DNA of 64,000 bases. Origin: an uncultured Pelagibacteraceae bacterium. GTDB taxonomy: Bacteria; Pseudomonadota; Alphaproteobacteria; Pelagibacterales; Pelagibacteraceae. The stretch covers positions 62,001 through 126,000 of the forward strand of contig CACHGA010000001.1 in assembly GCA_902579285.1 (NCBI GenBank), read 5' to 3'. The position numbers and the translations under genes were made by a program. Position 1 is the first letter of the stretch; each line of letters begins with the position of its first letter. The notes below the pieces were generated by a model. That model worked only from the letters and a program-made list of their open reading frames with translations. It was not told where the DNA came from and did no database searches. Below, piece by piece: positions 1-64,000 of the stretch.

Positions 1-791
1 CTGTAATATCAGTAATAAATCAAAAAGGTGGAGTCGGAAAGACAACGACGGTAATAAATCTTGCTAGCGCTTTAGCCCAAAAAGGCAAAAGGATTTTAGT
101 GGTAGACCTAGACCCGCAAGGGAACGCTACTACTGGCTTAGGCAAATCTAACAATGATGAGTCTAAAAGTATTTACAACGTGCTAATCGGTAAAACTTCA
201 GTTCAAAACGCAATCCAGGAAAGTAACATAAAAAATTTAGACTTAATCGGATCCAACGTGAATCTATCCGGTCTGGAAGTTGAAACAGCTAATGATGCAA
301 ATAAAGCTTTTCTTTTAAAGAAGATTTTATTAGAGGAAAATAAATCATTAATAAGAAGATACGAGAACATCTTTATTGACTGCCCACCCTCACTGAGTCT
401 CTTAACAATTATGTCATTAGTCTTAGCTGATGACTTATTAATACCACTGCAAACAGAATTTTTCGCTTTAGAGGGAATTTCCCAATTAGTTAAAACAATT
501 GATAGAATTAAGGTTAACCTAAATCCTGAACTTGGGATTAGAGGTGTGTTACTTACTATGTATGACAAGCGAAATAAGCTGTCATCTCAAGTTGATTTGG
601 AGGCAAGAAAACATTTTGAGGATAAAGTTTATAAGACAGTAGTTCCAAGAAATGTCAGATTGTCAGAGGCACCTTCACATGGAATGCCATGTATTGTTTA
701 TGACAAGAACTGTTCAGGCAGTAAATCATATATCAAACTCGCAGAAGAGTTTCTTGAACAAAATGATGAAAAAATAGGAAGTGCTGCATGA
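1..791 (+). CDS. parA: Chromosome-partitioning ATPase ParA (5' partial)
   Basis: ParA is a Walker-type ATPase that works with ParB and parS sites to segregate the replicated chromosome origin. The reading frame is open from base 3 and starts with VISVINQKGGVGKTTT, so the deviant Walker A motif KGGVGKTT is present and only about ten N-terminal residues lie off the window. The ORF track's start at 99 (GTG) is therefore an internal codon. Further motifs are VDLDPQGNAT (Walker A') and the FIDCPPSL Walker B region. About 262 residues are visible, close to the usual length of chromosomal ParA. The stop overlaps the parB start by four bases (ATGA), which implies translational coupling. Sure of family and role. 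Confidence 0.96.
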   Translation, partial: VISVINQKGGVGKTTTVINLASALAQKGKRILVVDLDPQGNATTGLGKSNNDESKSIYNVLIGKTSVQNAIQESNIKNLDLIGSNVNLSGLEVETANDANKAFLLKKILLEENKSLIRRYENIFIDCPPSLSLLTIMSLVLADDLLIPLQTEFFALEGISQLVKTIDRIKVNLNPELGIRGVLLTMYDKRNKLSSQVDLEARKHFEDKVYKTVVPRNVRLSEAPSHGMPCIVYDKNCSGSKSYIKLAEEFLEQNDEKIGSAA

Positions 792-1633
792 GTGCTCAAA
801 AAAAAGGACTCGGAAAAGGCTTATCGGCTTTATTTGGTGAAATAGAAAATAAAATTGATAATAAAAGAAATCAAAAAAATACCATTGCGATTTCAGACAT
901 TGAAAGAAATAAATATCAGCCAAGAATGATTTTCGATGAAGAAAAATTGGAAGAGCTGAGTTTGTCCATAAAAGAAAATGGAATAATACAGCCAATAGCT
1001 GTAAGACCAAATAAATATGATCCAGGAAAATTTGAAATTGTAGCTGGAGAACGAAGGTGGCTTGCCGCACAAAAAGCTGGATTAAATGAAGTTCCAGTTA
1101 TAGTTTTGAATATAGACGATCAAAAAAGTTTGGAAATTGCAATTGTTGAGAATGTTCAAAGACAGGATCTAAATATCATTGAGGAGGCAAAAGGATATCA
1201 AAGACTTAGTCAAGAGTTTGGATATGATCAAGATAAAATTTCAAAATTAATGTCTAAAAGCAGAAGTCATGTAAGCAACACTCTTAGACTATTAACCTTG
1301 CCAGGTGATGTAATCGGTCTGATAGAGGAAGGCAAATTGACGGCTGGTCAAGCTAGACCCTTAGTTGGGATGCCAAATGCTTCAGAAGTCGCAGAAAATA
1401 TAGCAAAAAAGAAGGTAGCTGCAAGACAAGTCGAGTCTATGGTGAAGGGAAAAAAAGGCAAAAAGACCGACACAATCGAAGATCCAAATATTATTTTCGT
1501 GAGAAATGAATTAGAAAGCAAGCTAGGGCTGAATGTCGAAATAATGAATAAAAAAAATAACTCAGGTAAGGTAGTTATCAAATATAAAACGTTAGACCAA
1601 TTTGAATTGATTTCTAAGCTTCTCACTAAGTAG
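788..1633 (+). CDS. parB: Chromosome-partitioning protein ParB
   Basis: ParB is the parS-binding CTPase partner of ParA. The N-terminus KKGLGKGLSALFG is the typical ParA-interacting peptide. The ParB/Spo0J core follows with the conserved GERRWLAAQKAG box (about residues 95-106) and ENVQRQDLN, then the helix-turn-helix with LMSKSRSHVSNTLRLL and the stretch EGKLTAGQARPLVG. A short C-terminal dimerisation domain ends the 281-residue protein. It overlaps parA by four bases. Its 3' end overlaps convergent holA by eight bases. I did not find a parS palindrome in the non-coding parts of this window. Confidence 0.96.
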   Translation: MSAQKKGLGKGLSALFGEIENKIDNKRNQKNTIAISDIERNKYQPRMIFDEEKLEELSLSIKENGIIQPIAVRPNKYDPGKFEIVAGERRWLAAQKAGLNEVPVIVLNIDDQKSLEIAIVENVQRQDLNIIEEAKGYQRLSQEFGYDQDKISKLMSKSRSHVSNTLRLLTLPGDVIGLIEEGKLTAGQARPLVGMPNASEVAENIAKKKVAARQVESMVKGKKGKKTDTIEDPNIIFVRNELESKLGLNVEIMNKKNNSGKVVIKYKTLDQFELISKLLTK

Positions 1634-2627
1634 AATTAGCGATTTTAAAAATTTTCACCAGTAAATTTTTTAACAAAATAGTGTTATAATTGCTCATTTT
1701 TGTTTTCATAATTATCTCGACATCTAAGATTGATTTTCTAACAACTTCAAGCTTGCTATAATTCCACTTGCTTGCTTGTCTCAAAATCACTGGTTTATCT
1801 TTCCAAAATACTTTTGGTTTTAAATTATCCAAAGCATAATTAATATTTTTTTCTTTTTCATTTTGTTTAATTAACATTGACAATTTCTGAACTCTTTGAT
1901 TTAGGCTATTTAAATAAAAAAAAATATTTTCATTTTGTAACGAGATAATACCGAGGCTTTTATTTAGTTTTCTTGCATCACCTTCCAAACAAGAATCTCT
2001 TAGGTCGTCAAAATTTAAATTATTTTCTTCATTCAAAAGATCTAGCAGCTGCTTCTCGTCAATCTTTTTATTTTGGAATAGTGACTTAATTTTTTGTATT
2101 TCATTAAACAAAACTTTTCTGTCTAAACCAGAGTTGTTTACTAATAAATTTATTATCTCTTGATTAATTCCTTTATAATCTTTAAGTTTTTCCCTAACAT
2201 ATTCCGCTAAAGTCCTGTGGTTATCTTGATAACAAGCAATTATCCCAGCCTTTTTATTTTTTTCAAATGCTGATCTAATTTTAGATTTTTTATCAAGATT
2301 TTGTCCAAATAGGACTAATTTAATATAATTTACTGAATCATCAATTATATCTTCAATTTTTGGAAGTATTTTGTCAGATATTTCATTAATAAATATGAGC
2401 TTGTTATCGTTAAACATTGATAAATTGTTAACTTGGTCGTTTAGCAACTTTTCATTTTTTATAATTTCGTCTTGATCAAATAGTATTTGTTCATAGTTGT
2501 AATACTTTTTTTTCAGTCCAATTTTAAACTCGTCTTTTAGACCTATATTTTCACCATAAAATAAAATTAAATTGTAATTATCAATTAATGATAAATTTTT
2601 CTCTAACAAAAAACTTTTTAAAATCAT
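1626..2627 (-). CDS. holA: DNA polymerase III delta subunit (clamp loader)
   Basis: The delta subunit of the clamp-loader complex opens the DnaN sliding clamp. The 333-residue protein has the usual length and the HolA layout: a divergent AAA+ domain without a working P-loop (LILFYGENIGLKDEF near residue 20), a middle domain with EYVREKLKDYKGINQEIINLLVNNSGLD, and a C-terminal helical collar domain. HolA sequences are poorly conserved. The call rests on these blocks plus the parB-holA-lptE-leuS order seen in other Alphaproteobacteria. It lies three bases downstream of lptE in what looks like one minus-strand operon. Its 3' end overlaps parB. Confidence 0.88.
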   Translation of the reverse strand: MILKSFLLEKNLSLIDNYNLILFYGENIGLKDEFKIGLKKKYYNYEQILFDQDEIIKNEKLLNDQVNNLSMFNDNKLIFINEISDKILPKIEDIIDDSVNYIKLVLFGQNLDKKSKIRSAFEKNKKAGIIACYQDNHRTLAEYVREKLKDYKGINQEIINLLVNNSGLDRKVLFNEIQKIKSLFQNKKIDEKQLLDLLNEENNLNFDDLRDSCLEGDARKLNKSLGIISLQNENIFFYLNSLNQRVQKLSMLIKQNEKEKNINYALDNLKPKVFWKDKPVILRQASKWNYSKLEVVRKSILDVEIIMKTKMSNYNTILLKNLLVKIFKIANST

Positions 2628-2629
2628 AT

Positions 2630-3100
2630 TTAATTAAATATGATATTAAGCTTTTTTGTAATCTGATCAGCTATATTCTTTACGCTATTATCCACAATTT
2701 TATTTTCACGGTTTAACGTGTCTAGATGCACTTTTGAGGCTTTAAAAGAATTGTTTTGAGAGAAAGTTTCTGAAAAAACCAGTTCTTTAGATTGTTCAGA
2801 TATAACATTCACACCAAAGTTTATAGTCACAGTATATTCAGAGGTAGCACCTAAAGAATTTTTATTTGAAACTACTTTTTGTTTGGACGCATTAATTTCA
2901 AGAATTAAACTATTTTTAGCACCTTCAACTTCAGTAAAATAATTACCTAGTGTTAATGATAGTTTTTTATCTCCAGATATATTTACTTCTGTAATGCTAA
3001 AATTTTGATTTTGACCTGTTAATAATGGTCGATAACCACAGCCTTGTAGTAAGTTAAAAATTAAAATAACAAAAAGAAGTTTTTTAAAAATTTTCATCAT
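2630..3100 (-). CDS. lptE: LPS-assembly lipoprotein LptE
   Basis: LptE plugs the LptD outer-membrane pore that delivers lipopolysaccharide to the cell surface. A short hydrophobic signal peptide ends in the lipobox LLQGCGYRPL, with the lipidated Cys near residue 21 followed by the GYRPL signature typical of LptE. The remaining ~135 residues are beta-rich and low in identity, as is usual for the family. Length is 156 aa. The start codon shares one base with the stop of leuS, so the pair is probably coupled. This leuS-lptE-holA order is common in Alphaproteobacteria and supports the call. Confidence 0.87.
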   Translation of the reverse strand: MMKIFKKLLFVILIFNLLQGCGYRPLLTGQNQNFSITEVNISGDKKLSLTLGNYFTEVEGAKNSLILEINASKQKVVSNKNSLGATSEYTVTINFGVNVISEQSKELVFSETFSQNNSFKASKVHLDTLNRENKIVDNSVKNIADQITKKLNIIFN

Positions 3101-5634
3101 TATCCAGCAATAATAAAGTTTATTATTTTATTTTTAACAAAAATATTTTTTATAATTTTTTTATCTTTAAGATTCCTCTGGATATTCTCAATTTTTTTAG
3201 CTTCAATTAGCACATCTTTCTCAGATAGATCCTTTTTTGTAGTAATAAGGCCTCTTTTTTTACCATTAATTTGAACAACCAAAGTAACTTCTTGTTTGTC
3301 CAATAGCGACTTGCTGCCCTTCGGCCACTGTATTTCGCTATAGAAATTTTTACCCTCTAATTTAGATAAGCACTCGCAGGACAAATGAGGAGCAAAAGGT
3401 AGTAATATTTTCAAAAAATGTGTCTGATAAGTTTTAAATTTTTCATTACTTATTTTTTTCTCAATACTATTTTCAAATAGTGAGGTTATCTCATATATTT
3501 TTGCTATAGCCACATTTAATTGAAATTTTTCAATTAAATCAGTGATTCTGAAAATGTATTCATTAAATTTTAAACCAAAATTTTTTTCATCATCATTTTT
3601 AACTTGTTTCCTATCTAAAATTCTTTGATTTAAAGTCCATATTCTTTGAATAAATTTGTGTGAAGCAGAAACACCAGCAGTAGACCATTGAACATCTCTT
3701 TCAGGCGGACTATCTGAAAGAATAAACCATCTTACTGCATCAGCACCATAAATTTTAATCATACTTTCTGGGTCTACAATATTTTTTTTAGATTTTGACA
3801 TTGCTTCTGATGCGCCTACTTTAATTTTAGATCCATCAATTTTTGATTTAATTCCAATTTTTGTGTTTTCAATCTGGTCAGGACTTAACCATTTACCTTT
3901 CTCATCTTGATATGTTTCGTGACAAACCATTCCTTGAGTAAACAAACCTTTAAAAGGTTCTTTAATATTAATTGCTTTATTACAGAATTTTATTGCACGC
4001 ATAAAAAATCTTGAATAAAGAAGATGTAAAATTGCATGCTCAATTCCTCCAATATATTGATCAACTGGCATCCAGTATTTAAAAGATTCCTCATCAAATG
4101 CCTTTGATTTAATTTTTGGAGAACAAAACCTTATAAAATACCATGAAGAGTCTACAAAAGTATCTAACGTGTCAGTTTCCCTTGTTGCCTCCTCACCTGT
4201 CTTTTTATACTTAGTTTTCTTCCACGTTGGATGTGTATCTAGAGGATTACCTTTTGAATTTACATCTATATTTTCTGGTAACTTAATTGGAAGTTCACTT
4301 TTATCGACTGGTACAACTTCGCCATTTTTAAGATATATCATAGGTATCGGACAACCCCAATATCTTTGCCTTGATACTCCCCAATCTTTTAGTCTGAAAG
4401 TTATTTTCTTTTTACCTATCTTCTTATTCTCAATTTCTTTAACAATTTTCTGTTTAGCTTCAGAAATTGTGAAGTCATTTAAAAATCCAGAATTTATTAA
4501 AACTCCATCGCCTGTATATGCTTCATTTTTTTGATAAGTCTGGTTAGTATCTTTAGGTTTTACAACAGGAATAATCTCAATATTATATTTGTTTGCAAAT
4601 TCAAAATCTCTTTGGTCATGCGCTGGACACCCAAATATTGCACCTGTTCCATAATCCATAAGAATAAAATTTGAGATATAAATAGGAATTTTTTTATTCT
4701 TAATAAAAGGATGTTCAGCCTCCAAATCTGTTTTAAAACCAATCTTTTCAGCATTAGCAATTGCCTCTTCAGTAGTTCCAACCTGAGAGCATTCTTTTTT
4801 AAAATCCAAAAATTTAGGCAATTTTTTGTACTTTTCACATATTGGATGATCAATAGATACCGCTAAAAAGGTTGCTCCAAAAATTGTATCAGGGCGAGTG
4901 GTAAACACTTTAATAAATTCTTTAATGCCTGATACTTTGAAGTTTATTTCACACCCCACAGATTTTCCTATCCAATTTTTTTGCATTAATTTAACTCTTT
5001 CTGGCCACCCTTTAAGAGTCTCTAAATCCTCAAGCAATTCTTCAGAAAATTTTGAAATATTAAAAAACCATTGAAACAATTTTTTTCTTTCTACTATGGC
5101 ATTTGATCGCCAGCCTCTCCCATCAATTACTTGTTCATTAGCTAAAACAGATTTTTCTACTGGATCCCAATTTACATAAGTTTCTTTTCTTACAACTAAA
5201 CCTTTATTATAAAAGTCAATAAATAACTCTTGTTGATGTTTGTAATATTCTTCATCGCAAGTAGAAATTTCAAGATCCCAGTCTATTGAAAGACCCAACA
5301 ATTTGAGCTGATGTTTCATTGCAGATATGTTTTTTTTGGTCCATTCTTTTGGATTTAAATTGTTTTCTCTTGCCGCATTCTCTGCTGGTAGACCAAAAGA
5401 GTCCCATCCCATTGGATGTAATACATTAAATCCATTCATCATTTTGTATCTTGCTATAACATCTCCAATTGCATAGTTTCTTACATGACCCATATGAATT
5501 TTTCCAGATGGGTATGGAAACATTTCTAGACAATAAAATTTTTTATTTTTATCTGTATTTTTAAATTTATTTTTTTTTTCAGACCAGTACGATTGCCATT
5601 TTTTATCTATGTTTGATATATTGATTTTATCCAT
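3100..5634 (-). CDS. leuS: Leucyl-tRNA synthetase
   Basis: This class Ia synthetase charges tRNA-Leu in the cytoplasm. The 844-residue protein has the HIGH-type motif [14 protein letters not shown] (HMGH at residues 47-50), the editing (CP1) domain with [14 protein letters not shown] and the [14 protein letters not shown] segment, the RYWGCPIPM motif, the class I KMSKS loop as AMSKSKKN near residue 615, and the C-terminal anticodon-binding and LeuS-specific domains (QINGKKRG). Length is normal for bacterial LeuS. It is followed without a gap by lptE and holA. No leader or T-box is visible; the 31 bases upstream separate it from the DUF3576 gene. Confidence 0.98.
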
Positions 5635-5665
5635 AGAAATTAAATAATTAAAAAGTTATTTTCTA

Positions 5666-6208
5666 CTAACTTTTCTTTTTTTTCTTTTTTGACTCCGCAT
5701 CTAGTAAAGCCGCTTTTTTTATTATATCCGACCTAATTGTATCTTCCAATCTATTCGAAGTTATTTTTGTTATTATACAATTTTCTTGCAACTTGCAGGT
5801 TTTTTTATGAATAATAATTTTTAAACTGTCAGCTCTAATTTGATTAGATAAAAATCTAATAGTAAATTTTAATGAGTCATTTGTTGTGTTAGAATCTGTA
5901 TACCAGTCTGTGATTATCATTCCACCTGAGTAATCTACAGTGACCAATGGCATAAAATCTATAACATCAAATGTTGCTCTCCATAAAGGATTTGAAGTAC
6001 TGAATTCATAATTAGTCCCTTTTTTACCACCAAACAAATCTCCAGCACTTACTCCACGACCCTCTTCAATATTTTTTCGGGCCCTCTCTCTTCCATCTGA
6101 TGGAATTGTTCTTGCATCTCCAGGCTTAGGTAGTTTAAAGCCGCCCCCACAGGAGTTAAGGAATAACGAAATGAGTAAAATTATTGCAAATTTCTTTAAA
6201 AACTTCAT
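5666..6208 (-). CDS. DUF3576-family lipoprotein
   Basis: This is a 180-residue predicted lipoprotein. The signal peptide ends at the lipobox SLFLNSCGGG (Cys near residue 20). The mature part includes NPLWRATFDVIDFMPLVTVDYSGGMIITDWY, which I recognise as the DUF3576 family found next to leuS in Alphaproteobacteria. The C-terminus is a run of lysines (ESKKKKKKS). Its biochemical function is unknown; the location and fold resemblance to other LptE/BamC-like small lipoproteins suggest an envelope-assembly role, but that is inference. It is divergent from the porin, with 186 bases between them. Confidence 0.8.
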   Translation of the reverse strand: MKFLKKFAIILLISLFLNSCGGGFKLPKPGDARTIPSDGRERARKNIEEGRGVSAGDLFGGKKGTNYEFSTSNPLWRATFDVIDFMPLVTVDYSGGMIITDWYTDSNTTNDSLKFTIRFLSNQIRADSLKIIIHKKTCKLQENCIITKITSNRLEDTIRSDIIKKAALLDAESKKKKKKS

Positions 6209-6394
6209 AGTTGGATAATTTTTTATAATCTCAAAGGTTGCACATTAACACTAAAAAAGCTCTATTTTTGTGTGCTATTTATACAACACAGTCAAGAAAA
6301 ATACCATAAAATAGCACTAAAATATGAAAAATTAATGAATTTTGGGTAATTTCCTAACAGTTTATTTAAATAAACAAACAACATGGAGATAAAC
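6209..6394. promoter_or_regulatory. Divergent intergenic region with a 9-bp inverted repeat upstream of the porin
   Basis: This 186-base region separates the DUF3576 gene and the porin and must carry promoters in both directions. It contains a perfect inverted repeat, GTGCTATTT at 6272-6280 and AAATAGCAC at 6309-6317, with 28 bases between the arms. This could be an operator or a long-looped structure in the porin 5' leader. I cannot assign a clear -35/-10 pair. The ribosome binding site GGAG lies at 6385-6388, six bases before ATG 6395. Confidence 0.4.
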
Positions 6395-7402
6395 ATGAAA
6401 AACATAACAAAAGTGGGTCTATCTGCATTAGCTGGAGCACTGGCATTTACATCTGCACAAGCAGGTTCAATGTCAATTTCTGGTTCAATGGAAGCTAGTT
6501 ACACTACAAAAGGTGGGGCGAGTTCATCTCAACCACTTGGTATGGACAAAGAACTTTCAATTACTGGTTCAGGTGAATTAGATAATGGAGTTGGTGTTGC
6601 ATACAAACAAACAACCTCAGACGCTTTAGCATTTAGCGACTCAGAACTTGTGTTCACGGGCGTTCCAATGTTAGGCGATGCTTCAATTGCGTTAACATCT
6701 ACTGGTTCACCAATCAGTGCGATCGATGACGTAACTCCAACAGCTTTCGAAGAAGCGAACGCTGCAGTAGGATCAATTGACGATGTTAATGGTTCAGATG
6801 GTACTTATGGTATCAGATATACATTAGCTGATGCTTTTGGTTCTGGAGTAAAAGTTGACGCAATGTACTTCTACCAACACGGCGCAGGAGATGCTAATGC
6901 TGACAACGGCGTAGCAAGTGCTGACAACGGTAACGAAGATGGTTTCGAACTTACCCTACAAGGTTCAGTCCCAATGGTTGACGGACTAAGTCTTGGAGTA
7001 GGTTATGCTGAACTTAACAAGTCAAGCAAAGAAACAGCTGGAGTAAGCGATCTGGACCAATTAGAAGGTACTGCCTATGCTAAATACAGCGTTGGTGCTT
7101 TTAGTCTAGGTGCTCAAAGAAGTCTTGTTAACCAAGCCGGTCTTAACGATGTCTTATTTGATACAACTTACCTAGGTATTTCATATGCTGTAAGTGATAA
7201 TCTTTCACTTTCTTACAATGAAATTGAGTCAAATAAAAACCAAGGTGGTTTGGATATTGACCAAGACCTAGATTCAATTAGCGTTTCATACACAATGGGT
7301 GGAATGACAATTGGTGTCCTAGACGCTGATTCATCTAACGATTCTTACAGTGCAGGATCATCTAAATCTGCAAGATCAGTTTCGATGTCAATTGCGTTTT
7401 AA
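6395..7402 (+). CDS. Outer-membrane porin
   Basis: Gram-negative general porin forming a trimeric beta-barrel for small solutes. I chose ATG 6395 rather than the track's 6383 because a GGAG ribosome binding site sits at 6385-6388, six bases before it, and because it gives a clean signal peptide MKNITKVGLSALAGALAFTSAQA cut before GSMSISGSMEASY, a typical start of the first strand. The 335-aa protein is rich in alternating strands and Gly/Ser/Asp, and ends in the C-terminal Phe (SVSMSIAF) used for Bam-dependent insertion. Codon use is visibly richer in G and C than in neighbours, as expected of a highly expressed gene. It has its own promoter region and a strong terminator. Confidence 0.9.
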   Translation: MKNITKVGLSALAGALAFTSAQAGSMSISGSMEASYTTKGGASSSQPLGMDKELSITGSGELDNGVGVAYKQTTSDALAFSDSELVFTGVPMLGDASIALTSTGSPISAIDDVTPTAFEEANAAVGSIDDVNGSDGTYGIRYTLADAFGSGVKVDAMYFYQHGAGDANADNGVASADNGNEDGFELTLQGSVPMVDGLSLGVGYAELNKSSKETAGVSDLDQLEGTAYAKYSVGAFSLGAQRSLVNQAGLNDVLFDTTYLGISYAVSDNLSLSYNEIESNKNQGGLDIDQDLDSISVSYTMGGMTIGVLDADSSNDSYSAGSSKSARSVSMSIAF

Positions 7403-7405
7403 AGA

Positions 7406-7981
7406 CTAATAAGTTTTTTTAAAAAAAGCCGGTATATATTTACCGGCTTTTTTTTTATCTGAAGACATAGCACAAGCAACAATATTTAGATTTTTAGTTT
7501 GATTAAAATTATAACTATTTATCCCACCTAATGCTATAAAACCTAATTTAAAATAACGAGTTAACAAATTAAATTTAACTTTCCCTAAAAAAGTTTTTTT
7601 ATTTTTATATTTTGTCTTAAAGATTCTGGATAAAACAATTTGCGAGCATCCCTGTTTAATTTTTTCATGTATTTCCCCAGCATTATGTGCGCTTCCAATA
7701 ATTTTCATGTTATTGTTAAAACTTTTTAAATGCTTATAATATTTTTTATTCCAGGCAGATATATAAAAATTATTAGTCTTTAATAAAAATAATAGCTTTA
7801 AATTATTTGCAACAAAAAAGCTAATTTTTCTGCTTTTACAATTTTTGGCGAACCTTTTTAGTTTTTGATTGTTTATTTCTTTTTGTTTCCTTAAAATTAA
7901 AATAGCACCTGTTTTTTTAACTTGATCTAGGTTAATCTCATTAACATTATCAACAATAAAATATATATTTTTTAAAGCCAT
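7406..7981 (-). CDS. ThiE/TenI-like (thiamine phosphate synthase family) protein
   Basis: This is a TIM-barrel protein of the thiamine phosphate synthase/TenI superfamily. Family-like segments are KIIGSAHNAGEIHEKIKQGCSQIVLSRIFKT, matching the ThiE SVHS...GADYVVLGPIF block, and FIALGGINSYNF, matching the ALGGIN phosphate-binding loop. It is short (191 aa) and divergent, and the pyrophosphate-binding residues are not clearly present, so it may not make thiamine phosphate. Two ATGs are possible, 7981 and 7987. Either one overlaps the start of yggS on the other strand. The last codons lie inside the porin terminator. Confidence 0.68.
   Translation of the reverse strand: MALKNIYFIVDNVNEINLDQVKKTGAILILRKQKEINNQKLKRFAKNCKSRKISFFVANNLKLLFLLKTNNFYISAWNKKYYKHLKSFNNNMKIIGSAHNAGEIHEKIKQGCSQIVLSRIFKTKYKNKKTFLGKVKFNLLTRYFKLGFIALGGINSYNFNQTKNLNIVACAMSSDKKKAGKYIPAFFKKTY
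7421..7456. terminator. Intrinsic terminator after the porin, probably bidirectional
   Basis: AAAAAGCCGGTA pairs with TACCGGCTTTTT around a short TATATT loop, with a poly-T run on the plus side and a poly-A run on the other, so it can act in either direction. It lies within the last codons of the convergent ThiE-like gene and encodes part of its C-terminus (AGKYIPAFF). Confidence 0.85.
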
Positions 7982-8642
7982 GAGCATTGAAACTATAAAT
8001 AAATTAATATCAATTCAAGAAAACATTAAAAATTCAAATATTAAAAATGTGAACCCAGCCCAGATAATTTGTGTGTCCAAGACTTTTGCGCTATCAAAAT
8101 TATTGCCTTTGATAGATTATGGCCATCGCCATTTTGGAGAGAACAAAGTACAAGAAGCCGAGGCAAAATGGTCTGAGATAAAAAAAAATAAAAAAGATAT
8201 TAAATTACATATGGTTGGTAGACTTCAAACCAATAAAGTAAAAAAAGCAGTGAAGATTTTTGATTTTATTCATTCCGTTGACAGCAAAAAGCTAGCAGAT
8301 TCGCTAAAAAAACGGGAAATAGAAATAAATAAAAAATTATCTTATTTTATTCAAATAAATTTGGGAAATGAAGTTCAGAAGGGCGGTATAAATAAAAATG
8401 AGGCAAAAAGTTTTTTAGATTATTGTAATGGTAAACTCGATATCAATGTTATTGGCTTGATGGCTATCCCCCCATTTGATGAAAATCCTGAGAAATATTT
8501 TAATGATATTTCAAGTTTAAATTCCAAATTAGGTTTAAAACATTTGAGTTTAGGCATGTCAAATGATTACAATCTCGCAAGTAAATATGGCTCAACCTTT
8601 GTAAGAATTGGTTCAGCTATATTAGGAGAGAGAAAAAGTTAA
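7980..8642 (+). CDS. yggS: YggS/PLPBP-family pyridoxal-phosphate homeostasis protein
   Basis: Pyridoxal-phosphate-binding protein with an alanine-racemase-like TIM barrel that buffers PLP and affects amino-acid balance; no enzymatic activity is established for the family. The PLP-lysine motif is ICVSKTFALSKL (Lys near residue 34). Other signatures are GHRHFGENKVQEAEAKW, HMVGRLQTNKVK, LMAIPP, LSLGMSNDYNLA and FVRIGSAILG at the C-terminus. Length 220 aa is normal. ATG 7980 forms CATG with the opposite ThiE-like start, so its promoter must lie inside that gene. The 3' end overlaps the convergent transpeptidase gene by four bases. Confidence 0.93.
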   Translation: MSIETINKLISIQENIKNSNIKNVNPAQIICVSKTFALSKLLPLIDYGHRHFGENKVQEAEAKWSEIKKNKKDIKLHMVGRLQTNKVKKAVKIFDFIHSVDSKKLADSLKKREIEINKKLSYFIQINLGNEVQKGGINKNEAKSFLDYCNGKLDINVIGLMAIPPFDENPEKYFNDISSLNSKLGLKHLSLGMSNDYNLASKYGSTFVRIGSAILGERKS

Positions 8643-9130
8643 TTTATAATTAAATTTGTTTTTTTTGTTATTAATGTTAAGATTTTAAAAAAATCTTTTT
8701 TCTTCACACCAATACATCCTTTAGTACCTTTAAAGTTTTTTTCTGCGAGATGCAAAAAAATTGCACTTCCAGCTCCTTTTTTAATTGGACTTGTATTGAA
8801 ATCCAATACTAAAATAAAATCATAAATACCTTTTTGCATATATAATTTTTCTGCCCTGTGTTTGAATGGAAAATATATTAATTTATTATAGTGTTTTGAA
8901 GCTGGATCATCACACCATCCCATATTTTTATTGATAGATTTTTTTTTAATTTTGCATCGAAAACCTGGGACTCTATCTTTCCTGTAAAGTAATAATATAA
9001 ATTTAAATTTGCCCTTAGGGGTTTTTTGATCCCCTTCTCTTTTATAAGAAGTCAGCCCCCTTTTTCCTATTGAGCATTTTATTTTATAGTTATAAAAGTA
9101 AAGATATTTTTTTTTTAAAATAATATGCAT
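8639..9130 (-). CDS. L,D-transpeptidase (YkuD family) protein
   Basis: The YkuD domain catalyses L,D-transpeptidation in peptidoglycan or attachment of proteins to it. The protein starts directly in the catalytic domain, with TSYKREGDQKTPKGKFKF and the C-terminal active site AIFLHLAEKNFKGTKGCIGV, in which His and the nucleophilic Cys of the HxnS/T-x-GC motif are present. At 163 aa it is a minimal version with no signal peptide that I can see, resembling the alphaproteobacterial family next to yggS. Its ATG overlaps the divergent regulator start in the palindrome ATGCAT (9125-9130), and its 3' end overlaps yggS. Confidence 0.85.
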   Translation of the reverse strand: MHIILKKKYLYFYNYKIKCSIGKRGLTSYKREGDQKTPKGKFKFILLLYRKDRVPGFRCKIKKKSINKNMGWCDDPASKHYNKLIYFPFKHRAEKLYMQKGIYDFILVLDFNTSPIKKGAGSAIFLHLAEKNFKGTKGCIGVKKKDFFKILTLITKKTNLIIN

Positions 9131-9745
9131 AATAATTATTCAATTAACGTTGCCTGCTTATGTGAGAAAAATTTTACCAAGTCTTTAGAAGAAATAAAAT
9201 CTTTTTTTTCATTTAAAATGTTTATACTTAACTTAAATTCAGAAAAACACAAAAATTCAAATTTTGACGCAATAATTGTAGATCATGAAATGTTTGATAA
9301 AATTCCCGAAAACTTATTAAGTTTACCAAAAATTCTTATAAATAAGAAAAAAAATACAACTAACAAAGCAGAAATAACATTTAAATTACCATTAAACATA
9401 CTCAAGTTTAACAAGGACGTTATTGAATTATGCAAAAAGAATGAATTTCAAAAAAATTCATTGATTAAAATAAAAAATTATATACTTGATAAAAATCAAA
9501 GAACTTTGAAAAAAGGGGAAAAAGTTTTAAAAATTACGGAGAAAGAGATTAATTTTATTTGTACTTTAAAAACTTCAGAATTTCCTTTAAACAAAAAGTA
9601 TATATTGGAAAAAATTTGGCTATATTCTTCTGAAACAGAAACACACACAATAGAAACTCATATTTATAGATTAAGACAGAAAATCAAAGAAACCTTTAAT
9701 GATGAAGACTTTATAAAAAGTACGAAAGATGGGTACTCATTTTGA
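9125..9745 (+). CDS. OmpR-type winged-helix regulator with a degenerate receiver domain
   Basis: The C-terminal ~95 residues are an OmpR/PhoB winged helix: KITEKEINFICTLKTSEFPLNKKYILEKIWLY, then THTIETHIYRLRQKIK (recognition helix) and FIKSTKDGYSF (wing). The N-terminal ~105 residues have the size of a receiver domain and keep a possible Asp at IIVDHEMFD. They lack the acidic pair and the usual Thr/Lys landmarks, so phosphorylation is doubtful. No kinase is adjacent. The pairing with an L,D-transpeptidase gene suggests an envelope role by analogy to similar alphaproteobacterial neighbourhoods. The stop overlaps the TTG of the arfA-like gene. Confidence 0.82.
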   Translation: MHNNYSINVACLCEKNFTKSLEEIKSFFSFKMFILNLNSEKHKNSNFDAIIVDHEMFDKIPENLLSLPKILINKKKNTTNKAEITFKLPLNILKFNKDVIELCKKNEFQKNSLIKIKNYILDKNQRTLKKGEKVLKITEKEINFICTLKTSEFPLNKKYILEKIWLYSSETETHTIETHIYRLRQKIKETFNDEDFIKSTKDGYSF

Positions 9746-9858
9746 AAAGAAGAAATAAATTTGCCAGAGATTTGTTTTCTGCAAAATATAAAAAAAGAAT
9801 TATAAAACCAAAAAAAGGCAAAGGAAGCTATAGTCGAAAAAAAATTAAGAAAGTCTAG
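9742..9858 (+). CDS. arfA: ArfA-like alternative ribosome-rescue factor (38 aa, not in ORF track)
   Basis: ArfA binds stalled ribosomes on non-stop mRNA and recruits RF2 to release the nascent chain. Reading from TTG 9742 gives a 38-residue basic peptide with FARDLFSAKYKKRIIKPKKG and KGSYSRK. The block KxxKGKGSYxRK after a short (R/K)-rich helix is the hallmark of ArfA. TTG overlaps the previous stop as TTGA, suggesting coupling. The 3' end overlaps convergent adenosine kinase by 14 bases. It is too short and starts with TTG, so ORF callers miss it. The short length and unusual start keep this from being certain. A tmRNA gene, the main rescue system, is not in this window. Confidence 0.75.
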   Translation: MKRRNKFARDLFSAKYKKRIIKPKKGKGSYSRKKIKKV

Positions 9859-10774
9859 CTCCAATTTTTTGAATAATTTTTGATGACATTTCTGTTCCTT
9901 TTTTTAAACTCTCTTTAATTGTTAAATTATTAATGTAACCATGTAAAAAACCTGCTGCAAATAAATCTCCCGCACCTGTTAGATCCACAATTTTTAAATT
10001 CTTCTGAATTCCGAATTCTATAATCTCATCATTTTTTATTGCTATACTACCTTTTTCACCTCGCGTGATAACAACTAATTTTCCAAGACTTTTTCCAAAC
10101 GAAACAACTTCATCAAAAGTTTTTGCATCAATTAAAGATAAAATTTCTTGTTCGTTTGCAAAAGTAATATCTAGAGAATTTTTTACCAAATCTAAAAAAT
10201 TAAATTTGTGCCTATCGACACAGAATTTATCAGAAAGTGACATAGCAGTTTTTTTTGAGTTTTTTATAGCCTTTTCAAACGCTTTTTTTGGATGCCCCTC
10301 ATCCCAAAGATAACCTTCAAAAAACGTAATTTCACTTTTTCTTATTGCATCAATATCAATATCAGTCTCATTTATTTTTCCCGCAATTCCTAAAAAAGTA
10401 CACATAGTTCTTTCTGAATCTGGGGTTATTAAAATTAAACAGGTCCCAGTTGGAGTCTTCTCATTTTTTTTTGAATAAAAAAATTTTACTTTCTCCTTTT
10501 TTAATCCTTCTTCATATTTATTACCAAATTTGTCATTATTAACTTTTCCAATAAAACCAACATCATTTTTTAATTGTGAAAGTCCAACAATTGAATTAGC
10601 AACCGACCCGCCTGAAATAGTACCCTCAATTTTCAAATTAGTTGTAATAGTTTTAAATTCACTTTCGTTAACTAATTTCATAGTACTTTTTGTGAGTTTA
10701 TTTTTATTTAAAAAATTATCGTCGACTTTGCAGATTACATCCACTATAGCATTCCCGATTCCTAAAACTTTCAT
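9845..10774 (-). CDS. PfkB-family adenosine/nucleoside kinase
   Basis: Ribokinase-fold sugar/nucleoside kinase of 309 aa, most like the adenosine-kinase branch used for purine salvage. N-terminal MKVLGIGNAIVDVICKVDD and GTISGGSVANSIVGLSQL are the substrate-side PfkB signature. C-terminal DLTGAGDLFAAGFLHGY is signature 2 with the catalytic Asp. The exact substrate (adenosine, ribose or another) cannot be read from the sequence. It follows nth by one base on the minus strand, at the end of the grpE-dnaK-dnaJ-dapB-nth run, and overlaps the convergent arfA-like gene. Confidence 0.85.
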   Translation of the reverse strand: MKVLGIGNAIVDVICKVDDNFLNKNKLTKSTMKLVNESEFKTITTNLKIEGTISGGSVANSIVGLSQLKNDVGFIGKVNNDKFGNKYEEGLKKEKVKFFYSKKNEKTPTGTCLILITPDSERTMCTFLGIAGKINETDIDIDAIRKSEITFFEGYLWDEGHPKKAFEKAIKNSKKTAMSLSDKFCVDRHKFNFLDLVKNSLDITFANEQEILSLIDAKTFDEVVSFGKSLGKLVVITRGEKGSIAIKNDEIIEFGIQKNLKIVDLTGAGDLFAAGFLHGYINNLTIKESLKKGTEMSSKIIQKIGARLS

Positions 10775-10775
10775 A

Positions 10776-11429
10776 TTATGCCTTCTTTGTTTTTATGGGG
10801 TTTTTTCTACCAGGATAACAAGTGGTACAAATTTTACAAGTGACACCATAGCATTCTCTTGCTTTACAATATTTCCTACCGTAATAAATGATTTGAAGAT
10901 GAAGCTTAGTCCATGACTTTTCAGGAAAAAGCCTTTTAAGATCCTTTTCTGTTTGGATAACATTTTTTCCGTTTGTTAAGCCCCATCTTTGTGCTAATCG
11001 GTGAATATGGGTATCAACTGGGAAAGCAGGTATTCCAAATTTTTGGGACATGAGCACGCTAGCTGTTTTATGACCAACACCATGTAAATTTTCTAAATCT
11101 TTAAAATTTCTTGGAACCTTACCTCCATGTTTTTCTATCAGCTGTTTCGATAGTAAGTAAACACTTTTTGCTTTATTTCTAAAGAGTCCAATTTTTCTAA
11201 TTAATCTTTCAATTCTCTTTCTGCCCAACTTTACAAAATGTATTGGTTTGTAATATTTTTTATAAATACTCTTTGTTACGTTATTAACATTAAGATCTGT
11301 TGTTTGTGCAGACAATGCTACTGAAACTAACAGAGTAAAAGTATTTTTGTGTTTCAGAGGGATCGGTGTTTTAGGATAAATTTTATTTAAAATTTTTAAT
11401 ATTATTTTTGCTCTTTTTAATTGGCTCAT
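10776..11429 (-). CDS. nth: Endonuclease III (base-excision repair)
   Basis: DNA glycosylase/AP lyase removing oxidised pyrimidines. The HhH motif LHGVGHKTASVLM carries the catalytic Lys, and PVDTHIHRLAQRWGL carries the catalytic Asp. Length 217 aa is typical. The C-terminal cysteine cluster that binds [4Fe-4S] reads CKARECYGVTCKICTTC, five Cys with spacing that does not match the standard C-x6-C-x2-C-x5-C, so ligand use may differ. It lies 10 bases after dapB on the same strand and one base before the adenosine kinase. Confidence 0.95.
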   Translation of the reverse strand: MSQLKRAKIILKILNKIYPKTPIPLKHKNTFTLLVSVALSAQTTDLNVNNVTKSIYKKYYKPIHFVKLGRKRIERLIRKIGLFRNKAKSVYLLSKQLIEKHGGKVPRNFKDLENLHGVGHKTASVLMSQKFGIPAFPVDTHIHRLAQRWGLTNGKNVIQTEKDLKRLFPEKSWTKLHLQIIYYGRKYCKARECYGVTCKICTTCYPGRKNPIKTKKA

Positions 11430-11439
11430 TGTTTTAAAT

Positions 11440-12216
11440 TTATTTGAAATTTAAAACATTTCTCATAGAGTATAAACCTGGTTTTTTATTAACCAACCAT
11501 TTTGCAGCAGCCAAAGCCCCCTCTGAGTATAAAGTTCGATCAAAGGCTTCATGGTTCAAAGTAATTATCTCTTTTCCACTTGAAAATTTTACCTCATGCT
11601 CACCAACGACTTTACCAATTCTGAGTGAATTAAAATTAGTTTTCTTGCTAAAAGGAAACGATTTTTTGTTAAAATATTTCCTTCCCATAATTTTACTTAG
11701 GTCTACTTTTTTACCCGCTGCTATACCTTTACCAAGCATTAGAGCTGTACCTGAAGGATGATCTTTTTTATGTTTGTGATGTACCTCGAAAACTTTGTTT
11801 AAAAAACTATTTCCAAGTGATCTTGAAGCAATTTCTGTCAAATAAACTAACAAATTCACTCCCAAGCTCATATTTCCTGCTTTCAAAATAGGTATTTTTC
11901 TTGAATATTTTTTTATTAATTTTTCCTCTTTATTTGAAAAACCTGTCGTTCCGATAACTACTTTTTTTTTTAACAATGATGCAATTTTTAAAATTGTCAA
12001 AGTACATTTAGGTACTGAAAAATCTATGATAACTTGTGCATCTTTAAAGGCATTTTTTGAATTTATTTGAAGTTTCAAACCTGAAACTTTTTTATTTAAA
12101 ACCTTACTTTCAGTTATTGATGTAATTTTGAATTTTTTATCTTTTTTAGATGAATTTATAATTTTTTGGCCCATTTTACCAAGACCACCAGTGATAGCTA
12201 TATTAATTTTTTTCAT
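11440..12216 (-). CDS. dapB: 4-hydroxy-tetrahydrodipicolinate reductase
   Basis: Reduces 4-hydroxy-tetrahydrodipicolinate with NAD(P)H in lysine and meso-diaminopimelate synthesis. The N-terminal Rossmann motif is ITGGLGKMGQKI. The signature with the catalytic His and Lys is VHHKHKKDHPSGTALMLG, and GTTGFSNKEE is the dinucleotide-loop region. Length 258 aa is usual. It directly follows dnaJ with no spacer on the minus strand, a linkage seen in other Alphaproteobacteria. Confidence 0.96.
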   Translation of the reverse strand: MKKINIAITGGLGKMGQKIINSSKKDKKFKITSITESKVLNKKVSGLKLQINSKNAFKDAQVIIDFSVPKCTLTILKIASLLKKKVVIGTTGFSNKEEKLIKKYSRKIPILKAGNMSLGVNLLVYLTEIASRSLGNSFLNKVFEVHHKHKKDHPSGTALMLGKGIAAGKKVDLSKIMGRKYFNKKSFPFSKKTNFNSLRIGKVVGEHEVKFSSGKEIITLNHEAFDRTLYSEGALAAAKWLVNKKPGLYSMRNVLNFK

Positions 12217-13350
12217 TTAACTTCTCCAAAATTTTTTAGCTTTTTCAAAAAAACTTTTAATTAATGGATTAGATTTAGTATCCTCTAAAGTTTTAAATTC
12301 AACAAGTAATTCTTTTTGTTTTTTTGTTAAAGATGTTGGTACTTCCGTAATTATTCTAATGTAAAGATCGCCAGTTATATTTCTCCTTAATATCGGCATT
12401 CCTTTCCCTTTCAGTCTGAGTTGTTTGCCGCTTTGAGTTCCTGATGGAATTTTAATTCTTGTCTTACCACCATCAATTGATGGCACCTCAACAGTTGCTC
12501 CCAAGGCTGCATCAGCAATCGATATTGGGAGTTCATAATAAAGATTTTCTTCTGATCTTTTAAAAATACTATGAGGCTCAACTGATATAAACAAGTACAA
12601 ATCACCATTTGAACCACCTTTGGTACCTGCCTCACCCTTTCCGGCAAGTCTTATTCTTGTACCGTCATCTACTCCTTTTGGAATTTTGACAGCAACGGTT
12701 TCATTTGATTGAGTTTTACCCACGCCTGTGCAACTCGAACAGGGATTGGATATTTTTTCACCCTCGCCGCTACATTCAGGACAGGTTTGTTGAATCGTAA
12801 AAAATCCTTGACTAGATCTTACTTTACCTTGTCCATTGCAATAGTTACATGAGGTCGGCTTAGATCCAGGTTTAGCACCACTACCCGAACATGTTTTACA
12901 TTTCTTGTAAGTTGTATAACTTATATTCTTTTCTGTACCTATAAACGCATCATTAAGCTCAATGGAAATATCATATCTTAAATCACTACCTCTATTGTTG
13001 GTTCTGCCTCTTCTAGATCTTCCACCACCGAAACCAAAATCTCCAAAGTCACCAAAAACATCCTCAAAAATATCAGAAAATGATGAAGAAAAATCAAAAT
13101 TACCAAATCCTCCTTGACCACCGCCTTGGAAAGCTGCGTGACCAAATTGATCATAATTTGATTTTCTTTTATCGTCAGACAAGACATGGTAAGCCTCACT
13201 AGCTTCTTTAAATTTTTCTTCAGCAGCTTTGTCACCTTTGTTTTTGTCGGGATGAAATTTGAGGGCTAATTTTCTATATGCTTTTTTGATTTCTTCTTTA
13301 TTTGCAGATTTATTAACACCCAAGACTTCGTAATAATCTCTTTTTGACAT
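12217..13350 (-). CDS. dnaJ: Co-chaperone DnaJ (Hsp40)
   Basis: Stimulates the DnaK ATPase and delivers substrates. The J-domain has the HPD motif ([10 protein letters not shown], near residue 33). A G/F-rich linker runs from about 75 to 115. Four zinc-finger repeats are complete: [24 protein letters not shown] and CSSCTGVG. The C-terminal substrate-binding domains follow. Length 377 aa. It sits 28 bases downstream of dnaK in the heat-shock operon and abuts dapB. Confidence 0.98.
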
Positions 13351-13378
13351 AAGAAGCTTTGCTCCTACTTATTTAGTC

Positions 13379-15304
13379 TTAGGCTCTTTTTTCTTTATCT
13401 TCTTTTGGATCTACAACTTCAGCATCAACAACATTTTCTTTTTCCTTATCGCCATTGTCTTTATTATCCTGGTTTTTACCTGATTTCTCATTTGATTTTT
13501 GCTGACTTTTATAAACTGCTTCTCCCAGTTTCATTGAAGCTTGTATCAAAGACTGAGTTTTTTTCTTTACTTCCTCAGTATCGGTGCCCTTTAGCGAATT
13601 TCTTAAATCTGAGACTGCTGTTTCTATCGCTTTCTTTTCAGCCTCACTAATTTTAGACCCATGATCTTTAAGGTTTTTCTCTGTAGAATGTATCATTGTG
13701 TCTGCTTGATTTCTTGCGTCAACAGACTCCCTCTTTTTCTTATCAGATGCTTTATTTGCTTCTGCATCTTTTACCATATTTTTTATTTCTTCATCTGATA
13801 GTCCGCCAGACGCTTGAATTTGTATTTTTTGCTCTTTACCTGTGCCTTTGTCTTTTGCAGAAACATTTACAATACCGTTTGCATCTATGTCAAAAGTTAC
13901 CTCTATTTGCGGAACACCTCTTGGTGCAGGCGCGATACCAACAAGTTCGAAATTACCTAAAACCTTGTTGTCTGCTGCCATTTCTCTTTCTCCTTGGAGT
14001 ACTCTTATGGAGACCGCTGGTTGATTGTCTTCAGCAGTTGAAAAAGTCTGGCTTTTTTTTGTTGGTATAGTTGTATTTTTGTCGATTAACTTTGTAGAGA
14101 CGCCCCCTAGAGTTTCAATGCCAAGTGATAATGGAGTTACATCTAGCAACAAAACATCTTTAACATCCCCTTGTAAAACTCCCGCTTGAATAGCAGCTCC
14201 CATCGCAACTACTTCATCAGGATTGACGCTTTTATTTGGATCTTTACCAAAAAAATTTTTCACAGTTTCAACTATTTTTGGCATTCTTGTCATACCCCCA
14301 ACAAGAACAACTTCATTTATTTCTGCTGCTGAAAAACCTGAATCCTTAAGGGCTGTTTTGCACGGTTCTAAAGTCCTTTCAACCAAGTTTTCAACTAAAG
14401 CTTCTAGTTTAGCTCTAGTAAATTTTAAATTAATGTGTTTTGGCCCTGTTTTATCTGCTGTAATAAATGGAAGATTAATTTCTGTTTGTGTTGCAGAAGA
14501 CAATTCAATTTTTGCCTTTTCAGCCGCTTCTTTTAATCTTTGCAGGGCGAGTTTGTCTGATTTTAAATCAATCCCGTTATCTTTTTTAAATTCTGAAACT
14601 AAATAATCAACAACGGCATCATCAAAATCCTCACCACCTAAGAAAGTGTCCCCGTTTGTAGATTTGACTTCAAATACTCCATCGCCTATTTCTAATATTG
14701 AAACATCAAAGGTACCGCCGCCTAGGTCATATACAGCAATCTTTTTTCCACCTTTTTTATCTAAACCATATGCTAATGATGCTGCAGTTGGTTCATTTAT
14801 AATTCTTAAAACTTCAAGACCAGCAATTTTCCCAGCATCCTTTGTAGCTTGTCTTTGAGCATCATTGAAATATGCAGGAACAGTTATTACCGCCTGTGTT
14901 ACCGGCTGTCCCAAATATTTTTCAGCTGTTTCTTTCATTTTTTGAAGAATAAAAGCAGATATTTGAGATGGAGAATATTTCTTACCTTTAGCTTCTAACC
15001 AAGCATCATTATTGTCTGATTTAACAATTTTAAAAGGAACTTTTGCCACATCCTTTTTTACAGATTGATCATCAAAAGTTCTTCCTATTAATCTTTTAGC
15101 TGCAAAAATCGTATCACTTGGATTTGTGACCGCTTGTCTTTTTGCGGGTTGACCAACTAGTTTTTCATCTTTTTCAAGAAAGGCAACTACAGAAGGAGTT
15201 GTTCTTTGGCCCTCGGCATTCTCAATTACCTTTGCCTGTTTTCCATCCATTATTGCGACACAAGAATTGGTTGTTCCTAAGTCTATTCCGATTACTCTAC
15301 TCAT
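13379..15304 (-). CDS. dnaK: Chaperone DnaK (Hsp70)
   Basis: ATP-driven chaperone. It begins with the Hsp70 signature [15 protein letters not shown] and includes [16 protein letters not shown] and [13 protein letters not shown] from the nucleotide-binding domain. The linker [14 protein letters not shown], the beta-sandwich substrate domain and the helical lid follow, ending in an acidic/lysine tail [14 protein letters not shown]. 641 aa is normal. It lies between grpE (44 bases upstream) and dnaJ. I could not find a convincing sigma-32 promoter or CIRCE element upstream of the operon. Confidence 0.99.
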
Positions 15305-15348
15305 AATACTTCATATATGGTGTTTGTTTTGTCTTATACAAGGTTGGT

Positions 15349-15921
15349 TTAAGATTTTTTTTCACTTTTTTCCTCATTTTTCCGATCTTTTTGGTGAATT
15401 TTTTTTGAAACAGCTACTAAAGAGGGTCTAAGTAATCTCTCCCCATACATGTAGCCAGCTTGAATTTCTTGGATTATATGCCCAGGTTCGACTTTAGGAT
15501 TTTCAATTTCAGTCATTGCTTGGTGAAAATTGGGGTCAAATTTTTTATTATTAGTATCAATTTTTTCAATTTTATTTTTTTTGAAAATAGAAAGCATATC
15601 TTTCTCAATAATTTCAATATTTTTTAAAAATTTATCTAAATCTTTATTATTTTTTAAAGTCTCATCGTCTTTAATGGAACTATGCGCCCTTCTTAGATTA
15701 TCTAATATTGCCAAACTTTCTCTTGCGAAATTAAAACTTCCAAAGTCAATAGCCTCTTTTATCTCTTTCTCAAATCTATTTCTCTGGTTTTCTATTTCAG
15801 CTAATGATCTTAACAATTTATCTTCTGAATTTTTTAATTGTTCCTCAACGGACAATTTTTCCTCTTCTTTAGATGGGCTCTTTTTTTTATCCATCTTACT
15901 TTCATCATTTAAATCATTCAT
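15349..15921 (-). CDS. grpE: Nucleotide exchange factor GrpE
   Basis: Releases ADP from DnaK. The 190-residue protein has a long N-terminal coiled coil (about residues 20-80, EEQLKNSEDKLLRSLAEIENQRNRFEKE) and the C-terminal beta-wing with FDPNFHQAMTEIENP, HIIQEIQAGYMYGERLLRPSLVAVSK, the GrpE signature. It is the first gene of grpE-dnaK-dnaJ on the minus strand and lies 39 bases from divergent rdgB. A second ATG at codon 10 could also be the start. Confidence 0.96.
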   Translation of the reverse strand: MNDLNDESKMDKKKSPSKEEEKLSVEEQLKNSEDKLLRSLAEIENQRNRFEKEIKEAIDFGSFNFARESLAILDNLRRAHSSIKDDETLKNNKDLDKFLKNIEIIEKDMLSIFKKNKIEKIDTNNKKFDPNFHQAMTEIENPKVEPGHIIQEIQAGYMYGERLLRPSLVAVSKKIHQKDRKNEEKSEKKS

Positions 15922-15960
15922 ATTTGCTATATAGTTACAAATTATTTAATTTCTAGATAT

Positions 15961-16554
15961 ATGTATAAAATTAATAAAATACTAATAGGAACTCATAATA
16001 AGGGCAAATATAAAGAGATTTCAGACTTATTGCCAAGGAATGTAGTGAAAATTTCACCTCTAAGTCTTGGAATTGAAAGCCCGGAGGAAACTGGAAAAAC
16101 ATTTTCTGAAAATTCTTTGCTTAAAGCTAAATTTTTCTATGAAAAATCTAATATAGTAACATTATCAGATGACTCTGGGTTAGAAGTTGAGTGTCTTAAT
16201 AACGAACCAGGAATTTATTCTTCAAGGTGGGCTGATGAGTTTGGCGGATTTGATAATGCTATGACTGAAATTTTAAAAAGAGTTAAAAAAATCAACAAAG
16301 GAACCAAGGCAAGTTTTACCAGCAGTCTGACCATTTACCTTGATAATAAAAAAATTATAACCGAAATTGGAAAAATAAATGGAAAAATATCTAAAAAAAA
16401 AGGTTTAAATGGTTTTGGATATGATCCAATATTTATCCCGAATGGTCACACAAAAACTTTTGCCGAAATGGAATATAAAGATAAACTATTAATTGATCAT
16501 AGGTATATTGCATATAAAAAATTAGAAAAGAAAATCAAAAATTATATTCAGTAA
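15961..16554 (+). CDS. rdgB: RdgB/HAM1 non-canonical purine NTP pyrophosphatase
   Basis: Hydrolyses ITP, dITP and XTP to prevent their use in nucleic acids. Signatures are LIGTHNKGKYKEI at the N-terminus (binding Thr/Asn/Lys), VTLSDDSGLEVECLNNEPGIYSSRWAD in the middle, and GFGYDPIFIPNG with the C-terminal HR (IDHRYIAYKKL). Length 197 aa is standard. It is divergent from grpE by 39 bases and convergent with the LpoA-like gene, whose 3' end it overlaps by 20 bases. Confidence 0.96.
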   Translation: MYKINKILIGTHNKGKYKEISDLLPRNVVKISPLSLGIESPEETGKTFSENSLLKAKFFYEKSNIVTLSDDSGLEVECLNNEPGIYSSRWADEFGGFDNAMTEILKRVKKINKGTKASFTSSLTIYLDNKKIITEIGKINGKISKKKGLNGFGYDPIFIPNGHTKTFAEMEYKDKLLIDHRYIAYKKLEKKIKNYIQ

Positions 16555-17698
16555 AATTTCCATCATAAATTTTATAAATTCTTAATTTTTGTATAACCTT
16601 ATTTTCCGAAATATTAAATTTACCAACTTTTCCTTTAATATCCTTTTTAAAATTAAAATTATTTATTGATTTTATTTCACCAGATCTTTTCCAAGCATAA
16701 TAAATTAATCCAATCGCATCATAACTCAAGATAGATATTTCTGTAGGTCTATAGTTATAAATTTTATAAAAATTATCATTAAAAATTTTGAAATTTTTAT
16801 AATTTACCGATGGAAAGTAAAAATTTTTGATTGATGTTTCCTCGAGTAAACTTTGGTCAAACCACTGATTGCCAGTTATTATAAGTATCTCCTCATCCGA
16901 AACATCCGTATAAGCAAGAGAAGTAAGAACACTTTTTAAACTATCACCAAAATCCAAAATAATTATAGAGTCAAAATTTACTTTACCCAGGGTATATTTC
17001 TGCTTTAACTTGCTTAATTCTTTAAGATCTTTTGGATCATCAGATTCCTCCAATTTTTTAATTCTTGAATCTAAATTTATTTTTCTTTGTTTATAATTTG
17101 TGAGCTTTTCAATTTGTTTTGTCAATTTTTCTGGATCTTGATCGTACTTATATATTTTTGTATTAGAAAAATTCATCAATGAAATATTTTTTTCTATATG
17201 TTTTGTGTAGTCATTTTTTGGAAATAATATTACTGTTTTTTTTCTTTTTTTTTGTTTTATAAAGCTTTTTATTGACAATAATTGAGACTCAAGATTTATT
17301 CCTAGCATTAATACATTTTTATTTATACTTGAGCTCATATTAGACAATGACAAAAAAATTAAGTTTTGACATCCAAAAAGTTTATTTGTCAATTTTGATT
17401 CTACAGGTCCAATAATTATTTTTATTCCATTATCCTGAAATTTTTCACACGCCTTGACCATCTTTTCATTTTTGGATCCCGAGTCTTCCGGAAATATTTT
17501 TATTTTTGGGTTTCCTAAATCGTGTAATGCAATGTTTATAGAGTATAAGATCTCCTCCCCCAATTCTTTAAGCTCACCGGAAAACGGTGCTAAAACCCCA
17601 ATTTTTAATAAATCTTGATTTTTATCCTCAGCTGAAAAAACATAAGTATTAAAACTTAACAGTAGATAATATAAAATTAACAAAATAAATTTTTTCAT
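16535..17698 (-). CDS. LpoA-like penicillin-binding-protein activator (periplasmic-binding fold)
   Basis: Predicted periplasmic protein with a type I periplasmic-binding fold (LKIGVLAPFSGELKELGEEI near the start; Peripla_BP_6-like). I moved the start from 17803 to ATG 17698 because MKKFILLILYYLLLSFNTYVFSA is a good signal peptide and the upstream part would lie inside rsmI. This gives 387 aa. Divergence from rsmI and proximity to a DolP-like gene match E. coli lpoA (yraM), whose product activates PBP1A. No LpoA N-terminal TPR domain is present, and the signal peptide ends in no clear lipobox, so this is the LpoA C-domain-only form common in Alphaproteobacteria. The family call is fair; the activator role is by context. 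Confidence 0.75.
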   Translation of the reverse strand: MKKFILLILYYLLLSFNTYVFSAEDKNQDLLKIGVLAPFSGELKELGEEILYSINIALHDLGNPKIKIFPEDSGSKNEKMVKACEKFQDNGIKIIIGPVESKLTNKLFGCQNLIFLSLSNMSSSINKNVLMLGINLESQLLSIKSFIKQKKRKKTVILFPKNDYTKHIEKNISLMNFSNTKIYKYDQDPEKLTKQIEKLTNYKQRKINLDSRIKKLEESDDPKDLKELSKLKQKYTLGKVNFDSIIILDFGDSLKSVLTSLAYTDVSDEEILIITGNQWFDQSLLEETSIKNFYFPSVNYKNFKIFNDNFYKIYNYRPTEISILSYDAIGLIYYAWKRSGEIKSINNFNFKKDIKGKVGKFNISENKVIQKLRIYKIYDGNFTEYNF

Positions 17699-17702
17699 AA
17701 AT

Positions 17703-18542
17703 ATGAATAATTTTTTACCAGGTTTATACATTGTTTCAACTCCAATAGGCAATTTAGAGGATATTACATTAAGAGCATTAAATGTACTTAGAAATTCTGA
17801 CAAAATTTTGTGTGAAGATACAAGAAGATCAATAAAATTATTAAATCATTACAAAATTAAAAATAAGCTCATCTCGTATCATAAATTTAATGAGAAGAAA
17901 TCATTGCCATTCGTTGTAAACTCTATTTTAAAAGGAGAAAAAATTGCACTCATTTCTGATGCCGGCACACCTATTTTATCTGATCCGGGCTTATTTCTTT
18001 TAAGAGAATGTATTAAAAAAAATATTAAAATTTATCCAATACCCGGTGTATCAGCCGTAACTACTGCAATAAGTGTATCTGGTTTCGAAGATAAGTACTT
18101 TTTCTATGGTTTTTTGTCCAAAAAAGAAAAAGAAATCGAAAGGACTTTAAATACTTTAAAAGACTATAATTTTAGTATTGTTTTTTTTATACCAGCAATA
18201 AAAATAAATTTTTATATTAAATTGTTTAAAAAATATTTTTTGAATAGAGAATTACTTGTTGCAAAAGAAATGACAAAAATACACGAGAATTTTTATAGAA
18301 AAGACCTTGGAAGCTTTGATGGTTTCAAAAGTAAAATGAAAGGTGAATTAACAGTCGTAATATCAGAAATTAAAAAAAAATATGCTTTTAAAGACAATAA
18401 AATTGATAAAAAAACTCTTAAATTGGAAATAGCCAAATATTTAAAAAGATATTCTTTGCGGGATGTAGTAAAATTAGTTTCTGAAAAAAATAAAATACCA
18501 AGAAAAGAAATATATGATTTATGTCTAAAAATAAAAAATTAG
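17703..18542 (+). CDS. rsmI: 16S rRNA (cytidine-2'-O)-methyltransferase RsmI
   Basis: SAM-dependent tetrapyrrole-methylase-fold enzyme that 2'-O-methylates C1402 of 16S rRNA. Motifs in order: YIVSTPIGNLEDITLRAL, ILCEDTRRS, ISDAGTPILSDPG and IPGVSAVTTA. The protein has 279 aa and a lysine-rich C-terminal region ending in a small helical domain (YSLRDVVKLVSEKNKIPRKEIY). Its start is four bases from the opposite LpoA-like start, and its end overlaps the DolP-like gene by 22 bases. This is the E. coli yraL-type neighbourhood. Confidence 0.96.
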   Translation: MNNFLPGLYIVSTPIGNLEDITLRALNVLRNSDKILCEDTRRSIKLLNHYKIKNKLISYHKFNEKKSLPFVVNSILKGEKIALISDAGTPILSDPGLFLLRECIKKNIKIYPIPGVSAVTTAISVSGFEDKYFFYGFLSKKEKEIERTLNTLKDYNFSIVFFIPAIKINFYIKLFKKYFLNRELLVAKEMTKIHENFYRKDLGSFDGFKSKMKGELTVVISEIKKKYAFKDNKIDKKTLKLEIAKYLKRYSLRDVVKLVSEKNKIPRKEIYDLCLKIKN

Positions 18543-19132
18543 CATCACTATTTTCAAATTTAATTTTAATTTTTTTTCTTTTAAACTCCTGTGTTGGGAG
18601 CTCATCCGTTGGTGTATTTGGTTCTGGTGTTAGTATTGCTTTTGATCCAAGGACAGTTGGTATGCAAATAGATGACTCAATTATGCAAAAAAATTTAATG
18701 GGAAGACTTACATTAACTGAAAAAAAATATTTACTTTCAATAGGCGTTAAAGTTTTGGATGGAAATATATTTTTATCTGGGAAAGTCGATGAACCTGAGG
18801 AAAAACTTAAAATTACTAAATTAGCTTGGGAAACAAAAGGAGCTAGGTCAGTAGAAAGCGCAATAAGTATAAAAGGTCAAACAAATTTTAAAGGCACAGC
18901 CAAAGATATTTTAATAACATCGCAGCTAAGAACTGCACTAATTTTTAATAAATCTATTAAAGCTACCAACTATAATATTGATACTATTAATGGAAAAACT
19001 TACATTTTCGGAATTTCAATGACTAGAGATGAAAAAAAGGCAGTAATCAATGAAACTAAAAACATTTACGGCTTAAAGGAAGCGGTAGCAAGTATTATTT
19101 TAGTTGAAGATTTAAGTAGAAATAAAAACTAA
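18521..19132 (+). CDS. DolP (YraP)-like BON-domain outer-membrane lipoprotein
   Basis: Predicted lipoprotein with two BON domains. The signal peptide ends in the lipobox FLLNSCVGSS (Cys near residue 24). DPRTVGMQIDD matches the DPRSVGTQVDD motif of E. coli DolP. The two BON repeats follow: LSIGVKVLDGNIFLSGKV and NYNIDTINGKTYIFGISMTRDE. DolP supports BAM activity and septal envelope integrity in E. coli. Length 203 aa is close to that family. It overlaps rsmI by 22 bases, so it is likely co-transcribed. E. coli yraN and diaA, normally between, are absent here. Confidence 0.86.
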   Translation: MSKNKKLASLFSNLILIFFLLNSCVGSSSVGVFGSGVSIAFDPRTVGMQIDDSIMQKNLMGRLTLTEKKYLLSIGVKVLDGNIFLSGKVDEPEEKLKITKLAWETKGARSVESAISIKGQTNFKGTAKDILITSQLRTALIFNKSIKATNYNIDTINGKTYIFGISMTRDEKKAVINETKNIYGLKEAVASIILVEDLSRNKN

Positions 19133-21423
19133 TTCTTTTTTTTGTTCTTATAATCTATAACTTCAGATGAGAAGGCAGCAACAGACGCCAAGTTTAAAAT
19201 GTCATTCGGTGAAGATCTTAATGGCGCGATTTCAATAGGTAAACCCAAACCAATTAAAAGTGGACCAATAGTTTTAGCACCACCAATTGTTCTCATAAGT
19301 TTAGTTGATATAGCAGCACTATGAAGAGCAGGCATTATTAGAATGTTTGCATTACCAACTATTTTAGAGAATGGATAAGTCTCTTTATATTTTGGATTTA
19401 AAGCAACATCAGGCTGCATTTCTCCGTCAAAATCAAAATCAACTTTTCTATTTTTTAAAATTTCAATGGCTTCTCTAACATGTTTTGTGTTTCTAGATGT
19501 AGGTTTGCCAAATGTCGAATGAGATAAAAATGCCACTTTTGGATCAAAACCAAATAATCTTGCAACCCTGACACTTGACATAGCAATTTTAATTAAATTA
19601 TCTGCTGAGGGAAAGTCATTTACTTGAGTATCAGCAACGAAAACCGTTTTTTTAGGAGTTATCAGCAGGTTAAGACCAAATAATATTTCCCCAGTCCTTG
19701 CATCTACAACCTTTCTAAGACTTTCAATAGATGCAGCATAGTGCCTTATATTTCCTGTTACCATTGCATCTGCATCCCCGCAATCAACCATTGAAGATCC
19801 CCAAATAATTCTGTCATTTCTTATTAGCCTATCAACATCTCTTTCTAGAAGACCCTTTCTTTGTAATTTTGCATATAATTTTTTTGTATATTTCTCTCTC
19901 TTTTCTTTATCAGTTGAATTCACGATTTTAATTTTATAGTTTTCGTCTAGACCTATCTCTTTCAGCTGCTCTTGAACTCTTTTCTCATTTCCAATGACAA
20001 TCGGCGTTCCTAATCGACTATTTTTATAAGCAACTGCTGCTTTTAGCATATTCTGGTCTTCTCCCTCAGCAAAGACAACAGTTTTTGGTCTCTTTTTTAC
20101 CTGAGCATTAATACCTTGCATTATGCTCATGGATGGATCAAGTCTATTCGTTAATTGATCTTTGTAAGTTTCAATATCCGGAATTTTTTTTCTTGCTACA
20201 CCACTTTTTATTGCTGCTTGAGCAACTGCTGCTGGTATTCTGCTTATTAATCTAGGATCGAAAGTAGATGGAATAATATATTCTTTTCCATAATGAGGTC
20301 TTTCACCACCGTAAGCATTAACCACTTCATCTGGAACCTCCTCTCTTGCAAGTGCGGCTATCGCTTTAGCCGCTGCTATTTTCATCTCTTCATTTATTTC
20401 TTTTGCTCTCACATCGAGAGCACCTCTAAATATATAAGGGAAACCAATTAAATTATTAACTTGATTTGGATAATCTGATCTACCAGTAGCAACTATTGCG
20501 TCCGATCTAACTTCATCTACTAATTCAGGTTTTATTTCAGGATCAGGATTTGCACATGCGAATATAATAGGATTTTTGGCCATAGACTTTACCATATCTT
20601 TGTCTAAAACATTTTTGGCGGATAAACCTAAAAAAATGTCTGCACCCCTCATTGCGTCTTTAAGTGTTCTTAATTTTGTTTCAACTGCATATGCAGATTT
20701 AAATTCATCAACATTATCTCTCCCTTTGTAAATAACTCCTTTTCTATCAAGCATAATTATATTTTTGGTTTTTATACCAATACTTTTGAAAAGGTTTGCA
20801 CACGCTAATGCAGATGCACCCGCTCCATTAATGACAATTCTAACATCACCTGGCTTTTTATTAGATAAATCTAATGCATTTATTAATGCAGCAGAAGTAA
20901 TTATAGCTGTCCCATGTTGATCATCGTGAAAAATTGGAATATCTAAACTCTCTCTTAACTGTCTTTCAATTATAAAACAATCGGGTGCAGCTATATCTTC
21001 CAGATTAATACCACCAAAACTATTTCCAATATTTTTAATACAATTAATTATTTCATCAGAATTCTTATTGTCTATTTCAATATCTATTGCATCAATATCG
21101 GCAAACCTTTTAAAAAGCACAGCCTTTCCTTCCATAACTGGCTTTGATGCTAGTGCACCCAAATTCCCAAGTCCAAGAATAGCTGAGCCATTACTTATCA
21201 CTGCTACCAGGTTTCCTTTGCTAGTATATTCGTAAGCAGCGTCAGGATTTTTGGAAATTTCCAAAACTGGAACTGCTACCCCAGGAGAATATGCAAGAGA
21301 GAGGTCTCTTTTTGTTGTTAAAGATTTTGAGGAAATTATCTCAATTTTGCCAGACTTTCCTTTATTATGAAATTCAAGTGCTTCTTTATCTGTATAATGG
21401 TCGATTTTTGATTTTTTTGTCAT
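19129..21423 (-). CDS. maeB: NADP-dependent malic enzyme with C-terminal PTA-like domain
   Basis: Converts malate to pyruvate plus CO2 with NADP reduction. The 764-residue protein has the malic enzyme N-terminal domain (LSLAYSPGVAVPVLEI), the NAD(P)-binding domain (DDQHGTAIITSAAL, VINGAGASALACA) and, from about residue 430, a phosphate-acetyltransferase-like domain (VFAEGEDQNMLKAA, IMPALHSAAIS) that in MaeB is regulatory. Full length for MaeB (~760). Its 3' end overlaps the DolP-like gene by four bases. It is divergent from murJ by 56 bases. Confidence 0.95.
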   Translation of the reverse strand: MTKKSKIDHYTDKEALEFHNKGKSGKIEIISSKSLTTKRDLSLAYSPGVAVPVLEISKNPDAAYEYTSKGNLVAVISNGSAILGLGNLGALASKPVMEGKAVLFKRFADIDAIDIEIDNKNSDEIINCIKNIGNSFGGINLEDIAAPDCFIIERQLRESLDIPIFHDDQHGTAIITSAALINALDLSNKKPGDVRIVINGAGASALACANLFKSIGIKTKNIIMLDRKGVIYKGRDNVDEFKSAYAVETKLRTLKDAMRGADIFLGLSAKNVLDKDMVKSMAKNPIIFACANPDPEIKPELVDEVRSDAIVATGRSDYPNQVNNLIGFPYIFRGALDVRAKEINEEMKIAAAKAIAALAREEVPDEVVNAYGGERPHYGKEYIIPSTFDPRLISRIPAAVAQAAIKSGVARKKIPDIETYKDQLTNRLDPSMSIMQGINAQVKKRPKTVVFAEGEDQNMLKAAVAYKNSRLGTPIVIGNEKRVQEQLKEIGLDENYKIKIVNSTDKEKREKYTKKLYAKLQRKGLLERDVDRLIRNDRIIWGSSMVDCGDADAMVTGNIRHYAASIESLRKVVDARTGEILFGLNLLITPKKTVFVADTQVNDFPSADNLIKIAMSSVRVARLFGFDPKVAFLSHSTFGKPTSRNTKHVREAIEILKNRKVDFDFDGEMQPDVALNPKYKETYPFSKIVGNANILIMPALHSAAISTKLMRTIGGAKTIGPLLIGLGLPIEIAPLRSSPNDILNLASVAAFSSEVIDYKNKKKN

Positions 21424-21479
21424 TAAAATTTAATTATGTAATATAAATGATATTAAATCACTAATAATTTGTCTTAAAT

Positions 21480-23006
21480 ATGAATTTATTGTCTTCTACG
21501 TCAGTTTTTGGGTTTTATACTTTAGTAAGTAGGGTTTTGGGCTATTTAAGAGACATTTTAATAGCAGTTTTTTTAGGAACAAGTGTTTACGCTGATGCTT
21601 TTTTTGTTGCTTTTAGGTTACCAAATACTTTCAGGAGACTGTTTGCTGAAGGAACATTTAATGCTGCGTTTATACCAAGTTATTCAGAGCAAAAAATTAA
21701 AGGAAAAAAATTAGGAAATAAATTTGCTGATGAGGTTTTTAATATAATCTCAATATTTCTAATTTTATTGATTATAATAATAGAAATTTTTACCCCCTTT
21801 ATAGTTTACATCATAGCACCAGGTTTTTATGAAAATTTGGAAAAATTCAATTTAGCTGTAGAATTCACTAGGATTACATTTCCATTTTTACTTTTTGTTA
21901 GTTTATCTTCTTTACTTTCAGGTATTTTAAATTCTAACAATAAATTTGCAGCTGCGGCAGCTGCACCAATAGTTTTAAATATAGTTTTAATTCTATCACT
22001 TTTTCTTTCTTTTTATTATGATCTTGATATAGCAAAGAGTTTATCAATAGGTGTAACGTTATCTGGAATATTTCAATTTATCATTTTATTAATTTTTACA
22101 CGTAAATTTTATTTTCCTTCAATTTTTTTTATTAAAAAATTTAATAATAATATAAAATTTTTTTTTAGAAAATTGCTACCTAGTATTTTTTCCTCAGGAA
22201 TAACCCAAATTAATATTTTAATTGGGACTATAATAGCGTCATTTCAATCTGGCGCTGTGTCTTATTTATATTATGCAGATAGAGTTTACCAAATTAACCT
22301 GGCAATTGCAGGAATCGCAGTTGGCACAGTTGCATTACCCAATTTGGCAAAAAACGTTAAATTAAAAAAGCAAAATATAATCGATAAATTACAAAACAGA
22401 TCTATTGAATTGTGTTTGTTATTATCACTACCTGCCGCATTTGGACTACTTATAGCATCAGAGCAAATAGTTAACTCATTGTTTGGGTATGGATCTTTTA
22501 ATATTGAAGATATTTATAATACATCCCTAGCTTTAATATTTTTTGCATTTGGTGTGCCAGCTTTTGCGTTGATAAAAGTTTTGTCAAATTTTTATTTTGC
22601 AAGAAATGATACTAAGTTTCCATTTTATGTATCTTTTATAACCATGTTAATTAATATTATTATCAGTTTATCTTTTTTTAAAAAGTATGGTTTTATTGTC
22701 ATACCAATTGCAACTTCATTGTCTTCCTGGGTTGCAATTTTAATTTATTTAATATTCCTAAAAAAAAATAAAATATTATTTTTGTCGAGCGAGTCTATAT
22801 CAAATTTTTTAAAAATTTTACTTTCAACATTTTTAATGTCTATTTTTCTCTATTACGGTCTTAATTATTTTGAGGATAAGTTTGTATATTCAAACAAATT
22901 TAAATTAATTTATTTGTCAATTATGGTAGGTTTGTCATCGGCTTTATACCTAATTGTTGCTAAAATTTTAGGAGTATTAAACCTAAAAAGTTACAAAATA
23001 AAATGA
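21480..23006 (+). CDS. murJ: Lipid II flippase MurJ
   Basis: Integral inner-membrane MOP-superfamily flippase that exports lipid II for peptidoglycan synthesis. The 508-aa protein has about 14 hydrophobic segments. N-terminal [52 protein letters not shown] is the MurJ signature region with the essential Arg residues. [11 protein letters not shown]-type sequence ([14 protein letters not shown]) is also present. It overlaps trpS by four bases (ATGA), so the two are likely an operon. Confidence 0.95.
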
Positions 23007-24016
23007 ATAAGAATTTTAAAGACTTAGTTTTTTCAGGTGTTCAACCCACTGGGAATTTGCATTTAGGAAATTACTTGGGTGCCATGAAAAATTTCGTTGA
23101 ACTTCAAAAAAAAACTAATTGCATTTATTCAATTGTAGATCTTCATGCTATTACAATATTCCAAGATCCTAAAGAACTTAATAATAGCATACTAGAGACT
23201 GTTGCTGGGTTCATTGCTTGTGGTTTAGATTTTAAAAAAAGTATAATTTTTAATCAGTCTTCCGTCAGTGAACATGCTGAGCTCGCTTGGATTTTTAACT
23301 GCGTTTCAAGACTTGGGTGGCTTAATAGAATGACGCAATTCAAAGAAAAGGCTGGGACAAATAAAGAAAATGCGAGTGTTGGATTATATGTTTATCCAAA
23401 TTTGATGGCAGCAGATATTCTTTTATACAAAGCAACTCATGTTCCAGTGGGAGATGATCAAAAACAACATTTAGAGCTTTGTAGGGATATAGCAAATAAA
23501 TTTAATAATGATTTCGGAAATTCAGAATTTTTTCCAATACCAGAACCCTTAATACATAAAAATTTTTCACGAGTAATGAGCTTAAGAGATGGAAAAAAGA
23601 AAATGAGTAAATCAGAAGAGTCCGATTATTCAAGAATTAATCTTCAAGACAGCGAAGATGAAATTAAAAAAAAAATTAAAAAAGCTAAAACTGATTCTTC
23701 TGCAATACCATCAGATAAAAAGGATTTAGAAAAACGACCTGAAGCATTAAACCTGTTAAATATATATTCATCTATAACTAGTTCGACCTTAGAGAAAACC
23801 TTGAAAGAAATGGAAGGTAAGGATTTTTCCCAATTTAAAAAAAAAAACTCACTGATGTATTAATTGCAACAATTTGTCCCATTGGTAAAAAAAATAAAAG
23901 AAATAAATAAAGATAAGGTCCAATTGGTCAGTATTTTAAGAGAAGGAAGCGTGAAAGCCAAAAAAATTGCTGGAAAAAATTTGAAAGAAATAAAAGAAAT
24001 TGTTGGATTTATTTAA
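23003..24016 (+). CDS. trpS: Tryptophanyl-tRNA synthetase, interrupted by two compensating frameshifts at poly-A tracts
   Basis: Class I synthetase charging tRNA-Trp. [19 protein letters not shown] carries the HIGH-type motif; [15 protein letters not shown] is the KMSKS loop. The uninterrupted ORF stops at 23863 (286 aa, ending KKKNSLMY). The downstream sequence still encodes the missing end: [15 protein letters not shown] in a second frame, then [19 protein letters not shown]...EIVGFI back in the first. The frame changes fall at A11 (23837-23847) and A8 (23887-23894). They cancel, so the full span is exactly 338 codons, the normal TrpS size. Either these are homopolymer sequencing errors, or the protein depends on slippage, or it is truncated. 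Confidence 0.93.
23837..23847 (+). other. A11 tract at the first trpS frame break
   Basis: Eleven A residues follow CAATTT. The conserved trpS continuation CTCACTGATGTA (LTDV) is in frame only if the tract has 9 or 12 A, so one base is missing or two are extra. Confidence 0.85.
23887..23894 (+). other. A8 tract at the second trpS frame break
   Basis: Eight A residues follow ATTGGT. The conserved end of TrpS ([10 protein letters not shown]...) is in frame with the preceding ICPIG only if the tract is 7 A (or another length equal to 1 modulo 3). Confidence 0.82.
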
Positions 24017-24042
24017 CAATTTAAATATGTTAATAATTTATA

Positions 24043-24594
24043 ATGATACAAACAGAAACAACTCCAAATCCCAATGCATTAAAATTTATTTCAGATAATA
24101 AATTTTCTGAGATTGGAGCTAAAGAGTTTCAAAAAAAAGATATTACCCCTAAAACAAATAATTTAATAAGAAATTTATTGGGTTTTGAAGGAGTAGAATT
24201 AGTGCTCGTGTCAGATAACTTTATAAGTGTAAAAAAATTTGAAAATGCAAATTGGGAAAGCCTAAGGCCTTCAATAATATCAGAGATCAATGATCATTTA
24301 GAAAAAGACAAAAAACCAATTTTTGTTAAAAACATCAAACACTCAAACAAACCAAAAGAGGAAAGCAACTTAATTGTCGAAGAGATAAAGAAAGTTCTCG
24401 ATAGCAAAATTAGACCAGCAGTCGCAAAAGATGGCGGCGATATAAAATTTATATCTTTTCAAGAAGGAACAGTGAAAGTCGAGTTAAGAGGAAGCTGTTC
24501 TGGTTGTCCTAGTTCTATCGTTACACTTAAAAATGGAGTTCAAAATCTATTACGTCATTACATAAAAGAAGTTAAAAACGTTGAAGCTATTTAA
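24043..24594 (+). CDS. NfuA/NifU-type Fe-S carrier protein
   Basis: Carrier that delivers Fe-S clusters to target enzymes. N-terminal Nfu_N domain (IQTETTPNPNALKFI, typical of the alphaproteobacterial/mitochondrial NFU1 type) runs to about residue 90. The C-terminal NifU domain has AVAKDGGDIKFISF and the cluster-binding CSGCPSSIVTLKNGVQNLL (CxxC). 183 aa is normal. It lies 26 bases after trpS and 4 before the Bax-like gene. Confidence 0.93.
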   Translation: MIQTETTPNPNALKFISDNKFSEIGAKEFQKKDITPKTNNLIRNLLGFEGVELVLVSDNFISVKKFENANWESLRPSIISEINDHLEKDKKPIFVKNIKHSNKPKEESNLIVEEIKKVLDSKIRPAVAKDGGDIKFISFQEGTVKVELRGSCSGCPSSIVTLKNGVQNLLRHYIKEVKNVEAI

Positions 24595-24598
24595 TTAA

Positions 24599-25786
24599 AT
24601 GAAGTCAAAATCAATACCCTATCTAGACCAACTTTTAGAGTTAGGCAAACTTTACAAAGTAGAAGAACTCAAATTTTATGCAAAATCAAAGAAAAAATTA
24701 ACTACCTCGCAAATTGAACTGATCTTATTAAAAAATAAAATAAGGCTGCCTGAACAAAGTTATAATAAAAAAAAAATAGCGGAAATAAAGTTCAAAGAGC
24801 AGGTGGTAACAAATATTTTAATAACTTTATTTTTAATTACATTTGTAATTAGTTTAATTTCTGTAAGACCATTTATAAAAACAGTTACAACAGAAATCAA
24901 ATTTACGTATGTTGCAAAGGAATATAAGTCAAATTTTAAAAATGAAGACTACAAAAAAATCTCTAAGACTGAACTTCCAAATAATAAGAATAATGAAGAT
25001 GGCAATTATATAGGTATAGATACACAAATTACCTTGAATTTATTTGAAAATCTTAAATACGATTTAAAGAGTATCAGATTAGGTCAGTCGGTAAAACCAG
25101 TGTACCTTTCAAAACTACCGAAAGATCTTAAAAAAATTAAGAGTACAAACAAGAGAAAAGATACTTTCATAAAAATTGTGATGCCATTAATTTTGAGTGA
25201 GAATGAAAAAATTTTAGAAGACAGAAACAAGTTATTTAGAATTTTAGGAAAACAGTCAAATACTATGGGCGAAAAGGTTTGGCTTAAAAGAAGATTTAAA
25301 GATTATGATATAAAAGGAGAGGATATTGCTGAATTAAAGTTGAGGATGGATATAGTACCAACTTCAATCGCAATAGCTCAGGCAGCAAAAGAAAGTGGCT
25401 GGGGAACTTCTCGATTTGCATTAGAAGGTAATGCGATGTATGGGCAATGGACTTGGAGTGGCGAAGGTATTGAGCCTTCTAAAAAAGATAAGAAGAAAGA
25501 ACATAAAATATTAAAATTTCCTAAGCTTCAATCGTCCGTAGCTGCATACATGAAAAATTTAAATACACATAGAGGATATTCTGAATTCAGGGACAAAAGA
25601 TCAAAGATTAGAGAAAAAAAACAGGAAGTTAATGGATTAGATCTTGTAGATTATCTTTACAACTATGCACAAACTGGATCTGAATACGTAAAAACTCTCA
25701 AAATAATTATACAACAAAATAATCTTAACGATTTTGATACTTCGATTTTGATGAACTCTAGTAGGTCAAGATCTCTAACTTTGTAG
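24599..25786 (+). CDS. Bax-like glucosaminidase with N-terminal cytoplasmic segment and TM helix
   Basis: The C-terminal half is a glucosaminidase (Bax/FlgJ family) domain: LKLRMDIVPTSIAIAQAAKESGWGTSRFALEGNAMYGQWTW, with the catalytic-type Glu in AKESGWG, then QSSVAAYMKNLNTHRGYSEFR. Such enzymes cut beta-1,4-N-acetylglucosamine linkages in peptidoglycan. Residues 1-65 are charged, with a TM helix at about 69-89, so the protein is probably anchored in the inner membrane with the enzyme outside. Length 395 aa exceeds E. coli Bax (~270). Targets unknown. One base separates it from the convergent deacetylase. Confidence 0.82.
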   Translation: MKSKSIPYLDQLLELGKLYKVEELKFYAKSKKKLTTSQIELILLKNKIRLPEQSYNKKKIAEIKFKEQVVTNILITLFLITFVISLISVRPFIKTVTTEIKFTYVAKEYKSNFKNEDYKKISKTELPNNKNNEDGNYIGIDTQITLNLFENLKYDLKSIRLGQSVKPVYLSKLPKDLKKIKSTNKRKDTFIKIVMPLILSENEKILEDRNKLFRILGKQSNTMGEKVWLKRRFKDYDIKGEDIAELKLRMDIVPTSIAIAQAAKESGWGTSRFALEGNAMYGQWTWSGEGIEPSKKDKKKEHKILKFPKLQSSVAAYMKNLNTHRGYSEFRDKRSKIREKKQEVNGLDLVDYLYNYAQTGSEYVKTLKIIIQQNNLNDFDTSILMNSSRSRSLTL

Positions 25787-25787
25787 T

Positions 25788-26837
25788 TTATAGATCTGCA
25801 ATAACAAATTGAATTCCAAGCCATCTCCAGTACCCACTTTCTTCTCTAAGAGAACAATTAATTCTACCTCTTTCAGTATTAAACTTTCCATCTAAAATTA
25901 TTTTTAGTTGGTTTTTTTTTGTGAAAAGTAACTTTGATTTTCTCCATTTATTTTGTTCATTTGAGTAACAGTTTATGTTTTCCAAATTTGTTTGATCTTC
26001 AAAAAAATTAATTGTGACATCAGGCGGGTTATTTTTATCTGCTAAATATTTCTCTTCGGGCAATATTTTCTTATAAGGAAATGGAATATTTTTTAATAGA
26101 CTTTTAAATCTTTTTATTTCCCCATATTTTTCATTTATTGGAAATCTCGGTAACTCAAATTTATTTTTAGTTTGGTCGATCACACCTGAGTGCTGTCCAA
26201 ATGCATATTTAAAACCAAGATCCTTAACAATTTTTATATATGAATTTTTATACTCACCAAATGGATACGCAAAAATTTTAGTTTCATAGTCTAATTTCTT
26301 TTTAAGAATATTTTTTGCAATAGTAAGATCATTTCTTATTTCTTCATCAGTTTTATCGACAAGATATCCATGACTATGACTATGGTTACCAATGTAAACA
26401 AAATCAAATTTTGAAATTTTTTGTATCTGTTCCCAACTCATGTACCCTTTTGCACCAACTGTTTCTGTGTTTACAAAAATTATAAACGGGATCTTTTCTT
26501 TTTTTAAAATAGGCCAGGCATTTTTATAAAAAGATGAAAAGGCATCATCTACAGTCAATAAAACTTTTCTAGACGTATTATTTTTCCCGAAAGAAATATC
26601 AAATTCCTTAAATGTAATAAATTTAAGATCGGCATTTCTGATTTCATTTATATGACTTATAAAATCCTTTATTTTAATATTGGTAGATGGATATTTATTT
26701 TCCTCAAAACGGTGATACATAATGCTAATAATGCCATAATCCTCAATATTTTTTGAATAAGAATAAGAACTGTTAAAAATATTTAAACTAATTATAAATA
26801 TTAAGATGATAAAAAATTTTTTTATTATAAATTTCAC
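25788..26837 (-). CDS. Polysaccharide deacetylase (NodB-like) secreted protein
   Basis: Carbohydrate esterase 4 fold: ISIMYHRFEE, the metal Asp motif VLLTVDDAFSS and the His motif GNHSHSHGY, then IFAYPFGEY. It probably removes acetyl groups from an extracellular or periplasmic glycan. The C-terminal ~100 residues have no recognised domain. The track's ATG 26888 lies inside divergent tsaB and gives a poor signal sequence; GTG 26837 (VKFIIKKFFIILIFII...) or the preceding TTG gives a good one, so I use 26837 (349 aa). It still overlaps tsaB by 32 bases. Start choice is uncertain. Confidence 0.82.
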   Translation of the reverse strand: MKFIIKKFFIILIFIISLNIFNSSYSYSKNIEDYGIISIMYHRFEENKYPSTNIKIKDFISHINEIRNADLKFITFKEFDISFGKNNTSRKVLLTVDDAFSSFYKNAWPILKKEKIPFIIFVNTETVGAKGYMSWEQIQKISKFDFVYIGNHSHSHGYLVDKTDEEIRNDLTIAKNILKKKLDYETKIFAYPFGEYKNSYIKIVKDLGFKYAFGQHSGVIDQTKNKFELPRFPINEKYGEIKRFKSLLKNIPFPYKKILPEEKYLADKNNPPDVTINFFEDQTNLENINCYSNEQNKWRKSKLLFTKKNQLKIILDGKFNTERGRINCSLREESGYWRWLGIQFVIADL

Positions 26838-27189
26838 AGGCAAAAATGACTCAATTGGGTTAAAAGTAGATAATAATTTTTTTGTCAAAAAACTTCAAAC
26901 AAATATTAGAAAAAATGACCTACTTGTTAATAGTGTTTTTGGGTTAATAAGTGAAAAAAAAGTTAAAATTGATAAAAACTTTTCCATTTTGGTTAACATT
27001 GGACCAGGAAGTTTTTCAGGAATAAGAATTTCAATTGCTGCGGCAAAAGGCATTAAATTAGCAACTGGAGCCAATATATATGGTTATAAAGACAAAGATC
27101 TTAGTGATTTTAACCTTAAAAATATTGAATTATTAATTAAAAAAAACTTAATACAAAATAAATTGATTAAACCTATATATTTAAGTTAA
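26806..27189 (+). CDS. tsaB: Short TsaB (tRNA t6A synthesis dimerisation subunit)
   Basis: TsaB is the partner of TsaD in N6-threonylcarbamoyladenosine formation at tRNA A37. The motif VNIGPGSFSGIRISIAAAKGIKLATGANIYGY is the TsaB core (GPGSFTGLRIG...AKGLA). The ORF is only 127 aa, whereas usual TsaB is about 200-230. It ends with KPIYLS, resembling the normal C-terminal PxYLR, so the middle/second lobe seems deleted rather than the end truncated. rimI, which often follows tsaB in this cluster, is absent. It starts within the divergent deacetylase 5' end and lies 18 bases before fur. Confidence 0.85.
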   Translation: MIKNFFIINFTGKNDSIGLKVDNNFFVKKLQTNIRKNDLLVNSVFGLISEKKVKIDKNFSILVNIGPGSFSGIRISIAAAKGIKLATGANIYGYKDKDLSDFNLKNIELLIKKNLIQNKLIKPIYLS

Positions 27190-27207
27190 ATTAACAAATT
27201 ATTAAAA

Positions 27208-27636
27208 ATGAGCAAGATAGAAGAAAAGTGCAAAGAAAAAGGTGTAAGATTAACTGATCAGCGAAAAATTATCGCAAAGGTGATATCAGATTCAAAACAA
27301 ACTTTTGGATCAAAAGATCATCCAGATGTTGATGAGCTTCATAAAAGGGCAACGTTAATTGACAAAAAAATTAGTATAGCAACAGTGTATAGAACAATTA
27401 AGTTGTTTGAAGAGTCTGGTATCTTAATTAGACATGATTTTAAAGAAGGTAAGTCTAGATATGAGCCAACAACAGAAGAACATCACAACCACCTTATAGA
27501 TATTAACTCAGGGGAGATAGTAGAATTTGTTGATAAAGAAGTCGAAGAACTTCAAAACAAAATTGCACAAAAACTCGGATATAAACTTGTAGATCATAAG
27601 CTAGAACTTTACGGGTCAAAAATTAAAAAAAATTAA
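27208..27636 (+). CDS. fur: Fur-family transcriptional regulator
   Basis: Metal-responsive repressor of iron (or manganese) genes. The N-terminal winged helix is GVRLTDQRKIIAKV...KISIATVYRTIKLFEESGIL. The C-terminal metal/dimer region has EEHHNHLIDINSGEIVEFVDKEVEELQ, typical of Fur. It lacks the CxxC zinc site near the C-terminus, as in many alphaproteobacterial Fur/Mur proteins. 142 aa. The position between tsaB and miaB is the standard alphaproteobacterial location. A second Fur-family member (irr) lies at 42824. Confidence 0.93.
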   Translation: MSKIEEKCKEKGVRLTDQRKIIAKVISDSKQTFGSKDHPDVDELHKRATLIDKKISIATVYRTIKLFEESGILIRHDFKEGKSRYEPTTEEHHNHLIDINSGEIVEFVDKEVEELQNKIAQKLGYKLVDHKLELYGSKIKKN

Positions 27637-27640
27637 TAAT

Positions 27641-28975
27641 TTGTCTAAAAAATTTTTCATTAAAACTTTTGGTTGTCAAATGAATGAATATGATAGTAAT
27701 CGTATTTCTGATTTGTTTAAAGCCAATGGATATTTAGAAAGTCATGATTCTCAAAATATAAATTGCTACATTTTAAATACTTGTCATATAAGAGAAAAAG
27801 CAACAGAGAAAGTGTATTCAGATATCGGAAGACTAAAAAAAAATTATCGAAATAAAACTAAACCATTTGTTTTCATAACAGGTTGTGTTGCACAAGCAGA
27901 AAATGAGGAAATGATTAGAAGGGAGCCATATATAGACGCTGTGATTGGCCCGCAGTCGTATCAAAATATTCCTAATATATTATCATCATTAAATAACAAA
28001 ACAAAAAAATTTAACTTAACTGATTTTGATGTAATAGAAAAATTTGATAAACTTAATAGTTTAAAAAATTCAGATACAAATGTATCGTCTTTTGTAACTA
28101 TTCAAGAGGGTTGTGATAAATTCTGTAATTTTTGTGTAGTTCCTTACACAAGAGGAAGTGAATATTCCAGATCACCTGAGGAAATCTTCAAAGAGGTAGA
28201 TCATTTAGTTTTAAATGGAGCAAAAGAAATAACATTGTTAGGTCAAAACGTTAATGCATATTTATATAAAAAAAAAACTAAACTTTCAGATTTAATTTTA
28301 AAAATATGTAACAATAAAAAATTAAAACGAGTTAGATATACCACTTCTCACCCAAAAGATATGACAGATGATTTAATTGATTGTTATAAAAGTGAAAAAA
28401 AATTAATGCCTTTTCTTCATCTGCCAGTACAAAGTGGTTCAGATGATGTACTTAAAAATATGAATAGGAAACATACTAGAGAGCAATACTTAGATATTGT
28501 AGCTAAGCTTAAAAAAATCAATTCAGAAATAAATTTTTCGAGTGATTTTATTGTTGGTTATCCAGGAGAAAGCCAAAAAGATTTTGACGATACAATTTCA
28601 CTTATAAAAAGTGTAAATTTTATAAATTCTTTCTCGTTTATCTATAGTCCAAGGCCAGGCACCCCAGCTTCTAGAATGGAAATGATAGACATCAAAATAC
28701 AAAAGAAAAGATTAACAATATTACAAAATTTATTAGAAAAAATTCAAATTAAAAAAAATAATGATAAAATTAAAAAAGTAGAAGAAGTTTTAGTAGAAAA
28801 TAGACTAAAAAATCAAAATCAATATTTCGGTCGAACAAAAGATCTAACCCCGGTTATATTAAGCGATATAAGAGACTCTGACATTGGAAATATTATTAAA
28901 GTCAGAATTGATAAATGTGATAAAAAATCATTATTTGGCAAGAAGTGCTCTAATGAAACGGAAGTAGCAGCTTAA
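27641..28975 (+). CDS. miaB: tRNA methylthiotransferase MiaB
   Basis: Radical-SAM enzyme adding a methylthio group to i6A37 of tRNA. Start codon is TTG at 27641, four bases after fur. The N-terminal UPF0004 domain has three Cys of the auxiliary cluster (FIKTFGCQMNEYDS, LNTCHIREKA, ITGCVAQAE). The radical-SAM motif is CDKFCNFCVVPYTRG. A C-terminal TRAM domain follows (VEEVLVENRLKN). 444 aa, normal. The stop overlaps the phoH start by one base (TAATG). Confidence 0.96.
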   Translation: MSKKFFIKTFGCQMNEYDSNRISDLFKANGYLESHDSQNINCYILNTCHIREKATEKVYSDIGRLKKNYRNKTKPFVFITGCVAQAENEEMIRREPYIDAVIGPQSYQNIPNILSSLNNKTKKFNLTDFDVIEKFDKLNSLKNSDTNVSSFVTIQEGCDKFCNFCVVPYTRGSEYSRSPEEIFKEVDHLVLNGAKEITLLGQNVNAYLYKKKTKLSDLILKICNNKKLKRVRYTTSHPKDMTDDLIDCYKSEKKLMPFLHLPVQSGSDDVLKNMNRKHTREQYLDIVAKLKKINSEINFSSDFIVGYPGESQKDFDDTISLIKSVNFINSFSFIYSPRPGTPASRMEMIDIKIQKKRLTILQNLLEKIQIKKNNDKIKKVEEVLVENRLKNQNQYFGRTKDLTPVILSDIRDSDIGNIIKVRIDKCDKKSLFGKKCSNETEVAA

Positions 28976-29986
28976 TGTTAGAAGCAAAAAACTTAAGTAA
29001 AGAAATTTCTATAAAAAAAATTGACAACGAAACATCAAATATAAAAATTTTTAATAATAATATTTTATCTCAAATTGTTGGTGAATTTAATAAAAATTTA
29101 ATTAAAATTGAAAAATTAACTAAAACAAAAATTTTTTTTAGAGGAAATTCATTTACTATAAAAGGGGAAAGAGAGTCAGTTCTTTCAGTATCGAATGCTC
29201 TTGTATTTTTGGTAAATAAATTTCTTGTAACTGGTTCTTTGGAAGATAATGATGTAGATTATTCTATAAAGAAAATTGAAAATCAAAATTTAATGGATAA
29301 AAGTAATATTAGATCTATTGACCAGGTGATAAAGACTCCAAGAAGGTCAGTTATACCAAAGTCCAAAAAAACAATCTGAGTATTTAAGAGCCTTGCTAAA
29401 GGAGGATATAATTTTATCTCTTGGACCAGCTGGTACAGGCAAAAGTTATTTGGCAGTATCTGCTGCAGTCAATATGTTAATGGAAAAAAAAGTAGAAAAA
29501 GTTATTTTATCAAGACCTGCCGTTGAAGCAGGCGAGAGATTAGGTTTTTTACCTGGGGACCTAAAAGAGAAAGTCGATCCGTACCTCCAACCTTTATACG
29601 ACGCATTAAATGACTTATTAGGATATGAAAAAGTTCAAAGAAAAATTGAAGCAGGAGAAATAGAAATTGCCCCTTTAGCATTTATGAGAGGAAGAACTTT
29701 AAAAAATTCATTTGCTATATTGGATGAAGCGCAAAATGCATCATTAACTCAAATCAAAATGTTTTTAACAAGGATAGGTGAAAACTCAAAAATAGTAGTA
29801 AATGGCGATCCTTCACAAGTAGATCTTATGAATAAAAATCATTCTGGTTTGCTTCAGTCAAAAAAAATTTTACAAAATATAAAAGAGGTAAAATGCATTG
29901 AGTTTGACCATACAGATGTTGTGAGGCACCCACTAGTATCTAAAATTATACAGGCCTACCAACAAAAAACAGATGATAAAAGTTGA
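28975..29986 (+). CDS. phoH: PhoH-family ATPase, frame broken at a poly-A tract
   Basis: PhoH-like ATPase, probably RNA-related and commonly linked to ybeY. The track shows two ORFs. The first (28975-29379, 134 aa) carries the N-terminal domain through DQVIKTPRRSVIPKS, the usual lead-in. The second starts at TTG 29393 with the Walker A LGPAGTGKSYLAVSAAV, SRPAVEAGERLGFLPGD and FAILDEAQNAS. In other PhoH proteins the two parts are one chain. Between them is A7 (29365-29371); with six A the frame reads on as KKQSEYLRALLKED. So there is one extra base, and the span is 1012 nt. The 3' end overlaps ybeY. Confidence 0.92.
29365..29371 (+). other. A7 tract at the phoH frame break
   Basis: Seven A residues follow GTCC. 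The conserved continuation CAATCTGAGTATTTA (QSEYL) is in frame with the upstream part only with six A, so one base is extra. Confidence 0.85.
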
Positions 29987-30425
29987 TGTTTTTATCAAAA
30001 ATAAAAATTGGAAAAAAAAGATATCCAATCCTCAAAAATATTTAAATAGCAGAGTAAAATATTTAAGAAATTCGATTAGTTTTCTTAAAAATAAAAAAAT
30101 AAGTTTTTCAATACAATTAGCAGGAAATAAAGAAATAAAATTTCTTAATAAAAAATTTAGAAAAAAAAGTAAATCCACTGATGTTCTTTCTTTCCCATAT
30201 AATAATTTAAATGTACTCAAGAAACTAAAAAAAAAAGATATTTACTTAGGAGACATAATTTTAAATTATTATAAAATTAAGAAAAAAAATTTTAAAGAAA
30301 ATTTTAATAAATTATGGATTCACGGTTTCCTACATCTAGTGGGGCATAAACACAAAAAAAATAATGATTATTACAAAATGAATAAATTTGAAAAATTAAT
30401 ATTTAGTAAAATTAAAAAGAAATGA
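29973..30425 (+). CDS. ybeY: Endoribonuclease/rRNA maturation factor YbeY
   Basis: Zinc-dependent UPF0054 protein needed for 16S rRNA 3'-end maturation. The zinc-binding motif is LWIHGFLHLVGHKHKKNN (H-x3-H-x5-H). The preceding KSTDVLSFPYNN is the other signature of the family. 150 aa, normal. It overlaps the end of phoH by 14 bases and overlaps lnt by four. corC, commonly found between ybeY and lnt, is missing here. Confidence 0.94.
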   Translation: MIKVDVFIKNKNWKKKISNPQKYLNSRVKYLRNSISFLKNKKISFSIQLAGNKEIKFLNKKFRKKSKSTDVLSFPYNNLNVLKKLKKKDIYLGDIILNYYKIKKKNFKENFNKLWIHGFLHLVGHKHKKNNDYYKMNKFEKLIFSKIKKK

Positions 30426-31975
30426 CATTGGATTTTTTTAATAAAAGAGTTTTTATAATTTTCATATTTCCATTGATTTTGGGGGGTATAACTGTTTTAG
30501 GCTTTCAACCATTCAATTTATTTTTTGTAAATTTTTTTTCATTACCTTTATTATTTTTTTCAATAATATATGTTAAAAAAAAGTCCAAAAGCACCTATAG
30601 GAAAAAACCTTTTCTTAAAAATTTATTTATTCTTGGTTCATCTTTTGGTTTTGGTTTTTTCTTTTTTGGTATTTTTTGGATTGCGCATTCACTAACTTTT
30701 GATGAATCATTTAAAATTTTAATTCCTTTAAGCTTAATTTTAATTCCTTTATTTTTATCTTTATTTTTTTCATTACCTATAATGCTTATTGGTAATTTTT
30801 GCGAAAAAAATTTTTCATCAATTATATTGATCAGTTTAGTATTTTCTTTTTCAGATTTTATTAGAAGTAAAATTTTGACTGGTTTTCCATGGAACATTTG
30901 GAGTTATAGTTTTTCATGGTCTATTGAAAGTCTACAAATCTTAAAATTAATTGGAATTTTTTCGTTTAATCTTTTTGTCATTATAATTTTTTTTCTTCCG
31001 AGCTTAATTTTCTTTAGAAATAAATTAAAATATTATTTAATACCTTTATTTATAGTTCTGACTTTCTCAAATTACTTTTATGGTTCTTATAAAATAAATT
31101 CTATTAAACAATATCCCCAAGAAAAAATTAATTTTAAAATTGTTTCAGCAAAAATAGATATGGCAAATTTTAAAGACGAAGTAGATGTCGCTACTAAATT
31201 AATTAAATATAGTGAGCCAAATAAAAAACTAAAAATGGTCTTTATTTGGCCCGAAGGTGTCTTTATTAATGAAAATTTTTATAAAAACACAGAAATCAAA
31301 GAATTATTTAAAAATAATTTTTCTGAAAATCATTTAATTATATTTGGTGCAAACACGTCAAAAAAAATTTCTTCTATAAACAAATATTATAACAGTATGC
31401 TTGTTTCAAACAATAATCTTGAGTTTATCTCAAAATATGACAAAAAAAAACTTGTTCCATTCGGTGAATTCTTACCATTTGAGTCTATTCTGAATACCAT
31501 AGGTATCAAAAAAATTACTCCTGGCTACGAATCATTTTCCAGCGGTGATGGAAACTCTTTACTAAAATTTAATTTTAATAAAAAAAAAATAAAAATACTT
31601 CCTTTGATTTGTTATGAAATAATTTTTCCAGGTTTAGTAGAAGATAATGATAAATATAATTTTTTAATAAATATTTCTGAGGATGCCTGGTTCGGGAAAA
31701 GTATCGGACCTCATCAGCATTTTGCGAAAGCTATTTTTAGATCAATCGAGTCTAATGTTTTCACTCTAAGAGCTGCAAATATGGGTGTTAGCGCTTTTAT
31801 AAGTCCTGAAGGAAAAATTTTAAAAAACTTACAGCCAAATGAAATAGGCAATATAGAATTAAGTTTACCAATATTAGAGAATGACAAAAAGGAAATTAAA
31901 AATGATTTGATATTTTTGTCAGTTTTAATTACATTTGTGATTACTTTTTTAATTTTAAGAAAATTTAAAATCTAA
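30422..31975 (+). CDS. lnt: Apolipoprotein N-acyltransferase
   Basis: Inner-membrane enzyme adding the third acyl chain to lipoproteins. About six to eight TM segments lie in residues 8-210, and the nitrilase-like periplasmic domain runs from about 235 to 490. The catalytic triad is visible: Glu in FIWPEGVF, Lys in [15 protein letters not shown] and Cys in [11 protein letters not shown]. Length 517 aa is usual. The gene overlaps ybeY by four bases and its stop shares one base with the metK ATG (TAATG). It serves the lipoproteins seen nearby, such as LptE, DolP and DUF3576. Confidence 0.95.
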
Positions 31976-33138
31976 TGAATTCAAAAAATTACCTTTTTAC
32001 AAGCGAGTCAGTTTCGGAAGGCCATCCAGATAAAGTTTGTGACAGGATCTCTGATATGGTCGTTGATAGTTATCTCTCAAAAGATCCTTTTTCTAGAGTT
32101 GCTTGTGAAACGTTAACAACAACAAACAAAGTAGTTTTAGCTGGGGAAACTAGAGGTCCAGAGATTAAAAAAAATGAATTAGAGGAAAAAGTTCGATCTT
32201 GTATTAAGGACATAGGTTATGAGCAAGACGGGTTTCACTGGAAAAATTGCAGTGTGGATATAAATTTGCATACACAGTCATCAGATATAGCAATGGGCGT
32301 CGACTCTAAAGGCAATAAGGATGAAGGAGCTGGAGACCAAGGTATAATGTTTGGATATGCATGTGATGAAACTGAAGTCTTGATGCCAGCACCAATATAT
32401 TATTCCCATAAAATTTTGGAACTAATGGCAATTGATAGAAAAAATGGAAAAGCAGACAAACTAGAACCAGATTCTAAAAGCCAAGTAACACTACAATACG
32501 TAGATGGTGTTCCATCAAAAGTTACAGCAGTAGTTATTTCAACACAACACTCTCCTAAAGTTTCGCAGTCTCAGGTCAAAGAAATTGTGAGACCATATCT
32601 TGAAAAAGCAATTCCTAAAAAATTATTAATGAATTTAAATGACAAAGATTTTTACGTAAACCCTACAGGACAATTTATAATTGGAGGACCTGATGGTGAT
32701 ACAGGATTAACTGGAAGAAAAATTATTGTTGATACTTACGGTGGCGCAGCACGCCACGGTGGAGGAGCTTTTTCAGGAAAAGATCCAAGCAAAGTAGATC
32801 GATCTGCAGCATATGCCGCAAGGTATGTTGCAAAAAACGTTGTGGCTTCAAAAATCTCAAAAAAGTGTGAAATTCAATTATCTTATGCAATCGGTGTCTC
32901 AAAACCATTATCTATTTATGTCAATCTTTTTGATGGAGATATAGAAAAAGAAAAGCACGTTGAAAAATTAATTACAAATAATTTTGATTTAAGCCCAAGA
33001 GGCATAAGAGAAATGTTAAATCTTAATAGGCCCATTTATGAGTCAACTGCTTCATATGGACATTTTGGAAGAAAACCAAGAGAAGACGGTTCTTTTTCGT
33101 GGGAAAAAACTGATAAAATATCTATTTTTAAAAAGTAG
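31975..33138 (+). CDS. metK: S-adenosylmethionine synthetase
   Basis: Makes SAM from methionine and ATP. Motifs: [16 protein letters not shown] at the N-terminus, the signature [29 protein letters not shown], and [19 protein letters not shown] (P-loop-like). 387 aa is normal. Its ATG overlaps the lnt stop, so there is no room for a dedicated SAM riboswitch immediately upstream; control probably comes from the operon. A hairpin with a T-run lies between it and nusA. trmB and rimP, usual next genes, are missing. Confidence 0.98.
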
Positions 33139-33192
33139 TTCTTGAAAAGTCTGATAATTTAAATTAAATTAAAATCAAGTTATCTGGAAATG

Positions 33193-33219
33193 AAAATGGG
33201 CTTTTGCCCATTTTTTTTT
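33193..33219 (+). terminator. Candidate intrinsic terminator/attenuator between metK and nusA
   Basis: AAAATGGGC pairs with GCCCATTTT around a TTTT loop, followed by a further run of T residues. It lies 55 bases after the metK stop and 16 bases before the nusA start, so it could end the lnt-metK transcript or attenuate nusA. Confidence 0.7.
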
Positions 33220-33234
33220 AGGTAAAACGAAAAT

Positions 33235-34788
33235 ATGTTAAATAGAGGTATAGATAAGCAAGAACTTTTAAGGATCGTAGATTCTGTTGCAAATGAAAAA
33301 TCTATAGATAAAGAGTTAATACTCAATTCTATGGAAACAGCAATACAAAGGGCTGCATACAGTAAATTTGGATATGAAAATTCGATTGAAGCTACAATCA
33401 ATAGAGAAGATGGAAGTATTAAAATTCAAAAAGTTTTAGAAATTGTTGAAAGCGTTGAAGATCCAGTTAAGCAAATTTCATTAAAACAAGCCGAGAATAT
33501 AGACAAAAAAAATAAAAATTTAAAAATTGGTGATAAAATTTACGAAGAATTACCACAAATTGATTTTGGAAGAATAGCGGCTCAAAGTGCCAAACAAGTT
33601 ATTTCTCAAAAAGTTAGAGAAGCAGAAAAAAATAGACAATTTGAAGATTTTAAAGACAAACAAGGCCAAATTTTAAGTGGAATAATAAAACGAACAGAGT
33701 ACGGAAATGTAATTATTGATTTAGGTAGAGCGGAGGGAATTATAAGGAAAGAGGAGTTAATACAAAGAGAAGTTTTAAAGAACGGGGATAGAGTAAAAGC
33801 TTACTGTTTTGAGGTTAAACAAGACACAAAGGGTCATCAAATATTTTTATCTAGAGCCCATCCGCAATTTTTAGCAAGATTATTTTTTCAAGAGGTTCCG
33901 GAAATTTATGAAGGTGTAATAGAAATAAAATCAGTATCGAGGGATCCCGGAAGTAGAGCAAAAATATGTGTTAATTCAAAAGACTCCTCTCTTGATCCTG
34001 TCGGTGCATGCGTTGGAATGAGAGGTAGCAGAGTTCAAACAGTGGTTAATGAATTGCAAGGAGAAAAAATAGATATAATAAAATGGACTGAAGATTTACC
34101 TACACTAGTAGCAGAGTCTTTATCGCCAGCTGAAATCCAAAAAGTTTTAATTGATGAAGAGAATAAAAGAATAGAGGTAATTTTGTCTGAAGAAAACTTA
34201 AGTAAAGCTATAGGTAGAAGAGGACAAAATGTTAGACTTGCATCTAAATTAATAAATTACGAAATAGATATACTAACAGATGCTGAAGACTCAGAGAGAA
34301 GACAAAAAGAATTTAAAGAGAGAACAGAACTTCTTGTTAAAGCATTAGAAGTAGACGAAACTTTAGGACAGCTTTTGGTTTCAGAAAACTTCCAAAATAT
34401 TGAAGAAATTGCCCAATCAAATGTCGAGGATCTTTCTAAAATTGAAGGTATCGAGGAAACAACTGCTAAAGAATTAATTGAAAGAGGAAAAGAATATTTG
34501 ATTAAAGAAAAAGAAGAAATTTCTGAAAAATTAAAAAAACTTGGTGTTGAAGATAGTTTGACTAAACTTGAAGGAATGACCCAAGGAATGTTGGTTGTCC
34601 TAGGAGAAAAAAATATCAAGAAACTTAAAGATTTTGCTGAACTTTCTTCTGACGAACTTATCGGTGGTATGGATGAAATTAAAGGTAAAAGAATAAAAGT
34701 AGACGGATATTTAGAGGAGTTTAATTTATCCAAAGAAGAAGCTGACAACTTAATAATGAGTGCAAGAAAGATAGTATTCGCTGATTAA
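33235..34788 (+). CDS. nusA: Transcription elongation/antitermination factor NusA
   Basis: RNA-polymerase-binding factor for pausing, termination and rRNA antitermination. Domains in order: N-terminal RNAP-binding domain (about 1-125), S1 (ILSGIIKRTEYGNVIIDLG, near residue 142), KH1 (VGACVGMRGSRVQTV) and KH2 (SKAIGRRGQNVRLASKL), then two acidic helix-hairpin-helix repeats (LSKIEGIEETTAKELIERG). 517 aa. The usual rimP upstream and ylxR downstream are absent. infB begins four bases on. A second possible ATG is at codon 32, but the first fits the family N-terminus. Confidence 0.97.
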   Translation: MLNRGIDKQELLRIVDSVANEKSIDKELILNSMETAIQRAAYSKFGYENSIEATINREDGSIKIQKVLEIVESVEDPVKQISLKQAENIDKKNKNLKIGDKIYEELPQIDFGRIAAQSAKQVISQKVREAEKNRQFEDFKDKQGQILSGIIKRTEYGNVIIDLGRAEGIIRKEELIQREVLKNGDRVKAYCFEVKQDTKGHQIFLSRAHPQFLARLFFQEVPEIYEGVIEIKSVSRDPGSRAKICVNSKDSSLDPVGACVGMRGSRVQTVVNELQGEKIDIIKWTEDLPTLVAESLSPAEIQKVLIDEENKRIEVILSEENLSKAIGRRGQNVRLASKLINYEIDILTDAEDSERRQKEFKERTELLVKALEVDETLGQLLVSENFQNIEEIAQSNVEDLSKIEGIEETTAKELIERGKEYLIKEKEEISEKLKKLGVEDSLTKLEGMTQGMLVVLGEKNIKKLKDFAELSSDELIGGMDEIKGKRIKVDGYLEEFNLSKEEADNLIMSARKIVFAD

Positions 34789-34791
34789 AAT

Positions 34792-37005
34792 ATGCAAAAA
34801 GATAAAAATAAAAAAAAAACTCTAACAATATCAAGCTCGTTTACCAAAAAATTTAATCCAAGCTCTTTTGGCAAGACTTCAAAAAAATCTTACGTAGTGG
34901 ATAAGAAGAAAAATGTCAAATCTCCTTTCAAGTCTAACAAAAATTTTTCATCTAATTCTGCTTTTAAAGGTAGCCAAAATAATAGGAATTTTAATAGGAA
35001 ATTTGTTGAGCAACAAGCAACAAAAAGATTTATCAGATCAGATAAAAATAAAAAAGATGAAACTGACAGAACAAAAGATAAAGGAAATTTTAAAGATAAG
35101 AATTTTAATACCAAGAGAGAGTCAAAGTTAACAATTTCGACAGCAATGAACGTTGAAGAATTTGAAATTAAACAAAGAAGTTTAGCTTCAGTTAAAAGAG
35201 CAAGACTAAAAGATAAGAAAGGTTTAAATGACGGTGAAAAAAAGGAATTTAAGAAAGTTATAAGAGAAGTAAAAATCCCTTCACAAATAACTATTCAAGA
35301 GTTATCAAATAGAATGGCAGAACAATCTGCATCTATTATCAAATTTTTATTAAATATGGGTGTGAAAGCCACAATAAATCATACTATCGATAAAGATACT
35401 TCAGAATATATTGTTAAAGAATTTGGTCACAAAGCAATTTTTGAAGAAGTGCCAGTGAAAATATTAAATAAAATCTCACAAAATAATGAAAAAAATTTAT
35501 CTCCTAGGTCACCAATAGTGACTATAATGGGACATGTTGATCACGGAAAAACTTCCTTATTAGACTCCCTAAGAAGCTCAAATGTTGTTTCAGGTGAACA
35601 CGGAGGAATCACACAACATATAGGAGCTTATCAAGTTGGCGATTCAGATAACAAAGTAATTACATTCATTGACACTCCAGGGCATGCTGCATTTACAGAA
35701 ATGAGAGCAAGAGGTTCAAAAGTAACTGATATTGTTGTTTTGGTAATTGCTGCTGATGACGGAGTTAAACCACAAACAGTCGAAGCAATTCAACACGCAA
35801 AGGCCGCAAAAGTTCCTATAATAGTTGCAATTAACAAATGCGATTTACCGAATTCTAATATAAACAAAATAAAGAACGACCTGATGCGTTACGAGTTAGT
35901 AGCTGAGGATCTAAGTGGTGATACTCTGTTTGTTGAAGTGTCAGCTACTAAGAAAAAAAACCTAGATAAATTAAAAGAAACCATTTTACTCCAAGCAGAA
36001 GTTTTAGATTTAAAGGCTTCAAAAGATGGGCAGGCCAAAGGAATTGTTTTGGAGTCTAAAATCGATAAAGGAAAAGGTCCAGTCTCAACCATTTTAATAA
36101 CCGAGGGTTCTTTAAAAAAAGGGGATCATTTTGTCTGTGGTAAAACATTAGGAAAAGTTCGTGCGATGATTAGCCATGAAGGTAAAAATCTTGAGGCTGC
36201 TTTACCCTCAATGCCAGTAGAAATACTTGGTATGCAAGAATCAGCAAAAGCTGGAGATGAATTTTTTGTAGTTGAAAATGAGGATGAAGCAAAAAAAATA
36301 AATGATTTTGAAAAATTAGGAATAAAGGAAAACCAAAATATAATATTGCAAGACAACACAAAACTCTTTGACAAACAAGGAACAAAAGAAGAATTGAATA
36401 TTATTTTAAAATCTGATGTTCAAGGATCAAGCGAGGCACTTAGGAATGCAATTAATAAAATTAGTCATTCCGAGGTGACTCCTAAAATTATTTTATCAGA
36501 TATTGGAATGATAAATGAGACAGATATATCACTTGCAAAGGCTTCTGATGCTATAGTCATTGGATTTAATGTAAAACCAAATAAAGAAGCAAAAAAATTA
36601 TCTGAAGCCCAAAAAGTAAGAATAGAATTTTTTAATGTAATTTACAAAGCCATTGAATTTGTTGAAAAGTCTCTTTCAGGTCTTTTAGAGCCCGAAAGGA
36701 AAGAAAAAATTGAAGGCACAGCAGAGATACTTAAAATTTTTAAACTTTCAAAGTCTGGAAAAGTTGCTGGATCAAAAGTTACTGAGGGTGAAATAAAGAA
36801 TAATTCTAAGGCACGAATTATTAGAGATGGGAAAATAGTGTATGATGGGCAAATCACAAGTATTTTTAGAGAAAAAAATGCTGCGAAAGAAGTTAAAAGC
36901 GGACTTGAATGCGGTATTACTTTTAAAAACTTTCTTGATTTTAAGGAAAAAGATATGATCGAGTCCTACAAAGTTGATATGATAGAAAGGCAAATAAATG
37001 AATAA
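34792..37005 (+). CDS. infB: Translation initiation factor IF-2
   Basis: GTPase that places initiator tRNA on the 30S subunit. The first ~150 residues are a lysine/asparagine-rich, low-complexity N-domain, shorter than in most Alphaproteobacteria. The IF2 N2 motif ([26 protein letters not shown]) follows. The GTPase domain has [14 protein letters not shown] (G1), [15 protein letters not shown] (G3) and NKCDLP (G4). The C-terminal domains follow. 737 aa. It overlaps rbfA by eight bases. Confidence 0.97.
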
Positions 37006-37372
37006 AAATTCAATTGAAGGATATCCAAATCATAGACATCTTAGAGTTGGTGAACTAGTGAAACAAAATTTAGGTCAAATATTTATAAGAAATGAGGCGA
37101 AAATACCTGCATTTAATACCAAAATGGTTACTGTAACGGAAGTAAAAATGAGCTCAGATTTAAAATCAGCAAGAGCTTACGTTATACCGCTTGGCGGAAA
37201 AGAGACTAAAAAAACAGTTAATATATTGACCGAGTTTTCTTATCTTGTTAGAAAGGCTTTGTCAAAAAAACTAGATATAAAATTTCTTCCGCGTTTATAT
37301 TTTGTAGAAGACAAATCTTTTGATTATGCAGAAAGAATTGAAAAACTTATTAAAGAAAATAAAAATAAATGA
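36998..37372 (+). CDS. rbfA: Ribosome-binding factor A
   Basis: Cold-shock/30S maturation factor with a KH-like fold. Signatures: RHLRVGELVKQNLGQIF at the N-terminus, VTVTEVKMSSDLKSARAYVIPLG, and LDIKFLPRLYFVEDKSFDYAERIEKLI at the C-terminus. 124 aa. It overlaps infB by eight bases and rpsO by four. truB normally stands between rbfA and rpsO and is missing here. Confidence 0.95.
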   Translation: MNKNSIEGYPNHRHLRVGELVKQNLGQIFIRNEAKIPAFNTKMVTVTEVKMSSDLKSARAYVIPLGGKETKKTVNILTEFSYLVRKALSKKLDIKFLPRLYFVEDKSFDYAERIEKLIKENKNK

Positions 37373-37626
37373 AATCAAAAAAAAATATTATTAAATTGTT
37401 AGCACTTCATAAAAATGATGTCGGATCAACAGAAGTTCAAATTGGAATACTAAGTGAGAAAATAAAAAATCTATCTGAACATTTTAAAAAATTTAAGAAA
37501 GACATACATTCAACTAGGGGACTAACTAAATCTGTAAATCAAAGGAAAAGACTTTTACAATATTTGAGCAAAAAAAACCCAAAAGCATATACGGATATTA
37601 TAAAAAAACTTAATTTAAGAAAATAA
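37369..37626 (+). CDS. rpsO: 30S ribosomal protein S15
   Basis: Primary 16S rRNA-binding protein. The family features are VGSTEVQIGILSEKIKNLSEHFK, KDIHSTRGL and RKRLLQYLSKKNPKAYTDIIKKLNLRK. 85 aa, slightly short of the usual 89, as the N-terminus begins directly at KKNIIKLL. It overlaps rbfA by four bases and abuts pnp with no spacer, so there is no classical leader hairpin between rpsO and pnp. Confidence 0.97.
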   Translation: MKSKKNIIKLLALHKNDVGSTEVQIGILSEKIKNLSEHFKKFKKDIHSTRGLTKSVNQRKRLLQYLSKKNPKAYTDIIKKLNLRK

Positions 37627-39699
37627 ATGTTTAAAGAATTTAAAGAGGAAATAGATTTTGGCGGAAAAAAAGTAACTTTAGAGACGGGAAAAATTGCCCG
37701 TCAAGCTGACGGAGCCATAATAGCCACATGTGGTGAAACAGTAGTTATCGCAACAGTAGTTGGTGCAAAAAAAGTTAATCCTGAAACTGATTATTTTCCT
37801 TTATCGGTAAATTATCAAGAGAAATATTATGCTGCTGGAAAAATTCCAGGTGGATATTTTAAAAGAGAAGCAAGACCAACAGAAGCTGAAACTTTAATAT
37901 CTAGATTAATAGACAGACCGATAAGACCTTTGTTTCCTGAAAATTTTAAAAATGAGGTACAGATTTTACCAACAGTACTTTCATATGATAATGAAAATGA
38001 AGCAGATATACTATCAATAATAGCTTGTTCAGCTGCCCTATCTATTTCTGGACTGCCTTTTAAAGGCCCAATAGCAGCATCTAGAGTAGGTTTCATAGAT
38101 AATAAAAATGTTCTTAATCCCACAAAAAAAGAATTAGAAAATTCTAAATTGGATTTAGTTGTGGCTGGAACAAAGGATGCAGTATTGATGGTAGAGTCCG
38201 AAGCTTCGGGTTTAACTGAAAAACAAATGTTAGATGCTGTAAAATTTGGACATGAAAGTTTTGCAAATGTTATAAAGGGCATTGAGAAATTGGCCAAAAA
38301 AGCTTCAAAAGAAAAATGGAAAATAGAACAAAAAGATTTTAGCAAAGTATCTAAAAAAATTAAAAAAGAGCTTACCAAAGATTTAGAGAAAGCATTTACA
38401 GAAAAAGATAAAAAGAAAAGATCTGACTTAATAAGTGCAGCCGGAGATACCTGCAAATCATTATTTAAAGATGACGAGGCCCTCTTAGAACATGAAATAA
38501 TGACTCAGCTTAAAAATTTAGAAAAAGAGATAGTTAGAACAAGAATTTTAAAAAGTAAAAAAAGAATTGATGGCAGAGGTCTTTCTGATGTAAGACCAAT
38601 AAAATGCCAAGTAGGTATACTACCAAGAGTTCATGGTTCGGCATTATTCACAAGAGGCGAAACACAAGCAATAGTAACAACCACCTTGGGAACCTCAGAT
38701 GATGAGCAGAGAATCGAAAGCCTGGAAGGATTAAAAAGGCAAAGATTTATGTTGCACTATAATTTTCCTCCATTTTCTGTAGGAGAAACTGGCAGGATAG
38801 GAACTGGCAGAAGAGAAGTGGGACACGGTAAACTAGCTTGGAGAGCATTGAATTCCTCATTGCCAAAAAAGGAAAATTTTCCTTATACTTTAAGAATTGT
38901 ATCAGAAATTACAGAGTCAAATGGATCATCATCAATGGCAACGGTATGCGGATCTTCTCTTGCATTAATGGATGCAGCAGTTCCTATAGCCGAACCGGTT
39001 GCTGGAATAGCGATGGGATTAATTAAAGAGAAAAATGATTTTTCTATTTTATCAGATATATTGGGAGACGAAGATCATTTAGGGGATATGGATTTTAAAG
39101 TAGCAGGCACAAAAGACGGCATTACATCTCTTCAAATGGACATTAAAATTACAGGTATCACTTTCGAGATTATGGAAAAAGCTCTTGCACAGGCAAAAGA
39201 AGGACGAGTGCATATCTTAAATGAAATGAATAAAACTATTAAATCTTCTAGAAAAGAAGTAGGAAAGCACACTCCAAAAATGGAGAAAATAAAAGTTGAT
39301 AAAAAAGATATTGCAACCGTAATAGGTAAAGGCGGGGCTACAATAAGAGAAATTGTAGAAAAGTCTGGAGCAAAAGTTGATGTTAATGATACTGGCGAAG
39401 TTACTATTGCAGCAGCAAATGATGAAACAAGAAAGATTGCAGTTCAAATGATAAACGACCTTGTTGCAAAACCTGAAATGGGAAAAACATATAAAGGGAA
39501 AGTAGTTAAAATTATGGAATTTGGAGCTTTTGTAAACTTTTTAGGAAAACAAGATGGACTCGTTCACATTTCACAGTTGGCTGCAAAAAGAGTTCAAAAA
39601 GTAACAGATGTAGTCAAAGAAGGTGATGAAGTTTCAGTTAAAGTAATTGGATTTGACAGAGGCAAAGTCAAACTTTCAATTAAAGAAGCTGTATCATAA
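37627..39699 (+). CDS. pnp: Polyribonucleotide nucleotidyltransferase (PNPase)
   Basis: 3'-5' phosphorolytic exoribonuclease of the RNA degradosome. Two RNase PH domains (1-220 and about 310-535; [38 protein letters not shown]) flank a helical domain. A KH domain ([19 protein letters not shown], near 565) and an S1 domain ([26 protein letters not shown]) follow. 690 aa, normal. Directly after rpsO. Confidence 0.98.
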
Positions 39700-39704
39700 C
39701 ATTT

Positions 39705-40223
39705 TTAAATTTGATATTCAAAATTCTGAGTTTTTTCATTTACGCTAAGTTCTTTTGCACCATTTCTCAAATGAAAATTTCTTGCCATTTCTGTTAGAGG
39801 AGACAATGTAACTAGTCTATTTAAGTGGTTAGACTTTTTTATTTTTTTAAATGCTTCTTTAACTATAAGCTTCCCCCCACCTTTTTTCTTAGACCAAACA
39901 GTATATGCAATCGCTATTTTACCAACATTTTGATTTCGCCACGAAGCACTTTGCATGTATGCATCTCGGGTCATTAAGTCAAATTCTTCAATTGTTTTTG
40001 GGATTTCATTTGTAAATCCAAAACACATTATCGCACATATTTCATTTTTATATTTTACACCATAAATTTTTCTTCCATGACTGGTTCTGAAACTAATATC
40101 AAGTTCTGGTCTTATAGGATCTTCACTTATATCACAGGAATTAAGTTCAACCAATTCTGCTCCCTTTATCCAGTCAAAAAAGTTTTCAAACTTTTCTCTT
40201 ATTTTTTTATTAAATTTTACCAT
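39705..40223 (-). CDS. Uncharacterised protein, possible GNAT-like acetyltransferase
   Basis: 172-residue soluble protein without a signal peptide. The C-terminal half has features like the GNAT fold: GKIAIAYTVWSKKKGGGKLIVKEAFKKIKK (beta-strand plus possible CoA-pyrophosphate loop) and MARNFHLRNGAKEL, which resembles the FYxxxGF motif. The N-terminal half (FFDWIKGAELVELNSCDISEDPIRPELD) is not recognised. No substrate can be inferred. It lies convergent to pnp (five bases) and 25 bases downstream of fabI on the same strand. It may be co-transcribed with the fab genes. Confidence 0.55.
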   Translation of the reverse strand: MVKFNKKIREKFENFFDWIKGAELVELNSCDISEDPIRPELDISFRTSHGRKIYGVKYKNEICAIMCFGFTNEIPKTIEEFDLMTRDAYMQSASWRNQNVGKIAIAYTVWSKKKGGGKLIVKEAFKKIKKSNHLNRLVTLSPLTEMARNFHLRNGAKELSVNEKTQNFEYQI

Positions 40224-40248
40224 TTAATTATTTTTTTAAGTTTTTTGG

Positions 40249-41034
40249 TTAAGTAATATTTTTTGGATCTGGCATCCCAGCTTTGTTGTAACCCGCATCT
40301 ACATAGTGTATTTCTCCAGTTACTCCATCGCTTAAATTACTTAATAAATATAATGCTGATTTTCCCACATCATTTATATCAACATTTCTTTTTAAAAAAG
40401 AGTGATCAGCACTCCATTTGTATAAAAATTTTGCATCGCCAATAGCAGAAGCTGCCAATGTTTTAATTGGTCCAGCACTTATTGCATTAACTCTAATACC
40501 TTTAGAACCCAAGTCTTTTGCAATATACTTTACGCTCGACTCTAATGCAGCCTTACATACTCCCATTACATTATAATTTGGAATTACTTTTGTTGACTCA
40601 TAAGTTAGAGTCAACATGCTAGAACCACTTTTCATTATTCTTGAAGCCTCTTTAGCTATCTCAGTAAAAGAAAAACATGAAACCAACATACTTTTTGTAA
40701 AATTTTCTCTTGAAGTATCAATATATTGACCTGATAATTCCGCTCTATCTGAAAATGCAATTGCGTGAACAACAAAATCGATTTCATTCCATTTACTCTT
40801 GACTTCTTGAAAAGTTTTAACAATATCTTCTTTATTTTCTACATTACAATTTAAAAGAAATTTTGAATTAATAGACTCGGCCAAAGGAGTTACTCTTTTT
40901 TTTAGAGCATCACCAAAGTAAGTAAATGCTAATTCAGCGCCATTTTCAGCAAGTTTTTTTGATATTCCCCATGCTATAGATCTTTCATTAGCAACACCCA
41001 TGATTAAACCTTTTTTACCCTTAACTAAATCCAT
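40249..41034 (-). CDS. fabI: Enoyl-ACP reductase (FabI)
   Basis: Last reduction step of fatty-acid elongation. SDR fold with GLIMGVANERSIAWGISKKLAE at the N-terminus (FabI-type Rossmann motif), catalytic Tyr/Lys in YNVMGVCKAALESSVKY, and VNAISAGPIKTLAASAI. 261 aa. It follows fabB by two bases in the fabA-fabB-fabI order that accompanies irr in many Alphaproteobacteria. Confidence 0.96.
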   Translation of the reverse strand: MDLVKGKKGLIMGVANERSIAWGISKKLAENGAELAFTYFGDALKKRVTPLAESINSKFLLNCNVENKEDIVKTFQEVKSKWNEIDFVVHAIAFSDRAELSGQYIDTSRENFTKSMLVSCFSFTEIAKEASRIMKSGSSMLTLTYESTKVIPNYNVMGVCKAALESSVKYIAKDLGSKGIRVNAISAGPIKTLAASAIGDAKFLYKWSADHSFLKRNVDINDVGKSALYLLSNLSDGVTGEIHYVDAGYNKAGMPDPKNIT

Positions 41035-41036
41035 TT

Positions 41037-42248
41037 TTAAACCTTTTCGAAAATCAATGTCGCGTTTGTTCCACCAAAACCGAAGCTATTAGACATAACA
41101 GAATTTAATTTTACATCCTTTTCAACTTTCGTGACAATTGGGAACTTTTGTGCTGACTCATCCATTTCATTAACGTTACAAGATGCTGCAATAAAATTAT
41201 TTTTCATCATTATTAAAGAATAAATCGCCTCATGAACTGAAGCAGCTCCTAGTGGGTGACCAGATAGAGATTTTGTTGAACTAATTTTCGGTATTTTATC
41301 TTTGAATGCATCTTTTATAGCTTTTAATTCAGTTATATCTCCAACCGGAGTTGATGTACCATGGGTGTTAATATAATCAATTTTGTTTCTAGTTGTCTTT
41401 AATGCTAAGTTCATACATCTAGTCGCCCCTTCTCCTGAAGGTGCAACCATATCAAAACCATCGGAAGTTGCTCCATAGCCTGTCAATTCTGCATAAATTT
41501 TTGCTCCTCTTGCTTTAGCATGCTCAAGTTCCTCTAAAACCAAAACTCCCGCTCCTCCAGCAATCACGAAACCGTCTCTTGTCTTATCGTATGGCCTAGA
41601 AGCCTTCTGCGGATTATCATTATATTTTGAAGAAAGCGCAGTCATTGCATCGAACATAGCTGTCATAGCAAAATGAATTTCATCACTTCCACCTGCAAAA
41701 ATAATTTTTTGTTTTCCAAACTGAATAAGTTCCATTGCATTACCAATACAGTGACCGCTAGTAGCACAAGCCGAACTTATCGTGTAGTTAACCCCTTTTA
41801 TTTTAAAAGGAACTGCTAAAGTTGCTGAAGCAGTACTTGCCATAGTTCTTGGTACAATAAATGGTCCCATTTTTTTTGGATTTTTTTCTCTAGTTTTATC
41901 TGCAGCTAAAATAACATTCTCGATTGAAGGACCGCCTGAACCCATTACCATACCTGAGTCAACATTACTTATATCTTTATCTTCCAAACCAGAGTCGGTT
42001 ATTGCTTCTTTCATCGCCACATAGTTATATGCCGATCCGTTCCCCATAAATCTTAATGCTTTTCTGTCAACATGATCTTCAAGCTTTATATTCGGTTTTC
42101 CGTGCACATTACTTTTCAAATTGTGCTCTTTATATTCTTCCGCGAAAGAAATACCTGATTTACTATTTATGAGTGAATCATAAACTTCGTTTTGATTATT
42201 CCCAAGACAAGAAACAATTCCAATCCCTGTTACGACAACCCTCTTCAT
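41037..42248 (-). CDS. fabB: Beta-ketoacyl-ACP synthase I (FabB)
   Basis: Condensing enzyme, in the FabB branch that extends unsaturated intermediates. The active-site Cys is in ISSACATSGHCIGNA, and the catalytic His residues lie in INTHGTSTPVGD and LSGHPLGAASVHEA. N-terminal RVVVTGIGIVSCLG. 403 aa. Overlaps fabA by four bases, consistent with coupled synthesis of the FabA/FabB pair. Confidence 0.96.
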   Translation of the reverse strand: MKRVVVTGIGIVSCLGNNQNEVYDSLINSKSGISFAEEYKEHNLKSNVHGKPNIKLEDHVDRKALRFMGNGSAYNYVAMKEAITDSGLEDKDISNVDSGMVMGSGGPSIENVILAADKTREKNPKKMGPFIVPRTMASTASATLAVPFKIKGVNYTISSACATSGHCIGNAMELIQFGKQKIIFAGGSDEIHFAMTAMFDAMTALSSKYNDNPQKASRPYDKTRDGFVIAGGAGVLVLEELEHAKARGAKIYAELTGYGATSDGFDMVAPSGEGATRCMNLALKTTRNKIDYINTHGTSTPVGDITELKAIKDAFKDKIPKISSTKSLSGHPLGAASVHEAIYSLIMMKNNFIAASCNVNEMDESAQKFPIVTKVEKDVKLNSVMSNSFGFGGTNATLIFEKV

Positions 42249-42751
42249 TGTTTATAAACTCCTACTTTCAAATTTTCTGCGGTATATATCTGTTTACCAT
42301 CAGCTTTCAAAATCCCGTCTGCAAAACCAACAGTTCCACTTTCAGTTTTTAAAACTTTTTTCATATCTACTTCATAAGTCGCCATTTTTACTTTTTTTAT
42401 AACTTCACCAGTAAATCTAACAGAATTTACACCTAAAGCACGTCCTTTACCTGGTTCACCAATCCACCCAAGGTAGAAACCAACTAATTGCCACATCGCA
42501 TCTAACCCCAAACATCCAGGCATTACAGGATCAGCCTTAAAATGGCAATCAAAGAACCACATTTTATCTTTTATATCTAGCTCAGCTTTTACGGTACCCT
42601 TTTTAAATTTGCCTTCATCTGATTTTATTTGTGTAATTCTATCAAACATTAACATTGGTGGCGCTGGTAAACGTGCATTCCCTTCACCAAACAATTTACC
42701 GTTTGCGCATTCAATTAATTCATTATAGTTGTAGCTGCTTTTTTGTTTCAT
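42245..42751 (-). CDS. fabA: 3-hydroxydecanoyl-ACP dehydratase/isomerase (FabA)
   Basis: Dehydratase and isomerase introducing the double bond in unsaturated fatty acids. FabA-type active site with catalytic His in WFFDCHFKADPVMPGCLGLDAMWQL. N-terminal YNYNELIECANGKLFGEGNARLPAPPML is the FabA start region. I use ATG 42751 (MKQKSSYNYNEL, 168 aa) rather than the track's 42766, as it fits the family N-terminus. 72 bases separate it from divergent irr. Confidence 0.95.
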   Translation of the reverse strand: MKQKSSYNYNELIECANGKLFGEGNARLPAPPMLMFDRITQIKSDEGKFKKGTVKAELDIKDKMWFFDCHFKADPVMPGCLGLDAMWQLVGFYLGWIGEPGKGRALGVNSVRFTGEVIKKVKMATYEVDMKKVLKTESGTVGFADGILKADGKQIYTAENLKVGVYKQ

Positions 42752-42823
42752 TTTGAAAGGTAACAATTGCTTGAGTTTTTAGCAATATCATATATAAAAT
42801 TGAAAAAATTATACAGTAAGTTA
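42752..42823. promoter_or_regulatory. fabA/irr divergent promoter region with an inverted repeat
   Basis: 72 bases between the two chosen starts. They contain ATTGCT (42766-42771) and AGCAAT (42781-42786), a perfect 6-bp inverted repeat with a 9-base gap, and an AT-rich TATATAAAAT segment after it that may serve as a -10 region. The repeat does not match the Irr-box seen at katG. It is a candidate operator only. Confidence 0.3.
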
Positions 42824-43246
42824 ATGCAAAAAAATAATAATAAAAACAAGATTTTTATAGATAAACTCAGATCTTCAGGTCTTAGACCTACGAATCAAAG
42901 AGTAGAGATAACCAAATTTCTCTTTAATAGAAAAAAAACATTACATTTCACAGTTGAAGAATTAAAAAACTCTATGAATTTAAAAAGATCAAAAAAAATT
43001 TCAACAGCAACTTTTTATAATACAGTGCATGCACTAAAAAGTGCTGGGTATTTAAAGGAATTCTCCTTAGAAAATAACACATCATACTATGACACAAATA
43101 TTTCTTCTCATCATCACTTCTTTGATAATGGAAAGGTGATTGATATTAAGAGCGACAAAATTACCTTTCAAAAACTCCCAGAGGCGCCAAAAGGTAGGAA
43201 AATCAAAAACGTCGAAGTTGTAATAAGATTAGAAAATAATAATTAG
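42824..43246 (+). CDS. irr: Iron response regulator Irr (Fur family)
   Basis: Fur-family regulator which in Alphaproteobacteria senses haem/iron and controls haem and iron-using genes. The winged helix is LRSSGLRPTNQRVEITKFL...ISTATFYNTVHALKSAGYL. The histidine stretch SSHHHFFDNGKV matches the HHH haem-associated motif of Irr. I use ATG 42824 (MQKNNN..., 140 aa), 57 bases after the track start, because Fur proteins lack the extra N-terminal residues. Divergence from fabA is the classical Irr location. katG, with an Irr-like box, is the next gene. Confidence 0.88.
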   Translation: MQKNNNKNKIFIDKLRSSGLRPTNQRVEITKFLFNRKKTLHFTVEELKNSMNLKRSKKISTATFYNTVHALKSAGYLKEFSLENNTSYYDTNISSHHHFFDNGKVIDIKSDKITFQKLPEAPKGRKIKNVEVVIRLENNN

Positions 43247-43269
43247 TCTCAAAATCAGATCTTGTTGTA

Positions 43270-43304
43270 TTGACACATACTTTAGAATAATTATAAAGTA
43301 GTTA
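43270..43304 (+). promoter_or_regulatory. katG promoter with an Irr-box (ICE)-like operator
   Basis: A good -35 TTGACA (43270-43275) and -10 TATAAA (43292-43297) are spaced by 16 bases. Overlapping the -10 is TTTAGAATAATTATAAA (43281-43297), which matches the published alphaproteobacterial Irr motif (TTTAGAA-NNN-TTCTAAA, from memory) at all but one fixed position. The same bases also resemble a PerR box. Binding here would block the -10 element, suggesting repression of katG by Irr or another Fur-family protein. Confidence 0.62.
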
Positions 43305-43307
43305 TAA

Positions 43308-45503
<2,196 letters not shown>

Positions 45504-45504
45504 T

Positions 45505-45753
45505 ATGACAGAGTTAACATCCGGAATATTTAACGCCTCAAAAAAAATCTATGACACAAACAAAGGATCAATATTAAGAACAATTGTTTATACAATTGGT
45601 CACTTTGTAATTGCAATTACAGTATTGATGTTGGTTGCAGACGTGTCTTTTTATATAGCATTAACTGATGCAATAGTTGAACCTTTGGCTAATTCAGTTT
45701 GGTATTTTTTACTAGATAAGTTTTGGGCCTCAAAGGTAATGAGGAAAAAGTAA
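45505..45753 (+). CDS. DUF2061 small membrane protein
   Basis: 82-residue protein with one or two TM segments (LRTIVYTIGHFVIAITVLMLVADVSFYIAL) and the DUF2061 ending EPLANSVWYFLLDKFWAS. Function unknown. One base after katG, so probably co-transcribed with it. The next gene is convergent, starting its stop one base beyond. Confidence 0.78.
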   Translation: MTELTSGIFNASKKIYDTNKGSILRTIVYTIGHFVIAITVLMLVADVSFYIALTDAIVEPLANSVWYFLLDKFWASKVMRKK

Positions 45754-45754
45754 A

Positions 45755-46201
45755 TCAAAGTCTTCCAACCAAATTTTCTTTTTTTATCCAACCTGTAAAC
45801 TGACCCGTTTTAATTTTACACCAATCCGTTTTACACTTTCTTATTAAACACAGTCTTCCTTTCTGAATTGCAGCTAAAGGTTTTGAATATTCAGAGGCTT
45901 TTCTAAAAATAATTGATTTGTCCTTATTGTTTAATGCAGCCTTTTTTTTTGATAACTGGGAAATATGGATCCAACCTGAATTATTTTCATGATCTTTTAT
46001 TTTTCGAAAATTATACGACTTATCAAGAATTAATACTGGCAAAAACTTTTTTTTATAAACCAATTTAATTGGATGACTTAAAGATGGGCCCTGCCTTAAA
46101 TTAACTTTATTAGTTCTTAAAGTCAGATAATATTCTGTTTCAGCAAATGAATTTTTCCCTATGAAAATTGATAAAATTAATAAAATTACTATCTTAACCA
46201 T
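45755..46201 (-). CDS. Secreted SH3-domain protein
   Basis: 148-residue exported protein: signal peptide VKIVILLILSIFIGKNSFA, then two bacterial SH3-like domains, the first with LRTNKVNLRQGPSLSHPIKLVYKKK and WIHISQL, the second with CLIRKCKTDWCKIKTGQFTGWIKKENL. Such domains bind peptidoglycan or mediate envelope protein contacts; no catalytic domain is present. It overlaps the 3' end of the ThiF-like gene by eight bases. It fits the SH3-domain family found near coaBC in Alphaproteobacteria. Confidence 0.78.
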   Translation of the reverse strand: MVKIVILLILSIFIGKNSFAETEYYLTLRTNKVNLRQGPSLSHPIKLVYKKKFLPVLILDKSYNFRKIKDHENNSGWIHISQLSKKKAALNNKDKSIIFRKASEYSKPLAAIQKGRLCLIRKCKTDWCKIKTGQFTGWIKKENLVGRL

Positions 46202-46955
46202 GAAAATTTTTATTTTTGCAATCAGGATTTTTTAATAACTTTACGACTCTAAAATCAGAATTAAGAGAATTAAAAATCATCACATTGCCCTTTTTTCTAT
46301 TTTTAATATTTAAAATTGACTTTATTACCTCATTAGCCTGAAGTGAACCAGCCATACCCGCTAGCGTAGTCATGATACCATCAGTTTGACAATTAACTTC
46401 ATCAATTGGTATTTGAGGCATAAAACATCTAAAACAAGCTGATTTATTCCTGAAATCAAAATTAAATAACTGCCCGTCAAATTTATTTATTGCAGCGGAG
46501 ATGAGTATTTTTTTGTTTTTTATACAGTAATCATTGATTAAGTATCTTGTTTTAAAATTATCAGTACCGTCGCATATGATAGAATAATTTTTTGCAATTT
46601 GATCAATATTTTTTTTATTAATTTTGTTTTTATAAACATTAACAGTAATTTTATTATCAATATTTTTTATTACTTTTTTCGCAACTACAACTTTCTTTTT
46701 ACCGATATCTTTTTTAGTAAAAAGGATTTGTCTACTTAAATTTGAAATTTCAACAATATCATGATCTACAACCCCGATATTTCCAACCCCGGAGTATGCT
46801 AGATATAAAATTAATGGACAGCCCAGTCCACCCGCGCCTATCACTAAAACTTTTGAATTTATAATTTTTTTCTGTCCAATAATTCCAATTTTTTTAAGAA
46901 TTAATTGTTTATAATATTTCTGGTAATCTTCACCTTTAATTGAGGTTTTTTTCAT
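46194..46955 (-). CDS. ThiF/MoeB/HesA-family E1-like adenylyltransferase
   Basis: Activates the C-terminal Gly of a ubiquitin-like sulfur carrier (MoaD or ThiS) by adenylation. Motifs are ATP-binding VLVIGAGGLGCPLILYLAYSGVGNIGVVDHD, NLSRQILFTKKDIGKKKV and DGTDNFKTRYLINDYC. One zinc Cys pair is visible as ACFRCFMP; at the C-terminus (NPDCKNKNFHG) only one Cys remains, where MoeB has two, so the zinc site may be incomplete. 253 aa, without a rhodanese domain. The exact pathway (molybdopterin or thiamine) cannot be decided. It overlaps coaBC by 20 bases. Confidence 0.87.
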   Translation of the reverse strand: MKKTSIKGEDYQKYYKQLILKKIGIIGQKKIINSKVLVIGAGGLGCPLILYLAYSGVGNIGVVDHDIVEISNLSRQILFTKKDIGKKKVVVAKKVIKNIDNKITVNVYKNKINKKNIDQIAKNYSIICDGTDNFKTRYLINDYCIKNKKILISAAINKFDGQLFNFDFRNKSACFRCFMPQIPIDEVNCQTDGIMTTLAGMAGSLQANEVIKSILNIKNRKKGNVMIFNSLNSDFRVVKLLKNPDCKNKNFHG

Positions 46956-48159
46956 TGGAGAGAAATGTATCTACAATTTTTTTAGCCACAATTGAAGCAA
47001 CAAATTTTTTTGAATTTTTTTTAACTTTTTCAATTTTTCCACTTTTATCAATTATTAATACTTCATTATAATCACTATGAAAGCCTCTATCTTTTTTTGA
47101 AACATCGTTGGCAATCATCATGTCACAATACTTTTCGTGCATTTTTATTTTTGAGTTTTTTATCAAGTTTTCAGTTTCAGCAGAAAAGCCAATTAAAAGT
47201 TTAGGTTTAAATCTATTATTTTTTCCGAGGAAATCTAAAATGTCTGGATTTCTTTCAATTTTAATCTCATTAATTTGATTTTTTTTAATTTTATTCTTAT
47301 TGGGAGATATAGGCTTAAAATCAGAGACTGCTGCTGCACATACCGCAATATGAGTTGGAAGTTTTTTTTTAACTGCATCCAGCATTTGTTTACCAGTCAC
47401 TACTTTTTTGACTTTAATCTCATTATCATACTTCAATTTAGTAGGCCCTGATATCAGGGTAGTTTTAATGCCTAATCTTGTTAATTCTAAAGCTATTTCA
47501 TAGCCCTGCTTTCCACTTGATTCATTTGATATGTATCTTACAGGGTCAATATACTCTTTAGTTGGTCCAGTTGTAACTATAGCCCTTATTTTTTTACTTT
47601 TAAGAAAATCTTTTTTTTTAAAAAAACTAACTAAAAATGAAAGGATTTGACGAGGACTAGACATTTTTCCTTTGCCGTATTCTCCGCATGCCATTTCACC
47701 ATCTTCAGGACCAATAAACTTATATCCATAATCGATAAGAGTATTCAAATTTTTTTGTGTAGCTTTGTGTTCCCACATTCTAACGTTCATTGCTGGAACT
47801 AGAAATATTTCTTTATTAGAAGCTAAAATAATAGTTGAGGCAAGGTCATCTGCACTTCCTTTACTTAGTCTAGACATGAAATTTGCTGTAGCAGGCAGAA
47901 CCATAATTAAATCTGCCCATCTAGATAGAGAAATATGATCAATATTCCCTTTATTTTTTTCATCAAAAACCTCTTCAAAAACTCTATTTTTTGATAAAGA
48001 TGACAATGATAAAGAAGTAACAAATTTTTTTCCGCTTTTTGTCAAAACTACTTTCACCGAACAGCCTTTTTTTTGAAGAAGCCTTATAAGATCAAGTGAT
48101 TTGTAGGCGGAAATACCGCCACCTATTACAAGTAAAATTTTTTTATTTTCTAAGCTCAT
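46936..48159 (-). CDS. coaBC: Bifunctional phosphopantothenoylcysteine decarboxylase/phosphopantothenate-cysteine ligase
   Basis: Two steps of coenzyme A synthesis. The N-terminal flavoprotein domain (CoaC) has IGGGISAYKSLDLIRLLQK, VLPATANFMSRLSKGSADDLAST, FLVPAMNVRMWEHKATQKNL and CGEYGKGKM. The C-terminal ligase (CoaB) starts around residue 185 with TTGPTKEYIDPVRYISNESSGKQGYEIA. 407 aa. It is seven bases downstream of ubiB on the minus strand, an order (ubiE-ubiB-coaBC) widely seen in Alphaproteobacteria. Confidence 0.97.
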   Translation of the reverse strand: MSLENKKILLVIGGGISAYKSLDLIRLLQKKGCSVKVVLTKSGKKFVTSLSLSSLSKNRVFEEVFDEKNKGNIDHISLSRWADLIMVLPATANFMSRLSKGSADDLASTIILASNKEIFLVPAMNVRMWEHKATQKNLNTLIDYGYKFIGPEDGEMACGEYGKGKMSSPRQILSFLVSFFKKKDFLKSKKIRAIVTTGPTKEYIDPVRYISNESSGKQGYEIALELTRLGIKTTLISGPTKLKYDNEIKVKKVVTGKQMLDAVKKKLPTHIAVCAAAVSDFKPISPNKNKIKKNQINEIKIERNPDILDFLGKNNRFKPKLLIGFSAETENLIKNSKIKMHEKYCDMMIANDVSKKDRGFHSDYNEVLIIDKSGKIEKVKKNSKKFVASIVAKKIVDTFLSNEKNLN

Positions 48160-48165
48160 TACTTA

Positions 48166-49731
48166 TTAAAATACTATAAATAGTCCTATTACAACACCTA
48201 AAATACCTATAACTATATTGTTTCTTAAATTTTTTAATTTCAACTCCTCAATCTCAAAATTTTTTCCCGAAAGAGATTTTAAATTTAATTTTCCCTCTGC
48301 AATCATTTGTAAGGTTGTACTTGCATTGTCCATTACATTTGGCAGATCAGGTATTTTTTGTAAAATATCCTTAGATATTTCAATGGTTCTGTTAAAGGTT
48401 GATTTAGGACCTTTTACACTTTGCATCCAATTTTCCAAAACTGGTCTAGATACTTCCCAAATATTTGTTTCAGGATTTATTTTTCTCGCTACTCCCTCAA
48501 CCACAACCATAGTTTTCTGAAGAAGAAGCAATTGTGTTTGTGTATGCATATTAAATTTTTCAGTTATTTCAAATAGCTGCCCTAGCAAGTTTGCACCTGA
48601 AATATCTTTAATCGATTGGCCAAAAATAGGCTCCCCAATAGATCGTAAAGCTTGTGTCAATTCATCCTTTGAAGTCTCAGCAGGAACTAATCCAGCCAGA
48701 AAGTGCATTTCAGCAACTTTATTATAATCTCTATTTATAAATCCAAAAAGAATTTCAGCTAAATATTTTCTATTATTTTTATCTAACCTTCCCATAATAC
48801 CAAAATCAACAGGGACAATATTTCCGTCTTTATCAACAAAAAGATTGCCTTGGTGCATATCAGCATGAAAAAAACCATCCCTTACAGCTTGTTTTAGAAA
48901 TAATTGAATTAAGTTTTCTGAAAGTCCTTTTATATCAATATTTAAACTTTTTATTTTTAAAGTATCCCTTATAGAAACACCTTCAATTTTATCAAGCGTT
49001 AGTATTCTTTTTGATGTAAAGTTCCAATATATTTTTGGAACCTTTATACCTTTGTCATTCAAAGTATTTTCTCTTAGTTCACTCGCGGCTGCTGCTTCAA
49101 AACGGAGATCCATTTCCATATTCGTAATCTGCTTTAAAAGAAATATCACCTCAACCAATCTCAATCTTTTTGTTTTCTTAAAAATATTTTCAATTAAATA
49201 TGCTAAAAAATTTAACGCATCTAATTCCTCATTAAATATTTTTTGAATATCAGGTCTTAAAATTTTAATAGCTAAATCTTTGTCTGAACCGTCAATATTA
49301 ATTTCCGCAAAGTGCACTTGCGCGATAGAAGCAGCAGCTATTGGCTCACTTATATTTTTTATTTTTGAATAATATTTTTCACCAATTTCTCTTTTAATTA
49401 TTTTTTTTGCTTCGGTTGTATTAAAAGCGGGCAATTTATCTTGTAACTTTTCTAAATTTTTTGCTATTTCATCTCCAATTATATCTGGTCTTGTAGCAAG
49501 AAATTGTCCTAATTTTATAAAAGTAGGGCCCATACTTTCCAAAGAATTACACAATTTTTCGCCTGGTGATTTATTCAAATTTTGAATTTTTTTCGCTGAG
49601 CCGATTGAAAAAATAAATATAACAAATTTAAAAAAACCTGGAACAGGTTTAAATTTATCTAATGTTACCACAGCTCCAGACACTGATAACTTTCTCAATA
49701 TTTTTAATAAATTAAATACTTTTTTAAACAT
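48166..49731 (-). CDS. ubiB: UbiB atypical kinase/ATPase for ubiquinone biosynthesis
   Basis: ADCK/COQ8-like protein kinase-fold protein required for ubiquinone synthesis. The KxGQ-type motif is MGPTFIKLGQFLATRPDIIG. The A-rich loop is AAASIAQVH, and the catalytic loop and metal Asp are FHADMHQGNLFVDKDGNIVPVDFGIMG. The C-terminal segment NIVIGILGVVIGLFIVF is a TM helix. I prefer ATG 49731 (MFKKVFNLLKILRKL, 521 aa) to the track's 49761, which overlaps ubiE by 29 bases. Directly after ubiE on the minus strand. Confidence 0.93.
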   Translation of the reverse strand: MFKKVFNLLKILRKLSVSGAVVTLDKFKPVPGFFKFVIFIFSIGSAKKIQNLNKSPGEKLCNSLESMGPTFIKLGQFLATRPDIIGDEIAKNLEKLQDKLPAFNTTEAKKIIKREIGEKYYSKIKNISEPIAAASIAQVHFAEINIDGSDKDLAIKILRPDIQKIFNEELDALNFLAYLIENIFKKTKRLRLVEVIFLLKQITNMEMDLRFEAAAASELRENTLNDKGIKVPKIYWNFTSKRILTLDKIEGVSIRDTLKIKSLNIDIKGLSENLIQLFLKQAVRDGFFHADMHQGNLFVDKDGNIVPVDFGIMGRLDKNNRKYLAEILFGFINRDYNKVAEMHFLAGLVPAETSKDELTQALRSIGEPIFGQSIKDISGANLLGQLFEITEKFNMHTQTQLLLLQKTMVVVEGVARKINPETNIWEVSRPVLENWMQSVKGPKSTFNRTIEISKDILQKIPDLPNVMDNASTTLQMIAEGKLNLKSLSGKNFEIEELKLKNLRNNIVIGILGVVIGLFIVF

Positions 49732-49732
49732 T

Positions 49733-50437
49733 TTAAATTTTCCAAGCCGAATGAATTGCAACTATTCCATTAGAGATATTTCTATACCCCACATTACTAA
49801 AACCACTGTCTTCTATAATTTTTTTAAAAGTATTTTGATCATAAAACTCATTGATAGTTTTAATTAAATAATCATAGGGCTCGGCATCGCCAACAATATA
49901 TTTTCCAAGTATTGGAATAGTTTTAGAATATTTTTTATATAACTTATCAAGCATCTCGTTTTCAACTTTAGAGAATTCTAGACAAATGAATCTCCCACCT
50001 CTTTTCAAAACTCTATGTGCTTCTTTAATGGCCATTTTTGTATTGGAAAAATTTCTTACTCCAAAACTTACTGAATAAATATCAAATGTATTGTCTTTGA
50101 ATGGTAATTTTTCCGCACCTGATAAATGCCAGCGAATATTATTTAAATCACCTAACTTTATTTTACCTTTTTCTATCATAAATTTATTTGGATCAACGCA
50201 AGTTACTTTGCCTTGATTTTTAACTCTTTTTAAAAATAATCTAGCTATATCTCCAGTACCACTTGCCATATCAATCAAGTGGTCATTTTTTCTTGGGTTC
50301 ATCCATTCAATTAATCTTTGCTTCCATAATCGATGAATTCCCAGAGACATTAAATCATTCATAATGTCATACTTATTAAAAACACTATTAAAAACTTTTG
50401 TTGCTTTTTTAATTTTTGACTGGTTAATATTTGTCAT
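49733..50437 (-). CDS. ubiE: Demethylubiquinone/menaquinone methyltransferase UbiE
   Basis: SAM-dependent C-methyltransferase of the ubiquinone pathway. VFNSVFNKYDIMNDLMSLGIHRLWK is the UbiE N-terminal signature; SAM-binding IDMASGTGDIARLFLKR; SFGVRNFSNTKMAIKEAHRVLKRGGRFICLEFSK. 234 aa, normal. Its start is 15 bases from the mutM start on the other strand. Confidence 0.97.
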   Translation of the reverse strand: MTNINQSKIKKATKVFNSVFNKYDIMNDLMSLGIHRLWKQRLIEWMNPRKNDHLIDMASGTGDIARLFLKRVKNQGKVTCVDPNKFMIEKGKIKLGDLNNIRWHLSGAEKLPFKDNTFDIYSVSFGVRNFSNTKMAIKEAHRVLKRGGRFICLEFSKVENEMLDKLYKKYSKTIPILGKYIVGDAEPYDYLIKTINEFYDQNTFKKIIEDSGFSNVGYRNISNGIVAIHSAWKI

Positions 50438-50452
50438 TTTATAAATAGTTAT

Positions 50453-51328
50453 ATGCCAGAATTACCAGAAGTTGAAGTTGTTAGAAGATCTCTAAACGAA
50501 TTCATCACAGGCTCAAAAATCAACAAAGTTAGTATTTTTAATAAGAATTTAAGGTATAAAATCAGTAAAAAATTCAAAAAATCTATTCAAGGTCAAAGGA
50601 TAATATCTATTTTTCGAAGAGGAAAATTCTTACTTATTGAACTTGAAAATAAAAATTTAATTTTAATTCATTTAGGTATGACAGGAAAAATCCTAATAAA
50701 AAGGAAATTTCATAAGACTACTGTATTTACCGATTATTATTTTGAGAGAAAAATAATAAAAAAACACAATCATTTAGAACTACAACTAAGCAACTCAGTT
50801 GACTTAATATATAATGATATAAGAAAATTTGGTTTTATAAAAATTTTAAATAACAAAATGTTAAAATTTGACAAGCATATATCCAAATTAGGTCCTGAGC
50901 CTTTAACATCAGCGTTCGATTACGAATATATGAAAGAAAAAAGTAAAAAAAGAAAAATTAATATTAAAAATTTTATAATGAATCAAAAATATATTAGTGG
51001 ATTAGGTAACATTTATGCAAATGAAATACTATTTAATAGCTCCATTAATCCAAAAAAAAAAGCTTACAAATTATCTGATAACGAAATTCTAAAAATTGTT
51101 TGCAATACTAAAAATATACTAAAGAAAGCAATACAACTTGGGGGTTCATCAATAAAAGACTTTAGTAGTGTTTCGGGTAAAAAAGGATTGTTTCAACAAA
51201 AGTTCAAGGTATATGATAGAGCAAATAAATCATGTTTAAAGCCCGAATGCGAGGGTTCAATTAAAAAAATATATATTAGCAATAGATCAACTTTTTATTG
51301 TAAAAAATGCCAGAAAATTAAATATTGA
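50453..51328 (+). CDS. mutM: Formamidopyrimidine-DNA glycosylase MutM
   Basis: Removes 8-oxoguanine and FapyG. Catalytic N-terminal Pro-Glu in MPELPEVEVVRRSL. FRRGKFLLIELE carries the Lys region. H2TH region FIMNQKYISGLGNIYANEILF. C-terminal zinc finger CLKPECEGSIKKI...FYCKKCQK, four Cys. 291 aa. Divergent from ubiE and 32 bases before rpsT. Confidence 0.97.
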   Translation: MPELPEVEVVRRSLNEFITGSKINKVSIFNKNLRYKISKKFKKSIQGQRIISIFRRGKFLLIELENKNLILIHLGMTGKILIKRKFHKTTVFTDYYFERKIIKKHNHLELQLSNSVDLIYNDIRKFGFIKILNNKMLKFDKHISKLGPEPLTSAFDYEYMKEKSKKRKINIKNFIMNQKYISGLGNIYANEILFNSSINPKKKAYKLSDNEILKIVCNTKNILKKAIQLGGSSIKDFSSVSGKKGLFQQKFKVYDRANKSCLKPECEGSIKKIYISNRSTFYCKKCQKIKY

Positions 51329-51360
51329 CCGGAATATTTTGAAGATATAGGTTCCGATGA

Positions 51361-51627
51361 ATGCCAAATATAAAATCTGCAATCCGCAAGGTAAAACGAA
51401 TTAAAAAACAATCTGAAGTTAATAAATTCAGAAAAAATAGATACAAACAAGCGGTAAAAAAAATACAAAAGTTAATAGAAAAGAAGGATTTAAAAGAAAT
51501 TAATAAGTATTTTCCAACTTTTCAGTCTGAGTTGATGAAAGTTGGAAAATCAGGTGTTATTAAGAAAAAAAACCTGTCAAGAAAGATCTCCAAAATTTCA
51601 AAAAAAATAAAAAAAATCACTAAATAG
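51361..51627 (+). CDS. rpsT: 30S ribosomal protein S20
   Basis: 16S rRNA-binding protein. MPNIKSAIRKVKRIKKQSEVNKFRKNRYKQAVKKI is the S20 N-terminus, and VGKSGVIKKKNLSRKISKISKKIKKI the C-terminus. 88 aa. An ATG at 51357 is not in this frame. rpsT beside dnaA is a known alphaproteobacterial arrangement. Confidence 0.95.
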   Translation: MPNIKSAIRKVKRIKKQSEVNKFRKNRYKQAVKKIQKLIEKKDLKEINKYFPTFQSELMKVGKSGVIKKKNLSRKISKISKKIKKITK

Positions 51628-51857
51628 TTGAATTAAACTTATCCGATTATTCTTAACAATTTGAAGTTGATAAAAAAAAAAATTTAATTTTTTTATTACT
51701 ACATTTAGAGAAATTGTATTTGAGGTTGAAATATTTTTTATTTTCTCTCACAACGTTTATTCTACAACCTGTATCGATTTTTTTTTTTTAATCTAGAAAA
51801 AAAAATTGAATTTAAAAAAAATAAGTTATAAAAAATATTTTAATTTTTAATTTTTTC
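51628..51857. promoter_or_regulatory. rpsT-dnaA intergenic region
   Basis: 230 bases, the longest gene-free stretch of the window. Very AT-rich with several A and T runs of 7 to 12. No tRNA or ORF. It must contain the dnaA promoter and the rpsT terminator. A TCTCACAAC motif at 51746-51754 recurs upstream of gyrB. I found no cluster of exact DnaA boxes (TTATCCACA); an origin here is possible but not supported. Confidence 0.4.
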
Positions 51858-53246
51858 ATGGACAAAACTTCACTTCAAAAAAATCAACTACCGGTAAACG
51901 AAGAAAAAACATTAAACTGGGACTTAGTTCAAAAATCTTTTGATAAGTCATTTGGAAATGAAATATTTACAAGTTGGCTTAAACATATTTCACTTTTAAA
52001 AGAGTATAATGACCATGTGATTTTAGGGGTTAAAACTAGATTTTTTAGAGACTGGATCACATCAAGATACGCAGATAAAATCTTAAGTGAATTAAAAAAA
52101 CATAAAATAAGTATAAATCGAATTGAGTTTAAAATAGAACCTGAAATTCTAAATAGTAAATCAACATTTAATAGTTCAGTAATAAACAAAATATCTGAAA
52201 TAAAGAATTCAGCCTTAAATTATAACAGACTGAACCCCACACTAAATTTTGAAAATTTTATAGTCGGAAAAAGCAATAATTTAAGTTTTCTCTCTGCAAA
52301 AAAAATATGCTCTCAATTATCAAGATATAATCCTTTGTATATTTATGGTGGCGTAGGGTTGGGAAAAACACATCTTCTTAATTCAATCGGGTTAGAGCTA
52401 AGCCAAAAAAATAAGGTAATGTTTATTTCTGCTGAGCGATTTATGTATCAGTTTATTAAATCAATTAAAAAAAATGAGATGGTAAATTTTAAAGATTTTT
52501 TTAGGAAAGCTAATGTTTTTATTATTGATGATATTCAATTTATAAGAGGGAAGGAGGGCCTGCAGGAAGAATTTTTTCATACATTTAATACCCTTTTTGA
52601 TCAAAGTGCACAAATAGTAATTTCTTCAGATAGAGCTCCAAATAAACTTGATAGAGTTCAGGATAGAATTAAATCAAGATTATCTGGCGGATTAGTTGTT
52701 GATATAGGTACACCTGATTACGATCTAAAACTAGATATTCTAAAAAAGAAAATTCAAGATTATCAAAATTCATTTAGAGAAAATCCTGATTTGAGCGATG
52801 AGGTTATTACCTATATAGCAAAAAATAGCAACTCTAATATAAGAGAACTTATAGGAATATTTAATAGAGTAGTTGCATTTGGCAAAATGAGCAAAAAAGC
52901 CCTTAATATTAATGACTGCAAAATTATTTTAAAAGATGTCTATAATGCCAATAAAGTAATTAGTATTGATAAAATACAAAACGTAACTTCAAATTTTTTT
53001 AGTATAAGTTTAGCAGATATGCTATCACCAAGACGCTCAAGACCTTTAGCAAGACCAAGACAGGTAGCAATGTATATGGCTAAGAAATTAACAACAAGAT
53101 CACTACCTGAAATAGGCAGAAAATTTGCGAACAGAGATCACACCACTGTTATTCATGCAGTAAAAACCATTGATAAATTAAGTGAGAATAATGATGAAAT
53201 GAGAAAGAATATTGAAGAATTAAAATCATTAATCTTAAGCGATTAA
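51858..53246 (+). CDS. dnaA: Chromosomal replication initiator DnaA
   Basis: AAA+ initiator protein. Domain I (about 1-85, WLKHISLLKEYNDHVILGV) leads to a short linker, then the AAA+ domain with Walker A LYIYGGVGLGKTHLLNSIG and Walker B VFIIDDIQFIRG. Domain IV has SRPLARPRQVAMYMAKKLT and the DnaA signature IGRKFANRDHTTVIHAV, where Asn replaces the usual Gly before RDHTTV. 462 aa. dnaN follows by one base. Confidence 0.98.
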   Translation: MDKTSLQKNQLPVNEEKTLNWDLVQKSFDKSFGNEIFTSWLKHISLLKEYNDHVILGVKTRFFRDWITSRYADKILSELKKHKISINRIEFKIEPEILNSKSTFNSSVINKISEIKNSALNYNRLNPTLNFENFIVGKSNNLSFLSAKKICSQLSRYNPLYIYGGVGLGKTHLLNSIGLELSQKNKVMFISAERFMYQFIKSIKKNEMVNFKDFFRKANVFIIDDIQFIRGKEGLQEEFFHTFNTLFDQSAQIVISSDRAPNKLDRVQDRIKSRLSGGLVVDIGTPDYDLKLDILKKKIQDYQNSFRENPDLSDEVITYIAKNSNSNIRELIGIFNRVVAFGKMSKKALNINDCKIILKDVYNANKVISIDKIQNVTSNFFSISLADMLSPRRSRPLARPRQVAMYMAKKLTTRSLPEIGRKFANRDHTTVIHAVKTIDKLSENNDEMRKNIEELKSLILSD

Positions 53247-53247
53247 A

Positions 53248-54363
53248 ATGCAATTTCAAATAAAGCGTGACACACTATTAAAGTCTTTATCGGTGGCACA
53301 CAATATAATTGAAAGAAAAAATACAATACCAATTCTAGCAAATGTTTTATTAGAGATAAAAAATAATATATTAAACATTGTTGCAACTGACCTAGATATA
53401 GTTTTTCACGATCAAATTTCAGACTTAAAAATTGATAGTGAAGGTAGCACTACGACTTCGGCAACTGTTTTATATGATTTATTGAGAAAATTACCTACAA
53501 ATTTAGATGTTACTTTTGTGTTAGAAACTAAAAACAAAATCAAAATTACAGCAAAAAACTCAAAATTTAATCTTCTATGTTTACCTATCGATGATTTTCC
53601 AAATTTTTCGAACGACTTCAAAAACGAACCTTTAAATTTAGATGGTCAAAAATTTTTGACTTTGCTTAATAAGACAAAAATAGCAATGTCAAACGACGAC
53701 ACAAGACATTATTTAAATGGAATTTTTATACACCCAACAGCTTCGAATAAAACTTCGTATTTGACAGGCGTAGCTACTGATACCCACAGACTATCTTCAA
53801 GTAGCATTCCTGTTCAAGACATCAAAAATTTAAAATCATTCATTTTACCAAAAAAAACTGTGTTTCAGTTATCAAATTTATTACAAGAAAATAATCAAAA
53901 TGTTTCGATGTTTGTTGGTGAAGGTAAAATACAATTTAAAATGGGAAATTCATCAATTGTCTCTAAAGTTATTGATGGAAAGTTTCCAGATTATGAAAAA
54001 GTTGTTCCTAAAAATAATAAAAAAATTTTAAAGGTCAATGTAAAAGATTTTATTAATTCTCTTGAAAGAGTGGTAACAGTTTCTATTGATAGAAAAGAGG
54101 GAGTAAAAGTTACTTTTGAAAAAGATCATATTCAATTATTTGTTGCAAGCTCATCGTCAGGCGATGGAAAAGAAACTTTAAAGGCTGAATTTAATTCAGA
54201 AAGTTTAACAGTAAGCTTTAATGCCAGATATCTTTTAGATATTGCTTCAGAAATAGGCGATCAAAATTTAATGATGAATCTTAACGATGCCGTGTCCCCT
54301 GTTTTAATTCAGGATAAATCAGACAATCACAGTTATTATGTTATAATGCCGATGAAAATATAA
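53248..54363 (+). CDS. dnaN: DNA polymerase III beta sliding clamp
   Basis: Processivity clamp. FQIKRDTLLKSLSVAHNIIERKNTIPILANVLLEI at the N-terminus; three repeated clamp domains; YLTGVATDTHRLS; C-terminus SDNHSYYVIMPMKI as in other DnaN proteins. 371 aa. Directly behind dnaA; recF, often next, is absent and gyrB follows after 132 bases. Confidence 0.97.
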   Translation: MQFQIKRDTLLKSLSVAHNIIERKNTIPILANVLLEIKNNILNIVATDLDIVFHDQISDLKIDSEGSTTTSATVLYDLLRKLPTNLDVTFVLETKNKIKITAKNSKFNLLCLPIDDFPNFSNDFKNEPLNLDGQKFLTLLNKTKIAMSNDDTRHYLNGIFIHPTASNKTSYLTGVATDTHRLSSSSIPVQDIKNLKSFILPKKTVFQLSNLLQENNQNVSMFVGEGKIQFKMGNSSIVSKVIDGKFPDYEKVVPKNNKKILKVNVKDFINSLERVVTVSIDRKEGVKVTFEKDHIQLFVASSSSGDGKETLKAEFNSESLTVSFNARYLLDIASEIGDQNLMMNLNDAVSPVLIQDKSDNHSYYVIMPMKI

Positions 54364-54495
54364 GAATTTCCAAATTTCAAGTAATAAATATTATTTGTCT
54401 TCTATTATCCTTATCTCACAACAGTTTTTCACTATTAGTTTAAAACGTGATTTTATCTCCCAAGGAAAAAATGATATAATAATTTTTTCAAAAAA
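54364..54495. promoter_or_regulatory. dnaN-gyrB intergenic region
   Basis: 132 bases without an ORF; recF would be expected in this place in many Alphaproteobacteria but no remnant is visible. TCTCACAAC at 54414-54422, within TTATCTCACAACAGTTTTT, repeats a motif found upstream of dnaA. Presumably contains the gyrB promoter. Confidence 0.4.
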
Positions 54496-56562
54496 ATGAT
54501 AAATCCTCAAAAAAACACTCCAAATAAAGAATATAAAGCAGATTCTATCAAAGTGTTAAAAGGTTTAGACGCTGTAAGAAAAAGACCGGGTATGTATATT
54601 GGAGATACAGACGATGGATCTGGTTTACATCACATGGTTTTTGAAGTCGTAGATAATTCAATAGATGAAGCTATAGTAGGTTTTTGTAAAAACATAACAG
54701 TAACATTACATAAAAATCGATCTGTAACAGTCGAAGATGATGGAAGAGGAATTCCTACTGATTTACACAAAGGAGAAAAAAAGTCTGCAGCAGAGGTTAT
54801 AATGACCCAACTGCATGCAGGGGGAAAATTTGACCAAAATTCATACAAAGTATCAGGAGGATTACATGGTGTTGGAGTTTCAGTAGTAAATGCCCTCTCA
54901 GTAAAACTCGAATTAACAATATTTAGAAATGGAAAAGAGTATTTTATTTCCTTTGAAAATGGAAAGACTGTAAGTCCAATTAAATTTTTGAAAAAAACGA
55001 AAAAATCAGGAACTAAAATTAATTTTTTACCTTCCAAAGATGTTTTTTCATCCACAAAATTTAGTTCCTCGATTTTACAAAAAAAAATGAGAGAGTTAGC
55101 ATTTTTAAATAGCGGTTTAACAATAAAACTTATTGATGAAACATTGTCAAAACCAAAGATCTTCGAAAATAAATATGATGGAGGCGTATCTGCATTTGTC
55201 CAATTTAATGATCAAAAAAAGTCATTATTAATTAACAAAAACGAAAAAGCTACTTTTAAAAAACCTATATATCTTAAAGCTGAAAAAAATAATGTAGTTG
55301 TGGAATGCTCATTTCAGTGGAACGCTGGCTTTTCAGAAGATGTAATGGCTTTTACAAATAATATTCATCAAAAAGATGGAGGAACGCACCTTTTGGGTTT
55401 CAGAAGTGCATTAACAAGAATAATAAATAAATATGCATCAGAAAAAAATCTTACGAAAAAAAATAAAGTTATTATAGGCGGAGAAGATATCAAAGAGGGT
55501 TTAACATCGATTTTATCAATTAAAATGCCTGACCCAAAATTTTCATCACAAACTAAAGACAAATTAGTTTCGTCAGAAATTAGAAATATTGTAGAAACCA
55601 TTGTCAGTGAAAAAGTAACAATCTGGTTTGATCAAAATCCTTCTGTAGTAAAAGTAATTTTAGACAAAGTGTTACAAGCAGCAATAGCCAGGGATCTTGC
55701 TAGAAAAGCAAGGGATAGTGTGAGAAGGAAGGGTTCACTAGAGCTTTCAGGTCTTCCTGGAAAGTTGGCTGATTGCCAAATTTCAAGCATGGAAGGTACA
55801 GAGCTATTTATAGTAGAGGGAGATTCAGCAGGTGGTTCAGCCAAACAAGGAAGAAAAAGAGAATTTCAAGCTGTTTTACCTTTAAGAGGAAAAATATTAA
55901 ATACTTATGTTAATGAAAATAAAAAACGGAATGGAGCAAATGGAAGTCACGAAAATAAAACTCTTTCTAAAATGATGTCCTCAAATGAAATCGTTACACT
56001 TATAAACGCTTTAGGCACTGGTTCTACAAACTTCAATATAGAGGATTTGAGATATGAAAAAATAATAATTATGACTGATGCAGATGTTGATGGTTCACAT
56101 ATAAGAACTTTGCTTCTAACTTTCTTTAATAATAAGCCGTTTAATGAACTAATTGAAAAAGGTCATTTATATCTTGCTCAACCTCCGCTGTTTAAGATTA
56201 CAAAAGGAACAAAAACCTCTTACATAAAGAATGAGAAAGATTTAGAAAAATATATTCTTAGATCTTTAGATAACGCGAAAAAGCTTAGTAAAAAAGAATT
56301 AGATAAGGTTATTGCAGAAGAAAGGCAAAGATTAAATATACAAAGATTTAAAGGTTTAGGTGAAATGAATCCAGAAGAACTTTGGCAAACAACTTTAAAT
56401 CCTGACAATAGAATTTTACTTAAAGTTGAATACTCTAAGGGAACGAAAGAAAAATCAAAAGAGGATCAAAATATTATTAAAATTTTAATGGGAGACGATG
56501 TAGCACCACGAAAAAATTTTATTACTGAAAAGGCCTTAGAAGTTGAAAATTTAGATATCTAA
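54496..56562 (+). CDS. gyrB: DNA gyrase subunit B
   Basis: ATPase subunit of gyrase. The GHKL ATPase has LDAVRKRPGMYIGDTDDGSGLHHMVFEVVDNSIDEA and VSGGLHGVGVSVVNALS. The TOPRIM domain has EGDSAGGSAKQGRKREFQAVLPLRGKILN and MTDADVDGSHIRTLLLTFF. The C-terminal part has RFKGLGEMNPEELWQTTL. 688 aa. After GKILN there is a short insert (TYVNENKKRNGANGSHENKT) not typical of GyrB. It is GyrB rather than ParE by the context dnaA-dnaN-gyrB. regB follows by five bases. Confidence 0.96.
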   Translation: MINPQKNTPNKEYKADSIKVLKGLDAVRKRPGMYIGDTDDGSGLHHMVFEVVDNSIDEAIVGFCKNITVTLHKNRSVTVEDDGRGIPTDLHKGEKKSAAEVIMTQLHAGGKFDQNSYKVSGGLHGVGVSVVNALSVKLELTIFRNGKEYFISFENGKTVSPIKFLKKTKKSGTKINFLPSKDVFSSTKFSSSILQKKMRELAFLNSGLTIKLIDETLSKPKIFENKYDGGVSAFVQFNDQKKSLLINKNEKATFKKPIYLKAEKNNVVVECSFQWNAGFSEDVMAFTNNIHQKDGGTHLLGFRSALTRIINKYASEKNLTKKNKVIIGGEDIKEGLTSILSIKMPDPKFSSQTKDKLVSSEIRNIVETIVSEKVTIWFDQNPSVVKVILDKVLQAAIARDLARKARDSVRRKGSLELSGLPGKLADCQISSMEGTELFIVEGDSAGGSAKQGRKREFQAVLPLRGKILNTYVNENKKRNGANGSHENKTLSKMMSSNEIVTLINALGTGSTNFNIEDLRYEKIIIMTDADVDGSHIRTLLLTFFNNKPFNELIEKGHLYLAQPPLFKITKGTKTSYIKNEKDLEKYILRSLDNAKKLSKKELDKVIAEERQRLNIQRFKGLGEMNPEELWQTTLNPDNRILLKVEYSKGTKEKSKEDQNIIKILMGDDVAPRKNFITEKALEVENLDI

Positions 56563-56567
56563 TTAAT

Positions 56568-57857
56568 ATGAAACTTTCTGATTTCCTCAAATATGAAGAG
56601 GACTTAACGCTTCAAAAAAAAACTGTAGTTATTCTGAGATGGATAGCACTTATAGGTCAGCTGCTTACAATTTATATTGTTCATTTTTTTTTAGATTTAA
56701 ATCTTCCAATAATTTTATGCTCAATAACTATTTTTTGCGGTGGATTAACAAATATTTTTATACAATTTTCTTTTAAAAAAAATCAATTAAGCAATATTGA
56801 GTCAACCATACTTCTTTTTTATGATGTAATACAGCTAGCTGTTTTAATATATTTAACAGGTGGAGTCACAAACCCCTTTGTTATTTTTTTAGTTGTTCCT
56901 GCAATCGTTTCTTCAACATTATTGAACTTAACAAGTACCTTTTTTCTTTCATTTATTACAATTGTTGCTTTATTACTTTTAACTTTCAATTATTTTCCAT
57001 TACCCAGCGAAGGTAATATTCATTTTCATGTTCCTGATTATTATTTATATTCCATACCAACAGCTTTAATTATTGTACTAGTTTTTCTAAATTATTTTGG
57101 CTTTCGTTTTGGTCATGAAGCTAGAAAAAGAAGTGAGGCTTTGAATAGACTTGAAAGCGTACTAGCCAAAGAACAAGAGTTAGATTCCATTGGGCATCAA
57201 GCAGCAGCAGCAGCTCACTCTCTAGGAACACCACTTTCAACAATAACTGTAGTAGCTAAAGAACTTAAAAAAGAGGTTTCTAATAATCCAAAATATGCAG
57301 ATGATATAAATATTATAATCTCAGAAGTTAAAAGATGTGGAAATATTTTAAAAAAACTATCTAAGAGAGAGATCGTGGATGATGTTTATGTTTCGAATAT
57401 AGCATTAGAAGATTTACTATTTGAAATTAAAAACTCATTCGAGGAAAGTTCAAAAAAAAATATTGAACTTTATTTAAATAAGAAAAATAAAAAAACACCT
57501 ATCAAAAGATCCCCAGAGCTAACTTATGGAATCCGTAATTTTGTTGGGAATGCAGTAAAATTCTCAAAGAACAAAGTTTCAATAAATTTAATAAATGAAA
57601 AAGATGAAATCAAAATTAAAATAGCAGATGATGGTCCAGGATTTCCTAATGACGTTTTCAATATTATTGGGGAGCCATACATTTCATCAAGGTTAAAAAA
57701 ATTTAAAACAAAAGCAGGTTTGGGTCTTGGAACATTTATAGGAAAAACACTTCTTGAAAGAAAAAAAGCAAATATACAATTTATGAATTCCGAAAATGGT
57801 GGTGCGACTGTAGAAATTACATGGAAACCGTCTGATTTAGTTTCTAAAGTTAATTAA
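56568..57857 (+). CDS. regB: Redox sensor histidine kinase RegB/PrrB
   Basis: Six-TM sensor kinase responding to redox state and ubiquinone; partner of RegA. N-terminal TM bundle (about 20-175) holds the quinone-binding motif GGVTNPF (residues 98-104). The phospho-acceptor His is His217 in QAAAAAHSLGTPLS, the RegB-type H-box. Cys257 in SEVKRCGNI matches the redox-active Cys of RegB. The ATPase domain has NAVKFSKNKV, ADDGPGFP and GLGLGTFIGKTLLER. 429 aa. The gene overlaps the 3' end of the agmatine deiminase gene by four bases. regA is about 4.3 kb away. Confidence 0.9.
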   Translation: MKLSDFLKYEEDLTLQKKTVVILRWIALIGQLLTIYIVHFFLDLNLPIILCSITIFCGGLTNIFIQFSFKKNQLSNIESTILLFYDVIQLAVLIYLTGGVTNPFVIFLVVPAIVSSTLLNLTSTFFLSFITIVALLLLTFNYFPLPSEGNIHFHVPDYYLYSIPTALIIVLVFLNYFGFRFGHEARKRSEALNRLESVLAKEQELDSIGHQAAAAAHSLGTPLSTITVVAKELKKEVSNNPKYADDINIIISEVKRCGNILKKLSKREIVDDVYVSNIALEDLLFEIKNSFEESSKKNIELYLNKKNKKTPIKRSPELTYGIRNFVGNAVKFSKNKVSINLINEKDEIKIKIADDGPGFPNDVFNIIGEPYISSRLKKFKTKAGLGLGTFIGKTLLERKKANIQFMNSENGGATVEITWKPSDLVSKVN

Positions 57858-58906
57858 ATGGGCTCTTGTTGAGTCAAACAATGTATTGTTCCAAAACCCC
57901 AAACTAAAACAGAGCAATCTACTGGCACAATTTTTCTGCTTTTAAAGTGCCTCTTAAAAATTCTTAAAACTATTTTGTCTTTAGGATCTTTAAATACTGG
58001 AACCAAAACAATTTTATTGGCAATATAAAAATTCAAATAGCTTGCTGGAACTCTTATGCCTTTTATTTTTCTCGGTTCAGGCATTGGTATAGGAACAATT
58101 TTTAATTTTTTAATATTTTCGTTTTTGAATTTTTTTAAAATTTTAATATTTTCACTTAAATTCTTAAAATTTTTTTCTTTTTTATTTTTTTCTTTCGCAA
58201 CAAATATCTTATTTTTACCCACAAACCTTGCTATATCATCAACATGACCATGTGTATCATCCCCAACTATACCTTTGTTAAGCCAAATAACTTTATTGAT
58301 ACCAAAAAATTTTTGAAAAATAATTTCATAGTCTTTTATTTTAAATCCTATATTTCTTTCCTGGATTTTGCTCAAAAGACATTGCTTTGTTGTTAACAAT
58401 AATCCATTACCATTTACATCTATAGACCCCCCTTCAAGAATAATTTTTTTTCTTTTAAATTTTGGTTTAATAACTTTAATTTTTGTTGCTCTTCTTATTT
58501 TCAAATAAGCTTTATTATCTTTTTTAAAGTTCTTATATTTTGCCCAGGCATTAAATTCCCAATTAGATAATATCTTTTTATTTTTTTTAATTTTTATGAA
58601 GATTGGCAACGAGTCCCTTACCCACGATCTATCAGTTTTGCAATTAATTAGTCTTATATTGCTAATTTTTGTGCCAAAACTTTTTAATTTATTGATTATT
58701 TTTTTATGCTCTGATTTTTTGTTTACTAAAATATTTACTAATTGTACTTTTGATATATTCGAGACTATCAAAGCAAAAACACCCGGAATATCTTCAAATT
58801 TTCCCGGCCAATCATCTTTGTTATGTGGCCACGCAATCCAGGTGGATTTCTGTGACTCCCACTCAGCGGGCATTCTATAAGCGCCCTTTCTTAATAAATT
58901 AGGCAT
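57854..58906 (-). CDS. aguA: Agmatine deiminase
   Basis: Guanidino-group hydrolase (PAD_porph family) converting agmatine to N-carbamoylputrescine. Features: RMPAEWESQKSTWIAWPHNKDDWPG; DRSWVRDSLPIFI; IILEGGSIDVNGNGLLLTTKQCLL (Asp/Glu/Asn active-site block); GHVDDIARFVG (His, Asp); C-terminal GFGTIHCLTQQEP with the nucleophilic Cys. 350 aa. The start lies 8 bases into the aguB-like gene, and the pair would run agmatine to putrescine. Confidence 0.9.
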   Translation of the reverse strand: MPNLLRKGAYRMPAEWESQKSTWIAWPHNKDDWPGKFEDIPGVFALIVSNISKVQLVNILVNKKSEHKKIINKLKSFGTKISNIRLINCKTDRSWVRDSLPIFIKIKKNKKILSNWEFNAWAKYKNFKKDNKAYLKIRRATKIKVIKPKFKRKKIILEGGSIDVNGNGLLLTTKQCLLSKIQERNIGFKIKDYEIIFQKFFGINKVIWLNKGIVGDDTHGHVDDIARFVGKNKIFVAKEKNKKEKNFKNLSENIKILKKFKNENIKKLKIVPIPMPEPRKIKGIRVPASYLNFYIANKIVLVPVFKDPKDKIVLRIFKRHFKSRKIVPVDCSVLVWGFGTIHCLTQQEPI

Positions 58907-59774
58907 CTCTGGGGTTATTTAATATGCCTTTATAATAATCTATTCTTCTGTCTCTAAAAAAAGGCCAATGTCTTCTTGCCGTCTCAACTTTTTTATAATT
59001 AATATCACAAATTAAAGTTTTTTCTTTTTGTTTTGAACTGACAACAACATTACCACTTGGATCAAAAACAACAGTATTTCCCCAAAATTCTAATTTTTTT
59101 GATCCCTGCTTCTCTATACCCACTCTATTAACTGCAGCAACATAAACACCATTCGCAATCGCGTGGGATCTTTGAATCGATAACCAAGCATTTAGTTGAG
59201 ATTTTCCAAACCTCTTTTTCTCTCTAGGATGCCATCCTATTGCAGTAGGATAAAAAAGTATCTCTGCGCCTAGCAAGGATGTTAATCTTGCAGCTTCTGG
59301 AAACCACTGATCCCAACACACCAAAGTTCCAAGTTTACCTTGACTTGTTCTAAAAGATTTAAATCCTAAATCACCAGGAGTGAAATAAAATTTTTCATAG
59401 TATTGAGGATCATCCGGGATATGCATTTTTCTATACTTTCCAATCAATTTACCTTTTTCATTAATAACTACACAAGTATTATGATAAATACCTGTAGTTT
59501 TTTTTTCAAATAATGGAGCAATAATTATTACTTTAAGTTCTTTAGCCAACAAACAAAGAGTATTAGTATTTTTACCGGGAATTTTCTCAGCTAAGTTAAA
59601 ATTTGAATGCTTTTCTTGTTGGCAAAAATAATTTGATAAAAATAATTCTGGCAAACATATTATCTTTGCTTTTTTTTTACTAGCCTCTCTTATTTTTCTT
59701 ATGGCACTATCCATATTTTGTTTCTGCTCAGACGATATTTTCATCTGTATTAAAGCTATTCTTGTTTTTGTCAT
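58899..59774 (-). CDS. aguB: N-carbamoylputrescine amidase-like carbon-nitrogen hydrolase
   Basis: Nitrilase-superfamily amidase releasing putrescine from N-carbamoylputrescine. Catalytic triad: Glu in IICLPELFLSNYFCQ, Lys in GKYRKMHIPDDPQYYEKFYF, and Cys in GTLVCWDQWFPEAARLTSL. The start is set to ATG 59774 (MTKTRIALIQMKI, 291 aa); the track's 59849 adds residues that overlap the synthase gene. Overlaps aguA by eight bases. The pairing with aguA favours this specificity among nitrilase-family enzymes. Confidence 0.88.
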   Translation of the reverse strand: MTKTRIALIQMKISSEQKQNMDSAIRKIREASKKKAKIICLPELFLSNYFCQQEKHSNFNLAEKIPGKNTNTLCLLAKELKVIIIAPLFEKKTTGIYHNTCVVINEKGKLIGKYRKMHIPDDPQYYEKFYFTPGDLGFKSFRTSQGKLGTLVCWDQWFPEAARLTSLLGAEILFYPTAIGWHPREKKRFGKSQLNAWLSIQRSHAIANGVYVAAVNRVGIEKQGSKKLEFWGNTVVFDPSGNVVVSSKQKEKTLICDINYKKVETARRHWPFFRDRRIDYYKGILNNPRDA

Positions 59775-59778
59775 TTTA

Positions 59779-60822
59779 TTAAAATAATTTTTGGAAATTT
59801 CTTCGCTCTCTATTTTTCCAATTTTGACGATGGTATGCGTCACTAGCAATTAATGGCAAAACACTAGTAGCCTCAGCAAAAACCATTTGTTCTTTCGAAG
59901 TATCTACTTTCCCCCACGAACTTGCCTCTTTAAGCGTTGAACTACTACATGCACCGTCCCTAGTATCAGCCACAGTGATTTGAATTGCATACTTATGCAT
60001 ATCAACTTTTTTCCCCAAAAGTTCAGCACAGACAACTGTATCTTGTACAAAGTTTTTTGGAACACCACCTCCAACCATTAATAATCCTGAAGTTTTTGAT
60101 TTCAATTTAATTTCTGTAAGCTCCCTAAACTCTTTGATCGAGTCTATGGTTATATGATTTGAAGGATTTTGTTCTTGGTGCATTACCAAACCAAAACCAG
60201 CCGAACTATCTGTAAATGCAGGACAGAATATAGGCACATTATGGTCATAGGCTAATTCAATAAGTGAATTTTTCTTTTTTGAGTTTTTTTTAAGATATCT
60301 ACCTATTTCTTTGATGAATTCCCTCGATGTATAAGCTTTTGGCGTTAATTTATTAGCAATATCACAAATAGTCTTATCGCAAGCTTGCAATTGTTCCTCA
60401 TCAATATAAGTATCATATATTCTATCTATATAGTTTTCTCTTAACACTTTATCATCTTGAAATTGATCGCCTTGATAATGCTTAAATCCAATAGCTTCAA
60501 AGAAATCCATGTCTATTATAGAGGCTCCAGTTGCAACTATCGCATCAACCATATTAAATTTAATTAAATCAGAATAAAGTTTCATACATCCTGCCGCAGA
60601 AGTAGACCCTGCAATTGTTAAAAATATTGAGCAATTTTTATCTTTAATCATCTCGTTATAAATTTCTGCAGCTTTGGCAGTGTCTCTTGAAGTGAAAGAC
60701 ATTTTTTTCATGGAGTCGATTATTTTTCGAGAATCAAAAGAAGTAATATCTATATGTTCTACTTCAGATTTTAATAGAGATTTTTTGTTGTGACCAAGTG
60801 TAGGTCCATTTTTTTTATTCAT
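59779..60822 (-). CDS. Deoxyhypusine-synthase-like protein (bacterial polyamine synthase)
   Basis: Member of the deoxyhypusine synthase family, which moves an aminobutyl group from spermidine using NAD. In bacteria, which have no eIF5A, such proteins are thought to make homospermidine or related polyamines. Visible features: FLTIAGSTSAAGCMKLYSDLI (NAD-binding type), TDSSAGFGLVMHQEQNP, VVGGG-type MVGGGVPKNFVQD, and EASSWGKVDTSKEQM, which retains the catalytic Lys of the SWGK motif. 347 aa. It abuts the decarboxylase gene. Substrate is inferred from the operon. Confidence 0.85.
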   Translation of the reverse strand: MNKKNGPTLGHNKKSLLKSEVEHIDITSFDSRKIIDSMKKMSFTSRDTAKAAEIYNEMIKDKNCSIFLTIAGSTSAAGCMKLYSDLIKFNMVDAIVATGASIIDMDFFEAIGFKHYQGDQFQDDKVLRENYIDRIYDTYIDEEQLQACDKTICDIANKLTPKAYTSREFIKEIGRYLKKNSKKKNSLIELAYDHNVPIFCPAFTDSSAGFGLVMHQEQNPSNHITIDSIKEFRELTEIKLKSKTSGLLMVGGGVPKNFVQDTVVCAELLGKKVDMHKYAIQITVADTRDGACSSSTLKEASSWGKVDTSKEQMVFAEATSVLPLIASDAYHRQNWKNRERRNFQKLF

Positions 60823-62000
60823 TACGCAACTAAGTATTTAACTTTTATTCCACCATCGTACACGGAAAGAATCGGCTTGTCATCCAATTGATAAATTGCG
60901 TCTGAATAAAAACCATTAAATTTTGTTCTAAACGTTGTTCCGTAAGCACCAAGCTGTCCAAGCTCAATATAATCACCCTCTTTAATATTATTTGGTAATA
61001 AGAATGGACCTTTCATATAATCAAGACTATCACAAGTTGGGCCGTAAAAACTAAAAGCCGTCAGTTTTTTGGAGAGCACTCTTCCGTTGGTAATCATTTT
61101 AGAAGGTAGAACAAAATTTGGTACTCCAGCATCAAATAAAGATCCATAAGTTCCATCATTTATGTATAATTTTTGTTTTTTTCTCAAAATCACCTTAACT
61201 ATAGTTGATCCAGCTTCAGCAACGATTGCCCGACCGGGTTCACAAAATATTTCAGGCATTTTTTCTAATTTTAATTTTTCTAATCCATTTTTTATTTCAG
61301 CCATATAGTTTTCTAAGGGCTCTGGTATTAGATCCGGGTAAATAGAAGGAAAACCACCGCCTATATTTATAACATCTGGAACGATCTTAGTTTTTTTTAT
61401 GATATTTCCAATTTCTTGAATGCCTTTTGAAAATGAAATTTTATCCATACACTGAGAACCAACATGAAAACTTAAACCCACTTTCTTACCATGTTCTTTG
61501 CAAAGCCTTAAAAGGCCCAAAGCTTCACTCGCTAAAGCCCCAAATTTTCTAGATAAATCAATTTCAGCATGTTCATTTGAAATTGCCATTCTCACATATA
61601 AATTTAAATCCTTTGCATTTTTTGTTGCATTCAATATTTTTAATAATTCTTCTTTTGTGTCTAAAGCAAAATCTTTAACATTATAATGAAAATATGCCTC
61701 TTTGATATTTTCTCTACTCTTAACAGTATGCATAAAATAAACTTTTGCTTTGTTATCTATTTTTTTAATCAATTTTATCTCGTTAATTGATGCTACATCA
61801 AAATTTTGAATTCCAGAATTTATAATAGTTTTAATTACTTTTTCGTTTGGATTTGTTTTTACAGCGTAAAGAATTTTTCCAGGAAAGTTACTTTTAAAAA
61901 ACTCAACCGACTTTTTAATTGATTTAGGTCTGATGCAATAGACCGGATTATCTGGTTTTAATGTGTTAATTAACTCGTTAACGTTATCAAATTTTCGCAT
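60822..62000 (-). CDS. Ornithine/lysine-type decarboxylase (alanine-racemase fold)
   Basis: PLP-dependent basic amino-acid decarboxylase, group IV fold. The PLP Lys is in ILYAVKTNPNEKV. Other motifs: LSFHVGSQCMDKISF, VINIGGGFPSIYPD, CEPGRAIVAEAGSTIVKV, and the active-site Cys in FSFYGPTCDSLDYM. I use ATG 62000 (MRKFDNVNELIN, 392 aa) instead of 62027. Substrate (ornithine, lysine or arginine-derived) cannot be fixed from sequence; ornithine is the common one in this group. First gene of the operon decarboxylase - DHS-like - aguB - aguA. Confidence 0.9.
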   Translation of the reverse strand: MRKFDNVNELINTLKPDNPVYCIRPKSIKKSVEFFKSNFPGKILYAVKTNPNEKVIKTIINSGIQNFDVASINEIKLIKKIDNKAKVYFMHTVKSRENIKEAYFHYNVKDFALDTKEELLKILNATKNAKDLNLYVRMAISNEHAEIDLSRKFGALASEALGLLRLCKEHGKKVGLSFHVGSQCMDKISFSKGIQEIGNIIKKTKIVPDVINIGGGFPSIYPDLIPEPLENYMAEIKNGLEKLKLEKMPEIFCEPGRAIVAEAGSTIVKVILRKKQKLYINDGTYGSLFDAGVPNFVLPSKMITNGRVLSKKLTAFSFYGPTCDSLDYMKGPFLLPNNIKEGDYIELGQLGAYGTTFRTKFNGFYSDAIYQLDDKPILSVYDGGIKVKYLVA

Positions 62001-62150
62001 CTCATGTGTCCCCCAATTATTACACAAACAAGCTTCTAAAAAATTTACTAAAAAAGCTTATATTATTTTTTTTCAAGTAATAGTTTTTTACCCCTATGTA
62101 AAGAAAATAATTCAAGATTGTCGCATTGCAATATTCACAATAGTGACTAT
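62001..62150. promoter_or_regulatory. Divergent promoter region between the polyamine operon and regA
   Basis: About 150 bases shared by the operon start and regA. Two AAGCTT copies (62030-62035 and 62054-62059) could pair as a short stem. No defined box was recognised. RegA control of the adjacent operon is a possibility from position alone. Confidence 0.35.
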
Positions 62151-62732
62151 ATGACAACAATAATGAAAGCAATTAAAACACCTCAGGGTTTAAAAATAAC
62201 AGACTTCGAAGACAGGTCTCTCTTGATAGTGGATGATGATGATCCATTAAGGATGAGGCTCTCAAGAGCAATGGAGAAGAAGGGTTTCCAAGTTAAAGAC
62301 GCTAAAACTGTTGAAAATGCTATCAAAATGGTGATATCACACCCTCCAAAATTTGCATTAGTTGACCTAAGACTGGAGGACGGAAACGGTCTTGATGTTG
62401 TGAAAGAAATTAACAAGGTGAAAAAGGATAGCAGAGTTGTGATGTTAACGGGCTATGGGAACCTCCCTACGGCTGTGGCAGCAGTAAAATCTGGTGCCAT
62501 CGACTATATGGCTAAGCCGGTAGATGCTGATGATGTAGAGGCAGCCTTACTCGCAGAACCCGAATCAAAGGCCAAACCGCCTGAAAATCCAATGTCAGCA
62601 GACAGAGTAAAATGGGAGCATATTCATCGGGTATTTGAACTCTGTAATAGAAACGTATCTGAAACTGCAAGAAGACTTAAGATGCACAGAAGAACTCTTC
62701 AAAGAATCTTGTCGAAAAGATCCCCTCGTTAA
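62151..62732 (+). CDS. regA: Response regulator RegA/PrrA
   Basis: Global redox response regulator, partner of RegB. The receiver starts at RSLLIVDDDDPLRMRLSRAMEKKGF, the acidic pair is at residues 29-30, and the phospho-acceptor is Asp72 (FALVDLRLEDGNGLDV). VMLTGYGNLPTAVAAVKSGAIDYMAKPVD has the conserved Thr and Lys. The C-terminal Fis-type helix-turn-helix is HIHRVFELCNRNVSETARRLKMHRRTLQRILSK, as in RegA. I use ATG 62151 (193 aa). It overlaps the bioY 3' end by four bases. Confidence 0.93.
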   Translation: MTTIMKAIKTPQGLKITDFEDRSLLIVDDDDPLRMRLSRAMEKKGFQVKDAKTVENAIKMVISHPPKFALVDLRLEDGNGLDVVKEINKVKKDSRVVMLTGYGNLPTAVAAVKSGAIDYMAKPVDADDVEAALLAEPESKAKPPENPMSADRVKWEHIHRVFELCNRNVSETARRLKMHRRTLQRILSKRSPR

Positions 62733-63274
62733 ATTCTAAATCTCAAAATTTTTGGGATTAATATTGTTAAAATAAGAACTTTAAATAACTCCGCTAAAAG
62801 AAAAGGCTGTGCACCTAATTCAAAAATTGGCTTATCCCAACCAATTAATGATCCTAACCAAAGTAACCCAAATGAATATATAAAAGATACTGCAAAACAC
62901 AATTTTACAAAGTTCTTTAAAAAATTATTATCAAATTTAAAAAATCCAGTTAGATAAACAGTAATTAAAAAACCAAGCAAGTAACCCATGGTAGGTCCAG
63001 TAAAATATACTATGCCCATTCCTTTTTCAGGGGTTCCAGCAAAAACTGGTAAACCCACTATTCCCTCCATGAGATATAGTGATACCGTGAACAATCCAAG
63101 TTTCCAACCAAACAAAATACCAATTAGCATTACAACAAACGTTTGCATAGTCATTGGAACTGGCCAAAAGGGTATTTTTATTTTTGAAGAAACAGCTAAA
63201 AGCAATGTAGCTAAAACAGCTAAAAATAAATTTTTAACTAGTGAATTTTCCTTAAAATTTTTTATAAGTTCCAT
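62729..63274 (-). CDS. bioY: BioY biotin transporter
   Basis: Substrate-binding (S) component of the biotin ECF transporter; solitary BioY proteins can also act alone. 181 aa with about six TM helices, including KIPFWPVPMTMQTFVVMLIGILFGWKLG (BioY signature) and MEGIVGLPVF. No EcfA1/A2/T genes adjoin; the neighbouring ABC ATPase is of a different subfamily. It suggests the cell takes up biotin rather than making all of it. Confidence 0.88.
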   Translation of the reverse strand: MELIKNFKENSLVKNLFLAVLATLLLAVSSKIKIPFWPVPMTMQTFVVMLIGILFGWKLGLFTVSLYLMEGIVGLPVFAGTPEKGMGIVYFTGPTMGYLLGFLITVYLTGFFKFDNNFLKNFVKLCFAVSFIYSFGLLWLGSLIGWDKPIFELGAQPFLLAELFKVLILTILIPKILRFRI

Positions 63275-63307
63275 ATCATTATTATTACTTTTAAATTAAA
63301 TAAAAAT

Positions 63308-64000
63308 CTACCTATTTGTTAATTTTAAAAATATATCTTCAAGATCGCCGTCTTCTGTTGAAATATCAACAATTTCTGCACTTTTTTTTACAACATTTAT
63401 TATTTGATCAAATTTGAATTTATTTTTATCGTAGGAAGCTTCAATCTGGGTTCCATTCTTTGTGAATTTTACACCATTAAGCACTATTTCATCAAATTTA
63501 TCCAAATTACTTACTTTAAATTTAATTTTTTTAGTTTCGATTCTATCTAATAATTTTGAGGTACTATCTAAAGCTACCAGATTTCCTTTATTGATAATTC
63601 CAATTCGATCACACATATCCTGAGCTTCATATAAATTATGTGTAGTTAATATTATAGTGACTCCGATTTTGTTCAGTTCAGAAACATTTTTCCATAAATT
63701 TTGTCTTAGTTCTACATCAACACCCGCTGAAGGTTCATCTAAAATCAGTAGTGGAGGTTGATGAACCATTGCTTTTGCAATTAATAACCTTCGTTTCATA
63801 CCTCCAGAGAGACTTCTCGCATAAGAGTTTGCCTGTTTATCTAATGACACCATTTTTAAAATTAAATCGGTAATCCTATCTTTTTCTTTTACACCAAACA
63901 GACCTGCCTGAAGTTCCAACAATTTCCTTGGACTAAAAAAAGCATCTAAATTTACTTCCTGTGGCACTATTCCAATCGAAGCTTTTACTTGCCTTGGATT
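63308..64000 (-). CDS. ABC-2-type transporter ATP-binding protein (5' partial)
   Basis: ATPase subunit resembling the CcmA/DrrA/YadG group of ABC exporters. The frame is open from base 64000, reading NPRQVKASIGIVPQEVNLD (Q-loop region); the track start GTG 63967 is internal. Then YARSLSGGMKRRLLIAKAM (ABC signature), LLILDEPSAGVD (Walker B) and ILTTHNLYEAQDMCDR (His switch). Walker A and the permease lie off the window. A C-terminal ~75-residue extension is present. Substrate unknown. Confidence 0.87.
   Translation of the reverse strand, partial: NPRQVKASIGIVPQEVNLDAFFSPRKLLELQAGLFGVKEKDRITDLILKMVSLDKQANSYARSLSGGMKRRLLIAKAMVHQPPLLILDEPSAGVDVELRQNLWKNVSELNKIGVTIILTTHNLYEAQDMCDRIGIINKGNLVALDSTSKLLDRIETKKIKFKVSNLDKFDEIVLNGVKFTKNGTQIEASYDKNKFKFDQIINVVKKSAEIVDISTEDGDLEDIFLKLTNR

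Follow-up and report, generated by a model that had tools for sequence, protein, structure and literature searches.

The Irr box, or ICE, of Alphaproteobacteria is a palindrome with the consensus TTTAGAA-N3-TTCTAAA, and as a kind of element it is already known. The same palindrome stands at the promoters of mbfA and ccpA in R. sphaeroides, of blr7895 and bfr in B. japonicum, and at the site described here. In R. sphaeroides, Irr binds the boxes of the rubrerythrin-like gene mbfA and of the peroxidase gene ccpA, and outside SAR11 repression at low iron is the rule for Irr (PMC3413700). Here we examine a putative Irr-box-like operator between irr and katG in a genome of SAR11, a group that ranks among the most abundant ocean cells, has very few regulators and lacks genetics. 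The site lies within a 64-kb stretch of DNA that was analyzed as a whole (hereafter, the window).

A putative Irr box over the katG promoter

The gene irr (42824–43246, plus strand) encodes a 140-aa Fur-family regulator, the presumed operator binder (Pfam FUR, 72 bits; IrrA as the best NCBIfam match). A 79-base gap separates it from katG (43326–45503, plus strand), the putative regulated gene, which encodes a catalase-peroxidase (TIGR00198, 1017 bits). Before irr, and on the minus strand, lie fabI, fabB and fabA, in this order; fabA (42245–42766) is the divergent neighbor of irr, and the fabA-irr pair anchors the slot in SAR11 and in several other Alphaproteobacteria. A gene for a small DUF2061 membrane protein (45505–45753, plus strand) begins immediately past the end of katG, and the two may form one transcript governed by this operator.

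Within the gap, TTTAGAATAATTATAAA (43281–43297, plus strand) differs from the Irr box consensus by a single mismatch and forms the core of an extended 11-1-11 palindrome, TACTTTAGAAT-A-ATTATAAAGTA (43278–43300), in which 10 of 11 pairs are intact. The one broken pair is the base that creates the −10 hexamer (TTCTAAA to TTATAAA), so that operator and −10 share one stretch. Specifically, the −10 hexamer TATAAA (43292–43297, plus strand) falls within the right arm of the palindrome, 16 bp from the −35 hexamer TTGACA (43270–43275, plus strand), and a promoter scan returned a promoter-like site with this same −35 hexamer. The initial annotation had described the site as one fixed position off the Irr motif, as covering the −10 of a TTGACA-N16-TATAAA promoter before katG, as having irr for its adjacent upstream gene, and as resembling a PerR box. 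The first three points were confirmed from the sequence at the positions given above, and the PerR likeness was borne out by a match at 14 of 15 bases to the PerR consensus.

Conservation of the palindrome where katG follows irr

We evaluated first how far such a site could be a product of chance. The site at 43281–43297 is the only match to TTTAGAA-N3-TTCTAAA with one mismatch in the 64-kb window, and exact TTTAGAATNATTATAAA occurs once in the whole assembly, at the irr-katG gap. However, matches with ≤3 mismatches showed no excess over chance in the window (48 observed vs 40 expected), and those with ≤2 mismatches across the assembly were at background (33 vs 40 for the reversed pattern). 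Since mismatch counts stay this near to background, it is conservation rather than counting that settles the question.

To that end, katG loci were drawn from 297 genomes of the family, and further irr loci were added; the Irr protein queries started at 42827, one codon past the ATG at 42824, which left the results unaffected. A box with ≤1 mismatch was present in 103 of 108 distinct irr-katG gaps (250 bases before katG), while the best match of the reversed-pattern control in these gaps had 3 mismatches; locus L264, outside this count, also carries the box. In a few irr-linked promoters, e.g., L060, the site has decayed. At katG genes located away from irr, the box was absent in 16 of 16 cases tested, with best matches at 4–6 mismatches, i.e., at the control level. 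The check suggested in the initial annotation, namely whether the palindrome is kept as long as irr and katG stay linked, thus came out clearly in its favor. As judged from these comparisons, the palindrome is tracking linkage to irr and not katG as such, and, like an Irr box, it sits in an iron/peroxide gene promoter and depends on irr for its presence. Identity of irr across the compared set falls from 100% to 45% with the box retained, indicating that the box outlasts its surroundings.

Across 40 non-redundant irr-katG promoters, the 17 box bases carried 1.41 bits per position vs 0.26 in the flanks; these promoters had been preselected at ≤2 mismatches, while the 103/108 count is unselected. 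The left arm, which lies inside the promoter spacer, was conserved as well as the −10, conservation of the −35 was much lower than that of the box, and the flanking bases A at −2, T at +18 and A at +19 were likewise conserved. Four loci (L209, L066, L068 and L069, from genomes G220, G077, G001 and G049, three of which belong to the window's own genus) encode a distant KatG type away from irr. In these four genomes irr was not found at the E-value used and katG has no Irr box; fabA-fabB is present without irr in L209.

Exchange of katG and rubrerythrin behind irr

Among the 297 genomes, 49 encode irr without katG. In all 18 of the katG-less loci examined first (L190–L207), the next gene after irr is rbr, which encodes a rubrerythrin of 137–138 aa and whose box lies over the −10, abuts the −35, or occurs in both positions, in which case the two boxes are 31 bases apart; most of these loci have a further box upstream of irr. 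Overall, rbr was found in 47 of 297 genomes, all irr-positive and katG-negative, and katG in 205, so that the overlap between the two sets is zero. Downstream of rbr in these irr-rbr units (L382 1676–3007; L190–L207) lies a gene for a GlpC-like iron-sulfur oxidoreductase, which could be the electron donor to rubrerythrin.

The same pairing extends beyond SAR11. We compared 30 Irr loci of further alphaproteobacterial families, of which 24 had a rubrerythrin gene (products 61–87% identical); in 23 of the 30 it stood directly after irr, within about 300 bp. In these 23 irr-rbr gaps, the best Irr-box match had on average 2.5 mismatches vs 6.1 in mononucleotide shuffles, and ≤2 mismatches were seen in 14 of 23 vs 0.01 expected; the boxes usually abut TTGAC, and one is a perfect TTTAGAATCATTCTAAA. 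The occurrence of the same box between irr and rbr in SAR11 and other Alphaproteobacteria alike links it to Irr rather than to katG, and since irr-box-rbr is the usual order in the latter, it represents the older arrangement.

Parsimony on a tree of Irr counts 7 changes between katG and rbr, and at least 3 on strongly supported branches; the tree was built from a short alignment, and many of its forks are open. The irr-linked KatG proteins form two clades with other alphaproteobacterial KatGs between them, with strong support, which implies that katG replaced rbr there at least twice. To account for the retained operator, katG may have arrived behind a promoter already there, or the boxes may have evolved anew; the sequences favor the first route, given that loci with the distant katG type often retain the old −35-abutting box as well. 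A Fur-family regulator and katG are paired once more, as a separate case, at locus L306 of G326, which belongs to another alphaproteobacterial family. There a PerR-like gene with Cys-x-x-Cys motifs (1058–1498) overlaps the beginning of a katG that is close to the one of SAR11, and an Irr box is absent.

Position of the box was also reflected in its sequence. Free boxes, i.e., those upstream of the −35 and clear of the −10, have the right arm TTCTAA of a true palindrome, and their consensus in SAR11 and other Alphaproteobacteria is the full TTTAGAA-N3-TTCTAAA; the right arm TTATAA occurs only where the box overlies the −10. Most SAR11 outside the window's genus also have a box upstream of irr itself. 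Within that genus this box has decayed (42767–42824 in the window), and autoregulation may have been lost there as a result.

Elsewhere in the genomes, the motif was rare. We detected 44 matches to TTTAGAAYNATTATAAA in 42 genomes, of which 39 belong to the irr locus and 4 to other sites, with 1 unplaced, compared to 5 matches for the reversed control in the same genomes. A search for a wider Irr regulon in G000 and in the complete genome G026, which we take to be Ca. P. ubique HTCC1062, returned other matches at the control level only, and the two best non-locus matches fall within coding genes. At this stringency the predicted Irr regulon in SAR11 appears to be one locus, although weaker sites could escape. 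In G026, four copies of TTTAGAA-N3-TTCTAAT (C1:76167–76312), three at exactly 32-base spacing, look like a tandem repeat array rather than operators.

Metal ligands of Irr and absence of OxyR

The best NCBIfam match of the window Irr, IrrA, scored 137.8 bits (E = 2e-40) against a cut-off of 150, and several small-genome Alphaproteobacteria score similarly below this cut-off. Residues H41, D90, H96, H98 and D107 match the PerR iron ligands H37, D85, H91, H93 and D104 (numbering with Met); the protein also has the histidine cluster HHH, and the five ligands are invariant in 143 of 143 SAR11 Irr proteins. With all PerR iron ligands retained, the initial suggestion that a Fur-family regulator "of either type" could act here was a fair hedge. 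None of the 143 proteins has a CxxC structural zinc motif, any Cys-Pro or the B. japonicum-type heme regulatory motif GCPWH, and the window Irr contains no cysteine at all. Many Irr proteins are without the heme regulatory motif. OxyR was absent in the genomes checked, i.e., this assembly (80% complete), the complete G026 and others; the sole LysR protein of this genome and of G026 is GcvA/YafC-like and has no cysteine, and is thus not OxyR. In B. japonicum Irr the same five ligands have been noted, and its own His63 is oxidized by peroxide at the matching site (PMC4700492).

A predicted peroxide switch and its alternatives

Taken together, these patterns point to the palindrome being the operator of the neighboring Irr, through which peroxide would relieve repression of katG or rbr at one locus, a reading to which we assign a probability of roughly 0.83. 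An Irr dimer on the palindrome would block RNA polymerase and shut katG off, and H2O2, acting via iron or heme at the Irr histidine cluster, would inactivate Irr and open katG; we infer this inactivation from the invariant ligands and from published chemistry of B. japonicum Irr and PerR. The gene after irr would be an exchangeable slot for a peroxide scavenger, filled by the ancestral rubrerythrin in some genomes and in others by katG, which was gained at least twice, with both occupants under the same type of operator and SAR11 Irr serving mainly this one locus. The irr-operator pair is very probably how SAR11 cells control peroxide defense. A broader account, in which SAR11 Irr, once a global iron regulator, was reduced to a one-locus peroxide switch replacing the missing OxyR, and unrelated scavengers (diiron rubrerythrin and two heme KatG lineages of separate acquisition) were exchanged with the operator type kept and the choice tracking habitat, seems to us about evenly balanced between right and wrong.

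The sign of the iron response can take two forms, both of which predict opening by peroxide and each of which we graded as a share within this main explanation. With a PerR-like sign, Fe- or Mn-loaded Irr would repress, and peroxide oxidation or metal loss would release it, with mild opening upon iron chelation. The five invariant PerR ligands (the Asp equivalent to PerR residue 104 among them), the single base separating the putative operator from a PerR box, and the lack of OxyR in the genomes checked are all consistent with this version, to which we give even odds. It is weakened by the absence of the structural zinc CxxC sites of PerR, and by B. japonicum Irr, which has the same ligands and still acts as a classical Irr (PMC4700492).

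With the classical sign, which we consider doubtful, iron or heme scarcity would stabilize Irr and thereby repress the heme enzyme KatG, while iron sufficiency would lead to Irr degradation and peroxide would be secondary. Both the Irr family and the Irr box match this version, KatG is a heme enzyme, and low-iron repression is found in all studied Irr proteins (PMC3413700); however, the heme regulatory motif of B. japonicum is missing from 143 of 143 SAR11 Irr proteins. Expression data from HTCC1062 bear on both signs, the irr-rbr unit of G026 at about 389 kb fitting locus SAR11_0399. Under iron limitation, the rbr transcript of HTCC1062 rose 1.57-fold and the Irr protein level was unchanged (Smith et al. 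2010, PMC2864753). This rise does not fit the classical sign and fits the PerR-like sign slightly better, although it is a single, small change.

Whichever the sign, repression by Irr has to be weighed against binding by another Fur-family protein, i.e., the Fur paralogue at ~27235–27612 or a third member on contig 2. Fur-family boxes do resemble one another and Fur is encoded in the same genome, but a Fur box is made very improbable by the tracking of irr rather than katG and by near-confinement to the irr locus; the box is missing from katG genes unlinked to irr, and in most clades irr has one upstream of itself. Also very improbable is that the site is just a well-conserved promoter, as the −10 within the right arm and the conservation of promoters among close relatives might suggest, a reading contradicted by a left arm in the spacer, unread by sigma-70, that is conserved like the −10, by boxes upstream of the −35 that contain no −10, and by a −35 far less conserved than the box.

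Comparison with known systems

Peroxide is made by sunlight in surface water, and the putative regulator-operator pair now offers a specific, conserved and testable candidate for its sensing in SAR11. The proposed operation of Irr at this locus would explain the mutual exclusion of katG and rubrerythrin and would provide a clear natural example of gene replacement with the operator retained. It would also tie regulation to the published prevalence of katG in offshore genera (PMC12636525), a report in which we found no mention of irr-box regulation of katG. In the literature searched, we found no description for SAR11 of a katG target, dual use of the −10, reduction to one locus, or the exchange of scavengers.

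The described Irr boxes have rubrerythrin-like proteins and peroxidases as targets and share their regulator family with the SAR11 site. In contrast to these, the right arm TTATAAA in the window doubles as a −10, the target is katG, the regulon apparently consists of one locus, and binding by Irr is a prediction. The irr-rubrerythrin loci of other Alphaproteobacteria come closer still, as they also present irr, then an Irr box with TTGAC, then a scavenger gene, with fabA divergent in several; however, the scavenger there is rubrerythrin and not katG, and the box precedes the −35 instead of covering the −10. The PerR-katA/katG systems of Bacillus and others likewise combine a Fur-family repressor, a five-ligand iron site, a regulator that is often adjacent, and a heme catalase promoter overlaid by an AT-rich inverted repeat, but the two CxxC motifs for structural zinc in PerR have no counterpart in SAR11 Irr. 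Finally, peroxide control of katG, presumed likewise in SAR11, is exerted in proteobacteria by OxyR, a LysR-type activator that is absent from this genome and from the HTCC1062-like G026.
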